A stretch of 64,000 bases of DNA from Tubiluchus corallicola (taxonomy: Eukaryota > Priapulida > Priapulimorpha > Priapulimorphida > Tubiluchidae): assembly GCA_030141605.1 (NCBI GenBank), contig JAQGDQ010000219.1:1-64000 (forward strand). The letters run 5' to 3'. The position numbers and the translations under genes were made by a program. The notes below the pieces were generated by a model. The model saw only the letters and a list, made by a program, of their open reading frames with translations, ran no database searches and had not been told where the DNA came from. Below, in pieces: positions 1 through 64,000 of this stretch. Position 1 is the stretch's first letter; each line of letters begins with the position of its first letter.

Positions 1-1675
1 CGTAATAAAATATTTAAAACAAAAATAACCATGTTAACACTTTTGTGCCAGTTTCGTCTTAGAAGATTATAATCCTTCCTTAATAAAAAACTAGATTTTT
101 GTTTTGACCACAACCATTTAACCCAAAATTACTCAGCTGCTGATTCCGGCTTGCGAAGTCCAAGTTGTATAAAAAAAATTATATTTTTATATTTGTCCGT
201 AAATATAAAGAGATTAGTGAAAAAACATCTTTTGTCGTTTCAGCGTATACCTTTATTAAAAAACTCAAAAGCGAGCACCAAGCATTCAAACCCTTTAACC
301 AGGATGCTGAGCAATCCAACGCTTATTTAAATACTTCATTCTAAAATGATTTTTATTCTGTCTTTCTGTCTTCTGTCTTTATTCACTTGCGTTGGTTTCT
401 TTCACAGAAATTCATTGTCAGACGATTTTTACAAACACAGATCGAAAATTTATTCTTAAAAGCGCGCGTAAATTTTCACGTTATATTATACGTCAAAAGC
501 GCGTGTGACAAGGTCATCTTTCACTGCAGAAAAACAACTTTGGTAAACAAACTAAATCACTTGGGCAACAGCACACGTATGAGCGTCACTAGACTGCATT
601 TTCACTGGACTTCATCCACAATGTCGGTATGACTCAAACCGAGCAGTGCTTTAGTTTCCTACAGCCTTTACACATATTACAAGAAAACTGCATTAAGCTG
701 TATCCATTATTACCTGCTCGTATTAAAGAGAAACAATAAACAATGCCAATCATACTTGGCGTTTCATTTGACTGCAAAGCTGTATAATATGCCAGCTCAT
801 GAGAAATCGATGCGATTGCTCAAGTTTGGGCATCAAGCTAATCACAAGTTAAATTTACTGAGCGCGAACGACATTTCCCTTTCGACAGATTTTTAAATTT
901 TGCGTTCAAATAATAAATTATATTTTCCTTGTGAATGCTGTTCTCTAATTTGGAATAAACATAAAAGATGTGAATCACGACAGTGAATGAGTCTTCCTTT
1001 TTCGTAGCCTATGTAAGAAAGCAAAAAGGTGGTTGCTAAATTGTAAGCCTTGGAAATTGAAACTGCTATTATTACGTAGTTATTTTCTCACCAACGTGAC
1101 AAAAAACAAATGACTTGTTTTGGCATACGCACACTGCTTCCAAATAATAGGGATTTTAAACGCGGCTCCAATAATCCAATGATCTTTGGGGTGATTTTCT
1201 TTCATCTTTCATATCACAACTTTGTATAAAGGTTAGCTTAAGTTGATGACAACATTGACAAGGTTAAGGAAGAAATGATATCGTGAAAATAATATAGGTT
1301 ACAAATGTAAGCAAAACTGAAATGGTGTAACAGGTAACTATAATAATCAGTGAAATTGATTGCTGAGTACATATTCAATTCCCCACCAGAGTCAACGCAA
1401 AAAAACAAATTGGCCGGAAATAGTGCATCAGGGCTTGCAGACATGTGTTTTTTAACTACTAAACACCTTTTTGCATATCATGTCAAATAACGATTGGAGA
1501 TATTTTTAGTTATTGGGACAATTAATTTTGCAAGCTTATGGCAGCCAAATCTTCCTTTTTTAAATGTTTTTCTTCATTTGTAATGAATGGGAACCAGATT
1601 TTTGCAACTCCATTTTGCGTAAAGCAAAGCCCCGTCCGCGTTAATGCAAAGGATTACTTTTAACGATTACATTAT
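1..1675. other. AT-rich non-coding stretch downstream of the ankyrin gene
   Basis: No convincing exon was found on either strand. Short open frames at 387-632 (+) and 1238-1444 (-) have no recognisable domain and no well-placed splice signals. If the ankyrin gene continues past 1685, its next exon should lie here or beyond the left edge. I looked on the minus strand for a continuation of the ankyrin reading frame and did not find one. Confidence 0.5.
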
Positions 1676-1684
1676 TCAACCTAC

Positions 1685-1857
1685 ATGTTTTCTCATCAAA
1701 GGGTTAATGGTTGTCTGATGCTTTAACAGTAGTTTGCACATTTCCATATTATTGTTTCTAGCTGCAAGATGGAGACACGTTCTACCGTAAACATTGCACC
1801 AATTCGCGTCTTTCTCTGTGGCCGATCCAGCAGCTTGTAATAAAAATTCAACGACAT
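1685..1857 (-). CDS. Ankyrin gene, coding exon 8 (last one found)
   Basis: This 173-nt exon (acceptor TTCTTCCAG) encodes DVVEFLLQAAG, YGRTCLHLAARNNNMEM and CKLLLKHQTTINPLMRKH. The CAT|GTAGGT at its end could be a donor. If it is not spliced, the frame reads two more codons and stops at TGA 1678-1676. Which is used cannot be decided from this window. Confidence 0.75.
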
Positions 1858-4800
1858 CTGGAAGAAAAATGCTGAATTAAACTCCAATTACTTTTTATCC
1901 CATACTCTCATTAAGTCAACGGTATCCTAGTCGGTCTGTCTATGTATTAGTCCTTTCACCTCCGAAGCAAAATCTGTAAAACTAGAGTCATAATCATAAA
2001 GTGTCAACGGTGTCTTAGTCGATCTGTCTATGTATTAGTCCTTTCACCACCGAAGCAAAATCTATAAAACTAGAGTCATAAAGTGGAGCTCAGTGAATAA
2101 ACTAATCTACACCAACGACTTTAGAACAAGTCACTTCAGCAAAATAATTTGGTGTCATTTTAAAAATCGCCGACTACACATGTAAAGTTCATAATAAATA
2201 TGCTGGTTGTGGTCGCTCGCGTGTATAGTAAGCGGCAAAGACCCGTCATGACAGGACTGTTCGCGGTATAGTCATGGACTCCAGATAGCCTAACAGCAAA
2301 TCACTTATAAGCTAAACTACTCACGTATCAAGAAATGGGCCGTCAAAAAAGATATTTGACACCCAAAAAGGGCGGCAAATCCATTTTTTTACTACAAGGC
2401 CTACTTACCAATTCGATTAGTGTAAACCGCGTGATGAAGTGGCATTTCATTTTGTAAGTCGCATATGCGCAAGTCCACTCTTGCAACATTTAACACTCTT
2501 AAAACATCCAAGTGACCTCTCGCAGCAGTGTAATGCACCAGTCTGGAAAAATAAAGGAAAGAAAAATCTATTCTCTTTCTCTGCAAATTTGTGTTTTAGA
2601 ATGTTCGTTCTTTGATCGTAATAAAATTAATTTCGACCATGTAAGTTGTTTTGTCATTTCAAGTTGGTCACAGTTTACCATTAAACCGATTATTCTTTTT
2701 GATGCTGAAATGAATCGAAATGAATTTACTCGTATTATGTCATGTCATGTTATGTCATGTCGTAATTGTCATGGTTTACGCGTACTGTGTACATCTACTG
2801 TGTGCAAAAATGCAAGCAAGAATAATAAATTTTTCGTTAATGATTATATTTCAACATTTGTAAAAATGTCATTCATAAGAAACACGTGTCTACACAAAGA
2901 TATTTCTTTTTAGTTTATAATTGTAAACGTTGAAAATTTATTTGCAGCAATTACAGACTCAATAAATTTTAGGTGAAACCTACAGAGTCTTCACCAAGTC
3001 ACAAATACAGGCTAACTCCTAGTATCTATCAAAAATCACGTGCTAATTAACTAACCTATTGCGCGTAACCCTTTTCTTAAAGGTAACATAAAAAAGATCT
3101 GCCACGAATCCGGTTTCTGCCACGTTACAGTTCGCTACAGTTATTTGTGGCTTCCCACGCAGTTCACATACCACCATTAAACTAATAAAGGCCATCTAAT
3201 AAAGGCAATTAAGTGTGAGGTGTAAACGTTAATGAATTTTGAAACGGTAGTGATTGCTCATTGCTGTGATTATTTTCAACTGAAATGCATTCCCAACGCT
3301 GTTTGATTAATTAAATGCGTGGCTGTGTGTGTTAATCATGTGTCCATATATTCATTGCTCTCTGTTCATCTTACAAACATTTTTGTTGTGTATTGGTAAC
3401 TTGACTTGTATCATCATCACCATCATCATCATCATCATCATCATTATCGTCGTCATCGTCATCGTCATCGTCGTCATCATCTCATCATCATAACCATCAT
3501 TGTCACCATCATCATCATCATCAACTGATAAAAAGCAGCAGCCACTAGATACTTACGTTTTTCCTTGCTTGTCTTGAACATGAGGATTGGCAATGTATTC
3601 CATTAGTTGTACGACTACGATTGAATGACCTTGCATCGCCGCGTAGAAAAGTGGAGTCCATCCACTGTTATCTACCGCGTCCACATTGGCGTTTCCTTGG
3701 TTCATTAAAACTTCGGCGCAATCCACATGACCGCGACTGCAGGTAATATGTAACGCTGCAATCAAGAAATCCCATGATGAACTTTTAATTATCTAATTGG
3801 TAGAAACTCTTTGCGTGTTTTTTCTATTTGTAACATTGAAGTCATACAGTTATAGTGAGTTAAATTTCATTGCATGAGATCAATGTTTTGCTTCTACCCA
3901 CTGGTTTCTCATTCAGTGGATTCTTAAAAGTTGTCGTTTGTTGAGTCACTCTACTTCAAACTATTGGAACCGTATATTATGAATCACTCTATTTCAAACC
4001 ATTGGAACCGTAATCAATAATATTAACTCTTCACTAATCAAAGACAACACTAATATCACAAATAATTTTGAACTTGTTTCCCTACGCAGCCCACCATTAA
4101 ACAACAAGTTTATTCTAATCCTATAATTCTAACGGCAAACTTCGACTAAACCTGCATAAATAAAGGCAGTGGGCTGACAAGCCAAAAGACGAGCCTAAGT
4201 GATATTGGGAAAACCTATACGCAGCGCACGTTTTCAAGCAACGATTATAAATTATATAGACGACCTTTTAGAATATTAAGTTTTGAGATACGAAATAAAC
4301 AAAGGATTTTGTAATATAGGAAATCAGAATTATTGCAAATTTTTAAGGGTCTCTTTAAGTTCATTTTTGTTAGAAAAAATATACGGTAAACAAATCTGAA
4401 TGTAAAATTCATCTTACCAGTAAGCCCATATTTATCAGTAGCAGAAACGTCAGCACCAAAATCAATAAGTTCCAGCAAGGCATCAGAAGCACCTACAAAA
4501 TCGTTTTTTCAACTTAATTAATATTCTGATTGCAGCTTTGATTATGTGTAATAGCTGCATATGCGTACTTTCTTTCTTTGTTTGTATGATTAATTTTGTT
4601 TGTGTTATTCTGAATAATTAATTCATATTTTCAGATAGGGCATACAACCTGAACATCCTCGTATATTTTTGGTTTAAATTTCATTGTCTTGGTTATATTA
4701 CAAATTTAGGGCTGTTATTATACATGTAAATAGATGAGAGAATCCCAATGTTTTTCGGTCCTTTTAAACGGATTATACATATAGCTTTGTTACGGCGTTA

Positions 4801-7800
4801 AAATATAACTATATCTGTCTCATTACTTATAGAAGATAGAAAGTTTTGATGTTCGAATCTGTTTAAACTATGGTTAAATACACGCATTGGTTATTATAAC
4901 TGCCACAAATTACTGGAAATAGCAATAAAAAAGTTTTATTGATTGGTAATACCGTTTTGCAAATAATTACCTTTTAACACTTTATCTATAGACTTATAGA
5001 GCTAGTGAATAATTTGCATTATAATTATTATCAATTTTTGTCATGATGCTGGAAGTATGGATGACGATTTGGAGCAATAAACATTATTTAATTATAACAG
5101 CGATAACTATAACTATAACTATAACTATAACTATAACTATAACTATAACTATAACTATAACTATAACTATAACTATAACTATAACTATAACTATAACTAT
5201 AACTATAACTATAACTATAACTATAACTATAACTATAACTATAACTATAACTATAACTATAACTATAACTATAACTATAACTATAACTATAACTATAACT
5301 ATAACTATAACTATAACTATAACTATAACTATAACTATAACTATAACTATAACTATAACTATAACTATAACTATAACTATAACTATAACTATAACTATAA
5401 CTAAGCACTTCTCTTAGAAGTTTATACCAGAACATGCTGCCCAAAACAATGGTTGTCGGTTATCCCTGTCAACGCTGTTCACGGGAGCATCCCGGTAGAG
5501 CAGTGTGCGCAATGTAGTTAATCCCAGCTCTGGATCGTTCCCCATATCATTGAAACCACACATTTGTGCTGCGTAATGCAATGGGTAAGCACCGTGGACA
5601 TCAGTCGTAGCACAGTCAGCACCACAGTCAATCAGAAGATCGATAAAATCCATTTGACCGCAAACTACAAGTTTATAAAATATATTTATACACAAGGATA
5701 TATAGAGGGTGTGTAACTTCAATAATAAAAATAATTCAAGCTATGGCGCTAACCCTGACTCTTCTGTGACATTTTTTTATGTTTTATATATATAGTAATA
5801 TCTCGAAACATACTGAAATAGTTTAATGAGTACAAAAGATGATTTATTAAAACATAAACTCAATATTTCAACTGCCTAACGGCAGTCATTCTCAGACGAT
5901 TACTTATGTTTTATGTTTTCATTTGTGCATTTTTTCCTGTGCGACTTTCCTTGTATACAATGTTTAAGCCTAATATGCACTGCACATCTGTCTACTGGAA
6001 GCTCAACAGATCAAAGCAGTACAGAAAACAAACATACTGACAGCCCAGTGGATAACTGAATGGCTTTCATCGTCGACTAGGCTTACATCAGCGCCATTCT
6101 CCAGTAAGCACCGAAGCACCTATAGAAAATACAGTTCTGAAATCAGTAGAATTCTAAATCACAGATAATATTAGAAGATTAAATAACATTGGAAGAAAAA
6201 AGATACAGAAGATAGTCATAATAGTTCAAATTATTTAAATTTTGATAGCCAATTAGAAAGTCAGGAAATGGGAAAAAGTTAGAACACAGTTTGAATTTGA
6301 ACCAGGGACATCTGGCTTACAATGGCGACGCCATAACCACTAAACCATCGTCGTTCACAGTGATTATGGCAGTCCAAAGTTTATCTCTTACAGCTGGTCA
6401 GCCATTTCAGCATTTCTAAATCTGACTAGTGATTTAATAAGATTAATTAAGATCACTCTAGTGTGAGCGGTCTAACATTGGAAATGCTGAAATAGCTGGC
6501 CAGTTATAAATTATGAACTTTGGACAGCTATAATCAACAGGAAACACGGTGGCCTAGTGGTCATGACATCGGCTTTGTAAGCCGAATGTCCCTAGTTCAA
6601 ATCCAGGCTATCTTCCAGCTTTTCACATTTCTTGTCTTTCTAATTTGCTATCAAAATTTAATTAATTGTAAACAGTTGTTGGTTTATTGACCAGTAGCTC
6701 AGTAACAGATTGTAAGTCCCAAAAAGGAATAAACAAAACAATACGTTAAATAATAGAATAGCCCAACAGTGTATTTATCTAAGAATAGGTGGGTTTAAAA
6801 ATGTAAACCAAATCTAGATTGTAACTCATGCCGCATGACATGAGCCGCTCCTCCTTCGCCAGCTAGAGGGCAAAGTTCGATTCTTTCGTCCTTAAAGTTC
6901 GCAAACAGCCAAACCGACTGAATCCCGTCCTGGCTTCTGCAGACTGAATGGCACTAGCTGGTTAATTATGTTAATTAAAATAGTTGGTTAACAGTAATAA
7001 ACAATTAGTTAAATGGCTGCGAATGCGTCAGTTGAAATCGTCTACATTGACTTACTACATCCTGTAAGGTAACTAGAAATGTGCGTGCGAAGTTTATTTT
7101 ATGAAACAACAGTTTTTTAATGTGTAATAGCTAATATTTTTAAACTCCTAAAGCTGAGCGTTACCTAAAACGCCAAATATTGTACTTACAATATCACTGT
7201 TTTTTAATCAGTCATTCTGTAAAACCTAATAAGACGTACGTTTTGCTTTTTAATCACATTCAATACTCTGGCAATATTTGTAAGCATCAAATAGCTTGTC
7301 AGACCTTAATAACGGTGTAGTCTAATTACGAAACTTTCATGTTTCCAACATGAATATAATAGCTAAAAGGGCAAGACTAGCTAGTGGTTTCAAGAGAAAG
7401 GGAATGAAAATTTGGAATAGCCTGAGGCCTAGAAGACATAAGTACTTTGCATACGCTATTAGCCAATGAAAGTTGTAAAGAAATGTTTAAAATGTACGGA
7501 CGTAAAAAGCCGATATAAAAAGACAATGGTGCAGCCACTATGTGGGAAAAACAGCTGATGCAGCTGATGCAGCTACTATGTGGGAAAAATGAGGAGATTA
7601 ATGTGCCGCAAAAACTCTTGAATCCGCCAGAAATGATATTAGGATTCTGCACGTTTTCCATATCAATTGCAGCAGCGCTAATCATCCAGCAACGAGAAAA
7701 GATTTCTAAAGAAGCTTTCTCGTGTCGAATTTCCAGCCAGAAGCAGAATGATAAGCTGATTTTCGCAAGATTATCATTTGCTGCACAGTGCTTAAAGTAA

Positions 7801-10800
7801 ACGTTGTCGCGTGCAAAAGTTCTGGTTTATAGATCTGACAATGTGCTACATCTGAGCCAGTTTAGAAATTTTAGAAATGTAACACTGTAGAGCTGATATG
7901 AAAAATTATGTAGTTTCTGGTTTACCAGGTACGCAGCAACATGGCATTTATTATTATATCAAGCCAATACATGATGTTGTGTACTCAAAGTAATTTTCTT
8001 GTAAAAACTGCGATGCCAGATTTGTAAACTGTAACAAGCATTGATTTAAATGTGTATGTTCTTTTATCATTTTACCAACCGTATTGCCTTTACCATTACG
8101 ACATTTGGATAAATCAACGTTTTTCACTGAAATCTAAAAGTTCGACAATAATTACTATGCTTTAAATGTGATAATTAAGATGTTTAAATATTAATGCAGC
8201 TGCTTATAAGGTGATGAGATGAAAAGGTGTGGAAGCGATGTGATAATGATCAAACCAATACCAACAAATCATGTCAGGTACAGTATACAGCATCGTAAAA
8301 CTGTTACAGGAAGACAGGGTGATTTTTCATATCCTACCCCATTTTCAAGTACGGCAAAAGTATACATTTTAACACCAATAATACTGTAAAAGCGTTTCTG
8401 ATAATTAAATAATAGGTTAAAATCTTATTTAACAGCGGGCGATTCCAACTATTGATGACATTACAAACGAACCCAATTTTCAACAGCACAAACATTCTAT
8501 GAGCGTGTTGCACGTGTTTGTGAAAGCGAAGACTGAAGTAAAGTATTACTGTAAGAAACTCGTTGTGTTGTATTAAAACTCGCCAAGTTTTAAGATAAAA
8601 ATTCAAATTTACCGCTAAGCTCACGCGTGAGCTGTCAAACATGTGTGTAGTATGTCATAGACGAACACCTCTTAACTGGGAGGTACAGCACATGTTTTTT
8701 TGTGCAAAGCGTTTTCGAAATGCAAGGGCTAGCGAAATGCAACCCTCTAACTACCGAATGACGACATTTATTCGAACCGCGAAGAAGTAGTGGCGGGAAC
8801 GCGAAATTGTGTGGTAATAATTCTTTCACGTAAATCATTGTTGAAAAAATAGCATGTTCCTTTTCAATATTGTAAAGAATAGTTTGTTTTGATGTACAAT
8901 TTAAAGTGGGTCCGTTTTTCCTTTAACATATCTGTTATGTCACTAATGGGTACCCTTACCTTGATGTAGCCACAAATAACGGTCAAGTGCAATGCAGAGT
9001 GGCCTTCCTCATCTTGTAAATCAATAAGTGATGGGTCGGCGTCAATCAATAATCGAGCACAATCAGCATTTTTATTTTGCGCGCAGTAATGGAGTGCGTT
9101 TTTGCCGGTCTTGTCTGTATCTCTGACTGAAACCTAAAAACAAAGACAACGTAGAAAAGATTGACACGAATCTGCTTCTCTTTTCCCAGTTACGTCGCTC
9201 GGTTGTTAAAATACATGTAACATGTAAAATTGTCAAGACAGGGTCTTCAGAGTCAGCTGCCTTTTCGGGTCGTCAATTTCAGGGCCTTACTAATGGCGTC
9301 AAGGGATATCAAAGAGCAGAGTCAAGGGCGTCTTTCGGTGTCAAATAAACCTCAACTACGCCAAGGGAAACTCATTATCATGGAGCACTAAAAAGCTAAA
9401 TGGCGTCAAGTAAGCGGTAGGGGATCTTGGTTTCTACTAATTATGTGCGTAGTGATGTATACAATGACTGTTCGACGCTTTTTCATCGACAAAATTTGCT
9501 TGACACTGATGGGCTTCATACTTTCGTGGCGTCTTGAAGCTTCTTGATCTCCTTGACGCTTACTGACGCTGTTTAATACCCTAGACGTTACCTGACACTA
9601 TTTAATTTGGACCGCCGGTATCTGACTATGTTCTGGATCAACACTGGTAACAGAAAGTTCCCCAAAGTTGTGTTGGGACTCACTGGCCGAGTGACTATTT
9701 TAGTTTAGTAAATTCATTGGTGTCACGCACATATTGTTACAGATGAAATTTAATAATATTTTCCACACTCGTGAACATTCTTCTTTATTCTAGTTTTAAT
9801 TACTGTTCTACTGAGGAGCTAATCCCCATTATTCATAAAAGAAGCGCGTTTCTTAGAGGTTTAGCTGGTTTGATGTGGTGAGTGCTGAGAGAAAAATGAT
9901 ACCCGATAGTAACCAAAAGCTTTTTTCTGCGCGTCTTCATTTTATTGGCAAGGTCGTCGCCTGATTATCTACCTGCAAAATTTTTTGCCCCATGTTTGGG
10001 GACGATCAGCAAAAAATAACTTATAAGCTTGTTAAAGCACTTGCAGTTATAACAACATTTGCAATAATGTTGTCATAAATCTTACATGTTTCGGGTAATT
10101 TAAATTTCATTAAAAATTTGTTTTCCTCTGCATTGGAATAAAACTTGTTATTATGAAAATAGATGCGCATATTATAAATAACAACAACAATCTTTAAATA
10201 AGATGCAAGATCTGAAGATTTTAAAGCAGTTTAAATAAAAACACAATTTAAAAAAAAGTATATAATTTATCCTTTTAAGTTTTGTTTTACTTACATTAGA
10301 AAAATATTCAGCACGTTTTCCTGACACTTTAATTACTTTTCTCGGTCAAAACCTGAATTGATCAATATTGTGACAATAAAGAAAAATATCAATACAAGAG
10401 TGACATGCGATCGTACTAATACAGCTAGTTTTTTTCATTATTTTGGTCTTGGTGAAACATCAAGGATAATACATGCAAATTGATTTTGGGGATTTCTTAG
10501 CAAAAAGTTGTGGGGAAGTGCTAAAATGTTTCTAGTTTAATTTTAGAAGAGCTTACTTTTTGTATAACCCTGTCGAAATATTGTCCATAAGTAAAATGCG
10601 GAATAGTAAATTTTTCATTTAACAAAATAATTGAAACTTCCATCTGTGACTGCAGCGAGGATGCAACAGTGTGCTGTTAGTTTGCTGTGAGCATATCAAC
10701 TGGTGTGGTTAAAATTAGTAGTAAGCCGTTTATGTTAATATAGAATTAAAATTACATAATAATTTAACGGTCATGCTGAGGATGGTTTACGTGAGACTAC

Positions 10801-11244
10801 GACAATCTGAACGGTTCGCAGCTAAAATTGCGCCAGCTATTTTGATATTTTTACCTCCATTTTTTTAGTCTTGAAGTTGTAATAATTGACTGAAATAATT
10901 GAATTTTTTGCTCAGTGTATGGCAATTTAAGACAAAAAAGGTGAAGCGGAATTTGAAAGCTATCATGTGCATGCACAGATAGATACACAGTCTGTAGAAG
11001 TTTAGGAAAACGTATGCTGCACATTACGAAAAGGCACTTAAAAAAACTTTATAACTTATATAAGACTTACGTCGCTTCACATTAAAATGTTCTTTAAAAA
11101 CTTGCTAATTTATATAAGACTTACGTCGCTTTGTATCAACATTTTGACGGTCTGCTCATTTTCCTGTTGACAGGCTGCCATCAGAGATGTTATACCTCCT
11201 CTACCGCGAGACAGCATGCGAGAAAAATGATTTCTTCCCTCCAT
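1685..11244 (-). CDS. Ankyrin-repeat protein gene, eight coding exons
   Basis: Exons on the minus strand are 11244-11125, 9133-8960, 6119-6038, 5664-5428, 4492-4418, 3755-3557, 2542-2409 and 1857-1685. All have GT/AG borders, and joining them keeps one open frame of about 398 codons. The protein has about eleven ankyrin repeats from residue ~16 to the end, with repeat cores such as GKNALHYCAQN, GHSALHLTVICG, GAYPLHYAAQMCG, GWTPLFYAAMQG and YGRTCLHLAARN. The fifth repeat carries a roughly ten-residue insertion (QMCGFNDMGNDPELG). No catalytic domain, TM segment or signal peptide is seen, so the likely role is a protein-binding scaffold; the partner is unknown. The ATG at 11244 is preceded by an in-frame TAA in the same exon. 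The 3' end is unsure: the frame either stops at TGA 1678-1676 or uses the GTAGGT donor after 1685 and continues off the window. The exact orthologue is not assigned. Confidence 0.88.
1915..2085. repeat. Direct tandem duplication, about 88-bp unit
   Basis: Two adjacent near-identical copies, starting GTCAACGG at 1915 and at 2003, lie in the last intron of the ankyrin gene. Both contain GTCTATGTATTAGTCC and CGAAGCAAAATCT. They are non-coding. Confidence 0.9.
2409..2542 (-). CDS. Ankyrin gene, coding exon 7
   Basis: This 134-nt exon (acceptor TTTTCCAG, donor GTAAGT) encodes LVHYTAARGHLDVLRVL and then MPLHHAVYTNRI. It starts in phase 2 and ends in phase 1, matching its neighbours. Confidence 0.87.
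3411..3525. repeat. CAT/ATC trinucleotide microsatellite
   Basis: An imperfect (ATC)n tract with CGT/CAT variants lies in an ankyrin-gene intron. It ends about 31 nt downstream of the donor of the exon at 3755-3557 in the sense of that gene. Confidence 0.95.
3557..3755 (-). CDS. Ankyrin gene, coding exon 6
   Basis: This 199-nt exon (acceptor GATTGCAG, donor GTAAGT) encodes ALHITCSRGHVDCAEVLM, then GWTPLFYAAMQGHS and the start of the next repeat VQDKQGKT. A CAT/ATC microsatellite follows the donor within about 30 nt. Confidence 0.88.
3944..4010. repeat. Short tandem duplication, about 36-bp unit
   Basis: Two copies of a segment containing CACTCTA.TTCAAAC.ATTGGAACCGTA lie side by side in the intron between coding exons 5 and 6 of the ankyrin gene. 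Confidence 0.8.
4418..4492 (-). CDS. Ankyrin gene, coding exon 5
   Basis: This 75-nt exon (acceptor TTTTGTAG, donor GTAAGA) encodes ASDALLELIDFGADVSA then TDKYGLT. It bridges exon 4 and exon 6 in phase 1 on both sides. Confidence 0.87.
5104..5402. repeat. Hexanucleotide array (TATAAC)n / (GTTATA)n
   Basis: Nearly 50 perfect copies of a 6-bp unit run without interruption. Because 6 is a multiple of 3, every stop-free frame stays open, producing spurious Ile-Thr and Ser-Tyr dipeptide ORFs on the two strands. The array sits in the intron after the 5664-5428 exon, with only 25 nt separating it from the donor. It is not a known telomere unit. Confidence 0.97.
5428..5664 (-). CDS. Ankyrin gene, coding exon 4
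   Basis: This 237-nt exon encodes ICGQMDFIDLLIDCGAD, the insertion-bearing repeat GAYPLHYAAQMCG..., and RQPLFWAACS. The acceptor is CTTGTAG and the donor is GTATAA, which is weaker than the other donors of this gene. A hexanucleotide array begins 25 nt downstream of this donor in the intron. Confidence 0.88.
6038..6119 (-). CDS. Ankyrin gene, coding exon 3
   Basis: This 82-nt exon encodes VLRCLLENGADVSLVDD and then HSVIHWAV. It begins in phase 0 after CTATAG and ends with one base of a split codon before GTATGT. It completes the repeat begun in exon 2. Confidence 0.85.
6235..6662. mobile_element. Palindromic pair of tRNA-derived SINE copies, head to head
   Basis: The left half (6235-~6445) and right half (~6450-6662) are inverted, diverged copies of the same sequence. 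Each holds a tRNA-like region with Pol III promoter boxes. On the plus strand near 6550-6605 there is an A box GGCCTAGTGGTCA and a B box AGTTCAAATCC. The minus-strand copy at ~6350-6295 has GGTTTAGTGGTTA and GGTTCAAATTC. The anticodon-loop region contains TTGTAA, suggesting a tRNA-Thr-like origin. Each copy has about 55 bp upstream of the tRNA head and a tail ending near TGATAGC. It lies in the intron between coding exons 2 and 3 of the ankyrin gene. Confidence 0.75.
6663..8320. other. Intron sequence of the ankyrin gene, no gene found
   Basis: AT-rich intron. ORFs at 7377-7685 (-) and 7540-7800 (+) overlap each other antisense and show no domain. A GCTGATGCA / ACTATGTGGGAAAA short duplication occurs at about 7538-7590. 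A possible B-box-like GTTCGATTC occurs at 6875, but no full tRNA fold was recognised. Confidence 0.5.
8330..8830 (-). mobile_element. Dispersed repeat, copy 1 (minus strand)
   Basis: On the minus strand this copy shares extended similarity with 55180-55560 (+). Shared blocks include GTAAATTTGAATTTTT.TCTTAAAACTTG, CACGTGCAACA, ATTGGTGTTAAAA and the end TATGAAAAATCA. A more diverged third copy lies near 43270-43680. Open frames inside it (8334-8642 and 8635-8838) echo those in the 55-kb copy, but they look like repeat shadow rather than genes. The class is unknown. Confidence 0.75.
8960..9133 (-). CDS. Ankyrin gene, coding exon 2
   Basis: Fifty-eight codons, phase 0 to phase 0, from acceptor TTTTTAG to donor GTAAGG. 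It encodes VSVRDTDKTGKNALHYC through HSALHLTVICGYIK, which is one full ankyrin repeat plus the first helix of the next. The apparent Met inside it (near 9049) is not a start: the frame is open upstream to the acceptor. Confidence 0.88.
9290..9612. repeat. Degenerate GCGTCAAG-rich inverted repeat
   Basis: The left part (9290-9420) repeats GGCGTCAAG-like words several times. The right part (~9525-9610) repeats the complementary CTTGACGC/TGACGC-like words. Together they look like decayed arms of a foldback element in intron 1 of the ankyrin gene. The match is patchy, so the borders are approximate. Confidence 0.45.
9613..11050. other. Intron 1 sequence of the ankyrin gene, no gene found
   Basis: AT-rich intron without credible exons, RNA genes or clear transposon ends. 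Confidence 0.5.
11057..11131 (-). repeat. Duplicated 21-bp block covering the exon-1 splice donor
   Basis: The plus-strand block TATATAAGACTTACGTCGCTT occurs at 11111-11131, where it spans the exon-1 donor of the ankyrin gene, and again at 11057-11077. The second copy carries the same GAC|GTAAGT donor 54 nt downstream. Confidence 0.85.
11125..11244 (-). CDS. Ankyrin gene, coding exon 1
   Basis: This exon encodes 40 residues starting MEGRNHFSRMLSRGRGG and ends in phase 0 before the donor GTAAGT. The transcribed exon probably begins at 11344, after the acceptor TTTTGTTTTCAG. The leader between contains a short upstream ORF and an in-frame TAA just before the ATG, so this is the first usable start of this frame. 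Confidence 0.8.
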
Positions 11245-11344
11245 TTTCCTGGCCGTAGATTACTTTATTGAGGCCTGCCTTTATAATAACTTCATGCGAC
11301 AAATTGATCGAATTTGCAACAGTTTTAGATTTGAAACCTCAATC

Positions 11345-12277
11345 CTGAAAACAAAATAATGTTAAAAACCTGAGGTAAATTTCTCTGTATACAACGGTAC
11401 CTGAAATGAAAGAATAATTGAAACTTTATTAAAACAAAACTCTAAAAGAAGCTTGAAACTCGAAAACGACGAAAACGATAGTAAATTTGATAACAAAACT
11501 TGGGAACTTATAAGATGTACACGTGCTGATATAATTAGTGTGGTTTAGTATAGTGATATAGTTGAAAGTGTGGTTTACGGTGAAAGATCAATTTGGTCAA
11601 CACAAGAACGTTTAGTTCAGCAATGAGACTTGTAGTAACTCAAAGTACCAGAGGAGAGTTTGATTTTAATGGGGTAGTCGGCGGCGTTGAATGACTGGTT
11701 CGAGTTCAAAGGTCAATTCAACTTCAATTACCAAAGTCTCAGTTCTCTGCTGTCTTGGGTCACTTTGCTTGTAAAAGGTTGTAAATGGTTAACTAAAGCT
11801 GTCTTTTGAATTCAGTCACAATACTTACAGCTAGATTAGCTAATATTTATATTTTTGTAACAAACAAATTACAATATTTAGCAGCTACGTAAGCTCGTGT
11901 ACGCAGTTAATGAAAATATCAATACTAATTTAAGACAGAAATGAATTACGACAGCTGAAAAACAAGAAAATAATTTATTTGTTAAAAATTTATTCTTCAC
12001 TGCCAATCCTTACGTTATATATTATTAAATTACAGGCCCATTAAAATAGCATTATTAGAAAAGCACGCGCACATTTCCCGCAGTTTTACAAATCTTGTTT
12101 TTATTGATTTTAGTTAATGCTCGCTTGCAAACTGAAACCGTACAACTGTGCAGGTTTCGCACCTTGTAAAGCTTCCTTGCAAAGGATTTGCGTGACGGTA
12201 AGAATAAATTCTCTGCATGGCTATGATTCCCCATAGTCCATGCAAGTCAGTCAAGGCATTATTAACTCGTCATGTAG

Positions 12278-12326
<49 letters not shown>

Positions 12327-13090
12327 TGTGTGCGTGCGTGCGTGCGCGTGCGTGCGCGTGCGTGCGTGCGTAGGTGTAGGAGCTCCAGTAAACATAAAAG
12401 TTTGTGCCTTTTGGGAGCTTATAACTGAGTCCGGTCAACTTATCAACCTTCATCAAGAAAAATTGTATGACTGTCATATAATGAAAATGTAACTAGTCTA
12501 AAAGAAAAAAACAGACCAAATATGGTTAGGGTACAAGCAGCGGAAAAATACAACCAACCAATAAGTTATTCAATGAAACTCCGTAAAATACTTCTGCGTT
12601 CTCAAGTCCTAGGTCTTCAAAAGCATTTCAAAGTTGTCCAGTTGTGTATAATCTTACTTGACGAGCCAAAAGGTTACAATTTATTACATATATACATTAC
12701 ATAACAAAAAATTGGGTATCACGTTTAACAGAATTAATGAATTTGGCCCAGCTATATTAACCCCAAGTAGAATCTTACTTCACCAGCAAAAAGTTTATAT
12801 TTTATAAACAAAAATTAGACATCTCGCTTAACAGGTTAAATGAATTTAGTTTCATTAGATTGCCAGTTTTGTTTCCATCGAGTTTCTTAGCATGTAAAGT
12901 GAATGTTTTGACTGTGATCTAATTTGGTGATTTAGAGAACTGGTTTCGCCGTTTCACCGTAAAAGACGAGATGTAACACAGACCTGAAACAACTTTGCTG
13001 AAAGTTAATCACATCTGTTTCCGATAATTCGAGTTCTTGATTGTACGAAATATAGAAATGATTGATCAATTTGATTAAATTTATAAAGTT
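11345..13090. other. Non-coding stretch upstream of ankyrin exon 1, with a GT microsatellite
   Basis: AT-rich. If the exon at 16002-16031 belongs to the ankyrin gene, this is a 5' intron. Apart from the (GT)n tract at 12283-12372 I see no exon. ORFs at 12217-12704 are created by or near the dinucleotide repeat. Confidence 0.5.
12283..12372. repeat. (GT)n / (GTGC)n microsatellite
   Basis: A TATATGTG lead-in becomes a pure GT run, then GTGC/GCGT variants up to about 12372. It generates Cys-Val and Thr-His dipeptide ORFs that are not genes. Confidence 0.95.
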
Positions 13091-13116
13091 TTATAGTATT
13101 TTGACTCACTTTTTGT

Positions 13117-13755
13117 GGCAGGTTTATTTGTGGTACATGTGAAATGTAAACAATGGCGATATTGTTATTTATTTGTAATAAATGTATTGCTTATTGCTAA
13201 TCCGTTCAAATCTCTCTATGTGCGAAACAATGGAAATGTCATTGACAGTAACGTTAAACCACTGGCCATTGGCCATCCTCGTAAGTTGAAATGGGAAGTC
13301 ACGTCTTATGGGGATTACAATCATGTACACATTTTACAAAACCGGAGACGAAGAAGATTGAGGTTTAAAGGGAAAACCATAACCAGCTACAGAGTCCAAC
13401 ACGCCCAATTTGCGCATTATAGTTTTTGAACCTAATTGATTTCTGCACATGACTATTCTGTATTCTCTTTCCAGAGCTTTTCCTTCAAGCTCAATGCTGC
13501 AATGTAATGAATACCACCCCGTGTTTACACATCATCTGCAACGCAAATATTCGCTTAATATTCTACGCTAAATTATTTCTGCAGAATTTACGACGAGTCA
13601 ATCGTCCAACAACAGGTAAATGGCTGAGGTTAAAAGACAGCTTGATGTTTTTTCCTAGTTATGTGCATAACAGTACATTACCAGAGACTATACATGCTTT
13701 CGCCAGCACGCAACGATGCCAAAAAAGTACGTTAGAACGTTATTTACAGTTATAG
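13117..13755 (+). CDS. Unassigned two-exon ORF with weak FGF-like resemblance
   Basis: A first exon could run from the acceptor TTGTGGCAG (ending near 13117) to a donor CTC|GTAAGT at about 13272. It contains FKSLYVRNNGNVIDSN. A second exon starts after TCTCTTTCCAG near 13480 and keeps the frame through LFLQAQCCNVMNTTP, CLHIICNANIRL and NRPTTGKWLRLKDSLMFFP to a TAG near 13755. The pattern xRPxxGxxxRxxxxSxxFFP and the earlier CLHIICNANIRL resemble the C-terminal beta-trefoil strands of FGFs. The usual middle segment (the Cys/Phe/Glu-Tyr-Asn-Thr-Tyr region) is missing, and a second acceptor (ATTTCTGCAG, ending near 13585) suggests other splicing. It could be a diverged or decaying FGF, or a chance ORF. 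No start codon or signal peptide was found. Confidence 0.28.
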
Positions 13756-13759
13756 CTGT

Positions 13760-16000
13760 GAAAGGCAGGTATTGTAAATAAGACGATAGACCCTAACACA
13801 CTATTTGTGTTACAATATTTCGATATGACCACAGTCCTCTAGGCAATATTTATGTGACTGTAACAAAAAATATATGTAGTATTCAACCAGAAAGTGAAAT
13901 TAAGTATCTGTTACATAATAAATGTAGCAAAAAATAATTAAAATACCATTGCGTTAGTTCTGACACTCGACTAACTGGAATGCTCTTAAATTGCGTTTCT
14001 GCTTTCCAAGCGTTTAGTACTTGGAGAATTGGTGTGGAAAATGTGCCCAAAATTTTAAAACAGCTGCGTCGCTGTGTTCTTGTGCAAACGAGCCCTGGGG
14101 TGTGTGTAACTATTTACTCGATTTATTAATAATCGTTATGTAGACTCTATGAGTATTACCATCCTATATATTAACTGCATAAATGAATAGTCTCATACAT
14201 TGGGATTTCTGTTAGTAACTATCTTGTGGTGAACAACAAGTAGCAACAAATTTGACTTGAACTATTGTTCGAGGGGCTCACTGAACTCGACACTATGGGT
14301 AAAAAATCCGACTTTGTCAATAGATTCTAACTTTGTTCTACTGTAATCGTTTGAAGGTTTAGGTTTAGACTTGGGTTTATTAGAAAATGACGTACGTCAC
14401 TGCCGCCATCCGTAATTCAAAATGACGGGTCGAAAATTTAACGCCAATAACTGATGTAGAATTTATTTTAGCATTCATTTAAAGTGTCAGGACGATCCGT
14501 TGTGAATAGGCGGAGCATTTGGCTTTTTTCAAAAGGTCATCCCCAATAAAGGCAACAATAACAGCAAGAAGAACATTCAGATGAATAGTTATTTGTGTCA
14601 AAATTTCAACCAAAAATGGGCATGTTTATGGGTATTCTTTATTTATGTTCACAAATAAAATAGTTATCCAAAGAAGAATAAAAATAGTGAATCTCAGTCA
14701 AAACTTAGCTCTTGTTAGCGTCTATAAGTAAGGAAACAAACGTGTTTGTGTTCTTAAACCATAACTCTGCCTCTGCCTTTTAGTGTACGTATTCTAATTT
14801 TGCCAGAGATCTCATGTATTGTGTTCCTAAGTGCAACAGATGCAAATACTTTATCGTTGGAGTACGGCTGTGTAGTTGTAGTGTGTATTACTAGAGATCA
14901 TAAACTAAAATTGTAAGTAAATTATTGTATAACCGGTTGTTTAAAACACTTTTCTTCAACAATGTTGTTATCATGTTGATCTTAGAGTTAAGGTGAGGAG
15001 AAATTCATTTTGTCTCAAGATATAATGACTTTTCTTAATTTGTGCACAAGTAGTATATTTATAAAAGAAAATAGTAAAAAGAAAGTAAAAACTGGACTTC
15101 CGTAAGTAGGGAGACAAACCTCTTTATGTTTTTAATACTTAGCCGACGTTTTCTTTCTAGTCTCCTTATTTTTAAGTACCTTTGTATAATTTTTATGCCT
15201 TATATGTATTTCGCTTAATTAGTTTGTAATGATGGATAGTTTTTAATTTTACATCCTCCGTATAATCGTATTATTACCAGTATTACGCTATAAATAAACA
15301 AATAAATAGTTCAAATATACATGCCGAGCAACTTACCGGTTATATTGCGTGGAGTTTAACGAAATAAAAACAGAGAGAAATGAACGAGACTGGAAATAAG
15401 TCAACTCCAGAAAGAAACCCGCGCAGGCAGAAAAGTGGCTGTCGCTCATTCGCCAAATAGATATTCCAATAACTATAATTATCACAGACCTCTACGCATA
15501 CATAACACAAGTTTTAATAGCACATTTATTAGTTATTAAACTCCCTTGAAGTTTCTCTTGATCGCTAAAACTAAAATTTAGTTTGTAATTTTCGTCACAT
15601 TAATTTGTCTGTTAGGATCGAGCACTGTACAGGATTCGCGGAAATCTGGTTAAGTTTGGAAATTAGCGCCAATTATCTGACACAATAAATATAGTACCTT
15701 TGGCTTCCGTTCCAGTCTTCTACGACAAGTAAATAAGCCACACATTAAATGAATCAGAATAATAACAATCCTGTAATTCTACACCTCGCACATCATCACT
15801 ACATCAACCTAAAAGGAGCAGGTATATTATTTACCACGGTTTCCATGGAGACTGCGCAGGGATGAAAGTTTTATCTTCCTGTGCTATACATCTTCACAAT
15901 AGAACGATTATTTTCAGCTGTAAGTATTGTTCCATGTAAGACCGCATGAAATCGTGTTACATCTTTAAAGGTATAAACACCATGAAATATTACTTGCTCA
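13760..16000. other. Non-coding AT-rich stretch, no gene found
   Basis: No open frame with domains, no tRNA and no clear transposon end was recognised. The segments near 14700-14760 and 15080-15170 look like weakly related copies (AAAACT..A.....GTAAGTA.GGA.ACAAAC..), possibly an old duplication. Confidence 0.45.
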
Positions 16001-16001
16001 C

Positions 16002-16031
16002 CTCGAGCCCATCGGCCTGTTCAATCTCCAT
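16002..16031 (-). CDS. Candidate alternative first exon of the ankyrin gene
   Basis: On the minus strand an ATG with good context (CAGCATGG) opens a ten-codon frame MEIEQADGLE that ends exactly at a strong donor GAG|GTGAGC. The exon ends in phase 0. Joining it to the exon starting at 9133, also phase 0, gives LE-VSVRDTDK and an open protein. Joining it to the exon starting at 11344 gives an immediate stop, so in that transcript it would be only an upstream ORF. The distance to the gene is about 4.7 kb. No transcript evidence is available. Confidence 0.33.
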
Positions 16032-16069
16032 GCTGTTTAAATCAGATTTTTCTGTTTCTCACTCTTGCT

Positions 16070-17550
16070 TCATCACACAATGTTGACATGCTGCCAAATT
16101 TTCCCGCTGCCAGAACTGCCACGTTGCCACGTTACCAGGAATACCAAATTTGCCTTGTTGTCGAATTGCTATTATTCCAAAACGACCACACTATCATGAC
16201 TTAGTAGCAAAATGAGTTTGCAGAATTGTTTGTCGACAATTGCATGTTTTAAACAAAAGCAGGAGGATTTTCCAATTCATATGCCGTTTTGACGTATGAT
16301 CGAAAAGTCTTTTACATTTCATTACGTCGCCAGGGTTTCGCCACGATGTGCTGACGTCAATATTTTGGAAATTCTGATGTCATTTAAAAATTGTCTAAAA
16401 TGCTTTTCTTTTTTGAATAAAACAATACGAAAACTATAAGAGCTGTTTTGGCCGAATATGCTTTTTTTGCTTCTGTTACCAAGGAATTGTTAACTGCATC
16501 AGCATTGAGCACTTCACCTAATCAGTGACACTATTTTACCACAACGTTCGGAATGCGGCACATAACTACAACATTTATGTTACCTACAGTCGTACAATTG
16601 AACCTCACTGTGAGGAAGATGTATCCTGAGAGACATCTTACTTTGTTTTTATTGACGATAATTTGCCAGCAAAGCAGTTTCAAAGCTACTCTTGCATGGT
16701 TATTAATGTCCGCCGAGACAGCGTTAAAGCTCAGTATTGAATGATGAAAAACAATAATATCCATACAATGCTGAAGGTAATCAATTTAATTTTTAACTGG
16801 TGTTGGTGATTTGAATAAGGCCCATGCATGTTTTTAAAATCCTCCTTTATTTATTTTAAATAATTCAACATTAATTTTGACATCTGAGTTTATAGCCTTG
16901 GTTTTACACAGAAACGTGAGATGACTGCATGGCAATTTGTTAAAAACAAGAAAAGTTTATCGCCAATAAAATTTATGTGCATCGTGCAGACAATTTGAGA
17001 CATTTCTCTTCCCGACTTAAGCTGTCAAAAGTCTACTGAACCACTGTTACACTATATTGCTTGAATTAAACTTTACATCGACTGTATATAGCTACCTAAT
17101 TTGATAATATCTGGGCTCTGTTATGACTCGCTGTTATCCCACATTATCTATGATATTTATTAAGTGCGTGCATATATACTATACTGGATAATTTTAATAG
17201 TCATCTCTAAACGTATAAAGCTGATTTTTCGTATCAGAATTTATTTATTGGCCATCGTCGGTATATACAATAACAGTAAAAATAAGGGTAGACATAACTA
17301 ATGACATTTGCAAGACAAAATTATTTTAACTATTATCATATGATACAAACAACATTATGTAAGTTACACGTACGCAGCAAAAGTATCAAGTATAAACTAC
17401 AGATATAAATATCACATTATGAAATTATAATTTTAGTACAAATATAATCAGCAGAGCATGAGATCGCAAGGAACGACGACAACATACAAAATATGCCATG
17501 TACCTATGCAAAACTGTTAGTTATAAATAAATACATGCAGTACGCCAATA
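16070..17550. other. Intergenic stretch, no gene found
   Basis: Two overlapping antisense ORFs at 16531-16764 have no recognisable domain. The rest is AT-rich without credible splice-linked exons. Confidence 0.45.
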
Positions 17551-17569
17551 TTTACATATTAGTTTTATT

Positions 17570-18900
17570 TATTTCGTTTTAAAACGCTTTAAAATGCAAC
17601 TGGAGGCTATTTTGGTTATATCGCAGTCTCTACCTCCCATTGTAAATTTTAGCTTTTGATTATAGTTCAAGTTTTCGAGATCGTTATTAATCTCCATAAG
17701 ATTAGAATAAAAATTGGGCTTAGCTGTGTGTAGAACGAGCAATGAAACAAAATGTGCAACTTCTTTTTCTACTTGTTAACTATTATAATGCTGGTAGATT
17801 CTAGTGTTCACGGGGAGCTTTAGGTTGTTCATGTCACTTTTTTCTATAAGTTGTGCGCACTTATTCGCAATTTTGTGAACTCGGTTTTCCATTCTTGCTC
17901 TTAATAATTCTCTTGTTTGGATTCTGTTTTAAATTTACAATACATGAGCAGTTTATTATTTGCTGCTTTTTCCTGCTTCTTTCGAAATGACATCTTTTCA
18001 GAAGTCATTATACGCTATTTGTAATTTCGGTTTACTTGAAAAATGAGGTTGGCTTCTTGTGGAACACATTGATTTTCCCAAATATAAGACAAAGCTGTGT
18101 GCTCAAGCACAGTTTTTACTAACATTAGCCAAGAAGTTATGTTGGCATTGAGATTCAGATTTTCCTGATAAGTGTTTCTTATATTAGTACATCATTTGGG
18201 ATTGAGAATGATCGTATCCACTGTTATAGTTTTTAATATTATTTCGATTTAAAGTTGATAGCGACCCAGATCACCACAGACGGTGTTACTGATGGTGTTT
18301 CTTCCGACTTCTAACGCGAACTTACGATATTTATTAAGTAACCAGTATTGAGTAATCATGAGCATTTTTATAGGAGATTAGGTTGTTAATTCTGACTTCA
18401 TATCTATTAAATTAGAATGGGGACTAGATTTCTGATTCATATATTCTGCCACTGGTTAAACGAGAGTAGCAAAGATTTTAGTCAAAATGTTAATGTTAGT
18501 GTTCATTTTGCAGAGCTTTCGTGACTTTAATGAATTGAAAGAAAACCTTCATTGCTTTACTATATAAAGATCCCGTCTGGTTATATAAATGAACCAATTG
18601 CACTAAAATTCAGTTCTGAATAAGTTTGGCTTTGTACTATTTCGATAGTGCCAGTGCCTAATCTGAATAAAGATTTAGTCATATTTTATGATAACTCTCG
18701 TCTTTTTAACATTTACACTTAAAAGCCATTAGAAGCCAATACAATCTAATCTGATCTAAATGCTTTTGTAAACCCATCTTCGTAGTGGCAGCGGTACAAT
18801 ATAGCAATAATTGAATTTTGATGTTATTTCGAGTTGGTATGGATCACATACTTTTTCGAAAATATAAACAAAGTAGTTTATAGAAAGACGGACAGGGATT
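17570..18900 (-). mobile_element. LINE retrotransposon relic, C-terminal part
   Basis: Minus-strand reading with frameshifts gives blocks typical of the C-terminal region of non-LTR retrotransposon proteins. These are EVGRNTISNT..GDLGRYQL near 18300-18240, then RMENRVHKIANKCAQLI and NLKLPVNTRIYQHY, then an end block FTMGGRDCDITKIASSCIL near 17640-17590. Several stops interrupt it. It is inactive. Confidence 0.55.
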
Positions 18901-18974
18901 AAGTAGGACTGGGCTGAAAATACACCCTTACTTTGTTGTCATCGGCGTTTTTATTGAATTATTGCTGTTGTAGG

Positions 18975-19750
18975 TGGTACCACATCTGATAGTGCACCTG
19001 AATCCCCATTAGTGCTCTGTCCTGCAGCCATGCGTTTTCTCTACTACACCAACGACATCACTTCCAGGCTCCACGCAAAAATTCCTTTGTTTGCCGATGA
19101 TACAAAGTTTAATCATTCATACTAACTTAATAGCAAACATAACATCATTACTAATAAAGCCAAACCATTCAGATGTTCATAATACTCTTCACGGACATAC
19201 ATTAAAGCATGTAAGCTACGTCGAATATCTCGGAGTGCGAATCTCAAATTACCTCCGCTGGAACTGATGCATCGACCAAATTACTTCAAAAAGCAACAAT
19301 ACCTTAAACTTGAGATGAAACGTCAATGTCAATAATCCTAAGGTGAAGCAAAAAGCCTACATATCTCTTGTACGGCTAACTCTGAAGTACTGCTAGACTG
19401 TGACAAACATTGACAACTAGGTTGAAATGGTTTATCTCTGAGCAACAAGATTTAACTTACGTTGGTACTAACGTAGTAGGCTACCGATGAACAACCTCTA
19501 CCGAGAGTTCACTGGCCTGCGTTTCTGATAACTAGTAATGTTTTGTCAGATACATCACTAATTGTTGCCATCAAGATGCCATTAATGTAAAAATTTCACT
19601 CTGCCGCAACTACAACTTAAAACTCACAAGCATATCATAATTATACCTTTCTGCACTCGTGACTTACTTCAAGCACTCGGTCTTCATTAGTTTCCTCTGT
19701 GAGTGGAATTCGCTAAAGGAGTGTCTTCAAATTGTAGTTGGCCTGCATGG
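18975..19750 (+). mobile_element. LINE retrotransposon relic with reverse-transcriptase remnants
   Basis: The plus strand reads FLYYTNDITSRLHAKIP then LFADDTKF, the FADD core of a non-LTR reverse transcriptase. This is followed by YLGVRISNYLRWN, IDQITSKSNNTLNL, NNPKVKQKAYISLVR and, near the end, VEFAKGV, all recognisable thumb/C-terminal blocks. Stops and frameshifts are frequent. It lies opposite in orientation to the relic at 17570-18900. Confidence 0.72.
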
Positions 19751-19759
19751 AGACAACAC

Positions 19760-20150
19760 TAGTCGAGACGCGACGCGACGCGACGAGACAGAGAAGACAA
19801 GACAAGGTTAATTTTTAGTGTTTATCACAAAGTTTATTTATACATCGTTGTCTAAGTGTAACAGTTTTGATTTAATACCCGTCGATTATTGTCAGATCCA
19901 TCAGTGACAAGGATTACGCCCAGCAAACCTTAGCCGTTATGCCAGTAATTAAACCACCAGGAATAAGAAATTAAGCGAAAATACTAATAGAAACTTAATA
20001 TAATTATTTATATTGGTTTAGTCATAATTATAGTAATCATCATTGAATGGATTAAACCTCACTGTGGCTGGTACAAAATTAAGGAGGAACACACTAATTT
20101 GCTAGGGTTTAGAGCAAAACAACGAGTTCATCAAAGTATTACTGAAATAA
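19760..20150. other. Intergenic stretch with short GACGC repeats, no gene found
   Basis: A short run of CGACGCGACGCGACGAGACAGAG near 19768 is followed by AT-rich sequence. Nothing else was recognised. Confidence 0.5.
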
Positions 20151-20324
20151 GAAAGCCTCTCTCATGCTATCAATATTTAGGGTGAAAGCTTTGCACGTCT
20201 TGTGCAGCTTGCAGGCCAGCTTGAGAGGTATTGTCAAAGCAGCAACTAGAACATCTCAAGATCCTCCAACGTTGAATACCGATGAATAACTGGTTATTGA
20301 TCATTCTAACCTTACAGTAATCAT

Positions 20325-20660
20325 TGCCATTATGGACCAGTTCTGGGCCATTACTGGCATTATGGCACGTACGGTATTGGCCCAGTACAGGCAAGCCAAA
20401 ACCAGTAATCGGGCCAGTAACTTGCTTTTACCGCGCCAGAACCGTTTGTTAACTGCATTTGTACCGGCCCAATTCTGGCAGCTAGCACTGGCCCAACATG
20501 GAACTGGTTACTGTGCCAGAATTGGCAGTATTGAGGCTTCATTAAGGCCCGACTCAAGCAGCCAGCACTGGTTCGGCATAGAACAGATTACTGTGCAGAA
20601 CTGCCTTATTAAGGTTGCATTAAGACCCGTTTCAGACAACCTAATTAAGCCAGTATTAAA
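20325..20660. repeat. CCAGT/TGGCC-rich degenerate repeat block
   Basis: GC-richer than its surroundings, with many variants of GGCCAGTA, CCAGTACTGG-like and ACTGGCCCA words on both strands. It gives overlapping ORFs in three frames and ends in TTAATTAA-rich DNA. It looks like a decayed short-unit satellite or foldback element. Confidence 0.6.
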
Positions 20661-22490
20661 CCTTAATTAAATGAGCACAGTAACTGTTTTGAAGTCTAGG
20701 TTTTTTTCTCAATACTGTGGCTAAATACACATGACTAAATAATGGCAATATAGTTTTTAGGCTCATTACATATTTACAGAACTACAGTGAATAAAGCTAG
20801 AACTTAATTAACTGCAGTGATAGTTAATTAAATTCTAGTCTTATTCATTGCAGTTCCGTAAATGCACAATGAACATATAAACTTAAACGTACATGATATA
20901 TCTAGCCGTGAAACTACAGTATGTATTGCGAACAGAGTAAGAATTCAAGACATTTATTGCGCAGATGAACTACACATAAACTGCAAAAAGCTGTAAGTAA
21001 AAAGATAGATATTTAATGACGAAATTTAAAAACATTATTGTACAAAAATTAGGAAATGATCTCATTCATTCTCCTTTACCTCCCTCCACATCTATCTGGC
21101 GCATTTCTTAGGTATAGTTTCACTTCTTTTGAAATGTTTGCTTCATCGGAGTTCAGAAACCCAAGCAAGATAGTTCCAGTAAAACAGAGAAAAAATTGAA
21201 TACTGGTAGTTAACACTATTTTTTATATCAAAGCCTGTAATTTGTTTCTAAACTCTTACGGAACAGAGAAAAAACTTGAGCAGCAGCAAATGCTTCAACT
21301 GTCACCCTACACGTATTTTATTGTTTTAATTTTCTTGAGAAAACCTAATTGTTTTTTTTTTGGCTAGTTCCAGTTCAGCGTTGCTGGAGGACTTGAAGTC
21401 CAGCAAATTTCCTGGCTATTCGGCTCAATTGAAAAAAAACAGTTCTAGTCTAGAGTTTTAGAGTTGCTACTCTGATCATACCCCCTCTAGATATGTAAGC
21501 CACATAAGAAGCACAATGTTTATTATACTCAAGGCATCATAGATTCTTTATTGTTTCATAATAATGGTGTAATAAATTCTTCTATACTATACCCCACCCC
21601 CACAACAAGCCGTTATGAACCATTCTATAATAGACTAGTTGCGTCTGTCTTAATTGACGTCTAACATAATGTCAATCATTTTCGTTGACTGCCGAATCAG
21701 CGTGCAAGTTATTTCACACACCCCTGCAGCAGGTACGTTCGGGACATTTAGCTACAGCTCCGTCTAACACTGTTATGAAAAATGCTCAACTTTTTATGGT
21801 TCGCGGGAGAAATATTGGCTTGGTTCTAGATTTTATTATTGTCAATTGAAATTGCAAGTGAATTAGTGGAAATATATAGTCTAGTTTCGTTTATAGGAAG
21901 AAATGCACAATGCTTACGTCTATGAGTTGCTGATTAAACCATTTTACAATCAAGGAAATATGCAGTTTAGTTTAGTTTATGGCTTTGCAAGTTAGATAAA
22001 AACAACTATTTGATGAACTTTAAATAAGGACAAAACAAAATGTTTTCTTTTCTGGCCAGTTTTTATAAACCTCAATGAGATCTTCACAGCCAAAATTAAT
22101 TCAAACGTGGTCAAAACTTATATTACACATCAATGTAATATTAGTTAATTTCACGCTATTGGGACTTATGTAACTTGGGCATTCAATATAAGGGTCGTCT
22201 ATGGATTGGAACAGTCAAATTTATGCCATTTCCATAGGCTGACAAATGGAAAAATACAAAATCTTGATAGAGCTTACGTTGCAGCCGGGGCGCAGTGATA
22301 GACCAATCTGTTTGACGTCAATTACATCCACCTCAGGGAAATTGTTCAACCCATTCACATCGGCTCACCAAAAATGACTTTTTATGCCTGTCAAGACAAT
22401 GTTTCCCTTAAAACCTTTTCACTTATCGCATAATCTACGAATCACCAACAAAGTTACAAAATGTTTTGAAATAAAACTTTTCCTTTCATG
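20661..22490. other. Intergenic stretch, no gene found
   Basis: AT-rich. A local inverted motif (ACAGAACTACAGTGAATAA... versus ...TTATTCATTGCAGTTCCGT) around 20776-20862 is a small palindrome, probably a MITE remnant. No coding exon was recognised. Confidence 0.5.
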
Positions 22491-22497
22491 TCGATAC

Positions 22498-22842
22498 AGG
22501 ACCATCTTAACACATGGGCACGCTAAGTAGTTGTCCTGGGTCTACGAGCGTAGGGGCCCCATACTAATCAATCAATATGTGACTCGGTGTCAATATTGAA
22601 ATTTTTATGTTTTTCAAGGCTCTGTTATATTGTTCAAGCGTTTGTATGTTGATTAATCTTTGTTGTGCAGCATGTTTTTAAAGTTTAAACCCTGGCTTTG
22701 TTTGAAGTACCAATAATATAAAAAATATATGTTTAATTTTATTGACCATTTACATTTTTATTCCTGTGCGTGGTTGTGTAGGTATAGGGGTCCCAGTACA
22801 TTGCTTTGCCCGGCGTCCAGTAATGCTGTTAAGACGGCTCTA
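22498..22842. mobile_element. Small TIR element (MITE-like), about 345 bp
   Basis: The left end GGACCATCTTAACACA...AGGGGCCCCA is matched in inverse by the right end GGGGTCCCAGT...GCTGTTAAGACGGCTC. The inside is AT-rich and non-coding. The superfamily is not assigned. Confidence 0.6.
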
Positions 22843-23560
22843 GCTGTTCATGTCATTGATCCGCAATGTAGCACTGGCGAACACATGCAGTTACTGTAAA
22901 GAATCTGAGGATGCAATCAAAGTATTATATCTCTCTCTCCCAGTTACAGTGATTGTAGCCAGTGATACCGTTTTCTACTCTTCTCTTTCTAGTTTTTTCT
23001 TTAGTGTGTTTTATTTAACTGCTGTGCCGCCGTTATTCAATATATGCGATTGCATCCTTTTAAGCGTCGTATTTTTATGTGAACAACAAACCAAAAAGCT
23101 GTTTTAATATTTTTATGTTATTTTTCACCTTTTTTCTAGCTATGCGGTAGTCCACAGTTGCGGTTTAAAATGTTTTAACTTATTATCATGAGTTTAATTG
23201 TGCGGTTTTTTCAATAATCTTAGGATGCAAAGTGTTTTTAAAATGCCACCACTTGTTCTGACTATTCTACTTTAAGCTGAAGTAACAGTAATAATTTTAT
23301 TAATGTTTGACGAAAGACGTAACAAAAATGTATCTATTAAGATCTATCTAATAGTTTGGTTTTCATAGTGCACTATGGATGACGACGTCGTTGACAATGT
23401 AGGACTATCCACTTTTCACTGTGCAGCGTTTCGTTCAGATATCAGGAAAGCGTAACGTGACGTCATAAGATTGCGACAGGTGTCAACAAAATTTGTTAAG
23501 TTCTCGTTATTGGTGTCTAAGTGATCGTTCAAAAAAGTAGCAAAGAACTCAAAATATAAA
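22843..23560. promoter_or_regulatory. Region upstream of CD164, likely holds promoter and 5' UTR
   Basis: The ORF 22850-23107 is hydrophobic and low-complexity and is not supported as a gene. The sequence from about 23370 to the ATG at 23561 is less AT-rich and contains GACGACGTCGTTGAC and CGTAACGTGACGTCAT, the latter with a TGACGTCA CRE/ATF-type site near 23459. This is a plausible proximal promoter. No TATA box was recognised at a convincing distance. Confidence 0.4.
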
Positions 23561-23630
23561 ATGAATTTTTCTAAGATTTCTCCAGCATTGTTTTTGCTTC
23601 TTAGTTTACTAGCGGTATTGTATGGAGAAG
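23561..23630 (+). CDS. CD164: CD164 exon 1: signal peptide
   Basis: Encodes a hydrophobic signal peptide ending near VLYGE and splits the next codon at the donor G|GTACTG. Confidence 0.82.
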
Positions 23631-26600
23631 GTACTGTGGTTATTTACTTAATCATGTTAATGTTGTATCGTAGTCGGTTAAATTTTTCATTTTTATTCTA
23701 CTTTTTTAGTAAGTGAGGTGAGTCAAAGTAAGCCTAGTATTAGTATTAACTAGTTTTACTTGCATGATACGAAGAGGGAATAATTAATTTGTAAGGAGCA
23801 ATGATTTACTATTGTGTTAGGCAGTAACTTATTAACTAGTTAGCAATCACATAAAAACTGATGTAGTGATAGCAATCAATGAGTGTCTCGAATTATGCAT
23901 GCTTATCTAGCATTTAATGATTCAACCTAAGACTGTAAACAATGATGCTTGTTAATTGATGTGTGTTTTTAAACGGGTTAGTGGAGGTTGCCAGCACAGT
24001 CAAATCTCATTAATATGATTTTCAAAGGACCCAAAAATTTTGTCTTATCAAACGTGCTTGGTACTAAGGGATGTTCATGACGGGATCGTTATTTGGGTTG
24101 GGATCAAGGTTTGGGACATAATTGAACTTGAGGTTCGATTTTTCGGTATTCAGGATTAAGTGATCGGAATCAGTCAAGTGTGGTCAATTGTGATCTACTG
24201 AGCCGATCATAAAAATTGAGCATAAATATTGCTGAATTAATAAGAAAATGTAAAAATAAAACATACAAAACTTACAGTAAAAGCTTTGAAATGTTTAATG
24301 CATTGTTGCGGCAAAATTGTTGACATGCAGCATCCACATTTCAGTCACTTGCCTTCCTGATGAGATACCACACTCAAAGGGTACCATCTAAACATATGCA
24401 GCAGATTAAGCATTTCAGTTCTGCTGTTGCGTTTTGATCATTCAAGCTGTTTTGTTGTACTGTTTATTTCATACCATAATGAGCAATCTTGCTAAATTTT
24501 CGATGTGTTCGGGCAACGTGTTGGTTTGCAGTGAAGACTGTGAATCTGGTTGAATATTTGTTCTTTTCTTTATGAATCAGGTAACTGTATGGGTTCGAGC
24601 TGCATTTTCTTTAATCAATTCTTTCACATTATTTTGTTGTTCCCATATAGTTGTATTGGTGTACGCTCACTAGGCAGTAGTTGTCTATCTAGAGCAGCAC
24701 CTGTTGTCAAACAGTGATCAGTCAGTATCAGTGAACAGTCAAATTGATTGCTCATCACTAGATCACGGTATGGATGAGGACTAAAAGTTCGGGATTAGCC
24801 TGACCCATGCATATAATTGTCACTAAATGGAGATAAAAAAATTATAGCAAGCGTCCAGATTAGTCTACCTACATATGCTGCCTGGTGATATGTCAGCTGT
24901 AAACACATTAATTATTATGTGATTCTGTGAATATTAAAACAGTATTTGTTTGCTGTTGTTATATAGTTATGATATAATGTGTAGTTATTGTTATTTGGTA
25001 TAATTTATGAATCAGAAGCCAGAAGTTAGAATTTCCATAATGTTACAGTGTGGAATGTAACAATTTAATAGTGCCAGGAAAGAAGTGTTTTTACTACAGC
25101 TAATTTGTTGAAGTACCACTTATTCCTGCAAATTGCTTGGAAATAAAATCTTCCTCAAGACACACAATATGTTAGTATACTGACATAACAAAGTATAACA
25201 ATAAATTTTGCAAGCTATTTGTAAGAAGTTCATAATGTAGTAAAGGGGAAAGACGTTATACTGGGTGATCACGATGTGTGGTTAGTCCATGAAGTTAGGG
25301 AGCCCTACCTTAAAAGAAAATCCCATATGGAGTGAAAAAGGAAAGTTCAGTAGAAAAAGCTTACACTAAATACTTATCATTTACTTATCATGCATTTTGT
25401 TGAAACATTTTTTTCTTTTTGGAAAGTCTAATTGAAGATTTTAAACTGATAAATTGCTCAACTTATTAAGAATTATACATAAAAACTGGCAAGCTGACGC
25501 ACATCTCAATATAAAAAAACAATTAATTTTTGATGAAACCTGTGTTCTAGATTCACCTCCTGATCCATGTGGAAAGTTTAATTCCAACTGTGGTGAATGT
25601 GTACAGTATAAACCAATAATTGATGGAAGTGTCTGTTATTACTGTACTGTTGCTGTACAAAGTGCTGGTAGGATTTGTTCATAATCTATTCGTTTTTGTA
25701 AGGTAATGATTGTATATTAAATGTGAATTATGAAGAAAAGTGGGAGTTGTATTAATATAACACAATTAAATGAATTCATCTTTCGGGGATTAATATATTC
25801 TTCGACATTTACGTTTGTGCTGAAATTCCTTTCCTCGTTCGTTAACAATATTTTTGGTTTATGTAAATTTGCTGTAAATGTGATTTTCATTGCGAGAAAA
25901 AGAAGACACTTTTAGCCGTAACTTAGATGCTGGTGTTCCTGCATTTACGATTTCTGTGACATCATGTTGTTGACTATGCCTGTAGGTTTTACTTTCATTA
26001 ACCTATCCTATAATGTTACTGGAGTAATTATAATGGTGTTTCAGGACCAGCATGTTCACTAGACTCTGCTAAATGCAATGTTACAGCAGGACGCATAGCC
26101 AACAATACGGACCAATGTAAGTTCCTGTGACTGAAAAATCCTTGTTCAACAAAAATCAGCATATAGTGGCGAGTTTTGCACAATAATGCTTTTAACGCTA
26201 TGTGTGGCGAACCGTGACCTAAAAAGCAAACGGCATGTTTTACATAAATAAGATACATATACTTGGTACATTGCCACATTATTAGTCACATTATTATGTC
26301 TACCAGTCACATTATTAAATTGCGTGTTTGCATAGCAAAATCGTCCATAAGTCGGCAACTAAGCTTTTCTAGTTGTTCACGTATCCTGAATCTTCATTTC
26401 ATGAAGATCATTTTGATACCAAGTTTATTGCTCTATGTTTTTTCTAAGCTGATATAATCCACATTGAAGTTGAGGTGCACACTACGCACTGAAAAACATA
26501 ACTTTGAGAAAATGCCTGTTAAAATTAGCCGTTGTTTTTTGTCGCCATTCTGCAAAACAGTTAGCACTGCACAAATGTTGGTTGCTATGGACTTTGCAAG

Positions 26601-29600
26601 AACATTTTGATGTTATGTTTAAATCCATTAGATGACTCTTCCTAACAAAAATCTGGGCTTGTCAACAGAAAAAAACCCAAAACAAAATGACTGCTTCCAC
26701 AAGCTATCATCGGAGTTTGAACATGCAAGTTTTTTACAATTGCAGTACTAGTTTCTAACCAGAAAAGTGGGCACGGGGTTATAAAATCAGATTTTTTGGG
26801 ACATTTTCTTGATAATTTGATGCTAGAATATAAAAGTCTAATATATTTAGCATTGGTTTTTACAAAATACGAAAAATTGACGTTTGACCAAATTTTTGGG
26901 TCATTCTACTTTGACGCATCATAACGTAGTTTTAGTTATGCCAACTTATGGATGAGTTTGGTATGCAAGTACACAATTATTTTACAATCTAGTTATTTTC
27001 ACATATTTGTAATATAAAAATACGTAATTGCTAATTTAAACACTATAATAAATTATGCAGACAAATGTGCATGTTAATTTGAATGAGTTACTAATTTGTC
27101 TTGTAATGGAATTAATAATTTTACAAAAGTTACATATCCAAAAATATATGATATATAATGTGTCCCCTTGAACAGTGAAGCTATAGTAGCCTCTACTTTT
27201 TCATTATTGCCTTCTGCTCTTTTTATCTTACGATGTAATTAATAATTTTACAAAAGCTACATATCCAAAAGTATCCGAAATATAGTGTTTCCCAGTGAAC
27301 GGTGAAGCTATATTTAGCCTCCACTTTTTCGTTATTGATCTTTGCTTCTTTATTCTGTGAGCATGTGTCAATATAAAATAAAATAAAATTTTGTCTTATA
27401 TTTGCTTCTGTACTTTGTGTGATAAGTAAAAAGCTAAAAGAAAAAGGTGGGTGCATATTAGTGCATGAAACTGTTTCTTTTTAGGTTCTGGAATAAGCGT
27501 ATCAGACACTGGTGGGACACCTCAACCAAATGGTAAGTAAAAATCTGTTGCAGTTGTTTTATTTTCTGACTTGTTAAAAAGCGTTGGCTTTCTTGTTTAA
27601 GCTTATTAATTCATACTATACTGTTGTTGAACACGTTGGGGCAATTTATGTAGTTTCACAATAGAAACTCTGAATTTAGAACAATTTTCACCATGTTTAA
27701 ATGCATAATCACATTATTTAAAATTATGTTGTTAATTATGGTCAACCAGAATTTTAATCCTCCCCCCTCCCGATTGCCCTATTGCCCAGGTTTCAGCCTC
27801 ATTCCTGACTCAAAGTTATCATGCTTGCATGTCACGCATCCCCGATAGTGTCATATGTCTAAACTAATAGGTTTTCCCAGTTTAATTATCGGTAAATTAA
27901 CTATTCACACAAGTAGTGTATATTACTTGCTCATTTTAAGGCATAGTCCTGTGGGTTAAAGCTATCTAACTACTTTAAACTTGGTCATAATTGATCCAAT
28001 CACTAATTTTTACATAAACACAGTTAAATACAATGCTAGAATTACGGAACTTCTGAGTGAACTGTAGAAATTTCCTAATACATACAGTCACACAGCTGGC
28101 CTTCGCAGCTTTCACGCTGCCTAGCAGGTGTCAGTTTAACGTCTTTTTCTCAAATATACCAACAACGTTGTTCATTTGGCAGGAGATAAAAAATATTTCA
28201 ATTTCTTTTGCATTTTTAAACAAGGCATTTTATACGCGTATATTGTGTGGTGATTTTAATATTGTAATTGTATATTAAAATGCAATAAATGTTGTTCGAA
28301 GGTTGGTTTTTCCTTTAATTATTTACTTGTGTTTGGCTTTGGTTCATGGGTATCTTTATCCAAGCACTTGTGTTTGTTCCTGACCAAAAATGCCTGGTTT
28401 TTGCAAGAAGTGAAAAAGGATGGCTTAGAGCTTTACCAATGATTGAAGTTTGAACATGGTCAGACTTAACTGGTAACTCTTGTAAGCATTTTCAGCCAGT
28501 GGAAAAGATATTTAATTTTGCAGGCATGGTCTTTCTGCTAATCAGGTTCACTGCAGGATGTACAACAGTAATTTGGAACATTGATTTTTAATAACTGCAA
28601 TAAACTAAAAAAACATAAAAACAGAATTTAATAGATCTAAATTATTATCAATTTATACTTATTATTACATTTTTCACAATGACCATATCTGTATAGTAAT
28701 GATGTAAATTTTTGTTTCATTAGGAAAAATGCTACAGTAGTTGCATATGCAACTGGGTGCAATAGGCACTTATATTTGTACTTGGTAGAATGTACTTGAA
28801 TTCAAGCCTTGTCCAGCTACGAATGATAGTTTTGTCATGTTACGAAACCTAGCTACATGAGCTTGACCTAGGAGGGAAACCACAGGGCCCTGTCGAGCGA
28901 ATCTCGGATCAAAAAATGCCAATATAAATATAATTCAAACCTAAACCCCTTGAATTGGAGAGTGCCTTGACTACTTTGTCACTGTTCCTTTCATGCCACA
29001 CCACCATCATAAAAAAGGCAAGCAGCTATTGAAACCAGAACATCAGCCACCTGTAGAGGGCAGACTGAAGTAGGTTAACAAGTTGACTAGAAAGGACCAT
29101 TTAAAATTGAGCAATTATGAATGGAAACCTTTGCGATAAGTTCTTGCTACTTACAATATAGCTTGACTTTTTTCTGTTAACTGGTTTTGCTGGCTAGTTT
29201 GTACTATCTCAGTTTACTTACACACTTTTCTTTTCTCTTGCCTTCTTCTGCAGCTCCATTGTACCGTAAAGCCTCACTTGAAACAAATAGAACACTGCTT
29301 TTTTGGGATGATGTTTTCAACTTCACATTGTATGCTTAAAATGAAGTTTTGTTGTTTGTAAAATTCTAATTAAATACTTGTTTTTTTCTTCAGGTGGTAA
29401 TAACACTCAGCCTATGAATCGTGAAGAAAGCTCCACCACCTCACCTCCTAATCCTACTACTTCAAATGTTTCAAGTCCCATGCCAACATCAACTACTACA
29501 GTTAATACTACTACCACCACTGCTAGTACTGTTCCTACCACTACAGCTAGTAATGCTACACTTCCCACCTCCACCACGCCAGTTACAAACACAAGTTCAA

Positions 29601-29935
29601 GCACAACACCTAGTTCTAACAGTAGCACGCTGACTACATTGCCTAGTGGGAATTCCACTTCGACTCTACCATCCACCACATTACCATCCAATGTGACAGC
29701 AGTTACACCAAATGCCACAACTTCCATAACTAACGTAACTAGTTCCACATCTGCTCAGTCATCCGAATCACCTTCGGAGAAACCGGAAACAGCACTGCCA
29801 GCGCCACACCGTCAGCATTTTGATGTTGCCAGCTTTGTTGGAGGCATAGTGCTTGCACTGGGGATCATTGCCATTTCTTTCTTTGGATTCAAGTTTTATA
29901 AGTCGAGAACCGAACGAAACTACCAGAACTTGTAA
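23561..29935 (+). CDS. CD164: CD164 / endolyn-like sialomucin, five-exon main form
   Basis: Exons 23561-23630, 25551-25667, 26045-26116, 27485-27532 and 29394-29935 all join in phase 1 to give about 282 residues. Order: a signal peptide (MNFSKISPALFLLLSLLAVL), a Cys-rich segment (NSNCGECVQ, GSVCYYC, ACSLDSAKC), and a long Ser/Thr/Pro mucin exon with many N-glycosylation sequons. One TM helix (FVGGIVLALGIIAISFFGF) and a short basic tail KSRTERNYQNL follow. The block FDVASFVGGIVLALG and the tail match the conserved end of vertebrate CD164 (FDAASFIGGIVL..., ...ERNYHTL). The YQNL is a Yxx-phi sorting signal, which in endolyn directs lysosomal and endosomal trafficking. An alternative 3' end is described separately. 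Confidence 0.9.
23631..25550. other. CD164 intron 1
   Basis: AT-rich. A CAGTCAAATCTCATTAATATGA sequence near 23998 resembles the terminal repeat of pogo/Tigger-type elements, and the following ATCGGAATC/GATCGG-rich stretch to about 24210 may be the rest of a remnant. No exon was recognised. Confidence 0.5.
25551..25667 (+). CDS. CD164: CD164 exon 2: Cys-rich segment
   Basis: Acceptor TGTGTTCTAG, donor GTAGGA, 117 nt. It encodes SPPDPCGKFNSNCGECV through VCYYCTVAVQSAG, with five cysteines. The open frame continues upstream of the acceptor, but that part is intron. Confidence 0.85.
26045..26116 (+). CDS. CD164: CD164 exon 3
   Basis: Acceptor GTGTTTCAG, donor GTAAGT, 72 nt. It encodes PACSLDSAKCNVTAGRIAN with two sequons and two cysteines, in phase 1 on both sides. 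Confidence 0.83.
27102..27350. repeat. Tandem duplication, about 130-bp unit, in a CD164 intron
   Basis: Two diverged adjacent copies share AATTAATAATTTTACAAAAG, ACATATCCAAAA, GTGAAGCTATA and CTTTTTC.TTATTG. The first starts near 27102 and the second near 27232. Non-coding. Confidence 0.85.
27485..27532 (+). CDS. CD164: CD164 exon 4
   Basis: A 48-nt exon (acceptor TCTTTTTAG, donor GTAAGT) encodes SGISVSDTGGTPQPN after a Cys formed across the junction. Its length is a multiple of three and it is phase 1 on both sides, so it could be skipped without breaking the frame. Confidence 0.8.
27533..29393. other. CD164 intron 4, no further gene found
   Basis: A low-quality ORF at 28057-28278 has no recognised domain. 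A GC-richer patch near 28860-28990 (GGGAAACCACAGGGCCCTGTC...) may be an old repeat. Nothing else is supported. Confidence 0.5.
29394..29935 (+). CDS. CD164: CD164 exon 5: mucin domain, TM helix and tail
   Basis: Opens after TTTTTTTCTTCAG and carries the Ser/Thr-rich mucin region, the TM helix and the tail. It stops at TAA 29933-29935 after YQNL. A donor CTT|GTAAGA begins at 29932, inside the last codon. Confidence 0.92.
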
Positions 29936-30352
29936 GAACTAGTTTTACTCATTCTTGCCCATGACTGCTATTAGTCGGTTTCAGAACTTAATATTTTGTC
30001 AAACATACAGAATGTTTAACCTGTTGTGAATGCCATCACGAGTCTAGTCCAATTCAAACCATTCTAGTACATTTGTAATGCATATCATTAATTACCTGTA
30101 ATATTCTTTGACAATAATGCAGTATTGCTTTCCATATATAGAAGCACACAGAATCCCCATAGAACAGACATACACATACTTGCCATGCTCAATGCAATAG
30201 CTACACATTATAGTATGTTATAAAATTATATATTTTACTTCATTGAAATCCAAACTTATTAGAGCTTATTAACAAACTTACAGTAACAATAATTGCCATT
30301 ATTTCGTAATTGTGATGCCACAATAGAGTAACTTTGTATTCTAAATTTTTAC

Positions 30353-30358
30353 AATAAA
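30353..30358 (+). terminator. CD164: Poly(A) signal for the unspliced CD164 3' end
   Basis: AATAAA about 420 nt after the TAA stop and before the acceptor at 30533. It would end the form that keeps the YQNL tail. Confidence 0.55.
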
Positions 30359-30533
30359 ACATATTCTGTGGCAATACGAAATGGCATTCTGAATAATGTT
30401 TTCACAAAATGGGTTCTATGGTAATGCTAAAACAGTGTCACAGTAGTTGGGCAGAAAAAAAATCACTTGTAGTGCAGCCAGTGCTTTGCATTTCAAACTA
30501 GTTTTTTGATAATATTTTGTTTTTGTGTTTCAG

Positions 30534-30571
30534 TGATAACTACATTTGAGCCTTCACACCTTTTCAGAAAG
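30534..30571 (+). CDS. CD164: CD164 alternative exon 6 (short alternate tail)
   Basis: Follows a good acceptor TTTTTGTGTTTCAG. When 29931 is spliced to 30534 the codon across the junction becomes TTT and the frame reads FDNYI then TGA at 30547-30549. The tail therefore changes from NYQNL to NYQNFDNYI. A donor AAAG|GTATGG ends the exon at 30571. Its likely partner is the acceptor TTTATTGCAG at 33248, giving a 3' UTR exon. Confidence 0.55.
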
Positions 30572-31103
30572 GTATGGTTTAATATAAATTTTATTTAAAA
30601 CTCCTTCCATTGTTTTATGTTTGCCAGTTATTGGTAGGGTGCTGTGTAGGGTTTTGCTATTGCATTCTTAGCCTTTAGTCATTTACTAACTATCATGTAG
30701 TGGCAAGTTTTTGATTGTGTTTCTCTGTGGAACACCATGTAACTTGTATACTTTTGATCAAAAACATGGGTTAGTGATGCATATTTTTCTAAACTAATGT
30801 GAAAACTTCATTAATGTAAATTGTCCTCATCTTGTAACCATTTTAATTGTTATCGAGTAAATGATGAAGTTGACGGAGTCAGATGACCTGACCTAAGGTA
30901 GATGCTCTTTTTTGACAACTTGAACTTCTGCGTGTGAATAATGCAGTTAGAAAAGTGTGATGAAATTTACTTGATATACATAAATACACATAACTCGCAC
31001 TGATAAAATCGGTCATACATATACAGTGAAAAAGTTGCCTGTAGGCACAAAGATCAGTGTTTCCCATCCAAGAAACATGATCAATAGTTTTTATAATTGT
31101 ACT

Positions 31104-31260
31104 ACAGTCGAACCTCGTTATACCTCCTCCCTCCGTTATAATGCCAGCCTCGCCATAACGCCAACTTTTGCCTTGTCCCGATTTCCATAATATATTAAGT
31201 ATAGAGAATACCGCCAACCTCGCCTAACGCTTTCCACCAACGTATCTGCTATGCCAAAAG
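31104..31260. mobile_element. TIR-like end of a pogo/Tigger-type element
   Basis: Begins CAGTCGAACCTCGTTATA and continues with internally repeated CTCGNNATAANGCCAAC words. A related, more decayed block in the same orientation lies at 31845-31905, and another at 52190-52360. Inverted partners were not found, so these are remnants. Confidence 0.5.
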
Positions 31261-32276
31261 TCTGTTGTACATAATAAATTTAAGCTGTTGTAACGTCAGG
31301 CTAGGTAGAGTACAATGAATTGTTATTAAAAAACAGTCACTTGTAAAAACAATGACTTCAAAAAAGTAATTATGGTGTTTAATTTAAGGCTTAGGTCTTA
31401 TTGCAGATGACTGTTAGAAAATGAATGCTGAGATTTTGAGCAAGGAACATTCATTTTCAGAGTACAATAGTTGCATAGCTAAGCTTCAGTATTGAACTGA
31501 TGTGAATTTAATGGCTGTAAAAGCTCAAGGTCAAGTAATATGCAGCGGCTATTCATAATCTTGATTGTCCAGTAATGTTACGTTGGGAGCGTGGTTGCAT
31601 ATTTCTGTTATCAGCAATAGGCTAATTAACCATATTTCACAAGATTGCTTCTCCAGGGTGTTACATAAAAGTTTTACAATGTACCACCTTAGAACTACAC
31701 CTGCATTGTTAATGCAGCAAAAATATACAGTATATAACACATGTATTCTTAAGGGCATAATAACATTATACTATTTCTCACGTATTAAAATTAGCTAGGA
31801 AACAAAACAGAGGCTACACAGCAGAATGGCTTTGATATTTAATGAACCTCATCTTACCGCCAACCCCACTATAGCACCATATTTAGTCGTGTCCCAGACC
31901 TGCTGCAAAAATTAAAAAAGTTTTTTAATCGATTTTGGACAGTAACATTCATGTTGCTAGATTACTAAGAGACCGCCATTTTAAGAGGACAAGTACATTT
32001 GTGTGCGGGCATTTGGACACTGGCTCACTTAGGTGCGAGAGGTTTGGTGCCATCGTCGATGCACAAGTTAGTCCAGGTCCAGCATGACTCGATCACACAA
32101 GAATACATTATTTTTGTTTTATTATTGCTCTGTAAATCACAATATTTAATAGGCTAAAATCATCGTAGGAATTGTCGTCTCCTCTCTGATTATCATACAA
32201 CTTTTAAATCATCTAAAGTTTTTATAAGAAAACTAATAATTATTGCCATGAGTACTATCGTGTAAAACTTGAAATA

Positions 32277-32278
<2 letters not shown>

Positions 32279-32320
<42 letters not shown>
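32279..32320. repeat. (TA)n microsatellite
   Basis: A nearly pure TA run lies between the CD164 alternative exon 6 and its putative UTR exon. Confidence 0.95.
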
Positions 32321-32323
<3 letters not shown>

Positions 32324-32914
32324 CACCGCATGCAAAAGACTGCTGTTGAACGCATAAAGTTATTATTTATAATATTTTGCAAGAGATACGCAAAAATGTT
32401 TTTAATTGTTATTATATCTTGCTATTGATAAATATACATTATATAATTGACTTCCTAATTGATCTAGCTAGTTGGGTTTCTTCTAAGGTACAGCAAGCAT
32501 TCAGTGAATATAGAAGTGTGCTATAATACTGGTTAAACTTGTCACTTTAGTTGTACTGTCACTAAATTTTAGTGTGAAAATATTTTTGATTTTTTTGGTG
32601 TGCACTCATCTGTTGTTTACTTTTTTGTAATGCACTAGATATTTTTGAAATAAAATGCTGTCATATTAATTGTTTTAATAAAATGCTAATGTAACATTGC
32701 AGTATCTTCTTCTGCTTCAGTCATTTTGAAAGCTATGTATAAAATACTGAATTAAGATGAAAACTAGAAAGTACAAATTCAGTTGACTAGTTTTAATTAT
32801 GTACCATATATTACTACAAATGTTTAATTTAGTGAAGCAATGATTTTTAAAAAAATACTGTGAACGATAGGAAATTATAGTTATTAAAAATTTAAAATAG
32901 GTACAACATTAAAT

Positions 32915-33020
32915 TTTATTGGTGCCCAAATGTCTCATGTTCGAGTATTCCTGTACCCAAATGTCCCTGCCCCAATGTTGCTTGCCTAAGTTTCCCGTGC
33001 CCAGATGGCCATGCCAAACT
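32915..33020. repeat. Degenerate GTGCCCAAATGTCCC minisatellite
   Basis: Several imperfect copies of a roughly 16-23-bp unit (GCCCAAATGTCTCATG, ACCCAAATGTCCCTG, CCCCAATGTTGCTTG, GCCCAGATGGCCATG). The ORF at 32919 is a by-product. Confidence 0.6.
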
Positions 33021-33959
33021 GTTATGTACCCCATGATACATGCTTCAGTAGGCCTAAGGTATGTGTTCCGCAGTATGCACAGCTGTTTGCATTATGCTGA
33101 AAAAGCTTGTTTGCTGTGGTATTACTAATGAAATTGCAGTAGATCAGCCCACACTATAATGTAATTTCATTCTGCACGTTAAACTGCACGTAATAAAAAT
33201 TTGTTACTACTAACTGAATTATACTACATGTCTTACTCTTTATTGCAGGAATGTGCCAATAGCAGGTCTTTTTTACTGCAGAGAACAAACAATGGTTTAT
33301 ACTACCTGGTGTGCTGATCGCTTAACTAATATTGTTTCTATTTGAGTAATCTCGTGGTATAATCTCAAATATTTTCTTACGTCCTTCCTTTTTGGGGTGT
33401 CTCACAAAGTAAATATTTGTTAGTGTATAATAATAGTTTTATCAGGGAGCCTCATTCTAAATGGCAGCTGGCTGCTATTCTACTGTGATAGGATTTTTAT
33501 AAACTTGAACATTCTCAATGTAGAATTTAATTGTAAGCTATATGTTATAAAACTATTTTTACAATATTATATTCTGCACAGTGTGTATATTCAAATAATG
33601 TTTTCAGTTTATTTAATTAAAATGTGGCACATGTGACTAACCACACTCTTACTAAGATTTGACGACTTTATAAGGCTTTATGAATTCAGTTGAGTTGGTT
33701 AAAAGCTAAGTATTTAGTGAATTTGTGTGACATGACTGTGGACAGCATCAGCTTTTAATGCTACATTAAACATTAATTATTATTATAATTAATAGTGAAT
33801 AACATGAATTTTGTCAAATGAAAGCACTATGGCTTTATAGGCGGTATCAGGTGTAATTCTGTGTCAGGACGGACTCTCTTGAAAGGACTTATTTGTTCGT
33901 AATTTATTTTGTTTTACTTGATTGAATTAAATAATTTAGGGCTGTTAAAGTATTTCTAA

Positions 33960-34322
33960 AGTGATTGTTGGTTGCTTTACCGCTGGATTAACTGTATAAA
34001 AGACTCTGCACGTAATCATATACAGTTTTAGAATATTGCTGCTAGTAAGATTTTTGTTTATGATTCAATAAATTCCCATTATAGTTAATTATGCCAACCT
34101 TTCATATTGAAAACAATGAAATTATTTATGAAAAGCCTATAGCGTCACTATTAGTTGCTTTAATGCTGGCCTCTTTGCATAACAGGCTTTCAATAAAGCA
34201 ATCATATTTTATAGAATTTCATTATTACTGGTATTATTTTTGTATATGATGCAGTAAGTTCTCATTATAGCTAGTTATGAGAGCCTTTGTTATTAAAAAC
34301 AACAGAGTTATTTGTGAAAAAT
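33960..34322. repeat. Tandem duplication, about 183-bp unit
   Basis: TTGGTTGCTTTACCGCTGG at about 33968 recurs as TTAGTTGCTTTAATGCTGG about 183 bp later. The following TTTTTGT.TATGAT.CA.TAA.TTC.CATTATAG block is likewise repeated. The copies are diverged. Confidence 0.75.
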
Positions 34323-34551
34323 CAAAGTTTTCCATTGAAGGTTGTTTCATTTATATATCATACTTGTTTTCTATGAATATTTCATAGTGATTCGATAATA
34401 CAATATGAAATTACTTCCATAGTTATTTAAATTGTGGAAGAATTCAACACTGTATTTCAGCTGAGAAGAGTCAGTACTAATAATCAAATTGGGTTTAGTT
34501 AAATGGTAAGCAATCCAATGACTATTTTTTATAAGAAAACTGGACAATTAT

Positions 34552-34620
34552 GAGCCAGTCAAGAACTTGAGACCTTACATACAGAAGTTGCTTGCTGTAC
34601 CACTAAGCTATTGACTTGCA
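34552..34620 (-). mobile_element. tRNA-like SINE head (remnant)
   Basis: The minus strand reads a tRNA-like segment with an A-box-like TAGCTTAGTGGTACAG and an anticodon region TGTATGTAAG. The B box is poorly conserved (AGTTCTTGACT). No real tRNA fold is present. Confidence 0.4.
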
Positions 34621-35203
34621 TTCTAAAGCAGGTCTGGATTTTTATCATGCTCAGTTGTCACACCTGAGACACAAAATTTATTGTACTATCAGTATAGGCA
34701 GCAATGAAAATGTTTTATATTCTGGCTTATAATATATTCAGAATTACTGCTCATTAGCTGAGTTTAGGCACCTATAGAGTAGGCATGGCATAAATGATTA
34801 AGTTTACTAACTCCTTTAATTACAGTACGCTTGTTTAACATGTTGTTACAGGTTATTATGTGTATTATAGTAACATTGTGTAACAGGATTGTGCCAGTCA
34901 TTGTAGTTGTATTGTGTATCCAAGAGCATACCAAGCACTAATATTTATTTTTTTGCTTTGTTGGTTTCAGGTTTATTCATAAATTAACAGAGTTCTATTA
35001 TATTTTAGTATTATTTGCTTATCGTTAAACGAATCCTTAACACATAGCATCTAATGATATGTTTACTGATCTGTGTAATAATGGTAGTCCACTATTTACT
35101 TCGATTAAAGCAATAAATTTTTATTTCTGCTAAAATAATTATCAAATTTTTGTTCTCAAGATTTTGTGATACACATCAAGCTATTGTGCTAGCACACAAA
35201 TCA

Positions 35204-35930
35204 GGTGGCGCAAAAAATGTACCGAATTTTTCATCATAATATAATCGCTTGAAAATTACCAGACTGATGTTACAGTTGCTTATTTACAAATACCAAAAAT
35301 TTTAGATCATACCCTTAGATTTTTCTTTTTGTAAGTCTTAAAACAAGAAGCCAAAAAAGTTAATGCCGGAAAAACTTTGTGTGTGTCACTATTGTTAAAA
35401 TTTACAGCAAGTGTCCACCATTTTCACTGCAAACTAGACGAAAGCATTTCTTCCAACAGGTAACAGTTTCTTGGTATTTGATTCCAGAGCTCAAAAATTT
35501 TTTGCCTTTAATTCTTCTACATCAAATGTATGCAGCCGTTGTGTATTTTCTCTAGGAATTCAAGCTATCATAGTTCATGGGATTAAAGATTAATTAAGTT
35601 CCATTTTTTCTTGATAAATCTTTTTCAGAACTTCATTTTCTGTGGAAAAGGCCATAATGTATCTGATTGATTTCATTGTCGTTTTGCCACCATTTATTAA
35701 ATACCATAAATGCATATACATCGACGTGCTTTTCAATTATTGATGATTAGCTGACTTTTCCAGCATTTAAAGTTTAAACGTGCAAAAAAGACTAACTATA
35801 AACTTGCAACGTTCCCAGCCAAAAGTCAATGTATTATCGTTATCACGCTGTGAAATTTCAACTTTGCAGAGCAGTCGGTTCTATTGTTACCGTAACCTGA
35901 ACTTCGGCCCATTTTTTGTGTGCCACTTTA
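35204..35930. mobile_element. TIR DNA-transposon remnant, about 730 bp
   Basis: The left end GGTGGCGCAAAAAATGTACCGAA matches, in inverse, the right end TTCGGCCCATTTTTTGTGTGCCACT. The interior on the minus strand has scattered transposase-like fragments but no intact ORF. Confidence 0.6.
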
Positions 35931-36448
35931 TATAGTCCATCATAAAAATAACAATAATTATTATGGTGCAAATGAAAACGCCAAGCTGTAGAAATGATAG
36001 CCTCTATTAAAGGTTACCATCACCAAAGCTATCATTGAATTAGTGCTGTTCAATTTTCCAGCATTCGGTCGTGTGTGCCAACAACAAAAATGTCATGATT
36101 TTTAACGAAATATTTTGCTGATTTATGTGTAGAAATAAAACTAGTTAATATTGTTACTTGCACGATTTTTAGTAAAATATCATTACAAATTTCGTGATTG
36201 AATTAACAAATCTTCACAAGACACGGAGTTTTCAAAATTAATATATAATTTCTTACGAATCCTGACCATAATTATTAGAATTTGCCTGATTGAATACCAG
36301 TTGGCTATTGAGATCCAATTAAGACAGAGTGATATCAGTTCTTTTCTTCTTATTTTATTCAGTTCCATTTGATTAGTCTCTAATTCGATATTGCCATCTG
36401 CTAATATTTTTATCACAATGATAGACCAAGTAGGTGCCTAGGTGGATA

Positions 36449-36949
36449 CAGTGTTCCCTCACTTACTGAGGGTGTTCTATTCCAGGCCCACCCACGATAA
36501 GATAATTTCCGCTATACTTATTTCAGTAGTTATACATTATTTTAAGTCTTTATAAACCAACCTCACACTCTTGATGTAATGAACCTTAGATTCGTTGATC
36601 CCGTAATGGCGGCCAACTGCAGCATACGATCTCCTAATTTGTGGTGTGTATTCATCTGCCGAATAAATACACTATTTACTGTAAATGGTAATTTTTCTGA
36701 TTTATAACATTCTTGTAATGTTAGAATTAATATTTTTAATATATTTTTATACATTTTGTGTTTTTTATGCAAAATTTATCAAATCCATACATTACTGTAC
36801 TATGCATGTGCAAAAATGTTTTAGACCTAGTACCGCAAAACCCGCGAAAAGCGAAAATACCGTGATAAATATTTTACATTAGTACTTTTGAAAACCCGTG
36901 AAACAGCGAGTCCGCGATAAACAAACTGTGAAGTAGCGAGGGAACACTG
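36449..36949. mobile_element. 501-bp MITE with TA target duplication
   Basis: Ends are CAGTGTTCCCTCACTTACT and its inverse AGTAGCGAGGGAACACTG, flanked by TA at 36447-36448 and 36950-36951. The CAGT start and TA site fit the Tc1/mariner superfamily, pogo/Tigger type. There is no transposase, so it is non-autonomous. Confidence 0.82.
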
Positions 36950-37539
36950 TACCGTGGATACACTCGATCCTCTCCACCACCAGTGGCGAGCAAGCAGACA
37001 TCGATAAAAAGTGTCTGTTTTTGGGATGAACAACACCGTCAACTTGTTTTACGAATCACACCAAATATCTTTTACATCAACTTGCTTTAACATCTATCGC
37101 ATTAAGTCATTTCTTTCATTTCGTCTAACCTGCACTTTTTGACATACATTTGTCTTTGGAAAGTTTTTTAAAAAAAATCTCAATTTTATCATAGTTTCTA
37201 TTTTCTTTTTCTAAGTTCTTTTTCTATAAATAAATGAATTTCATTGTTTACATACTTTTTCCATCTAGATTTGGTTATTACATTTATATCAACTGTATTT
37301 ATATCAATAATATAGTTATTCATGATGTGTCTGATTTCTGAATACCAAGTTATTATTTATTTGCACTTTTAGAATTTGTTTTGCCATTTTTTCATCATTC
37401 GATTTCATTAACAGATGATAATACATTAATTTTTTACAGCCTGCAAATCATTGGCCATGTTTTTGTTTCACTTAACATGCCCCAATATGGCGTACTCTCT
37501 TTTTGACATAAAATTTTAAAAAAGCGCTTCATTTTGTAT

Positions 37540-37990
37540 GCTTTCTAATTGATCTAATTCTGATTTGGTGAGATTGGTCCACGTCTCAGCATTATTGATA
37601 GTATTACTGTGTTTTCGGACAGCATTAGCCGAACAGCTGTAACAGTAGTCCCAACTTTAGATTAATTATCAATGTTCATTCTTTCCAAAATCGTAAATTT
37701 CATTTTATCTTTTCTTTTTTCAAACATAAGCTGGTAATTATTTTTGCTACTAAATTATTATTTTTTGTATATTCTATATAATTATAAAGAAAGTAATATT
37801 TTTTTAGGTAAGCCAGTTTGACGGTTGTGCATTTTCACAAAATAACTTCGTAAGGTCCTGTGTTACCTGCAAACGACTGGCTGATATCATTGTGGAAGTC
37901 GTGGGCAAAGGACAGTACACCAGTATTCAAGATGTCACCTTCCTCTTCTAAAAAAGTTTTTCCTTGGATGTCGAGGTATTTTTTCAATTT
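37540..37990 (-). mobile_element. LINE relic fragments (minus strand)
   Basis: The minus strand at about 37645-37540 reads NTINNAETWTNLTKSELDQ then LESIQNEALF, a block found just after the reverse-transcriptase core of some LINEs. Another open stretch near 37990-37860 (LKKYLDIQGKTFLEEEGDIL and onward) may belong to the same element, but I cannot place it. Confidence 0.5.
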
Positions 37991-38649
37991 TTCTTTTTTT
38001 TTGGTTTTACTATTGACATTTAATTTTTTTAGGAGCTTGCGATTTTTTTGATATCACTCTGCCTTAATTAGAACTGGAATAGCTAACTGGAATTCAATCA
38101 TGCAAGTTCTAACATGGATTCCTAAGAAATTATTATTAATAATATTATTTTTATTATTAATTATTATTATTAATTTTGACAAAGATGGAACTACAACAAT
38201 TATTAGAGAAAATGTAAGCATACGCGCCACAGGAAATATTAGGTTAACGCCAAAGTACACCCTATTGGGGTGTATTAATAAAAATACGTTTTGTTGTTTC
38301 CATGGTGTACATGCTATCTGCTCCAGTTAGTCACTGAGAGTGAGACTTTGTCTTTGTGTGAGACACAAGTAACTTCTTTCAGCACTATACTCCTATCTCC
38401 TTTAGTCCTCTTTTCGTAATAGGATCGCCAGGCCTCTTCTTTTTCTCATATCCATTGCGATTTGCACCCTTTCTAGCAATTTCCTTGAGATTTACAGATC
38501 TTTGATTTAATCATTTTTTGAAAACTTTTCCTTGGTTTGTAAACTTGTTTTTATTACCTCACATTCAAGCAGATATTCTTTTGAACACATCAAATCTTCC
38601 TTAAATTGACTTTTATCATTTTTCTTAAGTAACAACATAGTGATTTAAT

Positions 38650-39490
38650 TTAGTAATTTATTAAATTTAATTTACTTAATTTAATTTCTTCTATCCTTTT
38701 CACCTCATTTTATGTCAATAGTGTTATGTACGGTTTTGGTTTGTCGGGTATGTAATGTAAAAATCTTAACTTTGTCTTTCACTTTATTTCATCTATGGCA
38801 TTTCTTTTTTGAATTTTCCTTATGTTTTCTTTAATTAGTTTTTTCCATGCTGACTTTTTAACTTGAAGTAAATATTGAGTTTGTACAAGTTTGCAAATTA
38901 TACTATTTTCCACATCTCTTTCGTTACTCTTCGAGCATTTCTAGACTCTTGTGAATTTGCTAAATTGGAAACAGCATTAGTCTTTTATAATAAATTCTTT
39001 GATGCATTGGCCATACCCCAGTTTCAATTGTCATTCCCCAATAGCTCACAATTTCTTTCTGCAATGAAATTCTTTGTAGCATTTGTTTCTGCATTTTTTC
39101 TATTCTCTTTACCTCCTCATTTGCCAGCTCACCCCACGTTTCTGCATTATATATATGATACTTGGTATTACAATAGTCTCCAGTGAATACAATCTCGTTT
39201 CCATTGCCACAGAAATTCCTCTGTTTTTCATTTCTCCACATTGGCTTTCTGTAATTTTAGTTTCCAAATTACTTTTGTTTCTTTTCAGTAAAATTCTTTT
39301 GTACAGCTTCATTAACCCATTTGTTAAGAATATACCTTTCCTGTTATTTATATCATGTCTACTGCCCCCTTTTTTGGATAGTGATTTTATTTTAATTTCT
39401 TTCCATTGTAATCGAACATCATATTTTGTTACGTCCTTGATCATTTTTACTATGCTGTGTTTTAAATCCTGCTCTGCATGTACCATCATC
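38650..39490 (-). mobile_element. LINE reverse-transcriptase relic (minus strand)
   Basis: The minus strand reads WKEIKIKSLSKKG then NNRKGIFLTNGLMKLYKRIL (RT palm start), then IVIPSIIY, YNAETWGELANEEVKRIEKM and YWGMTIETGVWPMHQRI. The catalytic YADD region is missing, so an internal deletion separates the blocks. It is similar to the fragment at 37540-37640, implying two copies of one family in the same orientation. Confidence 0.68.
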
Positions 39491-39817
39491 TTATTTGTCC
39501 ATCCTCGTAGATCAGCAGCTTTCCTTTCTTTAGGTTCCTAATTGCTTAATTGTGATTTTTCTGATTTTTTGTTGTTTTCCTACTTCATCTATTTGTGTAA
39601 ACGTTTTATTTACCATATCTTCAGTAGTAATTTCTGTATTTATCTTTTATTTTTTTATTCTTACTTATAATTTTTCCATCTTGTTCTTTTATTACACATT
39701 TTTCCTCTTTCTTCATGCCATCATTCGTCTCCTAAATTCCCAAAATTTCTTTGATTTGACTCCCCCACCTCTATTAATGCATTCCTCTGCCTTATTTATA
39801 CAGTAAACTCTGTATAA

Positions 39818-39900
39818 CTCGACCCATTATAACTCGAATTATTGCATAACTCGAACAGATCTCATGGAACAGATTTTCCATAGTGTGTTGAACTGAGGCT
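39818..39900. mobile_element. Single TIR of a pogo/Tigger-type element
   Basis: CAGTAAACTCTGTATAACTCG preceded by TA, followed by repeated ATAACTCGA words. No inverse partner was found. Confidence 0.5.
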
Positions 39901-39964
39901 TATGTCAGTTACATCTATTGTTGTAAAAGTTTTACAACATCTAATCTTTTTTGTAGTTTCTTTT

Positions 39965-42230
39965 TGTTATTGAAACATTCTCCGAGTTTCAACATGGTTC
40001 GCTGCCTGGCTGTTCAGTTGTTTCTATTAATAAATGGGCTAAAACTTTTGATAAAGACTATGTTATGGGTATGGACATAATTTATCTTAATTTTTGTAAA
40101 ACATTTGTCTGCCACCTTTAAAAGGCTGTTGCGTAAATTAGAGTTTTCTGGTATTTGTGGTAGGCTGCTATGCACAAAATGGTGTTGTTACTACAGTGGT
40201 TGCCACTTAATTGACTCACGGTTAATAGATTCAATCGCTTAATTGACTCAAAAACGCCTGGAATGGGCTGCTTCTATTCAAGTATACATAAAAACTATCG
40301 GTAATTGACTCAAATAACTTCGCTTCAAATAATATTGACTCAATATTTTTCCTTCATGTACTTAAAATAAGACATTTGTATGTGCCTAAACAGCCTTTCC
40401 TACTTTTATGTCATCTTTACGTCTCTTTTGTGCATTATATATGTAGAAACAATCATGTTAAGTACCGTTTTGTTTATAAACAGGTACGTTTATCATGCGC
40501 TAATGTGCTAACGTAGCGGTTTTGTTTTGAATCTGTTACCCGCTTGCCCACTGCAATTAACCTCATTACCCAAAGAATTTCTGGAAGCTAAACATTTAAT
40601 CACTTGCTTAGCGGTTTCCTTTTGATGCTCTAGTTGCAAATCACGCTTTCAGGGTTAATGAGTTAATAGTCAAAGATGCAGGTACAGTAATCAGCCAGTG
40701 TTCCTTGTGACTTACAAGAGTAAACATCATACAGCAAATAAGGGCATAGAGTTAAGAAGTTTGAAAAATGGAGCATAAGCGTAAAGCTCTAACAATTAAA
40801 GAGAAACTGAAAATTGGATGACGGCTGTTTTGTTTAACGAATGGTTAGTGAAATGGATGCGAGCTTAAAGCGAAACATCATTTTACTGGTAGACAACTGT
40901 ACTGCCTGTGTAGTCAGCGCGTCATTGAAACACATACAGTTGCATTTTTGCCTGCAAACCCCACATCACTTATTCAGCCCTGTGATCAAGGCACTATTCG
41001 AACACTGAAGACATACTATAGAAGAGAAATATGGGCGAGAGTGTTAGAAGCAATGGATTCAGAAGATACCACTGGTCAATTAAACGCAAATGACCTAGCC
41101 AAAAAACTAGCCTCCTGAACGCTTCACATTTACTGGCTATGTCATGGAGCAATGTAAGTGAGCAGATGATTCTTCGCGAGAAAATGAAGCAGCCAACTTT
41201 GAAGGAATTTTTGTAATTTTTGCAAATAAACAGACTTGTGTGATTTAGAAAAGTATACTTTTTAATTTATTGTTAATTCACTTACGTAAATTAATATTTT
41301 AAAATGTTTTTTTTTCTAATTTTTAACTGCACAAAGGAATTTAGGCATTATTTCGATTCTAAAATTAATTAAAAGCCTTTGCAGTGCATAGTAAGCTGAT
41401 GACTCTATAGTAGTATTCTATAGCAGTAATACTACAGTTAATAGGTTCAGTCGGTTAACTGGGTCAAAACACGTCGGTCCCAAAAAAAGTCTATTAAGCG
41501 GCGACTACTGTAACTGGAAGATTGTCAAGTCTTATACCTCAGGCAACATTAAGTGGTCCATATTGTTTTATTTTATATGTAAATTGTATCTCAGATTGCA
41601 TTTCTTCCAGTATAATGTTTGTGGATATTAAATTATTTAAGTCTCATTTTAACTTTGCAATGCTTAAACTTGACCTTGATTCTGTTTGTGCATGGTCTGA
41701 TCAGTGGCTTTTGCAGCTGAAGCCTGTTAAAGGTGCACTGTTACATACGAGAAGTCAGTTTAGTTGTAATTATGACTTTGATGATAAAATGGTCGGTGGG
41801 GTTTACAGCTTTAAAGATGTAGGAGTGACTGTGTATGATACTTTGAAGTTTATTAATGTTATTGTTGAATTAGAATGGAAAGCCAATAGACATTAGTATG
41901 ATAAAGCAAAAGATTCTTCTGTCATTTTGCCTATAAAAGTTTGGTTTGTCCTGTGTTGAAATATGCTGAGCACTGTTGTGTGGTCACCATAGTTTATTAT
42001 GTATATTCAATGATTTAAAGCAATTCAAAGGCATCATCTTCGCTTAGTGTATCATGTTGATTTATTCTCTATGTCTTCTCTGGAACAAAGACGTAGCACT
42101 ATTGATTTTGTAAATGCACATTTGAATGACCACAAATTTCTTTTTTAGACCTTTTTTGGCTTCATGGACATTCTGATAAAGTTTTTGACCTAGTATTAGA
42201 ACATATGTACTGAAACATTTCTTTAGTCAT
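39965..42230 (+). mobile_element. LINE relic split by a DNA transposon
   Basis: The 5' part (39965-40193) reads FQHGSLPGCSVVSI, WAKTFDK and FSGICGRLL, typical of RT blocks 2-3. The 3' part (41511-~42230) reads IPQATLSGPYCFILYVN, CAWSDQWLLQLKPVKGAL and SFKDVGVTVYDTLKF, RT blocks 4-7 with the active-site Asp pair lost (MFVDIKLF where FADD is expected). The two parts are separated only by the element at 40194-41510 and its TA duplication. Confidence 0.75.
40194..41510 (+). mobile_element. Internally deleted pogo/Tigger-type transposon (1317 bp)
   Basis: TIRs are CAGTGGTTGCCACTTAATTGACT on the left and the inverse AGTCTATTAAGCGGCGACTACTG on the right, flanked by TA at 40192-40193 and 41511-41512. 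Inside are relics of a CENP-B/pogo-type transposase. There is a helix-turn-helix start (KHKRKALTIKEKLKIG near 40769) and then a piece of the DDE domain (NIILLVDNCTA near 40870, AFLPANPTSLIQPCDQGT near 40950, NDLAKKLA near 41095). Frameshifts and a missing middle make it inactive. Confidence 0.85.
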
Positions 42231-42299
42231 CAAGTGATTAGTTTATGAAATCATCTTCTAAGTAAGGTAATACCTTCAGAGAACATAAGTAAATTTAAA

Positions 42300-42750
42300 A
42301 GTGTTATGAGCTCGACACTCAGTGCCAAGTATAGGCTAGCATCACTAAACCATTCAGTGGTATAGATTCAACAGTAAGGTATGTCTCAAATGGTTGCTGT
42401 TGTAATTTCATTTAAACGCATTCAGACTACTACGTACAGTGCCTCACAAAAAATGCATATGTTGGAAATCATCGGTTAGTTTATCAGCTGATCTATAGTG
42501 TTATTAAAACCATGCTTAGTGATAATAACAAATTTTCAGAATAGAAGTCTCCTCAAAGAAAAGACATTTTCTCAACTTTTCCATTAAATGCATAGGTACT
42601 TACAACAGTTGCAGATTCCACAGTACAACATAACATAACATAATATTTTATTTACATAAAATTAGTATGCACACTGACCTAGTTCTTGGCGAGTGACTAG
42701 TACAACATAGTGGGTTGTTAGTAGTAATACATTGTAGTACCTAAAATTCA
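42300..42750. other. Region between LINE relic and dispersed repeat, no gene found
   Basis: AT-rich with ACATAACATAACATAAT near 42627. An upstream LAS1L exon could lie here, but none was recognised. Confidence 0.4.
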
Positions 42751-42755
42751 AGTTA

Positions 42756-43680
42756 AAGGAAAACCGGACCCAGTCTTAAACTATACCTCAAAACAATCTA
42801 ATCTATAAAATATTGAAAGGGAATATATTATTTTCTAAAAATTACTTACATGAAAAAATTATTACTGCATAAACATAATTATTATAATTAAAAGTCCTTG
42901 TAAATCGAGGTTAAATTACATTACATTACTTAAGATACACTAATATTTAAAATTGCAAATAAATTACATTACATTAAAACGACCTAATGTTAATTAAAAT
43001 GGACTGAAGTTTAAATTCCATTTAAAAGACAATAATTTACGTTTAGGTTAATCTTATTAAAATCCATTATTATAATATCTTGTGTCACAGTGCAATGAAC
43101 TTACTGATAATTAAAAAGTGCATATGGTATAAAACTACTTTTAAAACGTTCACCTACGGCAAAGAGGTAAAGGGTACATTAGTTGTTTGTGAAGATTGTG
43201 CTTATGGGGGTTGCGATTAGGTAATAAATAATGGAGCATTTGCCCGCCTAGTTTTTCGCCATCGCATGCGCATCGCCGTTCGCTAGGTAGATGAGCACTA
43301 ATGCTTACATCTTAAAAATGCATCGTGCAAAAACATGCACTGTGCCTCTAGTTCAGACGTGGTTCAGCTGTGATGTAATGCACACGTTCGAGACCTCATG
43401 CAATGGTAAACATGAAATTGTTTTTAAATTTAAAATTAGTGGAGCTTTTATGTATTACACTGACTATTAATTTTTGCTTTCACTAACACGTGCAACATGT
43501 CATGGAATGTTTGCATTAGTTATTGAAAATATATTACTTTATGATTTATAAGTCTCATATGTTGTTTATATGATTGCTGTCTGGAAACCAGAGCATAGTA
43601 AAATTCAATGTTTCATCACATATCAATGGCATGTGCTTTTAATCTATTATAGTAAAATTTTATTAGTACTAGTCACTTAC
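42756..43680 (+). mobile_element. Dispersed repeat, copy 2
   Basis: The start (ACCCAGTCTTAAACTATA, TCTATAAAATATTG, ACTTACATGAAA.AATTATTA) matches the start of the copy at 54757. The part from about 43270 (GTAGATGAGCACTAATGC...GATGTAATGCACACGTTCGA) matches 55170 onward. The middle differs and lacks the hairpin found in copy 3. Confidence 0.65.
43398..43405 (+). CDS. LAS1L: Very tentative LAS1L start exon
   Basis: The frame needs two bases from an upstream exon. ATGCAATG|GTAAAC would give MQ-C-KEWKNVYS and has an in-frame stop 24 nt before the ATG. However, it lies inside the dispersed repeat and would lack the usual N-terminal residues before the KEW motif. The real first exon may be elsewhere upstream and undetected. 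Confidence 0.15.
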
Positions 43681-46600
43681 AGAATTACTACTGTCAACTA
43701 AATTACAAAAGTGTTATTTTTTAATGTCCTTTTCTGTTAATTTTAGCAAGGAGTGGAAAAATGTATATTCAAACCTATACAGTAGGGATAGTAGCCTGAG
43801 GTCAAAAGCTTGTGAGTTCATTAGCATCTGGCGGAGCAGGTAAGCCAATGCAAATTCATTTTATTCATTTTTTTTATTTATATCATCAGTAATTATATGT
43901 ATTTACTTGGAAAACATTGTTTTCAATAAAAAAAAATTAAAATCCTCTATGCTGGAATCAGTTATTAGTTGTCTGCAGTATTTGAATAGTTGGTGTACGG
44001 TGAAGAATGCCATCCTCTGGAACCTTATATCTTCTTCATTATTGTAGATCTGTGTTCACAGGTTATTTAGCTCACCTTAATTCAATATACTTACATCATA
44101 TTTTCACTAGTGCTTTAATTCGTAGACTAATAATATGTACTTTTTGTTCTGTGTGATGTTTGAAAAATTGTTTTTTTATGAATGGTGATTAATCTGTTAA
44201 AGCAATCGAAATTTTGTTCACTTCTTGTTCTCTAAAAAAGAACTTTTAATGAGATTCATCATATATCAAAATGTCTTTGCGTCATTGAAACCAGAAGTTC
44301 TATAGTATCATTATACCACTGCACTTAATCCTGATTTTAAATTTTACTGAATATTTTGGGGAATTAAAAAAAAATTCCATACAAAATGTTCGGTAAAGTA
44401 CTCATGTGATAAAACAGCAGAAAATAGGAACTTCAAAATTGGAAAATTAGATAAAAAACATAGTAAAGTTATCATTACATATTCAGAAGGTTAAATACTT
44501 AGAAGGTATTATTTGCTAACAATATTAAGAATGTCAAGACCCTTAAATACAGGAAACGTGTTAGTTTTCAAGACACTGCCCTAGTCAAAATAATTAAGGC
44601 GAGTTTACATTGCTGCTTTATACTTGCAGTTCTAGTTACTTGGGTAAAGCATTTTGGACGCTTACATTTACTTGAGTACTGTGGTCCGTTGTATATTTAA
44701 GTAGCGGGCATTTATGCTGGTATTTGGTTAAAGTAGTTAAAATGCAAGTTGAGTTGCTTAAGTTTTAAGTTTTAGTTTGCTCAAACTAAAAGCTACCAAT
44801 TTACACCAAATTTAATTGGATTTTTCCAATGTCAGCAGAATAACAGTTATATATTAACTCTAAAAACTCTAAATTCTTTCTATCCCGTTGCAATTCGTAC
44901 CATAAACACTAAATTTCAATAAATCTCCAGTATTAATTATTTATGTCACTGTACAACTGATTGAATTATTTGTGTTAATCTCCTTATTGTTTCCATAACA
45001 CTTCCATTGCATGTATTATGCTTCAATGACAATAAATTCCTTACTTATTTACTTATGTATGTATCGGTTTAGTATTTCTAGTATGTATTATTATTTTGCT
45101 TCACAGTGCTCATGCTTTACAGCAAAATATTCTTGATTCACCCATGGTTTTTACTTATTGTTATTTGTGCTTTTTTGTGTTTTTCATAACTCACACATGC
45201 ACAGGGGAAGCCCACAGGGCATGCTCCTTAGGTCAACTATCTTGGAGCAGGTGGGGTTTCATGTGTTTTTGTTAGGCTGAATCTCCTACAGTTTTGAGCT
45301 GGGGCAATTTTTGGTATGTGGCTGGGTGGGATCAAGATTTTTTGCATGGCTGAACACGAGCCATTTGCATAAGGGAAAATTTTCTGATGGGGCGCAAAAC
45401 CGAATTCGGGGGAGGGGGGGGACCAATGCTTTCAAGAGTCGAGCAATAGTAGCTTGTAATATATTAAATGAAAGGTATGTTGAGGCAAATCGAATGGCAA
45501 GAGTTACACCCAGATTGGTTGATCTGCGACACCATCGCTACCAAGGTTAAGCAACAGTAGGTTGTAGTACACCAAATGAAAGGCCTTATTGTGACAAATT
45601 GAATGGTATGAGTTATGCTGAGACAGGTTGATACTTAACCCTGTCAAGAGTGAAACACCAAAATTGGATCGACTGGTGAGACAAGCGCCCCTAGTTTCGA
45701 ACAACAACAGCTTATGAGAGAAATCGATGGTTTGAGTTACACCCAAATTGGGTGGCACCTGACTCTGTTAAGAGGTAAACACTGAAACTAGGGAGTTGGG
45801 GAGATAGATGTTTGCATCGTTAAGCAACAATAATTGTAGTTTATCAAATAAAAAGTTTCGATGACAAATTGAATGGCGTACATTGACCATTGACCCATGT
45901 GCCACTGATCAAAAACTGGCAAGTTTCGATTTCGTTGAAATTATTAATATCAAGGAAAGCTTACTTATGCATATGTTGTTAAATATTCTGAAGAACATTT
46001 TTATTCATAAATATGAAACGAAACATGCCACTTAAAGCCTATCCTATTACAGAAGCAGAATTTTACCACAGTTTTTGTCAGCGCCAAAAACTTCACTAGT
46101 TATTATTATTATTGTTAATTTATAATTTTAAGAATTTGTCTTGTATTGATTTTCTTCTCTGTAATCTTTCAGAACAGACATTCCTGGGGCTGTTGAATGT
46201 ACAGTGATTCTTAATCAAGCATTGTCTGAAGTGGAACAAAGTTTGACATCTGATCACCATAAGTCTGAGAGTGAATTGCAGCTGCTTTTGTCTATGGCAC
46301 TAGTCCGGTTAGTTTCAGTGGTGTAGCCAGGGTTTGTGGGTGTGCAGATCACATGTTGGGGTGGCCAAATTTGGCCAAGGCTGGCGTTACAGCACGGTAT
46401 AGGATGATTGATATTTAGTGATAAATTATGGTACAGTAATTTCTCCATGTATGATTAAGGTACTTATCTGTATCTAAGAATATGGTGTAGAGTAGAAGGA
46501 TAGTGAAATATCAATCACCTAGCAGTTCACCTCACAATGGCCTGTCAGGCGCTTCAACCGGCTAGCTGCTCTACAACCTGAGAACTTTCCTCACAAACAG

Positions 46601-49600
46601 CATAGTAAACATGCATACAGAATATATTTATACTTAAGCATACAAAATATAGAGCAGAAGTGTCTGTCCATGGTTAAATTATTTTTAGTTAGACAAGAAG
46701 GATAGAAAAATATTGCCGATGGGTCATACATGTGGAAAACCTTACAAAAAACTGAAGCCTTTAATAAAAATTAATAAAAACCATGCTGTTTTTCCAAAGT
46801 AGTTGGCTTTCTGTTGTTTCATATTTGAAATATGACGTTATGCTTTGACTTAAGCATATAATGTACTGACTTCAGCACTATTCATGCACAGCAGGAGGTT
46901 GCAAGTTACTGCTGGACAGAGACAAAATAGTATTTATTAAAGTTGATATCTCTTAATTATTATATTCACAAAGTTTAGCATGGACTGCTTAGGCTGTTTA
47001 AAATGAAATGTTATAGCTTACATAATTATTTTAAGTTGTTCGTGCCAGTCGTTTTACATGTATTTTTGTAATATATATTATATATGTATTTTACATATAA
47101 CGGAGATATCCTTCTCAGCAGCTGAGGTTCAGATTTGTTTTACACTAAGCAGATTTTCGTTGAAGGATTTAGGTTGCATAACAAAGTTTTAATTTTCTTA
47201 CTGAATTTCGATCCCAAGACACTGGAAAACAATTTTTTACAAACGTAAGTAAAATATATATGATTTTACATCACGTTCGTGTGGCAGTAAACTTTTCTCG
47301 TTGAAGAAAAGATAACGCTGTTTAACTTTTCACATAACCTTGACCAAAATTATCAAATACTCTTATTTGTTGTAATCAGTTAAGTGTCACAGTCATACCT
47401 TTTCTGGGATAACTGACAAATTATTATAAAATGTCCATTCATTTTTGGTGTTTTTCATATACGTTTGTAGTTATTTTATACGGTAGTGGCTGTTAGACAG
47501 CAAGAGTTTGTGAGACTTAATCCATGAGGCATTAGTGCTGACTGCGATCTGTGTATTAATTACAGTGTGTTCTCATTTATCTAATTGCACTGCAGATTAA
47601 TCTACTACATATTGTACATATTACTGTGCATTCTGTACAAAAATGAAATTAAATACATTTTGTTTGCAGCAATTTAAGTCTGATAAGTATAGCAAATTAC
47701 AAACAGACTGGAAGAACAATTTAAGATTACAAAGTATGTTCTCTTTCCTGCTGCCCAATAACCTAAACAAAAAAATGCTGGCAGCTAGCTAGACTGAACA
47801 GAAACCCAGCATTGTTTTTTAATGATCCTTCCTCAAATGTATTAATCTGCACATGTATTCATTGTGTTGTGATTCTATGAATGGTAACATTTATTTGCTG
47901 CAATGATAGACTTGTAACTGCAGGAACATACTTACAGTGTGTTACTTAACAACCAGACTTGACGTCCATAATGAATCTCTCTGTGCAGCATAGTTTTTGG
48001 ACAGTTCTATAGGACTTATTTACCTGTAAGCGTGGTTACTGATTTGCAAAATTATTGCTCGGAGATCTTATTTAGCTATTAGAGCAGCATCAGATTATAA
48101 TGCTTCTTCATACTATTATCAGCAATTTTTACAGCACCCGTAATGCCATCTACTAAAACTTTTAAAGAATTAACAGGAACTAGTGTACATTTTAAAAGGG
48201 AAAAGAGAAAGAGAAATGTCATACTTTTTTTCTTGAAAGTAAACCTGAATCAATCAAATTGTTGCCCACACATGCTAAGATTGTGTTTTTTAGACATTTT
48301 TACTTTTGTTTTTAATATTTTGTAGGTTTGTAAATGTTGTGGTGGACACACAGAATGCTAAGACAAAAATGCAACAACCCATACACGTCTGTTGCGCAAA
48401 GGTAATGTTGCCATAACTGCAAATCTCTACCACAATTAATTTTTTGGATGTAACAGCCTCGTGGTATTAATGTTTTTAGCGTAATTTTTATTTTTGTTGA
48501 CCTTTTTAATTTTAAAAACAATTTAGTGGCACATTGAAAACACTGACGATCAAATATCAATGTTTCTGAGCAGCTTTTATTTCTTAACATAATTATGTGT
48601 TTGAATTACTATATAGTATAGATCTAGATTTTTTTCTTCAATAATGTTTAGTTAAGTGAACAGGATTAATTTTACTTATATCATATTTTTGTTACACCAG
48701 TCTTTTTTTGAATATTATCTTTTGGCTAAATCTGAAAAATGTTCAATCTGTAATCTACTTTAAAAATGATAACGAAAGACTAACCAAGTTAACTGCGTTG
48801 CCTTTGAAGATTGAGCCGTAGTGAAATGATTTATGTTTTCAGATGGGTGTTCCCGAATGGTTAGTTGACTTGAGACATAATGCTGCCCATTATACACTGC
48901 CAGCATTGAACACACTCAAATTTGGTGTTGAATTTGCTTTGTCATGGTTGAAGGTAGGGTGACAAAAGCTTTGAATTGTGACATGTTGGTGTCATTTCAC
49001 AGGTTTTATTAGTTCACCTTTGCATGAATTTTAAAACTGTTTGTAGGATTATGTGATATTAGTAAAATTGTGAGTCATGAAAATTAAACTGCAGAAGATT
49101 TTACAAAATCTGTGAAACCATAATGACAATGTTAAAAAACTTTCATTATCCATAGGTAGGCAAAAATTAATGGCTGGAAGTTGTTTTGGAAGGTTATATA
49201 CCGCTGTATCACAATTTATAGCCTAATCTCAATGCTTTTTTTGTAACTGTAGATACTTCTAGTTTTAATTATTGTAGGTATCCCCGAGTTATTTATAATT
49301 TTCTGTGTTCCAATAAATAGAATTCATATAGCTAACCTGCTAGTATTAGAGTGGGTTTGCTGATGTTTGTCTTGAATTGGGTGAAGTTACAGGTTTCAGA
49401 GAAGTGATTTCTTGGTAAAAAGTTTCACAGATAAGGAGCCAGAAGGAAAAATACACATAGGATGTGCAGCAAAAGGCTGTGAGAAAGAACAATTACATGA
49501 CTGCAAACAAACTGTCAGTATTTACGGAACTTGTGATGAGGGCATCTTGATAGGAGTAGCGACATAAGAGGCTTAATGTAGCAATTGACCTTTATTAAAC

Positions 49601-52600
49601 AAGAGACTGCAGAGTTGATCCCAAATCAGCGCCTCCCCCAACCAGAACCAGCCCATGTGTGAATGAGGTACTCCATGCAAGGTCGTATGATCGATTTATA
49701 AAAGTAGGATGTAGCTTCAGAAGTTAGATAACTATGGGCATGTTGAAAGCTTCTTACATTTTATGTTTTTGCCCACTTTTGTAATTCTCCCATCTAGGCT
49801 CAGCCCAGAACATAAGTCAAGGCCAAGCAAGTGGACCTAAAACTGACCGGAAAAAGAATAAACGCCTTATTTGTATAATTATAGTAGGCCTTGCTGTTAA
49901 TTACAACTTGTAATCTATGATTATTGAGATATGATAACGTAACAGATAGAGTTTGCTGCACTTATGTCATATGATTAAAGTTTGTGGACTACTAACTTGT
50001 AATGCTAAGAGATATTAAGTGTTGCTGAGTGATTAAGGGTAGCAGTGGAGAGTAGAGCAAAAGGTATGCTGTACATCAGCAAGAACATTGTTATGGGCCA
50101 AGAAATGTAACAGATGCTCATTTAATTTGGCTTCAAATCTTTACTGGGCACAGGCTAATAGGGCAGTAACGGTTATGTTTGTTGGTTGTTTGGCTTATAA
50201 TAGTTTTCGCAACTACTTACCGTGTTCTTCTCGAATTCACCTCTTTGTACAAATTTGCTAAATTTGTTAACTTTTACAGGAATGGTATTGGGAAACTAAG
50301 TGCAGGCAAGTAAATCAAATGGCAAACATCACAAACAGAAACTCAGGGCAGGCATTCATTAGAAGAGATGTTAGTGATTCAGTTCAAGCCATTTTGATGG
50401 ATTACCAAGAAAAACAATATAATGTAAGTGGTTTTGAAAAATTTCATTACTTTTTAAGGAAATTTGCTGCAGTAGCTGTCAGTCAGTTAGCCAAACCGTT
50501 AGACATATGTCTGTGGAATAAAAATTACAGACATAGTGAGTGCTGCTATTTATTTTGAAAATTAGGCCTACATTTCATCTGCTTCTTATAGCCATTGCCA
50601 AACCAAAAAGTGTTTGGTCAAAATAAATAAAATGAATCCAGAAGTGAAACATGCAATTATAATCACAACTATTATTATTAGCAAGGTGATCCTGGACCAC
50701 AAAGGTGGCTTTTTACTTTGAATCATTCTGTAAAGGTTGCTGGTTATCCCATTAAAATTTATAAAATTATATTTACACAATTTTTTCTCCAGTTTTACAC
50801 ATTTTCTTAGTTATAATTTGGGTTGCTTCTAATGTGGTAGCAACGTGATGGTCCATAATAACAACTCATAATAGCTGTCAGAGATGGTGTCACCTTTGTG
50901 GCAACTGTTTATATACAGGATTGTTTCATTTGCAAATGTATTGTGCTTGTTTTGTTTGCAACAAGTTTTTTGTTGAAAATGACTATAGTAAAAGTGGCCA
51001 AAGCAATTCTCAGTAATTTTTTAAATAAATGTCTAAGGTCACTGTATTTGTAACATCATAGGTGTTTTTGTTCTTGATAAAAATGGAGATTTCTACAGGA
51101 AAAGAGTTTGTACCACGGTGAGTTTTATGTATCATTTTTTTAAGTGTGTGACTAATTTTTTTCTTATGCTTGCACACGTTGTTTATATCATGATCATTAA
51201 TTAATGTTATCTATTCTGTTTACAGCAAATGGAGACGGAAGGGAGGTTTGCAGACAAGGATGAAAGTGCAAGGGAGGTGTGTTTAGCACAAATCAAGGAG
51301 AAGCTGTGTGATCTAGCAAGGTCACATAGCAATGTCTTAATTGGTACATTAATTCTTGACGGATTTCTGATTCCAACTGAAGAACAGCTCAAGGCACTGC
51401 GCATAAATAGGAGTGGTACGCACTGTACTTATTATTGGACCTCTACCTGAGTTTGCCGAAATTTATTTTATGGCATGGTAGAATAGTCTGAGACTATCTG
51501 TACTGGCATATTATACATTGATGACATTTAATTAGATTAAAATTAAACTCACTGTGCTTGTCTGGCAACATAATTATTGCACATTCAGCAAATACTTGTT
51601 GAGGAATTTTTGTCCAGTTGTAGAGCTTAGAAACTAAAGTAATCCTGTGCCATCATGTGCAAAAACAAATTGTAGCTTGTTTACAGTACTTTGAAAAACA
51701 CAAACGGCTCTAATAAAACATACATTGTGTTTATACTTGATGCAATTTTTAATATTCATTGCATAGTTTTTGAGAAATTATGTCTTTATGAAAAGTAAAT
51801 ATTCTAATAGGTATTTAAATTTCTGTAACTAATATCCATCGGTTACAGTTTACAGCACCTTTGTAATTTTAGGGGGTATTTAAAGTAATTCCTTTTGTCA
51901 AGGAGGAACTTGGAATTAAAATTAATTTCCTTTCGTAGTTTCTTCTCGAGTTAACTTTTGCGAATTTTTACTTTTCTATCCTAATTAGGCTAGGAGCTCC
52001 TCAAAAAAGCAAAGTTTGTTGTTGCCTGGAACTTTTAAATGGTATCATCTATTTTAGGCCTTTTGTCATGGATTATTTTGTGCATGACGTAGAAACTAAG
52101 CTTCTCTTAGTAAATAGTGTGTACTTTAGTATGCATACAGAACCTATCTTGTTAATGCATAATTTAACATCATTTGGATTTCAATATACAATTAGATCTC
52201 ATTATAACCTTCCCTCCCCCTTTATAATGCCAACCTCACTTAACCCCTGCATTTTTGGCAAAACATAATGTCTGCATTTGCATTGAGGTGTATGTATTAA
52301 AACACCTTATTATAATGCCTAACTCACTTAATGCCAACTTTTTTCCAGTCCCAATGTAGATAGTATTAAAGAGGTTTGAATGTAAAAGACATTTCTAATT
52401 GTTATCTGGCCTGCTCTTGCCCAGTATAGTTCATAAGCTACTTTACACGTTAGATTCTTATCTACATCACCATGTTTACAACTAGCTAATGCTTTTATTC
52501 TGTTTTGTCCCTAAGTAGAAAAGCTTAATTGCATGTGCAATATTGCCAAAGATTTTAACACACGATTATTTACAGTATTTATACAATACACAAGTTTTTG

Positions 52601-55600
52601 ATATACGTTTTGTAATTTGAGGCTTAATAGATAGAGTATTAGTGATATGAAGGGTTAATTTGGAATGTGATTTTCTTGGTCTATCTAATAAACAAACATA
52701 AGGCTTTTCTGCATTCAACTTCTAATGTACATTATTTAAATCAAATAAACTATCGTAAAACAAGCAACATTAAACTAAAAATAACTTCAGCATAATTAAT
52801 ATGTTGTGAGCATTCTTGATAAAAACAAACTTATGACTAGGCAAGCAGTAATATTTGCTTATTATAATGGACAAGAATTGACATTTTGAGAGAAGTTCTT
52901 TTAAACATACACCTTCACATTATCCCACTTGTTATTATGGCATTTTTTACACGAATTTTATGTACAATTACCATAAATATAGTAAGAATCATATTGCATT
53001 GACTTGTAGAACAATTATGAAATATGGATTTTGATTGTAGTTTTGTCTAATGGATTGTCTTTATAATTTTTTATTTATATTTCAGACATTTACAATGATG
53101 AGTACAGTCTTCCAGCAGCCCTATTGAGGTTTTGGAAGCCTCTGCTTTATTTGTTACATCAACTCAACTTTACACTTATACTTGTACAAGAACTGTTAAC
53201 AAGTTTAAATAGTGACCATGTTTCCTTACTTCGTCAGCGACTCATCTTAATGTGGGTAGCACGCATTCTCAATGACTGCTGTTGGAAAGGTAAAGTACCA
53301 CCAGTTTTTTTTTGTCATGCAAATAGATTACCTTTATTGATAATGTAGTTTTTCAAAAAGCCTAAACTTGCTTCTTTTAGGATAGCTGTTAAAAAGTCTT
53401 TGAAAAATCTGTTCATTTGTCATGTTTAGTACAAAAATTACTTTATTGATTGCTTCTGGTGCAATGCTTAGATCAGGGGTTCTCAACCGCGGGGGAATTC
53501 CCCCCCCCCACTTGGGGGGAATGAGCCACCTCCAGGGGGGAACAAATGGGTGGAAAAATAAAAAATATGTAGAAAAGCAGAGAAAAAAGTACAGAAAGCC
53601 TTCACAGCTAACGCAACACACCCTCCCGCTCAAGACGTTTAGGTCTCTGAATGGCTGCCTGAGACAGCAGCACAGGGCGAGTACCCCACTCACTGGCCTG
53701 ACCACACATGGCAGTGAGTGAAGCGAGCTCTCTCTCTCTCTTGCTCTTGGCTAGCATACTACAGATAAAATTAATTTGGTCGTGTTTTGCTCCTTTGTTT
53801 TGATTGTGCCCAACGTTTATTGATAAATGTATATACTCACCATTCTAATAACTGAGTGACTGAGTAATGATTTGAGAGTGGCACTCTCAGTCACAACCCC
53901 CGACATCAAGAAAATCGTGTCCTCAACAGGAGCAAGAGTCACATTGAATGTGGTGACCACAGATTGCATTATTATTCATGAATAAAAAAAATATCGAAAT
54001 TAAAAAAAATTGAATTAAAAAAATGCATTTTTCATTTTGTTTGTGGGCTAGGGGGAAACGAGAATGTCTTAGATATTGTTTTTAAAAATGAACATGAAGC
54101 CAAATTGATCCTTATCAACAAAATCTAGTGCAACTGCCATATTTTGACTGCTTTAATTAAAACAATACAGGACTTGTATTGCATCTCGTGTATAATTAAA
54201 GTAGTGCCTCGTAATTACTTTAAATCTGTTTAACCTTTTCTGTTTAAAACAAAAATTAAGCAATTTATTTTTTACATATACCTTTTTGATAAAATTGTCC
54301 TAAATCGTTTAGCATTTGACTGCGTTGTAATTCTGGTTAATGGTTAGCCCTATCTGATCTTGGTAGGTTTGTGGTTTCTTGTAATTATGATAACTATATG
54401 GTTTTATATGTGCTTTATTGCGTGTACCTTCTTTCAACTTTAATGTATTCCACTAGGTGCCGTTACTTTTCTTCATACATAATACATGTTCTTACAGGCT
54501 TACCATCCAGTGTACGACAAATGCATTTGTTCAAGCCAAGTAGTAATAACAAACAAGGCAACTGGAGGCCAATTCTGCATTTGGCTTTGAAACATGTTTG
54601 CCCCTTGACACCACATATGCTTCAATGGTAAAACTAAAAATTATTTTAGATAAATTTATAAATTATCTACTCGTACAATATCAATTTTTTGTATATTTTG
54701 TAAATTTGTCAGAATTGTGATCATAAATTAATAGTCTGACCACTTGTAAAATTTAAAGCAAAACTGTACCCAGTCTTAAACTGTAGGTCAAGGCATTCTA
54801 CTCTTTAAAATATGGAAAGAAAACAATTTTTTTCAAAAATGACTTACATGAAAGAATTATTACCACACAAACGCAATATCATGTTTACACCACTAGTTCT
54901 TCACTGTTATGGAACATTCAGACATAGAGACTTCTCTTGCAACTTGTTGCTCAACTTCTCTCTCAGAGTAAAATTACACGTATGAACGGCTTGATGACTT
55001 CTCTCACAACTTATTGCAAATCAACTCTCGGCAACTTTTGCTGAGTTTGTAATAAGTTGCGAGAGAAGTTGCCAAGCCGTTGACGCATGCAACTTTACTG
55101 TCAAGAGAGAAGTTGCACAACAAGTTGTGAGAGAAGTCTCTACGTCTGAATGCACCATTATATGCAGTTAGATAGACACTAACGCCTACCTTTCGGAAAC
55201 ACGTTGCACAAAAAAAACAAGTGCTGTCAGTTCAGAGGTGTTCATTTGTGATGTACTGCAAACGTTCGACAGCTCATGTGCGAGAACAGCAGTAAATTTG
55301 AATTTTTGTCTTAAAACTTGCCGAGTTTTAGTACAGTACACCAAATTTCTTACAGCAGTGCTGTACTTCAATTTTCACTTTTGGATACACGTGCAACAGG
55401 CTAATGGAACCTTTTTAGCTGTTAAAAATGTTTGTTTGTGATGTCATCGATTTTAATCTATTATGTGTATCAGAAGCGTTTTTACAGTACTATTGGTGTT
55501 AAAACGTATAGTTTTCACTGTACTTGAAAATAGGGTAATATATGAAAAATCATTATGTCTTCCTTTTAGCATCCTCAGTAATGTAAGTCTACGTGTTTGT

Positions 55601-58600
55601 AGTTACAGAGGCTAATTAAAAGACACAGGTAATGTAATAAGTTTCGTGGTTTCTGCAGTTTTTATTAAAGAATTTGTTGTAGCACAAAATCCTCAGTGTA
55701 AAAAGGGAAGTAAATGTTCTGAGTGGAATCCAGTGGTATGTCACTGAAATTTCTTTGCAGTGAGTCACAAAAATGATACATGTAGCAATAGGTGAGTTTC
55801 ATAATCTGTGTACTTTGAAATCCTCATAAAGATTTCCCTTTCGAGTAGCATGACTTAACATTAAAAAATTAAAACTGGGTAGCACTAGGTACAGGTTGTA
55901 GGCAGTATGTCATTGCTGTTAATTTCATCTCTTTTCTGGTGTACAAGTAAATAAGTTAACCTCTTTATTGACAATGTATGTACAAATAGTACAAAAATTA
56001 GGCAATTATAAAAATGTTGTAAACTCCAAATAATGGCATGTAATGAAAAAATGTGTACCATGTCTGAATTACAACAATACGGTAATATGCATATTCTGTG
56101 TGCAACCAAATGTGCAGTTAAATACCTCACTTAAACAATTAAGCATGGTGTATCGATTTCTTGCTGCTTATTTGAGCCCGTCAGGTCAAACAATTAGACA
56201 TGCTGCATTAATTTCTTGTAGCCTATTCAAGCTTATCAGACCAGTTCTGTCTAAGAAGAAACAAGCAGCATTGCTTCAGCTGACTAACATTCAATGCCAA
56301 AGTGACAGCTTGGTCAAAAACCCAGGTAAAAAAATCGAAGAAATAGTGCTGAGTGGTTCAGAATCAGAAGGCGAAAAAATTGATGATGAAAACGAAGTCA
56401 ATCAACGGTCCAAAAACGAGAAGAAAAATTCAGAGTCTCGCATTTACACCATTTCTGATCTCAAAGCACTATTGGACACACACTCATCTTCAATAGGTAA
56501 GTGCATCTGCTTTTACGTGTCAAAACTTGCTACTTGTTTAAAATTATGCACATAGATTTGACCACATAGCGTCAGTTTATATGATTTATATTGGGCGTAC
56601 CTGTGAAATTTAAAATACGATTTAAAATTCTGGTAATAGTTTATAAAATAATTAGCATTCAGGCTTCAAGTTACATATCTGACTTTGCTTGCTTAAGTAA
56701 TCTAACTCATATTTTAAGACAAGTTTGAAAACTGTTTATGGTGCAAAAGTGATCATTTAGAAACTGTTCACGTACTTATTGGAATACTCTTCCTCATGAA
56801 ACATGCAGGATCTTCAGTGATTTTAAATCAAAATGAAAACTTGACTGTTCATTCTTAGGCTAGTCGGTACCATCAGTATCTTATTTTCAACCTATTTTCT
56901 CCTTTAGTCTGATTTTATCGTAAACTGAACTTTGCAAACAGAGTTTTTATTTATTTTTTATTATGAAGTATTTTGGAAAATCTAATTTTACTTTCAATGT
57001 CTCATCTTATGATATGGTAAATTGAATTTTGTAGTGTCATTTCTTACTTTTTGTTTTCTTTACTAATTGTATTTTTTATTGTGAACATACATACCTATAT
57101 ACATACATAGAAAGCCATATAAATTACAATAAACTTAAATTTAATGTAAGCATGTAAATTTTTTATTCATTCTGACACACACTGCAAGTTGCAATCCTGC
57201 ACTTAATGGCAGAGCCTACTCATTATGCTGATGGTTGTGCCAGGACTAAAACTTCACTAATCATCAAGGTTAATCTTATAAGAGAGGTAATGAACCTACA
57301 GAAATGACAGTTTGATGAGTTATCCATGAAAAGATAATAAATCTAACCTTTTATCACGAGCTTGGTAAATTTTGAACTCTTGTTTCTGGTATACAAAGAA
57401 TATGCTATATTCCGGTTAACTCAGTTGGTCATTTGATGGACTGCCATTTTTAGACTTATGTTGGCTATCCTGATTTTCTGTACCTTTAAATTAAGCCACT
57501 CTAATGATGGGCAGTCAAAGTTATTGTTAGCATGGGAACCCCAAGTACATGTAATGTGGCTGTTAGGTACCAGACTGTTATGCTCCCTAGGAGTGGAATA
57601 AATAGGCCCAGATCAGTAAACCAATTTGCAAAGCTATGCAAAATATGTATAATACGGAAGTTAGACTATAACATGCGTCTTTGCATTTCTTGTGTAATTT
57701 GTTTTGGGAAATTAACAAACAGCATTTATAAATATTAGCAGCAGCGTTAGTGAAATAAGCAAAGCAGTCTGACTATCTTACTGCATGGCATGTTACTATG
57801 TAGTTTAAAAATTAGTAGCACATTTCTATAGTGTGACTAGAGCTATAATTGCTTTAAGTGATTTAAATGAACTGAAATTAAACACAAAACAAGTTTGGAC
57901 AAATATAAATGTTTAGCATTTAAAAACTTCTAACACTCCAGATTTTTTAACCATATTGGTATCCAGCTCTCGGTGGCTGAGCATAGTGGGACTAGGACCT
58001 AGCTCACGCCATCAAAGATACTTCTCTTAAGATAAGACACTGAACCAAAAGACATGCCCTATCCACTTTTTGATGTGCGAACAACATCAAGATAAACAAC
58101 TTTTATGGAGCAACTATAACTTATGTGTCAGTTTTATTTCAAAACTTTGCTACATTCAGAATGTGGGCACGATTTTAAGCAATGACAGTCGCAAGTAAGA
58201 ACTGGATGACATCAATGATCATTAACCGCTAATGTGGTCATTACCAACAGGTGTTGAAGCCATTTACAGCCTGTTGTCACTAGTAACGGACATAAGGACC
58301 ATTAGCAGATTAATAATTTTAATTAGAAAAGTAATTTAAAATTTGATAACTCCAAATTATCTTATCGTTTGGGTATACACATTGAGTCATTTCAATGTTT
58401 TCCTCATTGTCACGTTTTGTCCCAGTGCTATTTGCGTTAGTTATGCATGTTATTTTTACATGTACTCTTATAATTATTCATTTTATCTGTACTTTCTTCA
58501 CGTGTCCTTGACATATTAACTCTTTGGTTTAGTGAATTTAAGTTGTAATTGATTAATTATTATTAACATAAGCGCACTTAACACACTGCTATTTTGAAGT

Positions 58601-61600
58601 AGCAGAAGAGAACATGCAATGTTGGTGCTTGACATCACGTAACTGGGGCAAGTACTATTTTTAGTGACAGCTGCTGTATGCCCCCACTGCATACATAGTT
58701 CAGCTGTTTATTTTCACATTCCTTCGCCCGTTTCAACCTATATTGGTGCCCCTTGGTATTAAAAAAGTTTCTTTCATTTGTAAGCCAAGTTTAACATTTT
58801 TACTGCATTAGTTTTGAAAACAAACCTGTATATACAGTCAAACCGTCTGGTACAGTGTACTGAAAAAATGTTTGAGTGAAAATGTATTAAATACTGTAGT
58901 AAATTCCGAGGTTTTCGCACCTTTTCAAAAATGAGTAAAAGTATACCCCAGGTGGGACTCGAACCCACAATCCCCGGTTTAGGAGACCGATGCCTTATCC
59001 ATTAGGCCACTGGGGCAAATGTAGGATTAAGGACGTGGGTTGAATTGTTAACTCTGGAATCGAGCCAAGAAACATAATGAGCAAAATGGCAGCAAACCAA
59101 ATTCACGGAATTCTTTAGGGCAGCAACAAACTAGAGCATCTCTCGCGGAGCGTATCCACCCCAGTCTACGCCAACCGTTATTGATCGCGTGACTAGACAT
59201 GAGCTGGTTTTAGTTGCACGTCGCGTAACATGCAACTCGTTTACCTAATTTATCAACTGCAGATGGCGCTATGTTACTTCGTCATTCCCTGAAAATAATT
59301 AACAACGGGTAAACGCCGGAGTGTTTTATTCATAGCAGACGCAACAAACTTGTGCCGCCGTGTGGTGTTTGCGTTACAAAACTTAAAACATTCGATTAAA
59401 AACAACAACCGTAGTTTTCATTTTATATTAGCACGTGACAGATCCAACATGAAAATAATAGAACACAGACGCAGTTAATAGCGTGCATGTGTATAAAGTG
59501 TTTGTACCCTGGTACCTCTTTTTTCATAAAATTCCAAGAACAAGGACATTGAAGTTTAAATAAATGACATTTTCATGCACTATTTTGCAAGCACATTAAC
59601 TTTCAATGTTCGCAGATTTGGTAGACGAAAATATTAGCTATTTAAAGTTAATTACGTGAAACGGCCTGGGAATTAACGTCATGCTGTTTACTGAGTGCAC
59701 AATCGTTTCAGCAAAAATACCCTTTTCAACATTAACTTGAGCAAAAAGACAATCACTAATCATTTATGATACAGGAATAATTTCAGTGTTAAAATGGAGT
59801 TTTTTTTGCTAAAACAATCGTCTGCACTCAATAAACTGTATATTTAAAGTTACTTAAACTTTTTTTTTGTTGCAGTTTCTGATAAAATAGCAACTACAGC
59901 CACATGTATTCAAAGCAAACGATTTATCAAAAACTGCAGAAACGGTCAATGGGAAGTACACAAAGGTTAGTTGATTATTGTTGTGAACTAAGATAGTACC
60001 TAATCAATTTTGCAAGACCCAATTACGTGTAAATCTATTGGAATCGGTCCACAGTATTTGCTTGTAGAGCTAGAGGCTGCACTGCTTGCAGATCCACCTT
60101 GGTTGAGGATTCTGGCATCAGCTGAGGCCTTTTTCTTAACTAATATTTTGTAGGTCATTTATGAAATTAAGCTGTAATGTTTGGTCACTTGAACTTGGAT
60201 CTGTCATAGAGAATAGCTATATTAGTGTAAATTACACAGTTCATTGCTGTCGGCAGGTTTCCATGACAATTCAGATTTGTTCAAACAATGCACAAATATT
60301 TGTTGCTCAGCACTGCCGTGTATATGTTCTAAGTTCATTAAACTGCTGTAGAGTATTAGTAATAATACTTTATACACATTTCTAACTTCTTGTATGAATG
60401 CCTAGACCTTAGCAAAATAAATGTACTGTAGTTTTGTAAATCGGTAGCATTGGATACTGACAGTTTTTTCTTTTAATTAAAAAGGGCGGCTGCATTTACT
60501 TAATTCACTTCATCAGACACAAACTTGATTTATTGCATTAACTAGCAGAAAATGTGGATTGGACTAAATATGCATATGGAGGTACAGCACCTAATCTACC
60601 TTGGGATACAGTTCTTCATCTGCCAAGTTCTAGTGTACTTTGCAATGATGTTCCCTGCCAGAGAGGAATAAAGAGGAAAAGCATAACAGAACAGCTGGAG
60701 ACAAAAATTAGGAAAACATTATCTAAAACCTGTCCACTACAAAGGTAGACTATAGAGATTAATTATCAAAGGCCTTATAGAGCTCTTGTTTTCTTAAAAT
60801 TAGCTACTGCAAGCTTATACTAATTATCACTGATCACATTAACAGTTTTGTCCACGAGGCACAACGCTTAGTCTGTAAAAATTGTCAGCCATGTTTGAAG
60901 TACAAAATTTCGCATATTCTATTTCAGTGAGAAAAATAGTTACGCATGTTCATGCTTTTATGAGTTCTATCCTCTAGAAAACCAAAACCAGTTTAATCAC
61001 TCGATCGGATCACTGAAAGGATCATGCCTACGTGTGGTCACTTCTTCCCACAAGTGTACACATAGATGTCCTATGTAGAAACTACATGTTTGACTGTGTT
61101 CACCTAAACTAGGTGCAGGTAGCTAAGTGTAGTAGTGCATAGCAGGTATAAAGTTTGAATTTTGCTGTTGCTCAAACATTTAGAATCTTCTAAAAAGACC
61201 ACTATGCAAAGTGAAAACATGTACAGTTGTCGATTTTCGATTTATCGAATACAACGTGGCAACTATGAATAAAACCAGCAATAAGAAATTAGGTTAATAC
61301 AGCTTTAGTGTACAGTACTATACATAGAGGTCTGAATTACAACCAAAGTACCTTACAGCCTTCAGAGCCAAATAAGGTGTAAGTCGAGAATCAGCTGTTT
61401 GTAGAAATTGCACATTTTCTGGCGATTTGCATGACCTCCAACGGTAACTTGAATTAGAATTCGATCAGTTGTCAATGACCAGTCAATTAATTTCACCTAG
61501 TTCACACAATTTTAGGTCTTGCTGTTTTGGTTCGAACAGTTTATTCAAAACAGCTATCAATTTTTGTAAATAATTTTTCATTTCATAGTTTGCTTAGTTA

Positions 61601-61877
61601 TAAATTTTTTGCTCTTCTTAGTTATGAAAAGGTTAGGACTAAAGCAGTATATATATATATATATATATATATTTTTTACAGGTTACCCAATGAGGCACAT
61701 TGTTCAACAGATACTTTTCAGCCCGGTGATTTTGTGGACAGCGATTGTGTGATTCTTTCAGACTCTAGTTGTGCTTTAACCAGCGATAGTGAGTTGGAGC
61801 CTGTGGACAGTAACATTTCCATTATTACTGTATTAGCACAGGAAGGCTCGGACCTAAAACAACCAGCTTTGTACTAA
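43398..61877 (+). CDS. LAS1L: LAS1/LAS1L homologue (pre-rRNA ITS2 endonuclease), multi-exon
   Basis: Secure exons are 43747-43839, 46173-46307, 48326-48401, 48843-48953, 50280-50535, 51062-51117, 51226-51415, 53086-53289, 54498-54627, 55570-55582, 56118-56496, 59876-59965, 60549-60744 and 61682-61877. Phases match at every junction. LAS1 family hallmarks are EFISIWRSR, LLLSMALVRFVN, VPEWLVDLRHNAAH, LILDGFLIPTEEQLKAL, LLRFWKPLLYLLH and, near the end, NGQWEVHK and WDTVLHLPS. LAS1 is the HEPN nuclease that cuts ITS2 in nucleolar 60S ribosome assembly, acting with GRC3/NOL9. The HEPN motif R-x4-H is present as RHNAAH; human LAS1L has RHELTH. The acidic linker (GSESEGEK, DDENE) falls in the long exon. 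The N-terminal exon is not secure: a candidate is ATGCAATG at 43398-43405. Confidence 0.9.
43747..43839 (+). CDS. LAS1L: LAS1L exon (first secure)
   Basis: Acceptor TTAATTTTAG, donor GTAAGC. It encodes KEWKNVYSNLYSRDSS then CEFISIWRSR, corresponding to the AEWDQVTVYLF...ITVWRSR region of human LAS1L. An ATG in another frame inside it is not a start. Confidence 0.85.
45430..45900. repeat. Diverged tandem repeat, about 110-140-bp unit, in a LAS1L intron
   Basis: Recurring order of blocks: GTCGAGCAATAGTAGCTTGTA / TTAAGCAACAGTAGGTTGTA / TTCGAACAACAACAGCTTATG / TTAAGCAACAATAATTGTAG, followed by CAAATGAAAGG-like and ACAAATTGAATGG.ATGAGTTA-like segments. At least three to four copies, gradually diverged. 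Confidence 0.75.
46173..46307 (+). CDS. LAS1L: LAS1L exon
   Basis: Acceptor ATCTTTCAG, donor GTTAGT. It encodes DIPGAVECTVILNQALS through LQLLLSMALVR, part of the HEPN helical domain. Confidence 0.87.
46316..46450. mobile_element. Terminal sequence of a DNA transposon
   Basis: CAGTGGTGTAGCCAGGGTTTG, a typical hAT-type end, starts 8 nt after the LAS1L exon at 46307. No inverse partner was found within the intron. Confidence 0.4.
46450..48320. other. LAS1L intron, no further gene found
   Basis: AT-rich. The short ORF at 48143-48325 has no domain. Confidence 0.5.
48326..48401 (+). CDS. LAS1L: LAS1L exon
   Basis: Acceptor ATTTTGTAG, donor GTAATG, 76 nt. It encodes FVNVVVDTQNAKTKMQQ then PIHVCCAK. 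Confidence 0.84.
48843..48953 (+). CDS. LAS1L: LAS1L exon with the HEPN catalytic motif
   Basis: Thirty-seven codons between TTTTCAG and GTAGGG. It encodes MGVPEWLVDLRHNAAHYTLP and ends FALSWLK. Arg, His and the second His of the R-x4-H nuclease motif are present; the residue before the last His is Ala, where human LAS1L has Thr. Confidence 0.9.
48960..50270. other. LAS1L intron, no further gene found
   Basis: A moderately GC-richer patch near 49560-49860 may be an old repeat (CCAGAACCAGCCCATGTGTGAATG). No exon was recognised. Confidence 0.45.
50280..50535 (+). CDS. LAS1L: LAS1L exon
   Basis: A 256-nt exon from TTTTACAG to donor CATA|GTGAGT, encoding EWYWETKCRQVNQM, YQEKQYNVSGFEKFHYFL and AKPLDICLWNKNYRH. 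An internal GTAAGT at 50423 looks stronger, but using it breaks the frame with the next exons; using 50535 restores it and matches the family (EQFTVLEKFRYL in human). Confidence 0.8.
51062..51117 (+). CDS. LAS1L: LAS1L exon
   Basis: A 56-nt exon from ACATCATAG to GTGAGT. It encodes VFVLDKNGDFYRKRVCTT only when the preceding exon ends at 50535, which supports that choice. Confidence 0.75.
51226..51415 (+). CDS. LAS1L: LAS1L exon
   Basis: Acceptor CTGTTTACAG, donor GTACGC. It encodes QMETEGRFADKDES, EVCLAQIKEKLCDLA and LILDGFLIPTEEQLKALR, a well-conserved LAS1 block. Confidence 0.88.
52190..52365. mobile_element. Remnant related to the TIR-like sequence at 31104
   Basis: TCTCATTATAACCTTCCC, TTTATAATGCCAACCTCACTTAA and ATTATAATGCCTAACTCACTTAATGCC repeat the same words as 31104-31260. 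It lies in a LAS1L intron. Confidence 0.55.
53086..53289 (+). CDS. LAS1L: LAS1L exon
   Basis: Acceptor TATTTCAG, donor GTAAAG, 68 codons. It encodes SLPAALLRFWKPLLYLLHQL through RLILMWVARILNDCCWK. Confidence 0.87.
53472..54069. mobile_element. hAT-like non-autonomous element, about 600 bp
   Basis: Starts CAGGGGTTCTCAACCGCGGGGG, a common hAT terminus, and ends GGGGGAAACGAGAATGTC. Possible 8-bp target duplications GCTTAGAT and TCTTAGAT (one mismatch) flank it. It is locally GC-rich. ORFs inside it overlap antisense and are not genes. Confidence 0.55.
54498..54627 (+). CDS. LAS1L: LAS1L exon
   Basis: Acceptor TTCTTACAG, donor TG|GTAAAA. It encodes PSSVRQMHLFKPSSNNK, GNWRPILHLALKHVC and PHMLQ. 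It ends with two bases of a split codon that neither acceptor of the next long exon can complete well, which points to the microexon at 55570. Confidence 0.82.
54757..55560 (+). mobile_element. Dispersed repeat, copy 3, with a nested hairpin element
   Basis: Shares its start with 42756 and its 3' half with 43270-43680 and with 8830-8330 (minus). It is interrupted at 54908-55161 by a hairpin not seen in the other copies. Its end (TATGAAAAATCA) adjoins the pyrimidine tract of the LAS1L microexon acceptor. Confidence 0.75.
54908..55161. mobile_element. Foldback MITE: about 250-bp near-perfect hairpin
   Basis: The left arm starting TATGGAACATTCAGACATAGAG pairs with the right arm ending CTCTACGTCTGAATGCACCATTA. 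Pairing continues through ACTTCTCTYGCAACTTRTTG-like sub-repeats almost to the centre near 55034. It is non-coding. Confidence 0.85.
55570..55582 (+). CDS. LAS1L: LAS1L 13-nt microexon
   Basis: CATCCTCAGTAAT lies between a pyrimidine-rich acceptor (TGTCTTCCTTTTAG) and a consensus donor GTAAGT. It converts phase 2 from the previous exon into phase 0 for the exon at 56118, giving LQ-CILSN-LNTSLKQL. Without it the direct junction to 56118 hits a stop. Confidence 0.65.
56118..56496 (+). CDS. LAS1L: LAS1L long exon with acidic linker
   Basis: Acceptor AAATGTGCAG, donor ATAG|GTAAGT. It encodes YRFLAAYLSPSGQTIRHAAL, KKKQAALLQLTNIQC and the charged linker IVLSGSESEGEKIDDENE. An internal donor CCAG|GTAAAA at 56326 has the same phase and would skip the linker. 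Confidence 0.82.
56497..58940. other. LAS1L intron with related dispersed repeats, no exon found
   Basis: Two segments, 57180-57300 and 57957-58065, resemble 63868-63960. Shared words include ATCCAGC.CTC, GGCAGAGCCTACTCA, CATCAA.GATA.TTCTCTTA and ACTGAACCA. The ORF 57532-57738 has no domain. Confidence 0.55.
58944..59016 (-). tRNA. tRNA-Arg (anticodon CCT)
   Basis: On the minus strand a full cloverleaf folds. The 7-bp acceptor stem GCCCCAG/CTGGGGT is followed by discriminator A. The A box is TGGCCTAATGGATAAGG, the anticodon loop CTCCTAA gives anticodon CCT, and the T-arm is GGGTTCGAGTCCC. A TTTT Pol III stop follows a few bases downstream. There is no intron. It lies antisense in the LAS1L intron between 56496 and 59876. 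Confidence 0.96.
59020..59870. other. Rest of the LAS1L intron upstream of the tRNA, no gene found
   Basis: It contains a somewhat GC-richer patch (59040-59350) just 5' of the tRNA gene. No exon was recognised. Confidence 0.45.
59876..59965 (+). CDS. LAS1L: LAS1L exon
   Basis: Acceptor with a long T tract (TTTTTTTTGTTGCAG), donor GTTAGT. It encodes VSDKIATTATCIQSKRFI and NGQWEVHK, corresponding to the SAWQVSSE region of human LAS1L. Confidence 0.82.
60549..60744 (+). CDS. LAS1L: LAS1L exon
   Basis: Acceptor ACTAGCAG, donor AAAG|GTAGAC. It encodes ENVDWTKYAYGGTAPNLPW and DTVLHLPSSS, then a basic stretch GIKRKSITEQLETKIRKTL. If the last donor is not used, translation stops at TAG 60746-60748, giving a shorter C terminus. 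Confidence 0.82.
61649..61672. repeat. (AT)n microsatellite before the last LAS1L exon
   Basis: A TATATA run ends about 8 nt before the TTTTTTACAG acceptor, so it lies in the branch point/polypyrimidine zone. Confidence 0.95.
61682..61877 (+). CDS. LAS1L: LAS1L last coding exon
   Basis: Acceptor TTTTTTACAG preceded by an (AT)n run. It encodes RLPNEAHCSTDTFQPGDFVD, SDCVILSDSSCALTS and ends DLKQPALY at TAA 61875-61877. The frame matches the previous donor exactly. The tail itself is not conserved. Confidence 0.72.
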
Positions 61878-62402
61878 AAACGTTATAATTTCTGTGTCAT
61901 ATCAGCGGGAAGTCAAATATCCTTTTTCTATGCCTCATTTAGGTCTTTCATACTGTACAACTTTAATGGTATTTTTATTAAAGCTGAGCTGTGACAACAA
62001 TTGAAGGCTTAAGATTTGTTACTGAATTAAAACCTAAGTAAATCGAAAGTTCAGGTAACACAGTACATCTGTGAAACTCTGCGATGGAAAAATAGACAAG
62101 CTGGATTCAAACACATCCCATTACCGTATGAGCATTATTGTCAGATGTCACTTCTGGCAACTGCACAAGATGTCCTGGTCTAGACCATTACAATTCGGTA
62201 ACACTTCACAGCCGCTACCTAAAACTTGTTGGCTAGCTGCACCTTCCAAACATCATGCAACTACACACGGGTAATAATTCAAGGCAAGCAAACAGAACAA
62301 CTGAAATGTGACATGGCACATACATCAACTAACCCAAAACACACCATGCAAAGGCTTAATTTTGTGTAGAAATGCTGTTACTATAAAACTGAAACGGAGT
62401 AA

Positions 62403-62408
62403 AATAAA
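62403..62408 (+). terminator. LAS1L: Candidate poly(A) signal of LAS1L
   Basis: AATAAA about 525 nt after the stop codon. Other AATAAA words lie nearby (about 62539), so the exact site is not fixed. Confidence 0.4.
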
Positions 62409-62409
62409 A

Positions 62410-63586
62410 AAAGAATTAAAAATCATTATTTCTTTATTTAGGAAGAATGTGACGGGTTCAAATTAAATAGTCGAAATCATACCATGCAAATTGCAAAGGT
62501 ATCATTGTGTAGTGAAATGCACATTATTTTATAAAAAAATAAAGTAAGAATTTTACAGTTAGTTTTTTACTTATGAAAACAATAACTAAAATTTCTACCC
62601 TATACTCGTACAATTTACTGGTTATTGAAAAGTATTGTACACAAAAAAAAACAATTTCGCAACCCTGTTGCTCACAAACTTTTTGTTTCCAAGTAAACCT
62701 TTGTTTATGGGTTTCTGTGAATATTTCCTCTTCACAAGTATAATTACACTAGAAAGCATTCACATAATATACTCTTAGATATAAATGGATTAACTACAAA
62801 GGTAAAAAAAAGCAAATTTTGTATAAACCCAGACTGAAATGAAGCCTACCTTGTTTTTTCGTATTTGTGCAACTCTTCTTTGCGCTGTAGAACAGCATGT
62901 GCAAATCAAAATTTCCTTTATTTAGACAGCTTTTTATTGTTAATGTATTTACATTTTTGTCACTAAGATGACATCCAAAAAATCCAAATTCCTATCCAAC
63001 TTTTTGGCAAATAAAACTTATCGAAAGACGCAACTAGTTTAGCGTTAGTAACTAGCCCAAATCATACAATACCAAAATGTATTTACCAACCAAAAGTAAT
63101 GCAGTGACTTAAATTCTGATGAAGATATGTAAAAGTACCTTTCACCAATGATTTAAATAATATGGCAATGTGTTTTGGTGCATGATTAATTCTAAGATAT
63201 GTAACTGGAAATGGACCTTTGCATTATGTTCGATCAGTTAAACAAAAGTAATGAAACTTAGAATGAAAAGTAAAACTAATCATGTACAAAGAATAAATAA
63301 GTGGATTTTTGTATAGACTTGACATATATATTTCTTGCCAGAAACTTCATTTTTGCATTCACAGAAATGCATGATAATTTAGATATGCATCATGTTTTGG
63401 TAATCTATGCGAAGTAATAAGTTAAAAAGGCTCAATGAATCCATTAAAGTGTATATACATACATATAAATTATTTACAAGTACAGTGATTACATAATATT
63501 ATGAGGTAAGATACCAGTTTTTGGGCAGTGACAAAAGGACAGGATAACTGCAAGGAGCTCCTCACTACCACCCTTCTTAACTAGCG
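62410..63586. other. Convergent 3' region between LAS1L and the UPRTase-like gene
   Basis: AT-rich with poly(A) words on both strands. It probably holds the 3' UTR of the minus-strand gene, which may overlap the end of LAS1L. No coding exon was recognised. Confidence 0.5.
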
Positions 63587-63693
63587 TCAGTCAGTTCCAA
63601 AATATCTGGCTCCGAAATGATTTGGTGCATGTGGATAAACCTCTGATGTCAATATCGTCATCTCCGGGAATGTATTTATCACTGATTTAACAC
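63587..63693 (-). CDS. Last exon of a UPRTase-like gene (partial)
   Basis: On the minus strand the acceptor TTTTATTGCAG opens a 107-nt exon that reads VKSVINTFPEMTILTSEV, then APNHFGARYFGTD and TGA (63589-63587). The final RYFGTD is the characteristic end of the uracil phosphoribosyltransferase fold, as in UPRT and in uridine-cytidine kinase-like UCKL1. TILTSE fits the beta strand before it. The UPRT fold binds PRPP and uracil, but animal UPRT/UCKL1 proteins often lack full activity. The rest of the gene lies beyond the right edge, so identity and activity cannot be judged. AATAAA signals on the minus strand occur at 62922-62917 and 62438-62433. Confidence 0.65.
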
Positions 63694-63867
63694 CTGCAAT
63701 AAAATTGTGATTACATTAAAGAAATTAAATACAATCGAAGTTTAAACCAGCCTCAGCAACTGTTGAGGGAAAACTGATTATATTTTTATCTATTATTAGC
63801 TTTTATTATCGATAAACATTTGTCGCCTACTCATTGCAAGGACACGTTTTATGCAGTTCAGCACCCA

Positions 63868-63960
63868 ACAGGCTGGAATCCAGCACTCAACAGCAGAGCC
63901 TACTCAGTGCAGTAGTTGAAGTGGAACCTATCAAGGATATTTCTCTAAAACTGAACCAGC
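63868..63960. mobile_element. Dispersed short repeat copy
   Basis: Resembles 57180-57300 and 57957-58065 in the order ATCCAGCACTC, GCAGAGCCTACTCA, CATCAA/TATCAAGGATATTTCTCTAA, ACTGAACCA. The class is unknown; it is possibly a SINE. Confidence 0.5.
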
Positions 63961-64000
63961 GGTGGTGTCTCAGCCAGGTTTATGTCTGTGTGTAGCTTCT

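Follow-up and report, generated by a model that had tools for sequence, protein, structure and literature searches.

The CD164 gene of Tubiluchus corallicola probably makes two cytoplasmic tails from a single dual-use TTGTAAG, in which the last leucine codon and the stop codon also contain a 5′ splice site. When this site goes unrecognised and polyadenylation takes place within the intron, the protein would end Leu-stop with a C-terminal YQNL, the normal Yxx-phi ending of the family. Recognition of the donor by U1 would instead have the phi codon completed from a short downstream exon, giving YQNF plus DNYI. Comparison with a diverged paralogue points to an old, protein-constrained alternative tail in both CD164-family genes. 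The analysis covered a window of 64,000 nucleotides (34% G+C) from a genome of 343.5 Mb in 2344 contigs, and the coordinates of the features are collected in the table.

Table. Features of the CD164 gene, its putative alternative 3′ processing and its paralogue. Positions are those of the window unless a contig is named.
Feature	Position	Strand	Basis or remark
CD164 coding exon 1, ATG and signal peptide MNFSKISPALFLLLSLLAVLYGE	23561..23630	+	gene model
CD164 coding exon 2, cysteine-rich part	25551..25667	+	gene model
CD164 coding exon 3	26045..26116	+	gene model; splice-site scores
CD164 coding exon 4	27485..27532	+	gene model; splice-site scores
CD164 coding exon 5 with mucin stretch, transmembrane segment and the tail SRTERNYQNL; its stop TAA at 29933-29935	29394..29935	+	PF05283
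5′ splice site GTAAGA inside the last Leu codon and stop (TT/G TAA GA)	29932..29937	+	7.5 bits, 45th percentile; same position in the C2038 paralogue
Dispersed repeat in intron or retained 3′ UTR, 5′-truncated, complete 3′ end	30303..30503	+	at least 40 genome copies; profile E 1.2e-41
AATAAA of the repeat, a candidate signal for intronic polyadenylation	30353..30358	+	CG-to-CA transition from consensus ACGATAAAAC
Alternative short exon, TT/T GAT AAC TAC ATT TGA (FDNYI-stop), stop at 30549-30551	30534..30571	+	acceptor 10.6 bits, 81st percentile; tail repeated in paralogue
AATATA/TATAAA variant poly(A) hexamers, GU-rich stretch downstream	30581..30588	+	candidate local end of the alternative exon
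Possible distal untranslated exon, not essential to the model, with AATAAA at 34067 and 34192	33249..34210	+	acceptor 85th percentile; single-copy region
Second CD164-family gene, tail KKNGSYRTL, stop-embedded donor	contig C2038, about 145690-146150	-	PF05283

The gene was modelled as five coding exons on the + strand (23561-29935), and in the translation read off this model a signal peptide is followed by cysteine-rich and mucin parts, a single transmembrane segment and a short tail. Scored with a matrix from the same genome, the exon 1 donor (AAG/GTACTG) is weak (8th percentile of true donors), as is the exon 2 acceptor (6th percentile); because of this weak acceptor, the exon 2 boundary is the least certain of the model. 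The sequence-only reading had named the gene CD164, and a Pfam profile match confirmed the assignment: the gene matches MGC-24 (PF05283) with an E value of 6.7e-16 and 59.3 bits, against a curated cut-off of 28.5. The alignment spans the transmembrane segment and tail and covers profile positions 55-140 of 140, that is, to the final position. Judged by this match, the gene is a CD164/MGC-24 homologue. The C-terminal RNYHTL of CD164 is reported to be invariant from human to roundworm (PMC4510537). The C terminus encoded in the window is RNYQNL, which retains both the Yxx-phi motif and the terminal leucine, with QN in place of HT. Further PF05283 matches on contigs C162 and C716 were rejected as homologues, being other Thr-rich membrane proteins without the tail. 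A search for the arthropod cuticle family PF00379 gave no match, which speaks weakly against an arthropod source, as no control responded. Elsewhere in the window, positions 5084-5413 hold a long simple hexamer-like repeat that is open in several frames (ITITIT, YNYN or SYSY).

The final codons of the fifth exon, AAC TTG TAA, occupy positions 29927-29935. If the donor is used, the exon ends at 29931 and GTAAGA begins at 29932; with 30533 as the last base of the acceptor AG, the next exon starts at 30534. The earlier reading had described a donor CTT/GTAAGA within these codons, an unspliced tail ending in YQNL and a spliced tail ending in YQNFDNYI, and all of this was reproduced by the positions and the translations. 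The retained reading encodes 282 amino acids with the C terminus NYQNL, and splicing to 30534 encodes 286 with the C terminus NYQNFDNYI. Between the two tails, phi changes from L to F, the motif is moved off the C terminus and four residues are added. A Yxx-phi motif, YQNF, is still present in the spliced tail, and the sorting signal would therefore be modified rather than removed.

The quality of these splice sites was evaluated with weight matrices from 53 high-confidence introns at twelve myosin loci of the same genome, placed by spliced protein alignment with GT-AG as the sole requirement. The donor at 29932 is average among true donors, and the acceptor at 30534 falls in the top fifth of true acceptors; sites as good as this acceptor occur at 0.25 per kb on the + strand and 0.12 per kb on the - strand. 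Many true donors among the 53 introns lack G at -1, with GTAAGT or GTGAGT following, and CTT/GTAAGA is therefore not unusual here. Both sites are good by the genome's own standard. As a separate observation, several of the genome's myosin II heavy-chain genes are arranged in tandem, three of them on contig C1359, and contig C917 carries two copies with identical match scores in opposite orientation, which may reflect an inverted duplication or the assembly.

A stop-embedded donor is by itself not rare, a rough estimate giving ~5% for a gene ending Leu-stop. What raises the arrangement above chance is that donor and encoded tail both recur in a diverged paralogue. This second gene, on contig C2038, also matches PF05283 through the final profile position; an attempt to reconstruct its upstream exons gave weak alignments only. 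Its last codons read ACA TTG TAA GGG, with a donor (ACATT/GTAAGG) in the same place as in the window gene, although this donor is weak (4.4 bits, 17th percentile). At an acceptor 1315 nt downstream, the frame continues YRTF-YEANAYI-stop, and this acceptor is the first above the 40th percentile of true acceptors and the first of the ten listed; the predicted junction on the minus strand of C2038 runs from about 145694 to 144378. Both spliced tails thus place F at phi and follow it with a short extension ending N(A)YI (YQNF-DNYI and YRTF-YEANAYI); counted from phi, the extensions are short and unequal, 5 residues in the window gene and 8 in the paralogue. The codons of the shared F, Y, I and stop (TTT/TTC, TAC/TAT, ATT/ATC and TGA/TAA) differ synonymously in every case, indicating that the similarity of the tails is not leftover DNA identity. 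Across the transmembrane segment and tail, 18 of 39 residues are identical between the two genes, and 12 of these 18 shared residues have different codons, which argues for an old duplication. Since both genes carry the stop-embedded donor, the arrangement would predate the duplication that gave rise to them.

The chance of meeting such a tail was estimated from every acceptor scoring 6.8 bits or more in 341 kb of this genome, counting both strands (n = 574), the tail after TT being read for each. An F...YI-stop within 12 residues followed only 2 of the 574, namely the acceptors of the window gene and the C2038 gene; among all AG dinucleotides the count was 15 of 18258. These figures concern a feature that was picked post hoc, after being seen. 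A looser anchored-similarity score was reached by 45 of the 18258 AGs, or ~0.25% per acceptor tried. The results bear on the explanation that donor and acceptor are chance sites, every message ends in YQNL and the likeness of the paralogue is coincidental. Donors as good as that at 29932 occur ~0.9 times per kb, a few percent of Leu-stop genes would be expected to have a stop-embedded GTAAG, and the shared peptide feature was chosen with the answer in view, all of which would fit such an explanation. Nevertheless, both genes have the same stop-embedded donor, and the rare anchored similarity is found at the very first good acceptor of the paralogue, so that we regard coincidence as improbable. 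The evidence for a genuine and old alternative exon, maintained at the protein level, is good but not conclusive, and on the same comparison the longer CD164 tail is likely to be real.

We then consider how the retained form could end. A scan of 29936-31272 for AATAAA and ATTAAA returned a single occurrence, the AATAAA at 30353, which in the sequence lies between the donor at 29932 and the acceptor at 30534. The genome contains at least 40 further matches to the surrounding repeat (30303-30503), with identities of 69-87%; the profile of this repeat family aligns to the window with an E value of 1.2e-41, the first 121 model positions being absent, and the copy ends exactly at the 3′ end of the family, 30 bases before the acceptor. 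An origin from an element with terminal inverted repeats was rejected, the 5′ side scoring no better than shuffles. At the hexamer site the repeat consensus reads ACGATAAAAC and the window ACAATAAAAC, and the CG-to-CA change is found in only a few other copies. The AATAAA seems to have arisen by CG-to-CA decay within an old repeat and, on this evidence, is not an old feature of the CD164 gene; as a candidate signal it may still work. The earlier claim that this hexamer ends the retained form is accordingly borne out for its presence and position and qualified by its origin in a repeat through CpG decay. A precedent for a repeat-derived intronic poly(A) signal is TAF8s, where the signal comes from an Alu (PMC12871804); the AATAAA here is a candidate for such a signal.

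The origin of this hexamer also lends weight to the explanation that the last intron is constitutively spliced, with YQNFDNYI as the sole tail and the retained form not a real product. In its favour, the splice sites are good, TT followed by GTAAG at a phase-2 donor necessarily reads Leu-stop, and the only AATAAA in the intron is a decay product of an old repeat. Against this, leucine before the stop is the ending of the family, reportedly unchanged from human to roundworm (PMC4510537), both genes reach the last position of the PF05283 profile, and the intron of the paralogue contains AATAAA at +685 and +831. We therefore consider constitutive splicing unlikely and retain two tails as the favoured reading.

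Downstream of the short exon, the AATATA/TATAAA hexamers at 30581/30583 could end the alternative exon locally, at ~30605. The sequence-only reading had the spliced message run on to a distant UTR exon. For this, a donor is present at 30572 (GTATGG, 25th percentile), and the acceptor at 33249 is strong (85th percentile) and lies in a region, 33200-34260, that is single copy in the genome. The distal exon is nonetheless not required, because the local hexamers and the GU-rich stretch could end the short exon, and the alternative exon of the C2038 gene has its own AATAAA 168 nt in. Between these positions, at about 31096-31905, the window also holds a repeat of ~800 bp that starts near CAGTCGAACCTCGTTATA, is present in at least 40 further copies (73-81% identity) and carries an AATAAA at 31273.

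The strength of the acceptor at 33249 and its single-copy surroundings would suit yet another explanation, in which the donor serves mainly a choice of 3′ UTR, through the 30571/33249 junction or directly to 33249, and the tail change is a minor side effect. The stop at 30551 lies only 20 nt before the 30571 junction, and by the 55-nt rule (PMC4510537) decay of such a message is not expected, which is compatible with a UTR exon beyond it. However, skipping directly to 33249 would append 31 unrelated residues (NVPIAGLFYC...), the short tail appears to be under constraint, and the paralogue needs no third exon. A third tail through skipping to 33249 was set aside as without support. We hold a primary role in UTR choice to be the least probable of the explanations considered; it overlaps with the two-tail reading.

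On the two-tail reading, both messages would be made, polyadenylation and splicing would compete, and the tails would route the protein differently. The earlier claim that the Yxx-phi tail of endolyn governs its routing agrees with human data: CD164 without its C-terminal YHTL remains at the plasma membrane, YHTL being needed for endo-lysosomal targeting, and the R192* truncation, which removes RNYHTL, leaves the protein stranded at the surface (PMC4510537). YQNF should still be recognised in the AP-2 manner, but it would no longer have the C-terminal position that is typical of lysosomal Yxx-phi signals. The most likely effect is therefore a change in how much of the protein is delivered to lysosomes relative to endocytic recycling or residence at the surface, rather than an on/off switch. 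Endocytosis through YQNF should thus continue. That YQNF still fits Yxx-phi was counted against our best explanation, as routing may stay unchanged. The wider proposal, that in the CD164 genes of this lineage an ancient dual-coded Leu-stop/donor, retained since before the gene duplication, acts as an intrinsic sorting switch between a terminal YxxL lysosomal signal and an internal YxxF signal whose ...YI end is conserved, is put forward tentatively, as a possibility short of an even chance.

The arrangement resembles several known systems. In LAMP2A, 2B and 2C, alternative last exons give one lysosomal membrane glycoprotein gene several Yxx-phi ends. The window gene (YQNL vs. YQNFDNYI) and its paralogue (SYRTL vs. 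SYRTFYEANAYI) have the same feature at the sequence level, one lysosomal glycoprotein gene with tails that carry different Yxx-phi motifs. In contrast, LAMP2 swaps the whole last exon including the transmembrane segment and its motif stays C-terminal, whereas here one splice recompletes the phi codon and adds four residues after the motif. Human CD164 itself is alternatively processed at its 3′ end, around the terminal coding exon, and the products differ at the C terminus: isoforms 4 and 5, which arise from an exon 6/exon 7 choice, are soluble and have lost the membrane part (PMC4510537). Unlike these isoforms, both products here keep the membrane segment and differ only in their last residues, and the donor lies inside Leu-stop. 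In CstF-77 intron 3, intronic polyadenylation competes with the 5′ splice site (PMC3708835). In both cases the outcome would depend on which acts first on the same stretch, the spliceosome or the machinery of cleavage; as a difference, the donor here overlaps the stop codon, so that the protein change amounts to ~five residues. A literature search mostly excluding subscription papers found neither tail isoforms of an invertebrate CD164 nor a CD164 tail switch that keeps the membrane segment and has its donor within Leu-stop. Lysosomal glycoproteins with alternative tails are known, as is alternative 3′ processing of human CD164; the membrane-retaining Leu-stop-donor switch would be new with respect to the papers searched.

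The shared ...YI end poses a binding question, and we know of no binding partner for it. The possibility that -NYI/-AYI acts as a PDZ ligand was set aside, position -2 being N or A, neither hydrophobic enough nor acidic.

If the two-tail reading is true, it predicts a second CD164 tail that would be missed by annotation relying on the conserved YxxL-stop, and it would offer a compact, easily tested case of RNA processing controlling membrane traffic. Moreover, a splice decision over a few bases would set whether a widely conserved sialomucin carries the lysosomal signal or a modified tail, and this choice would have been in force since before an old gene duplication.
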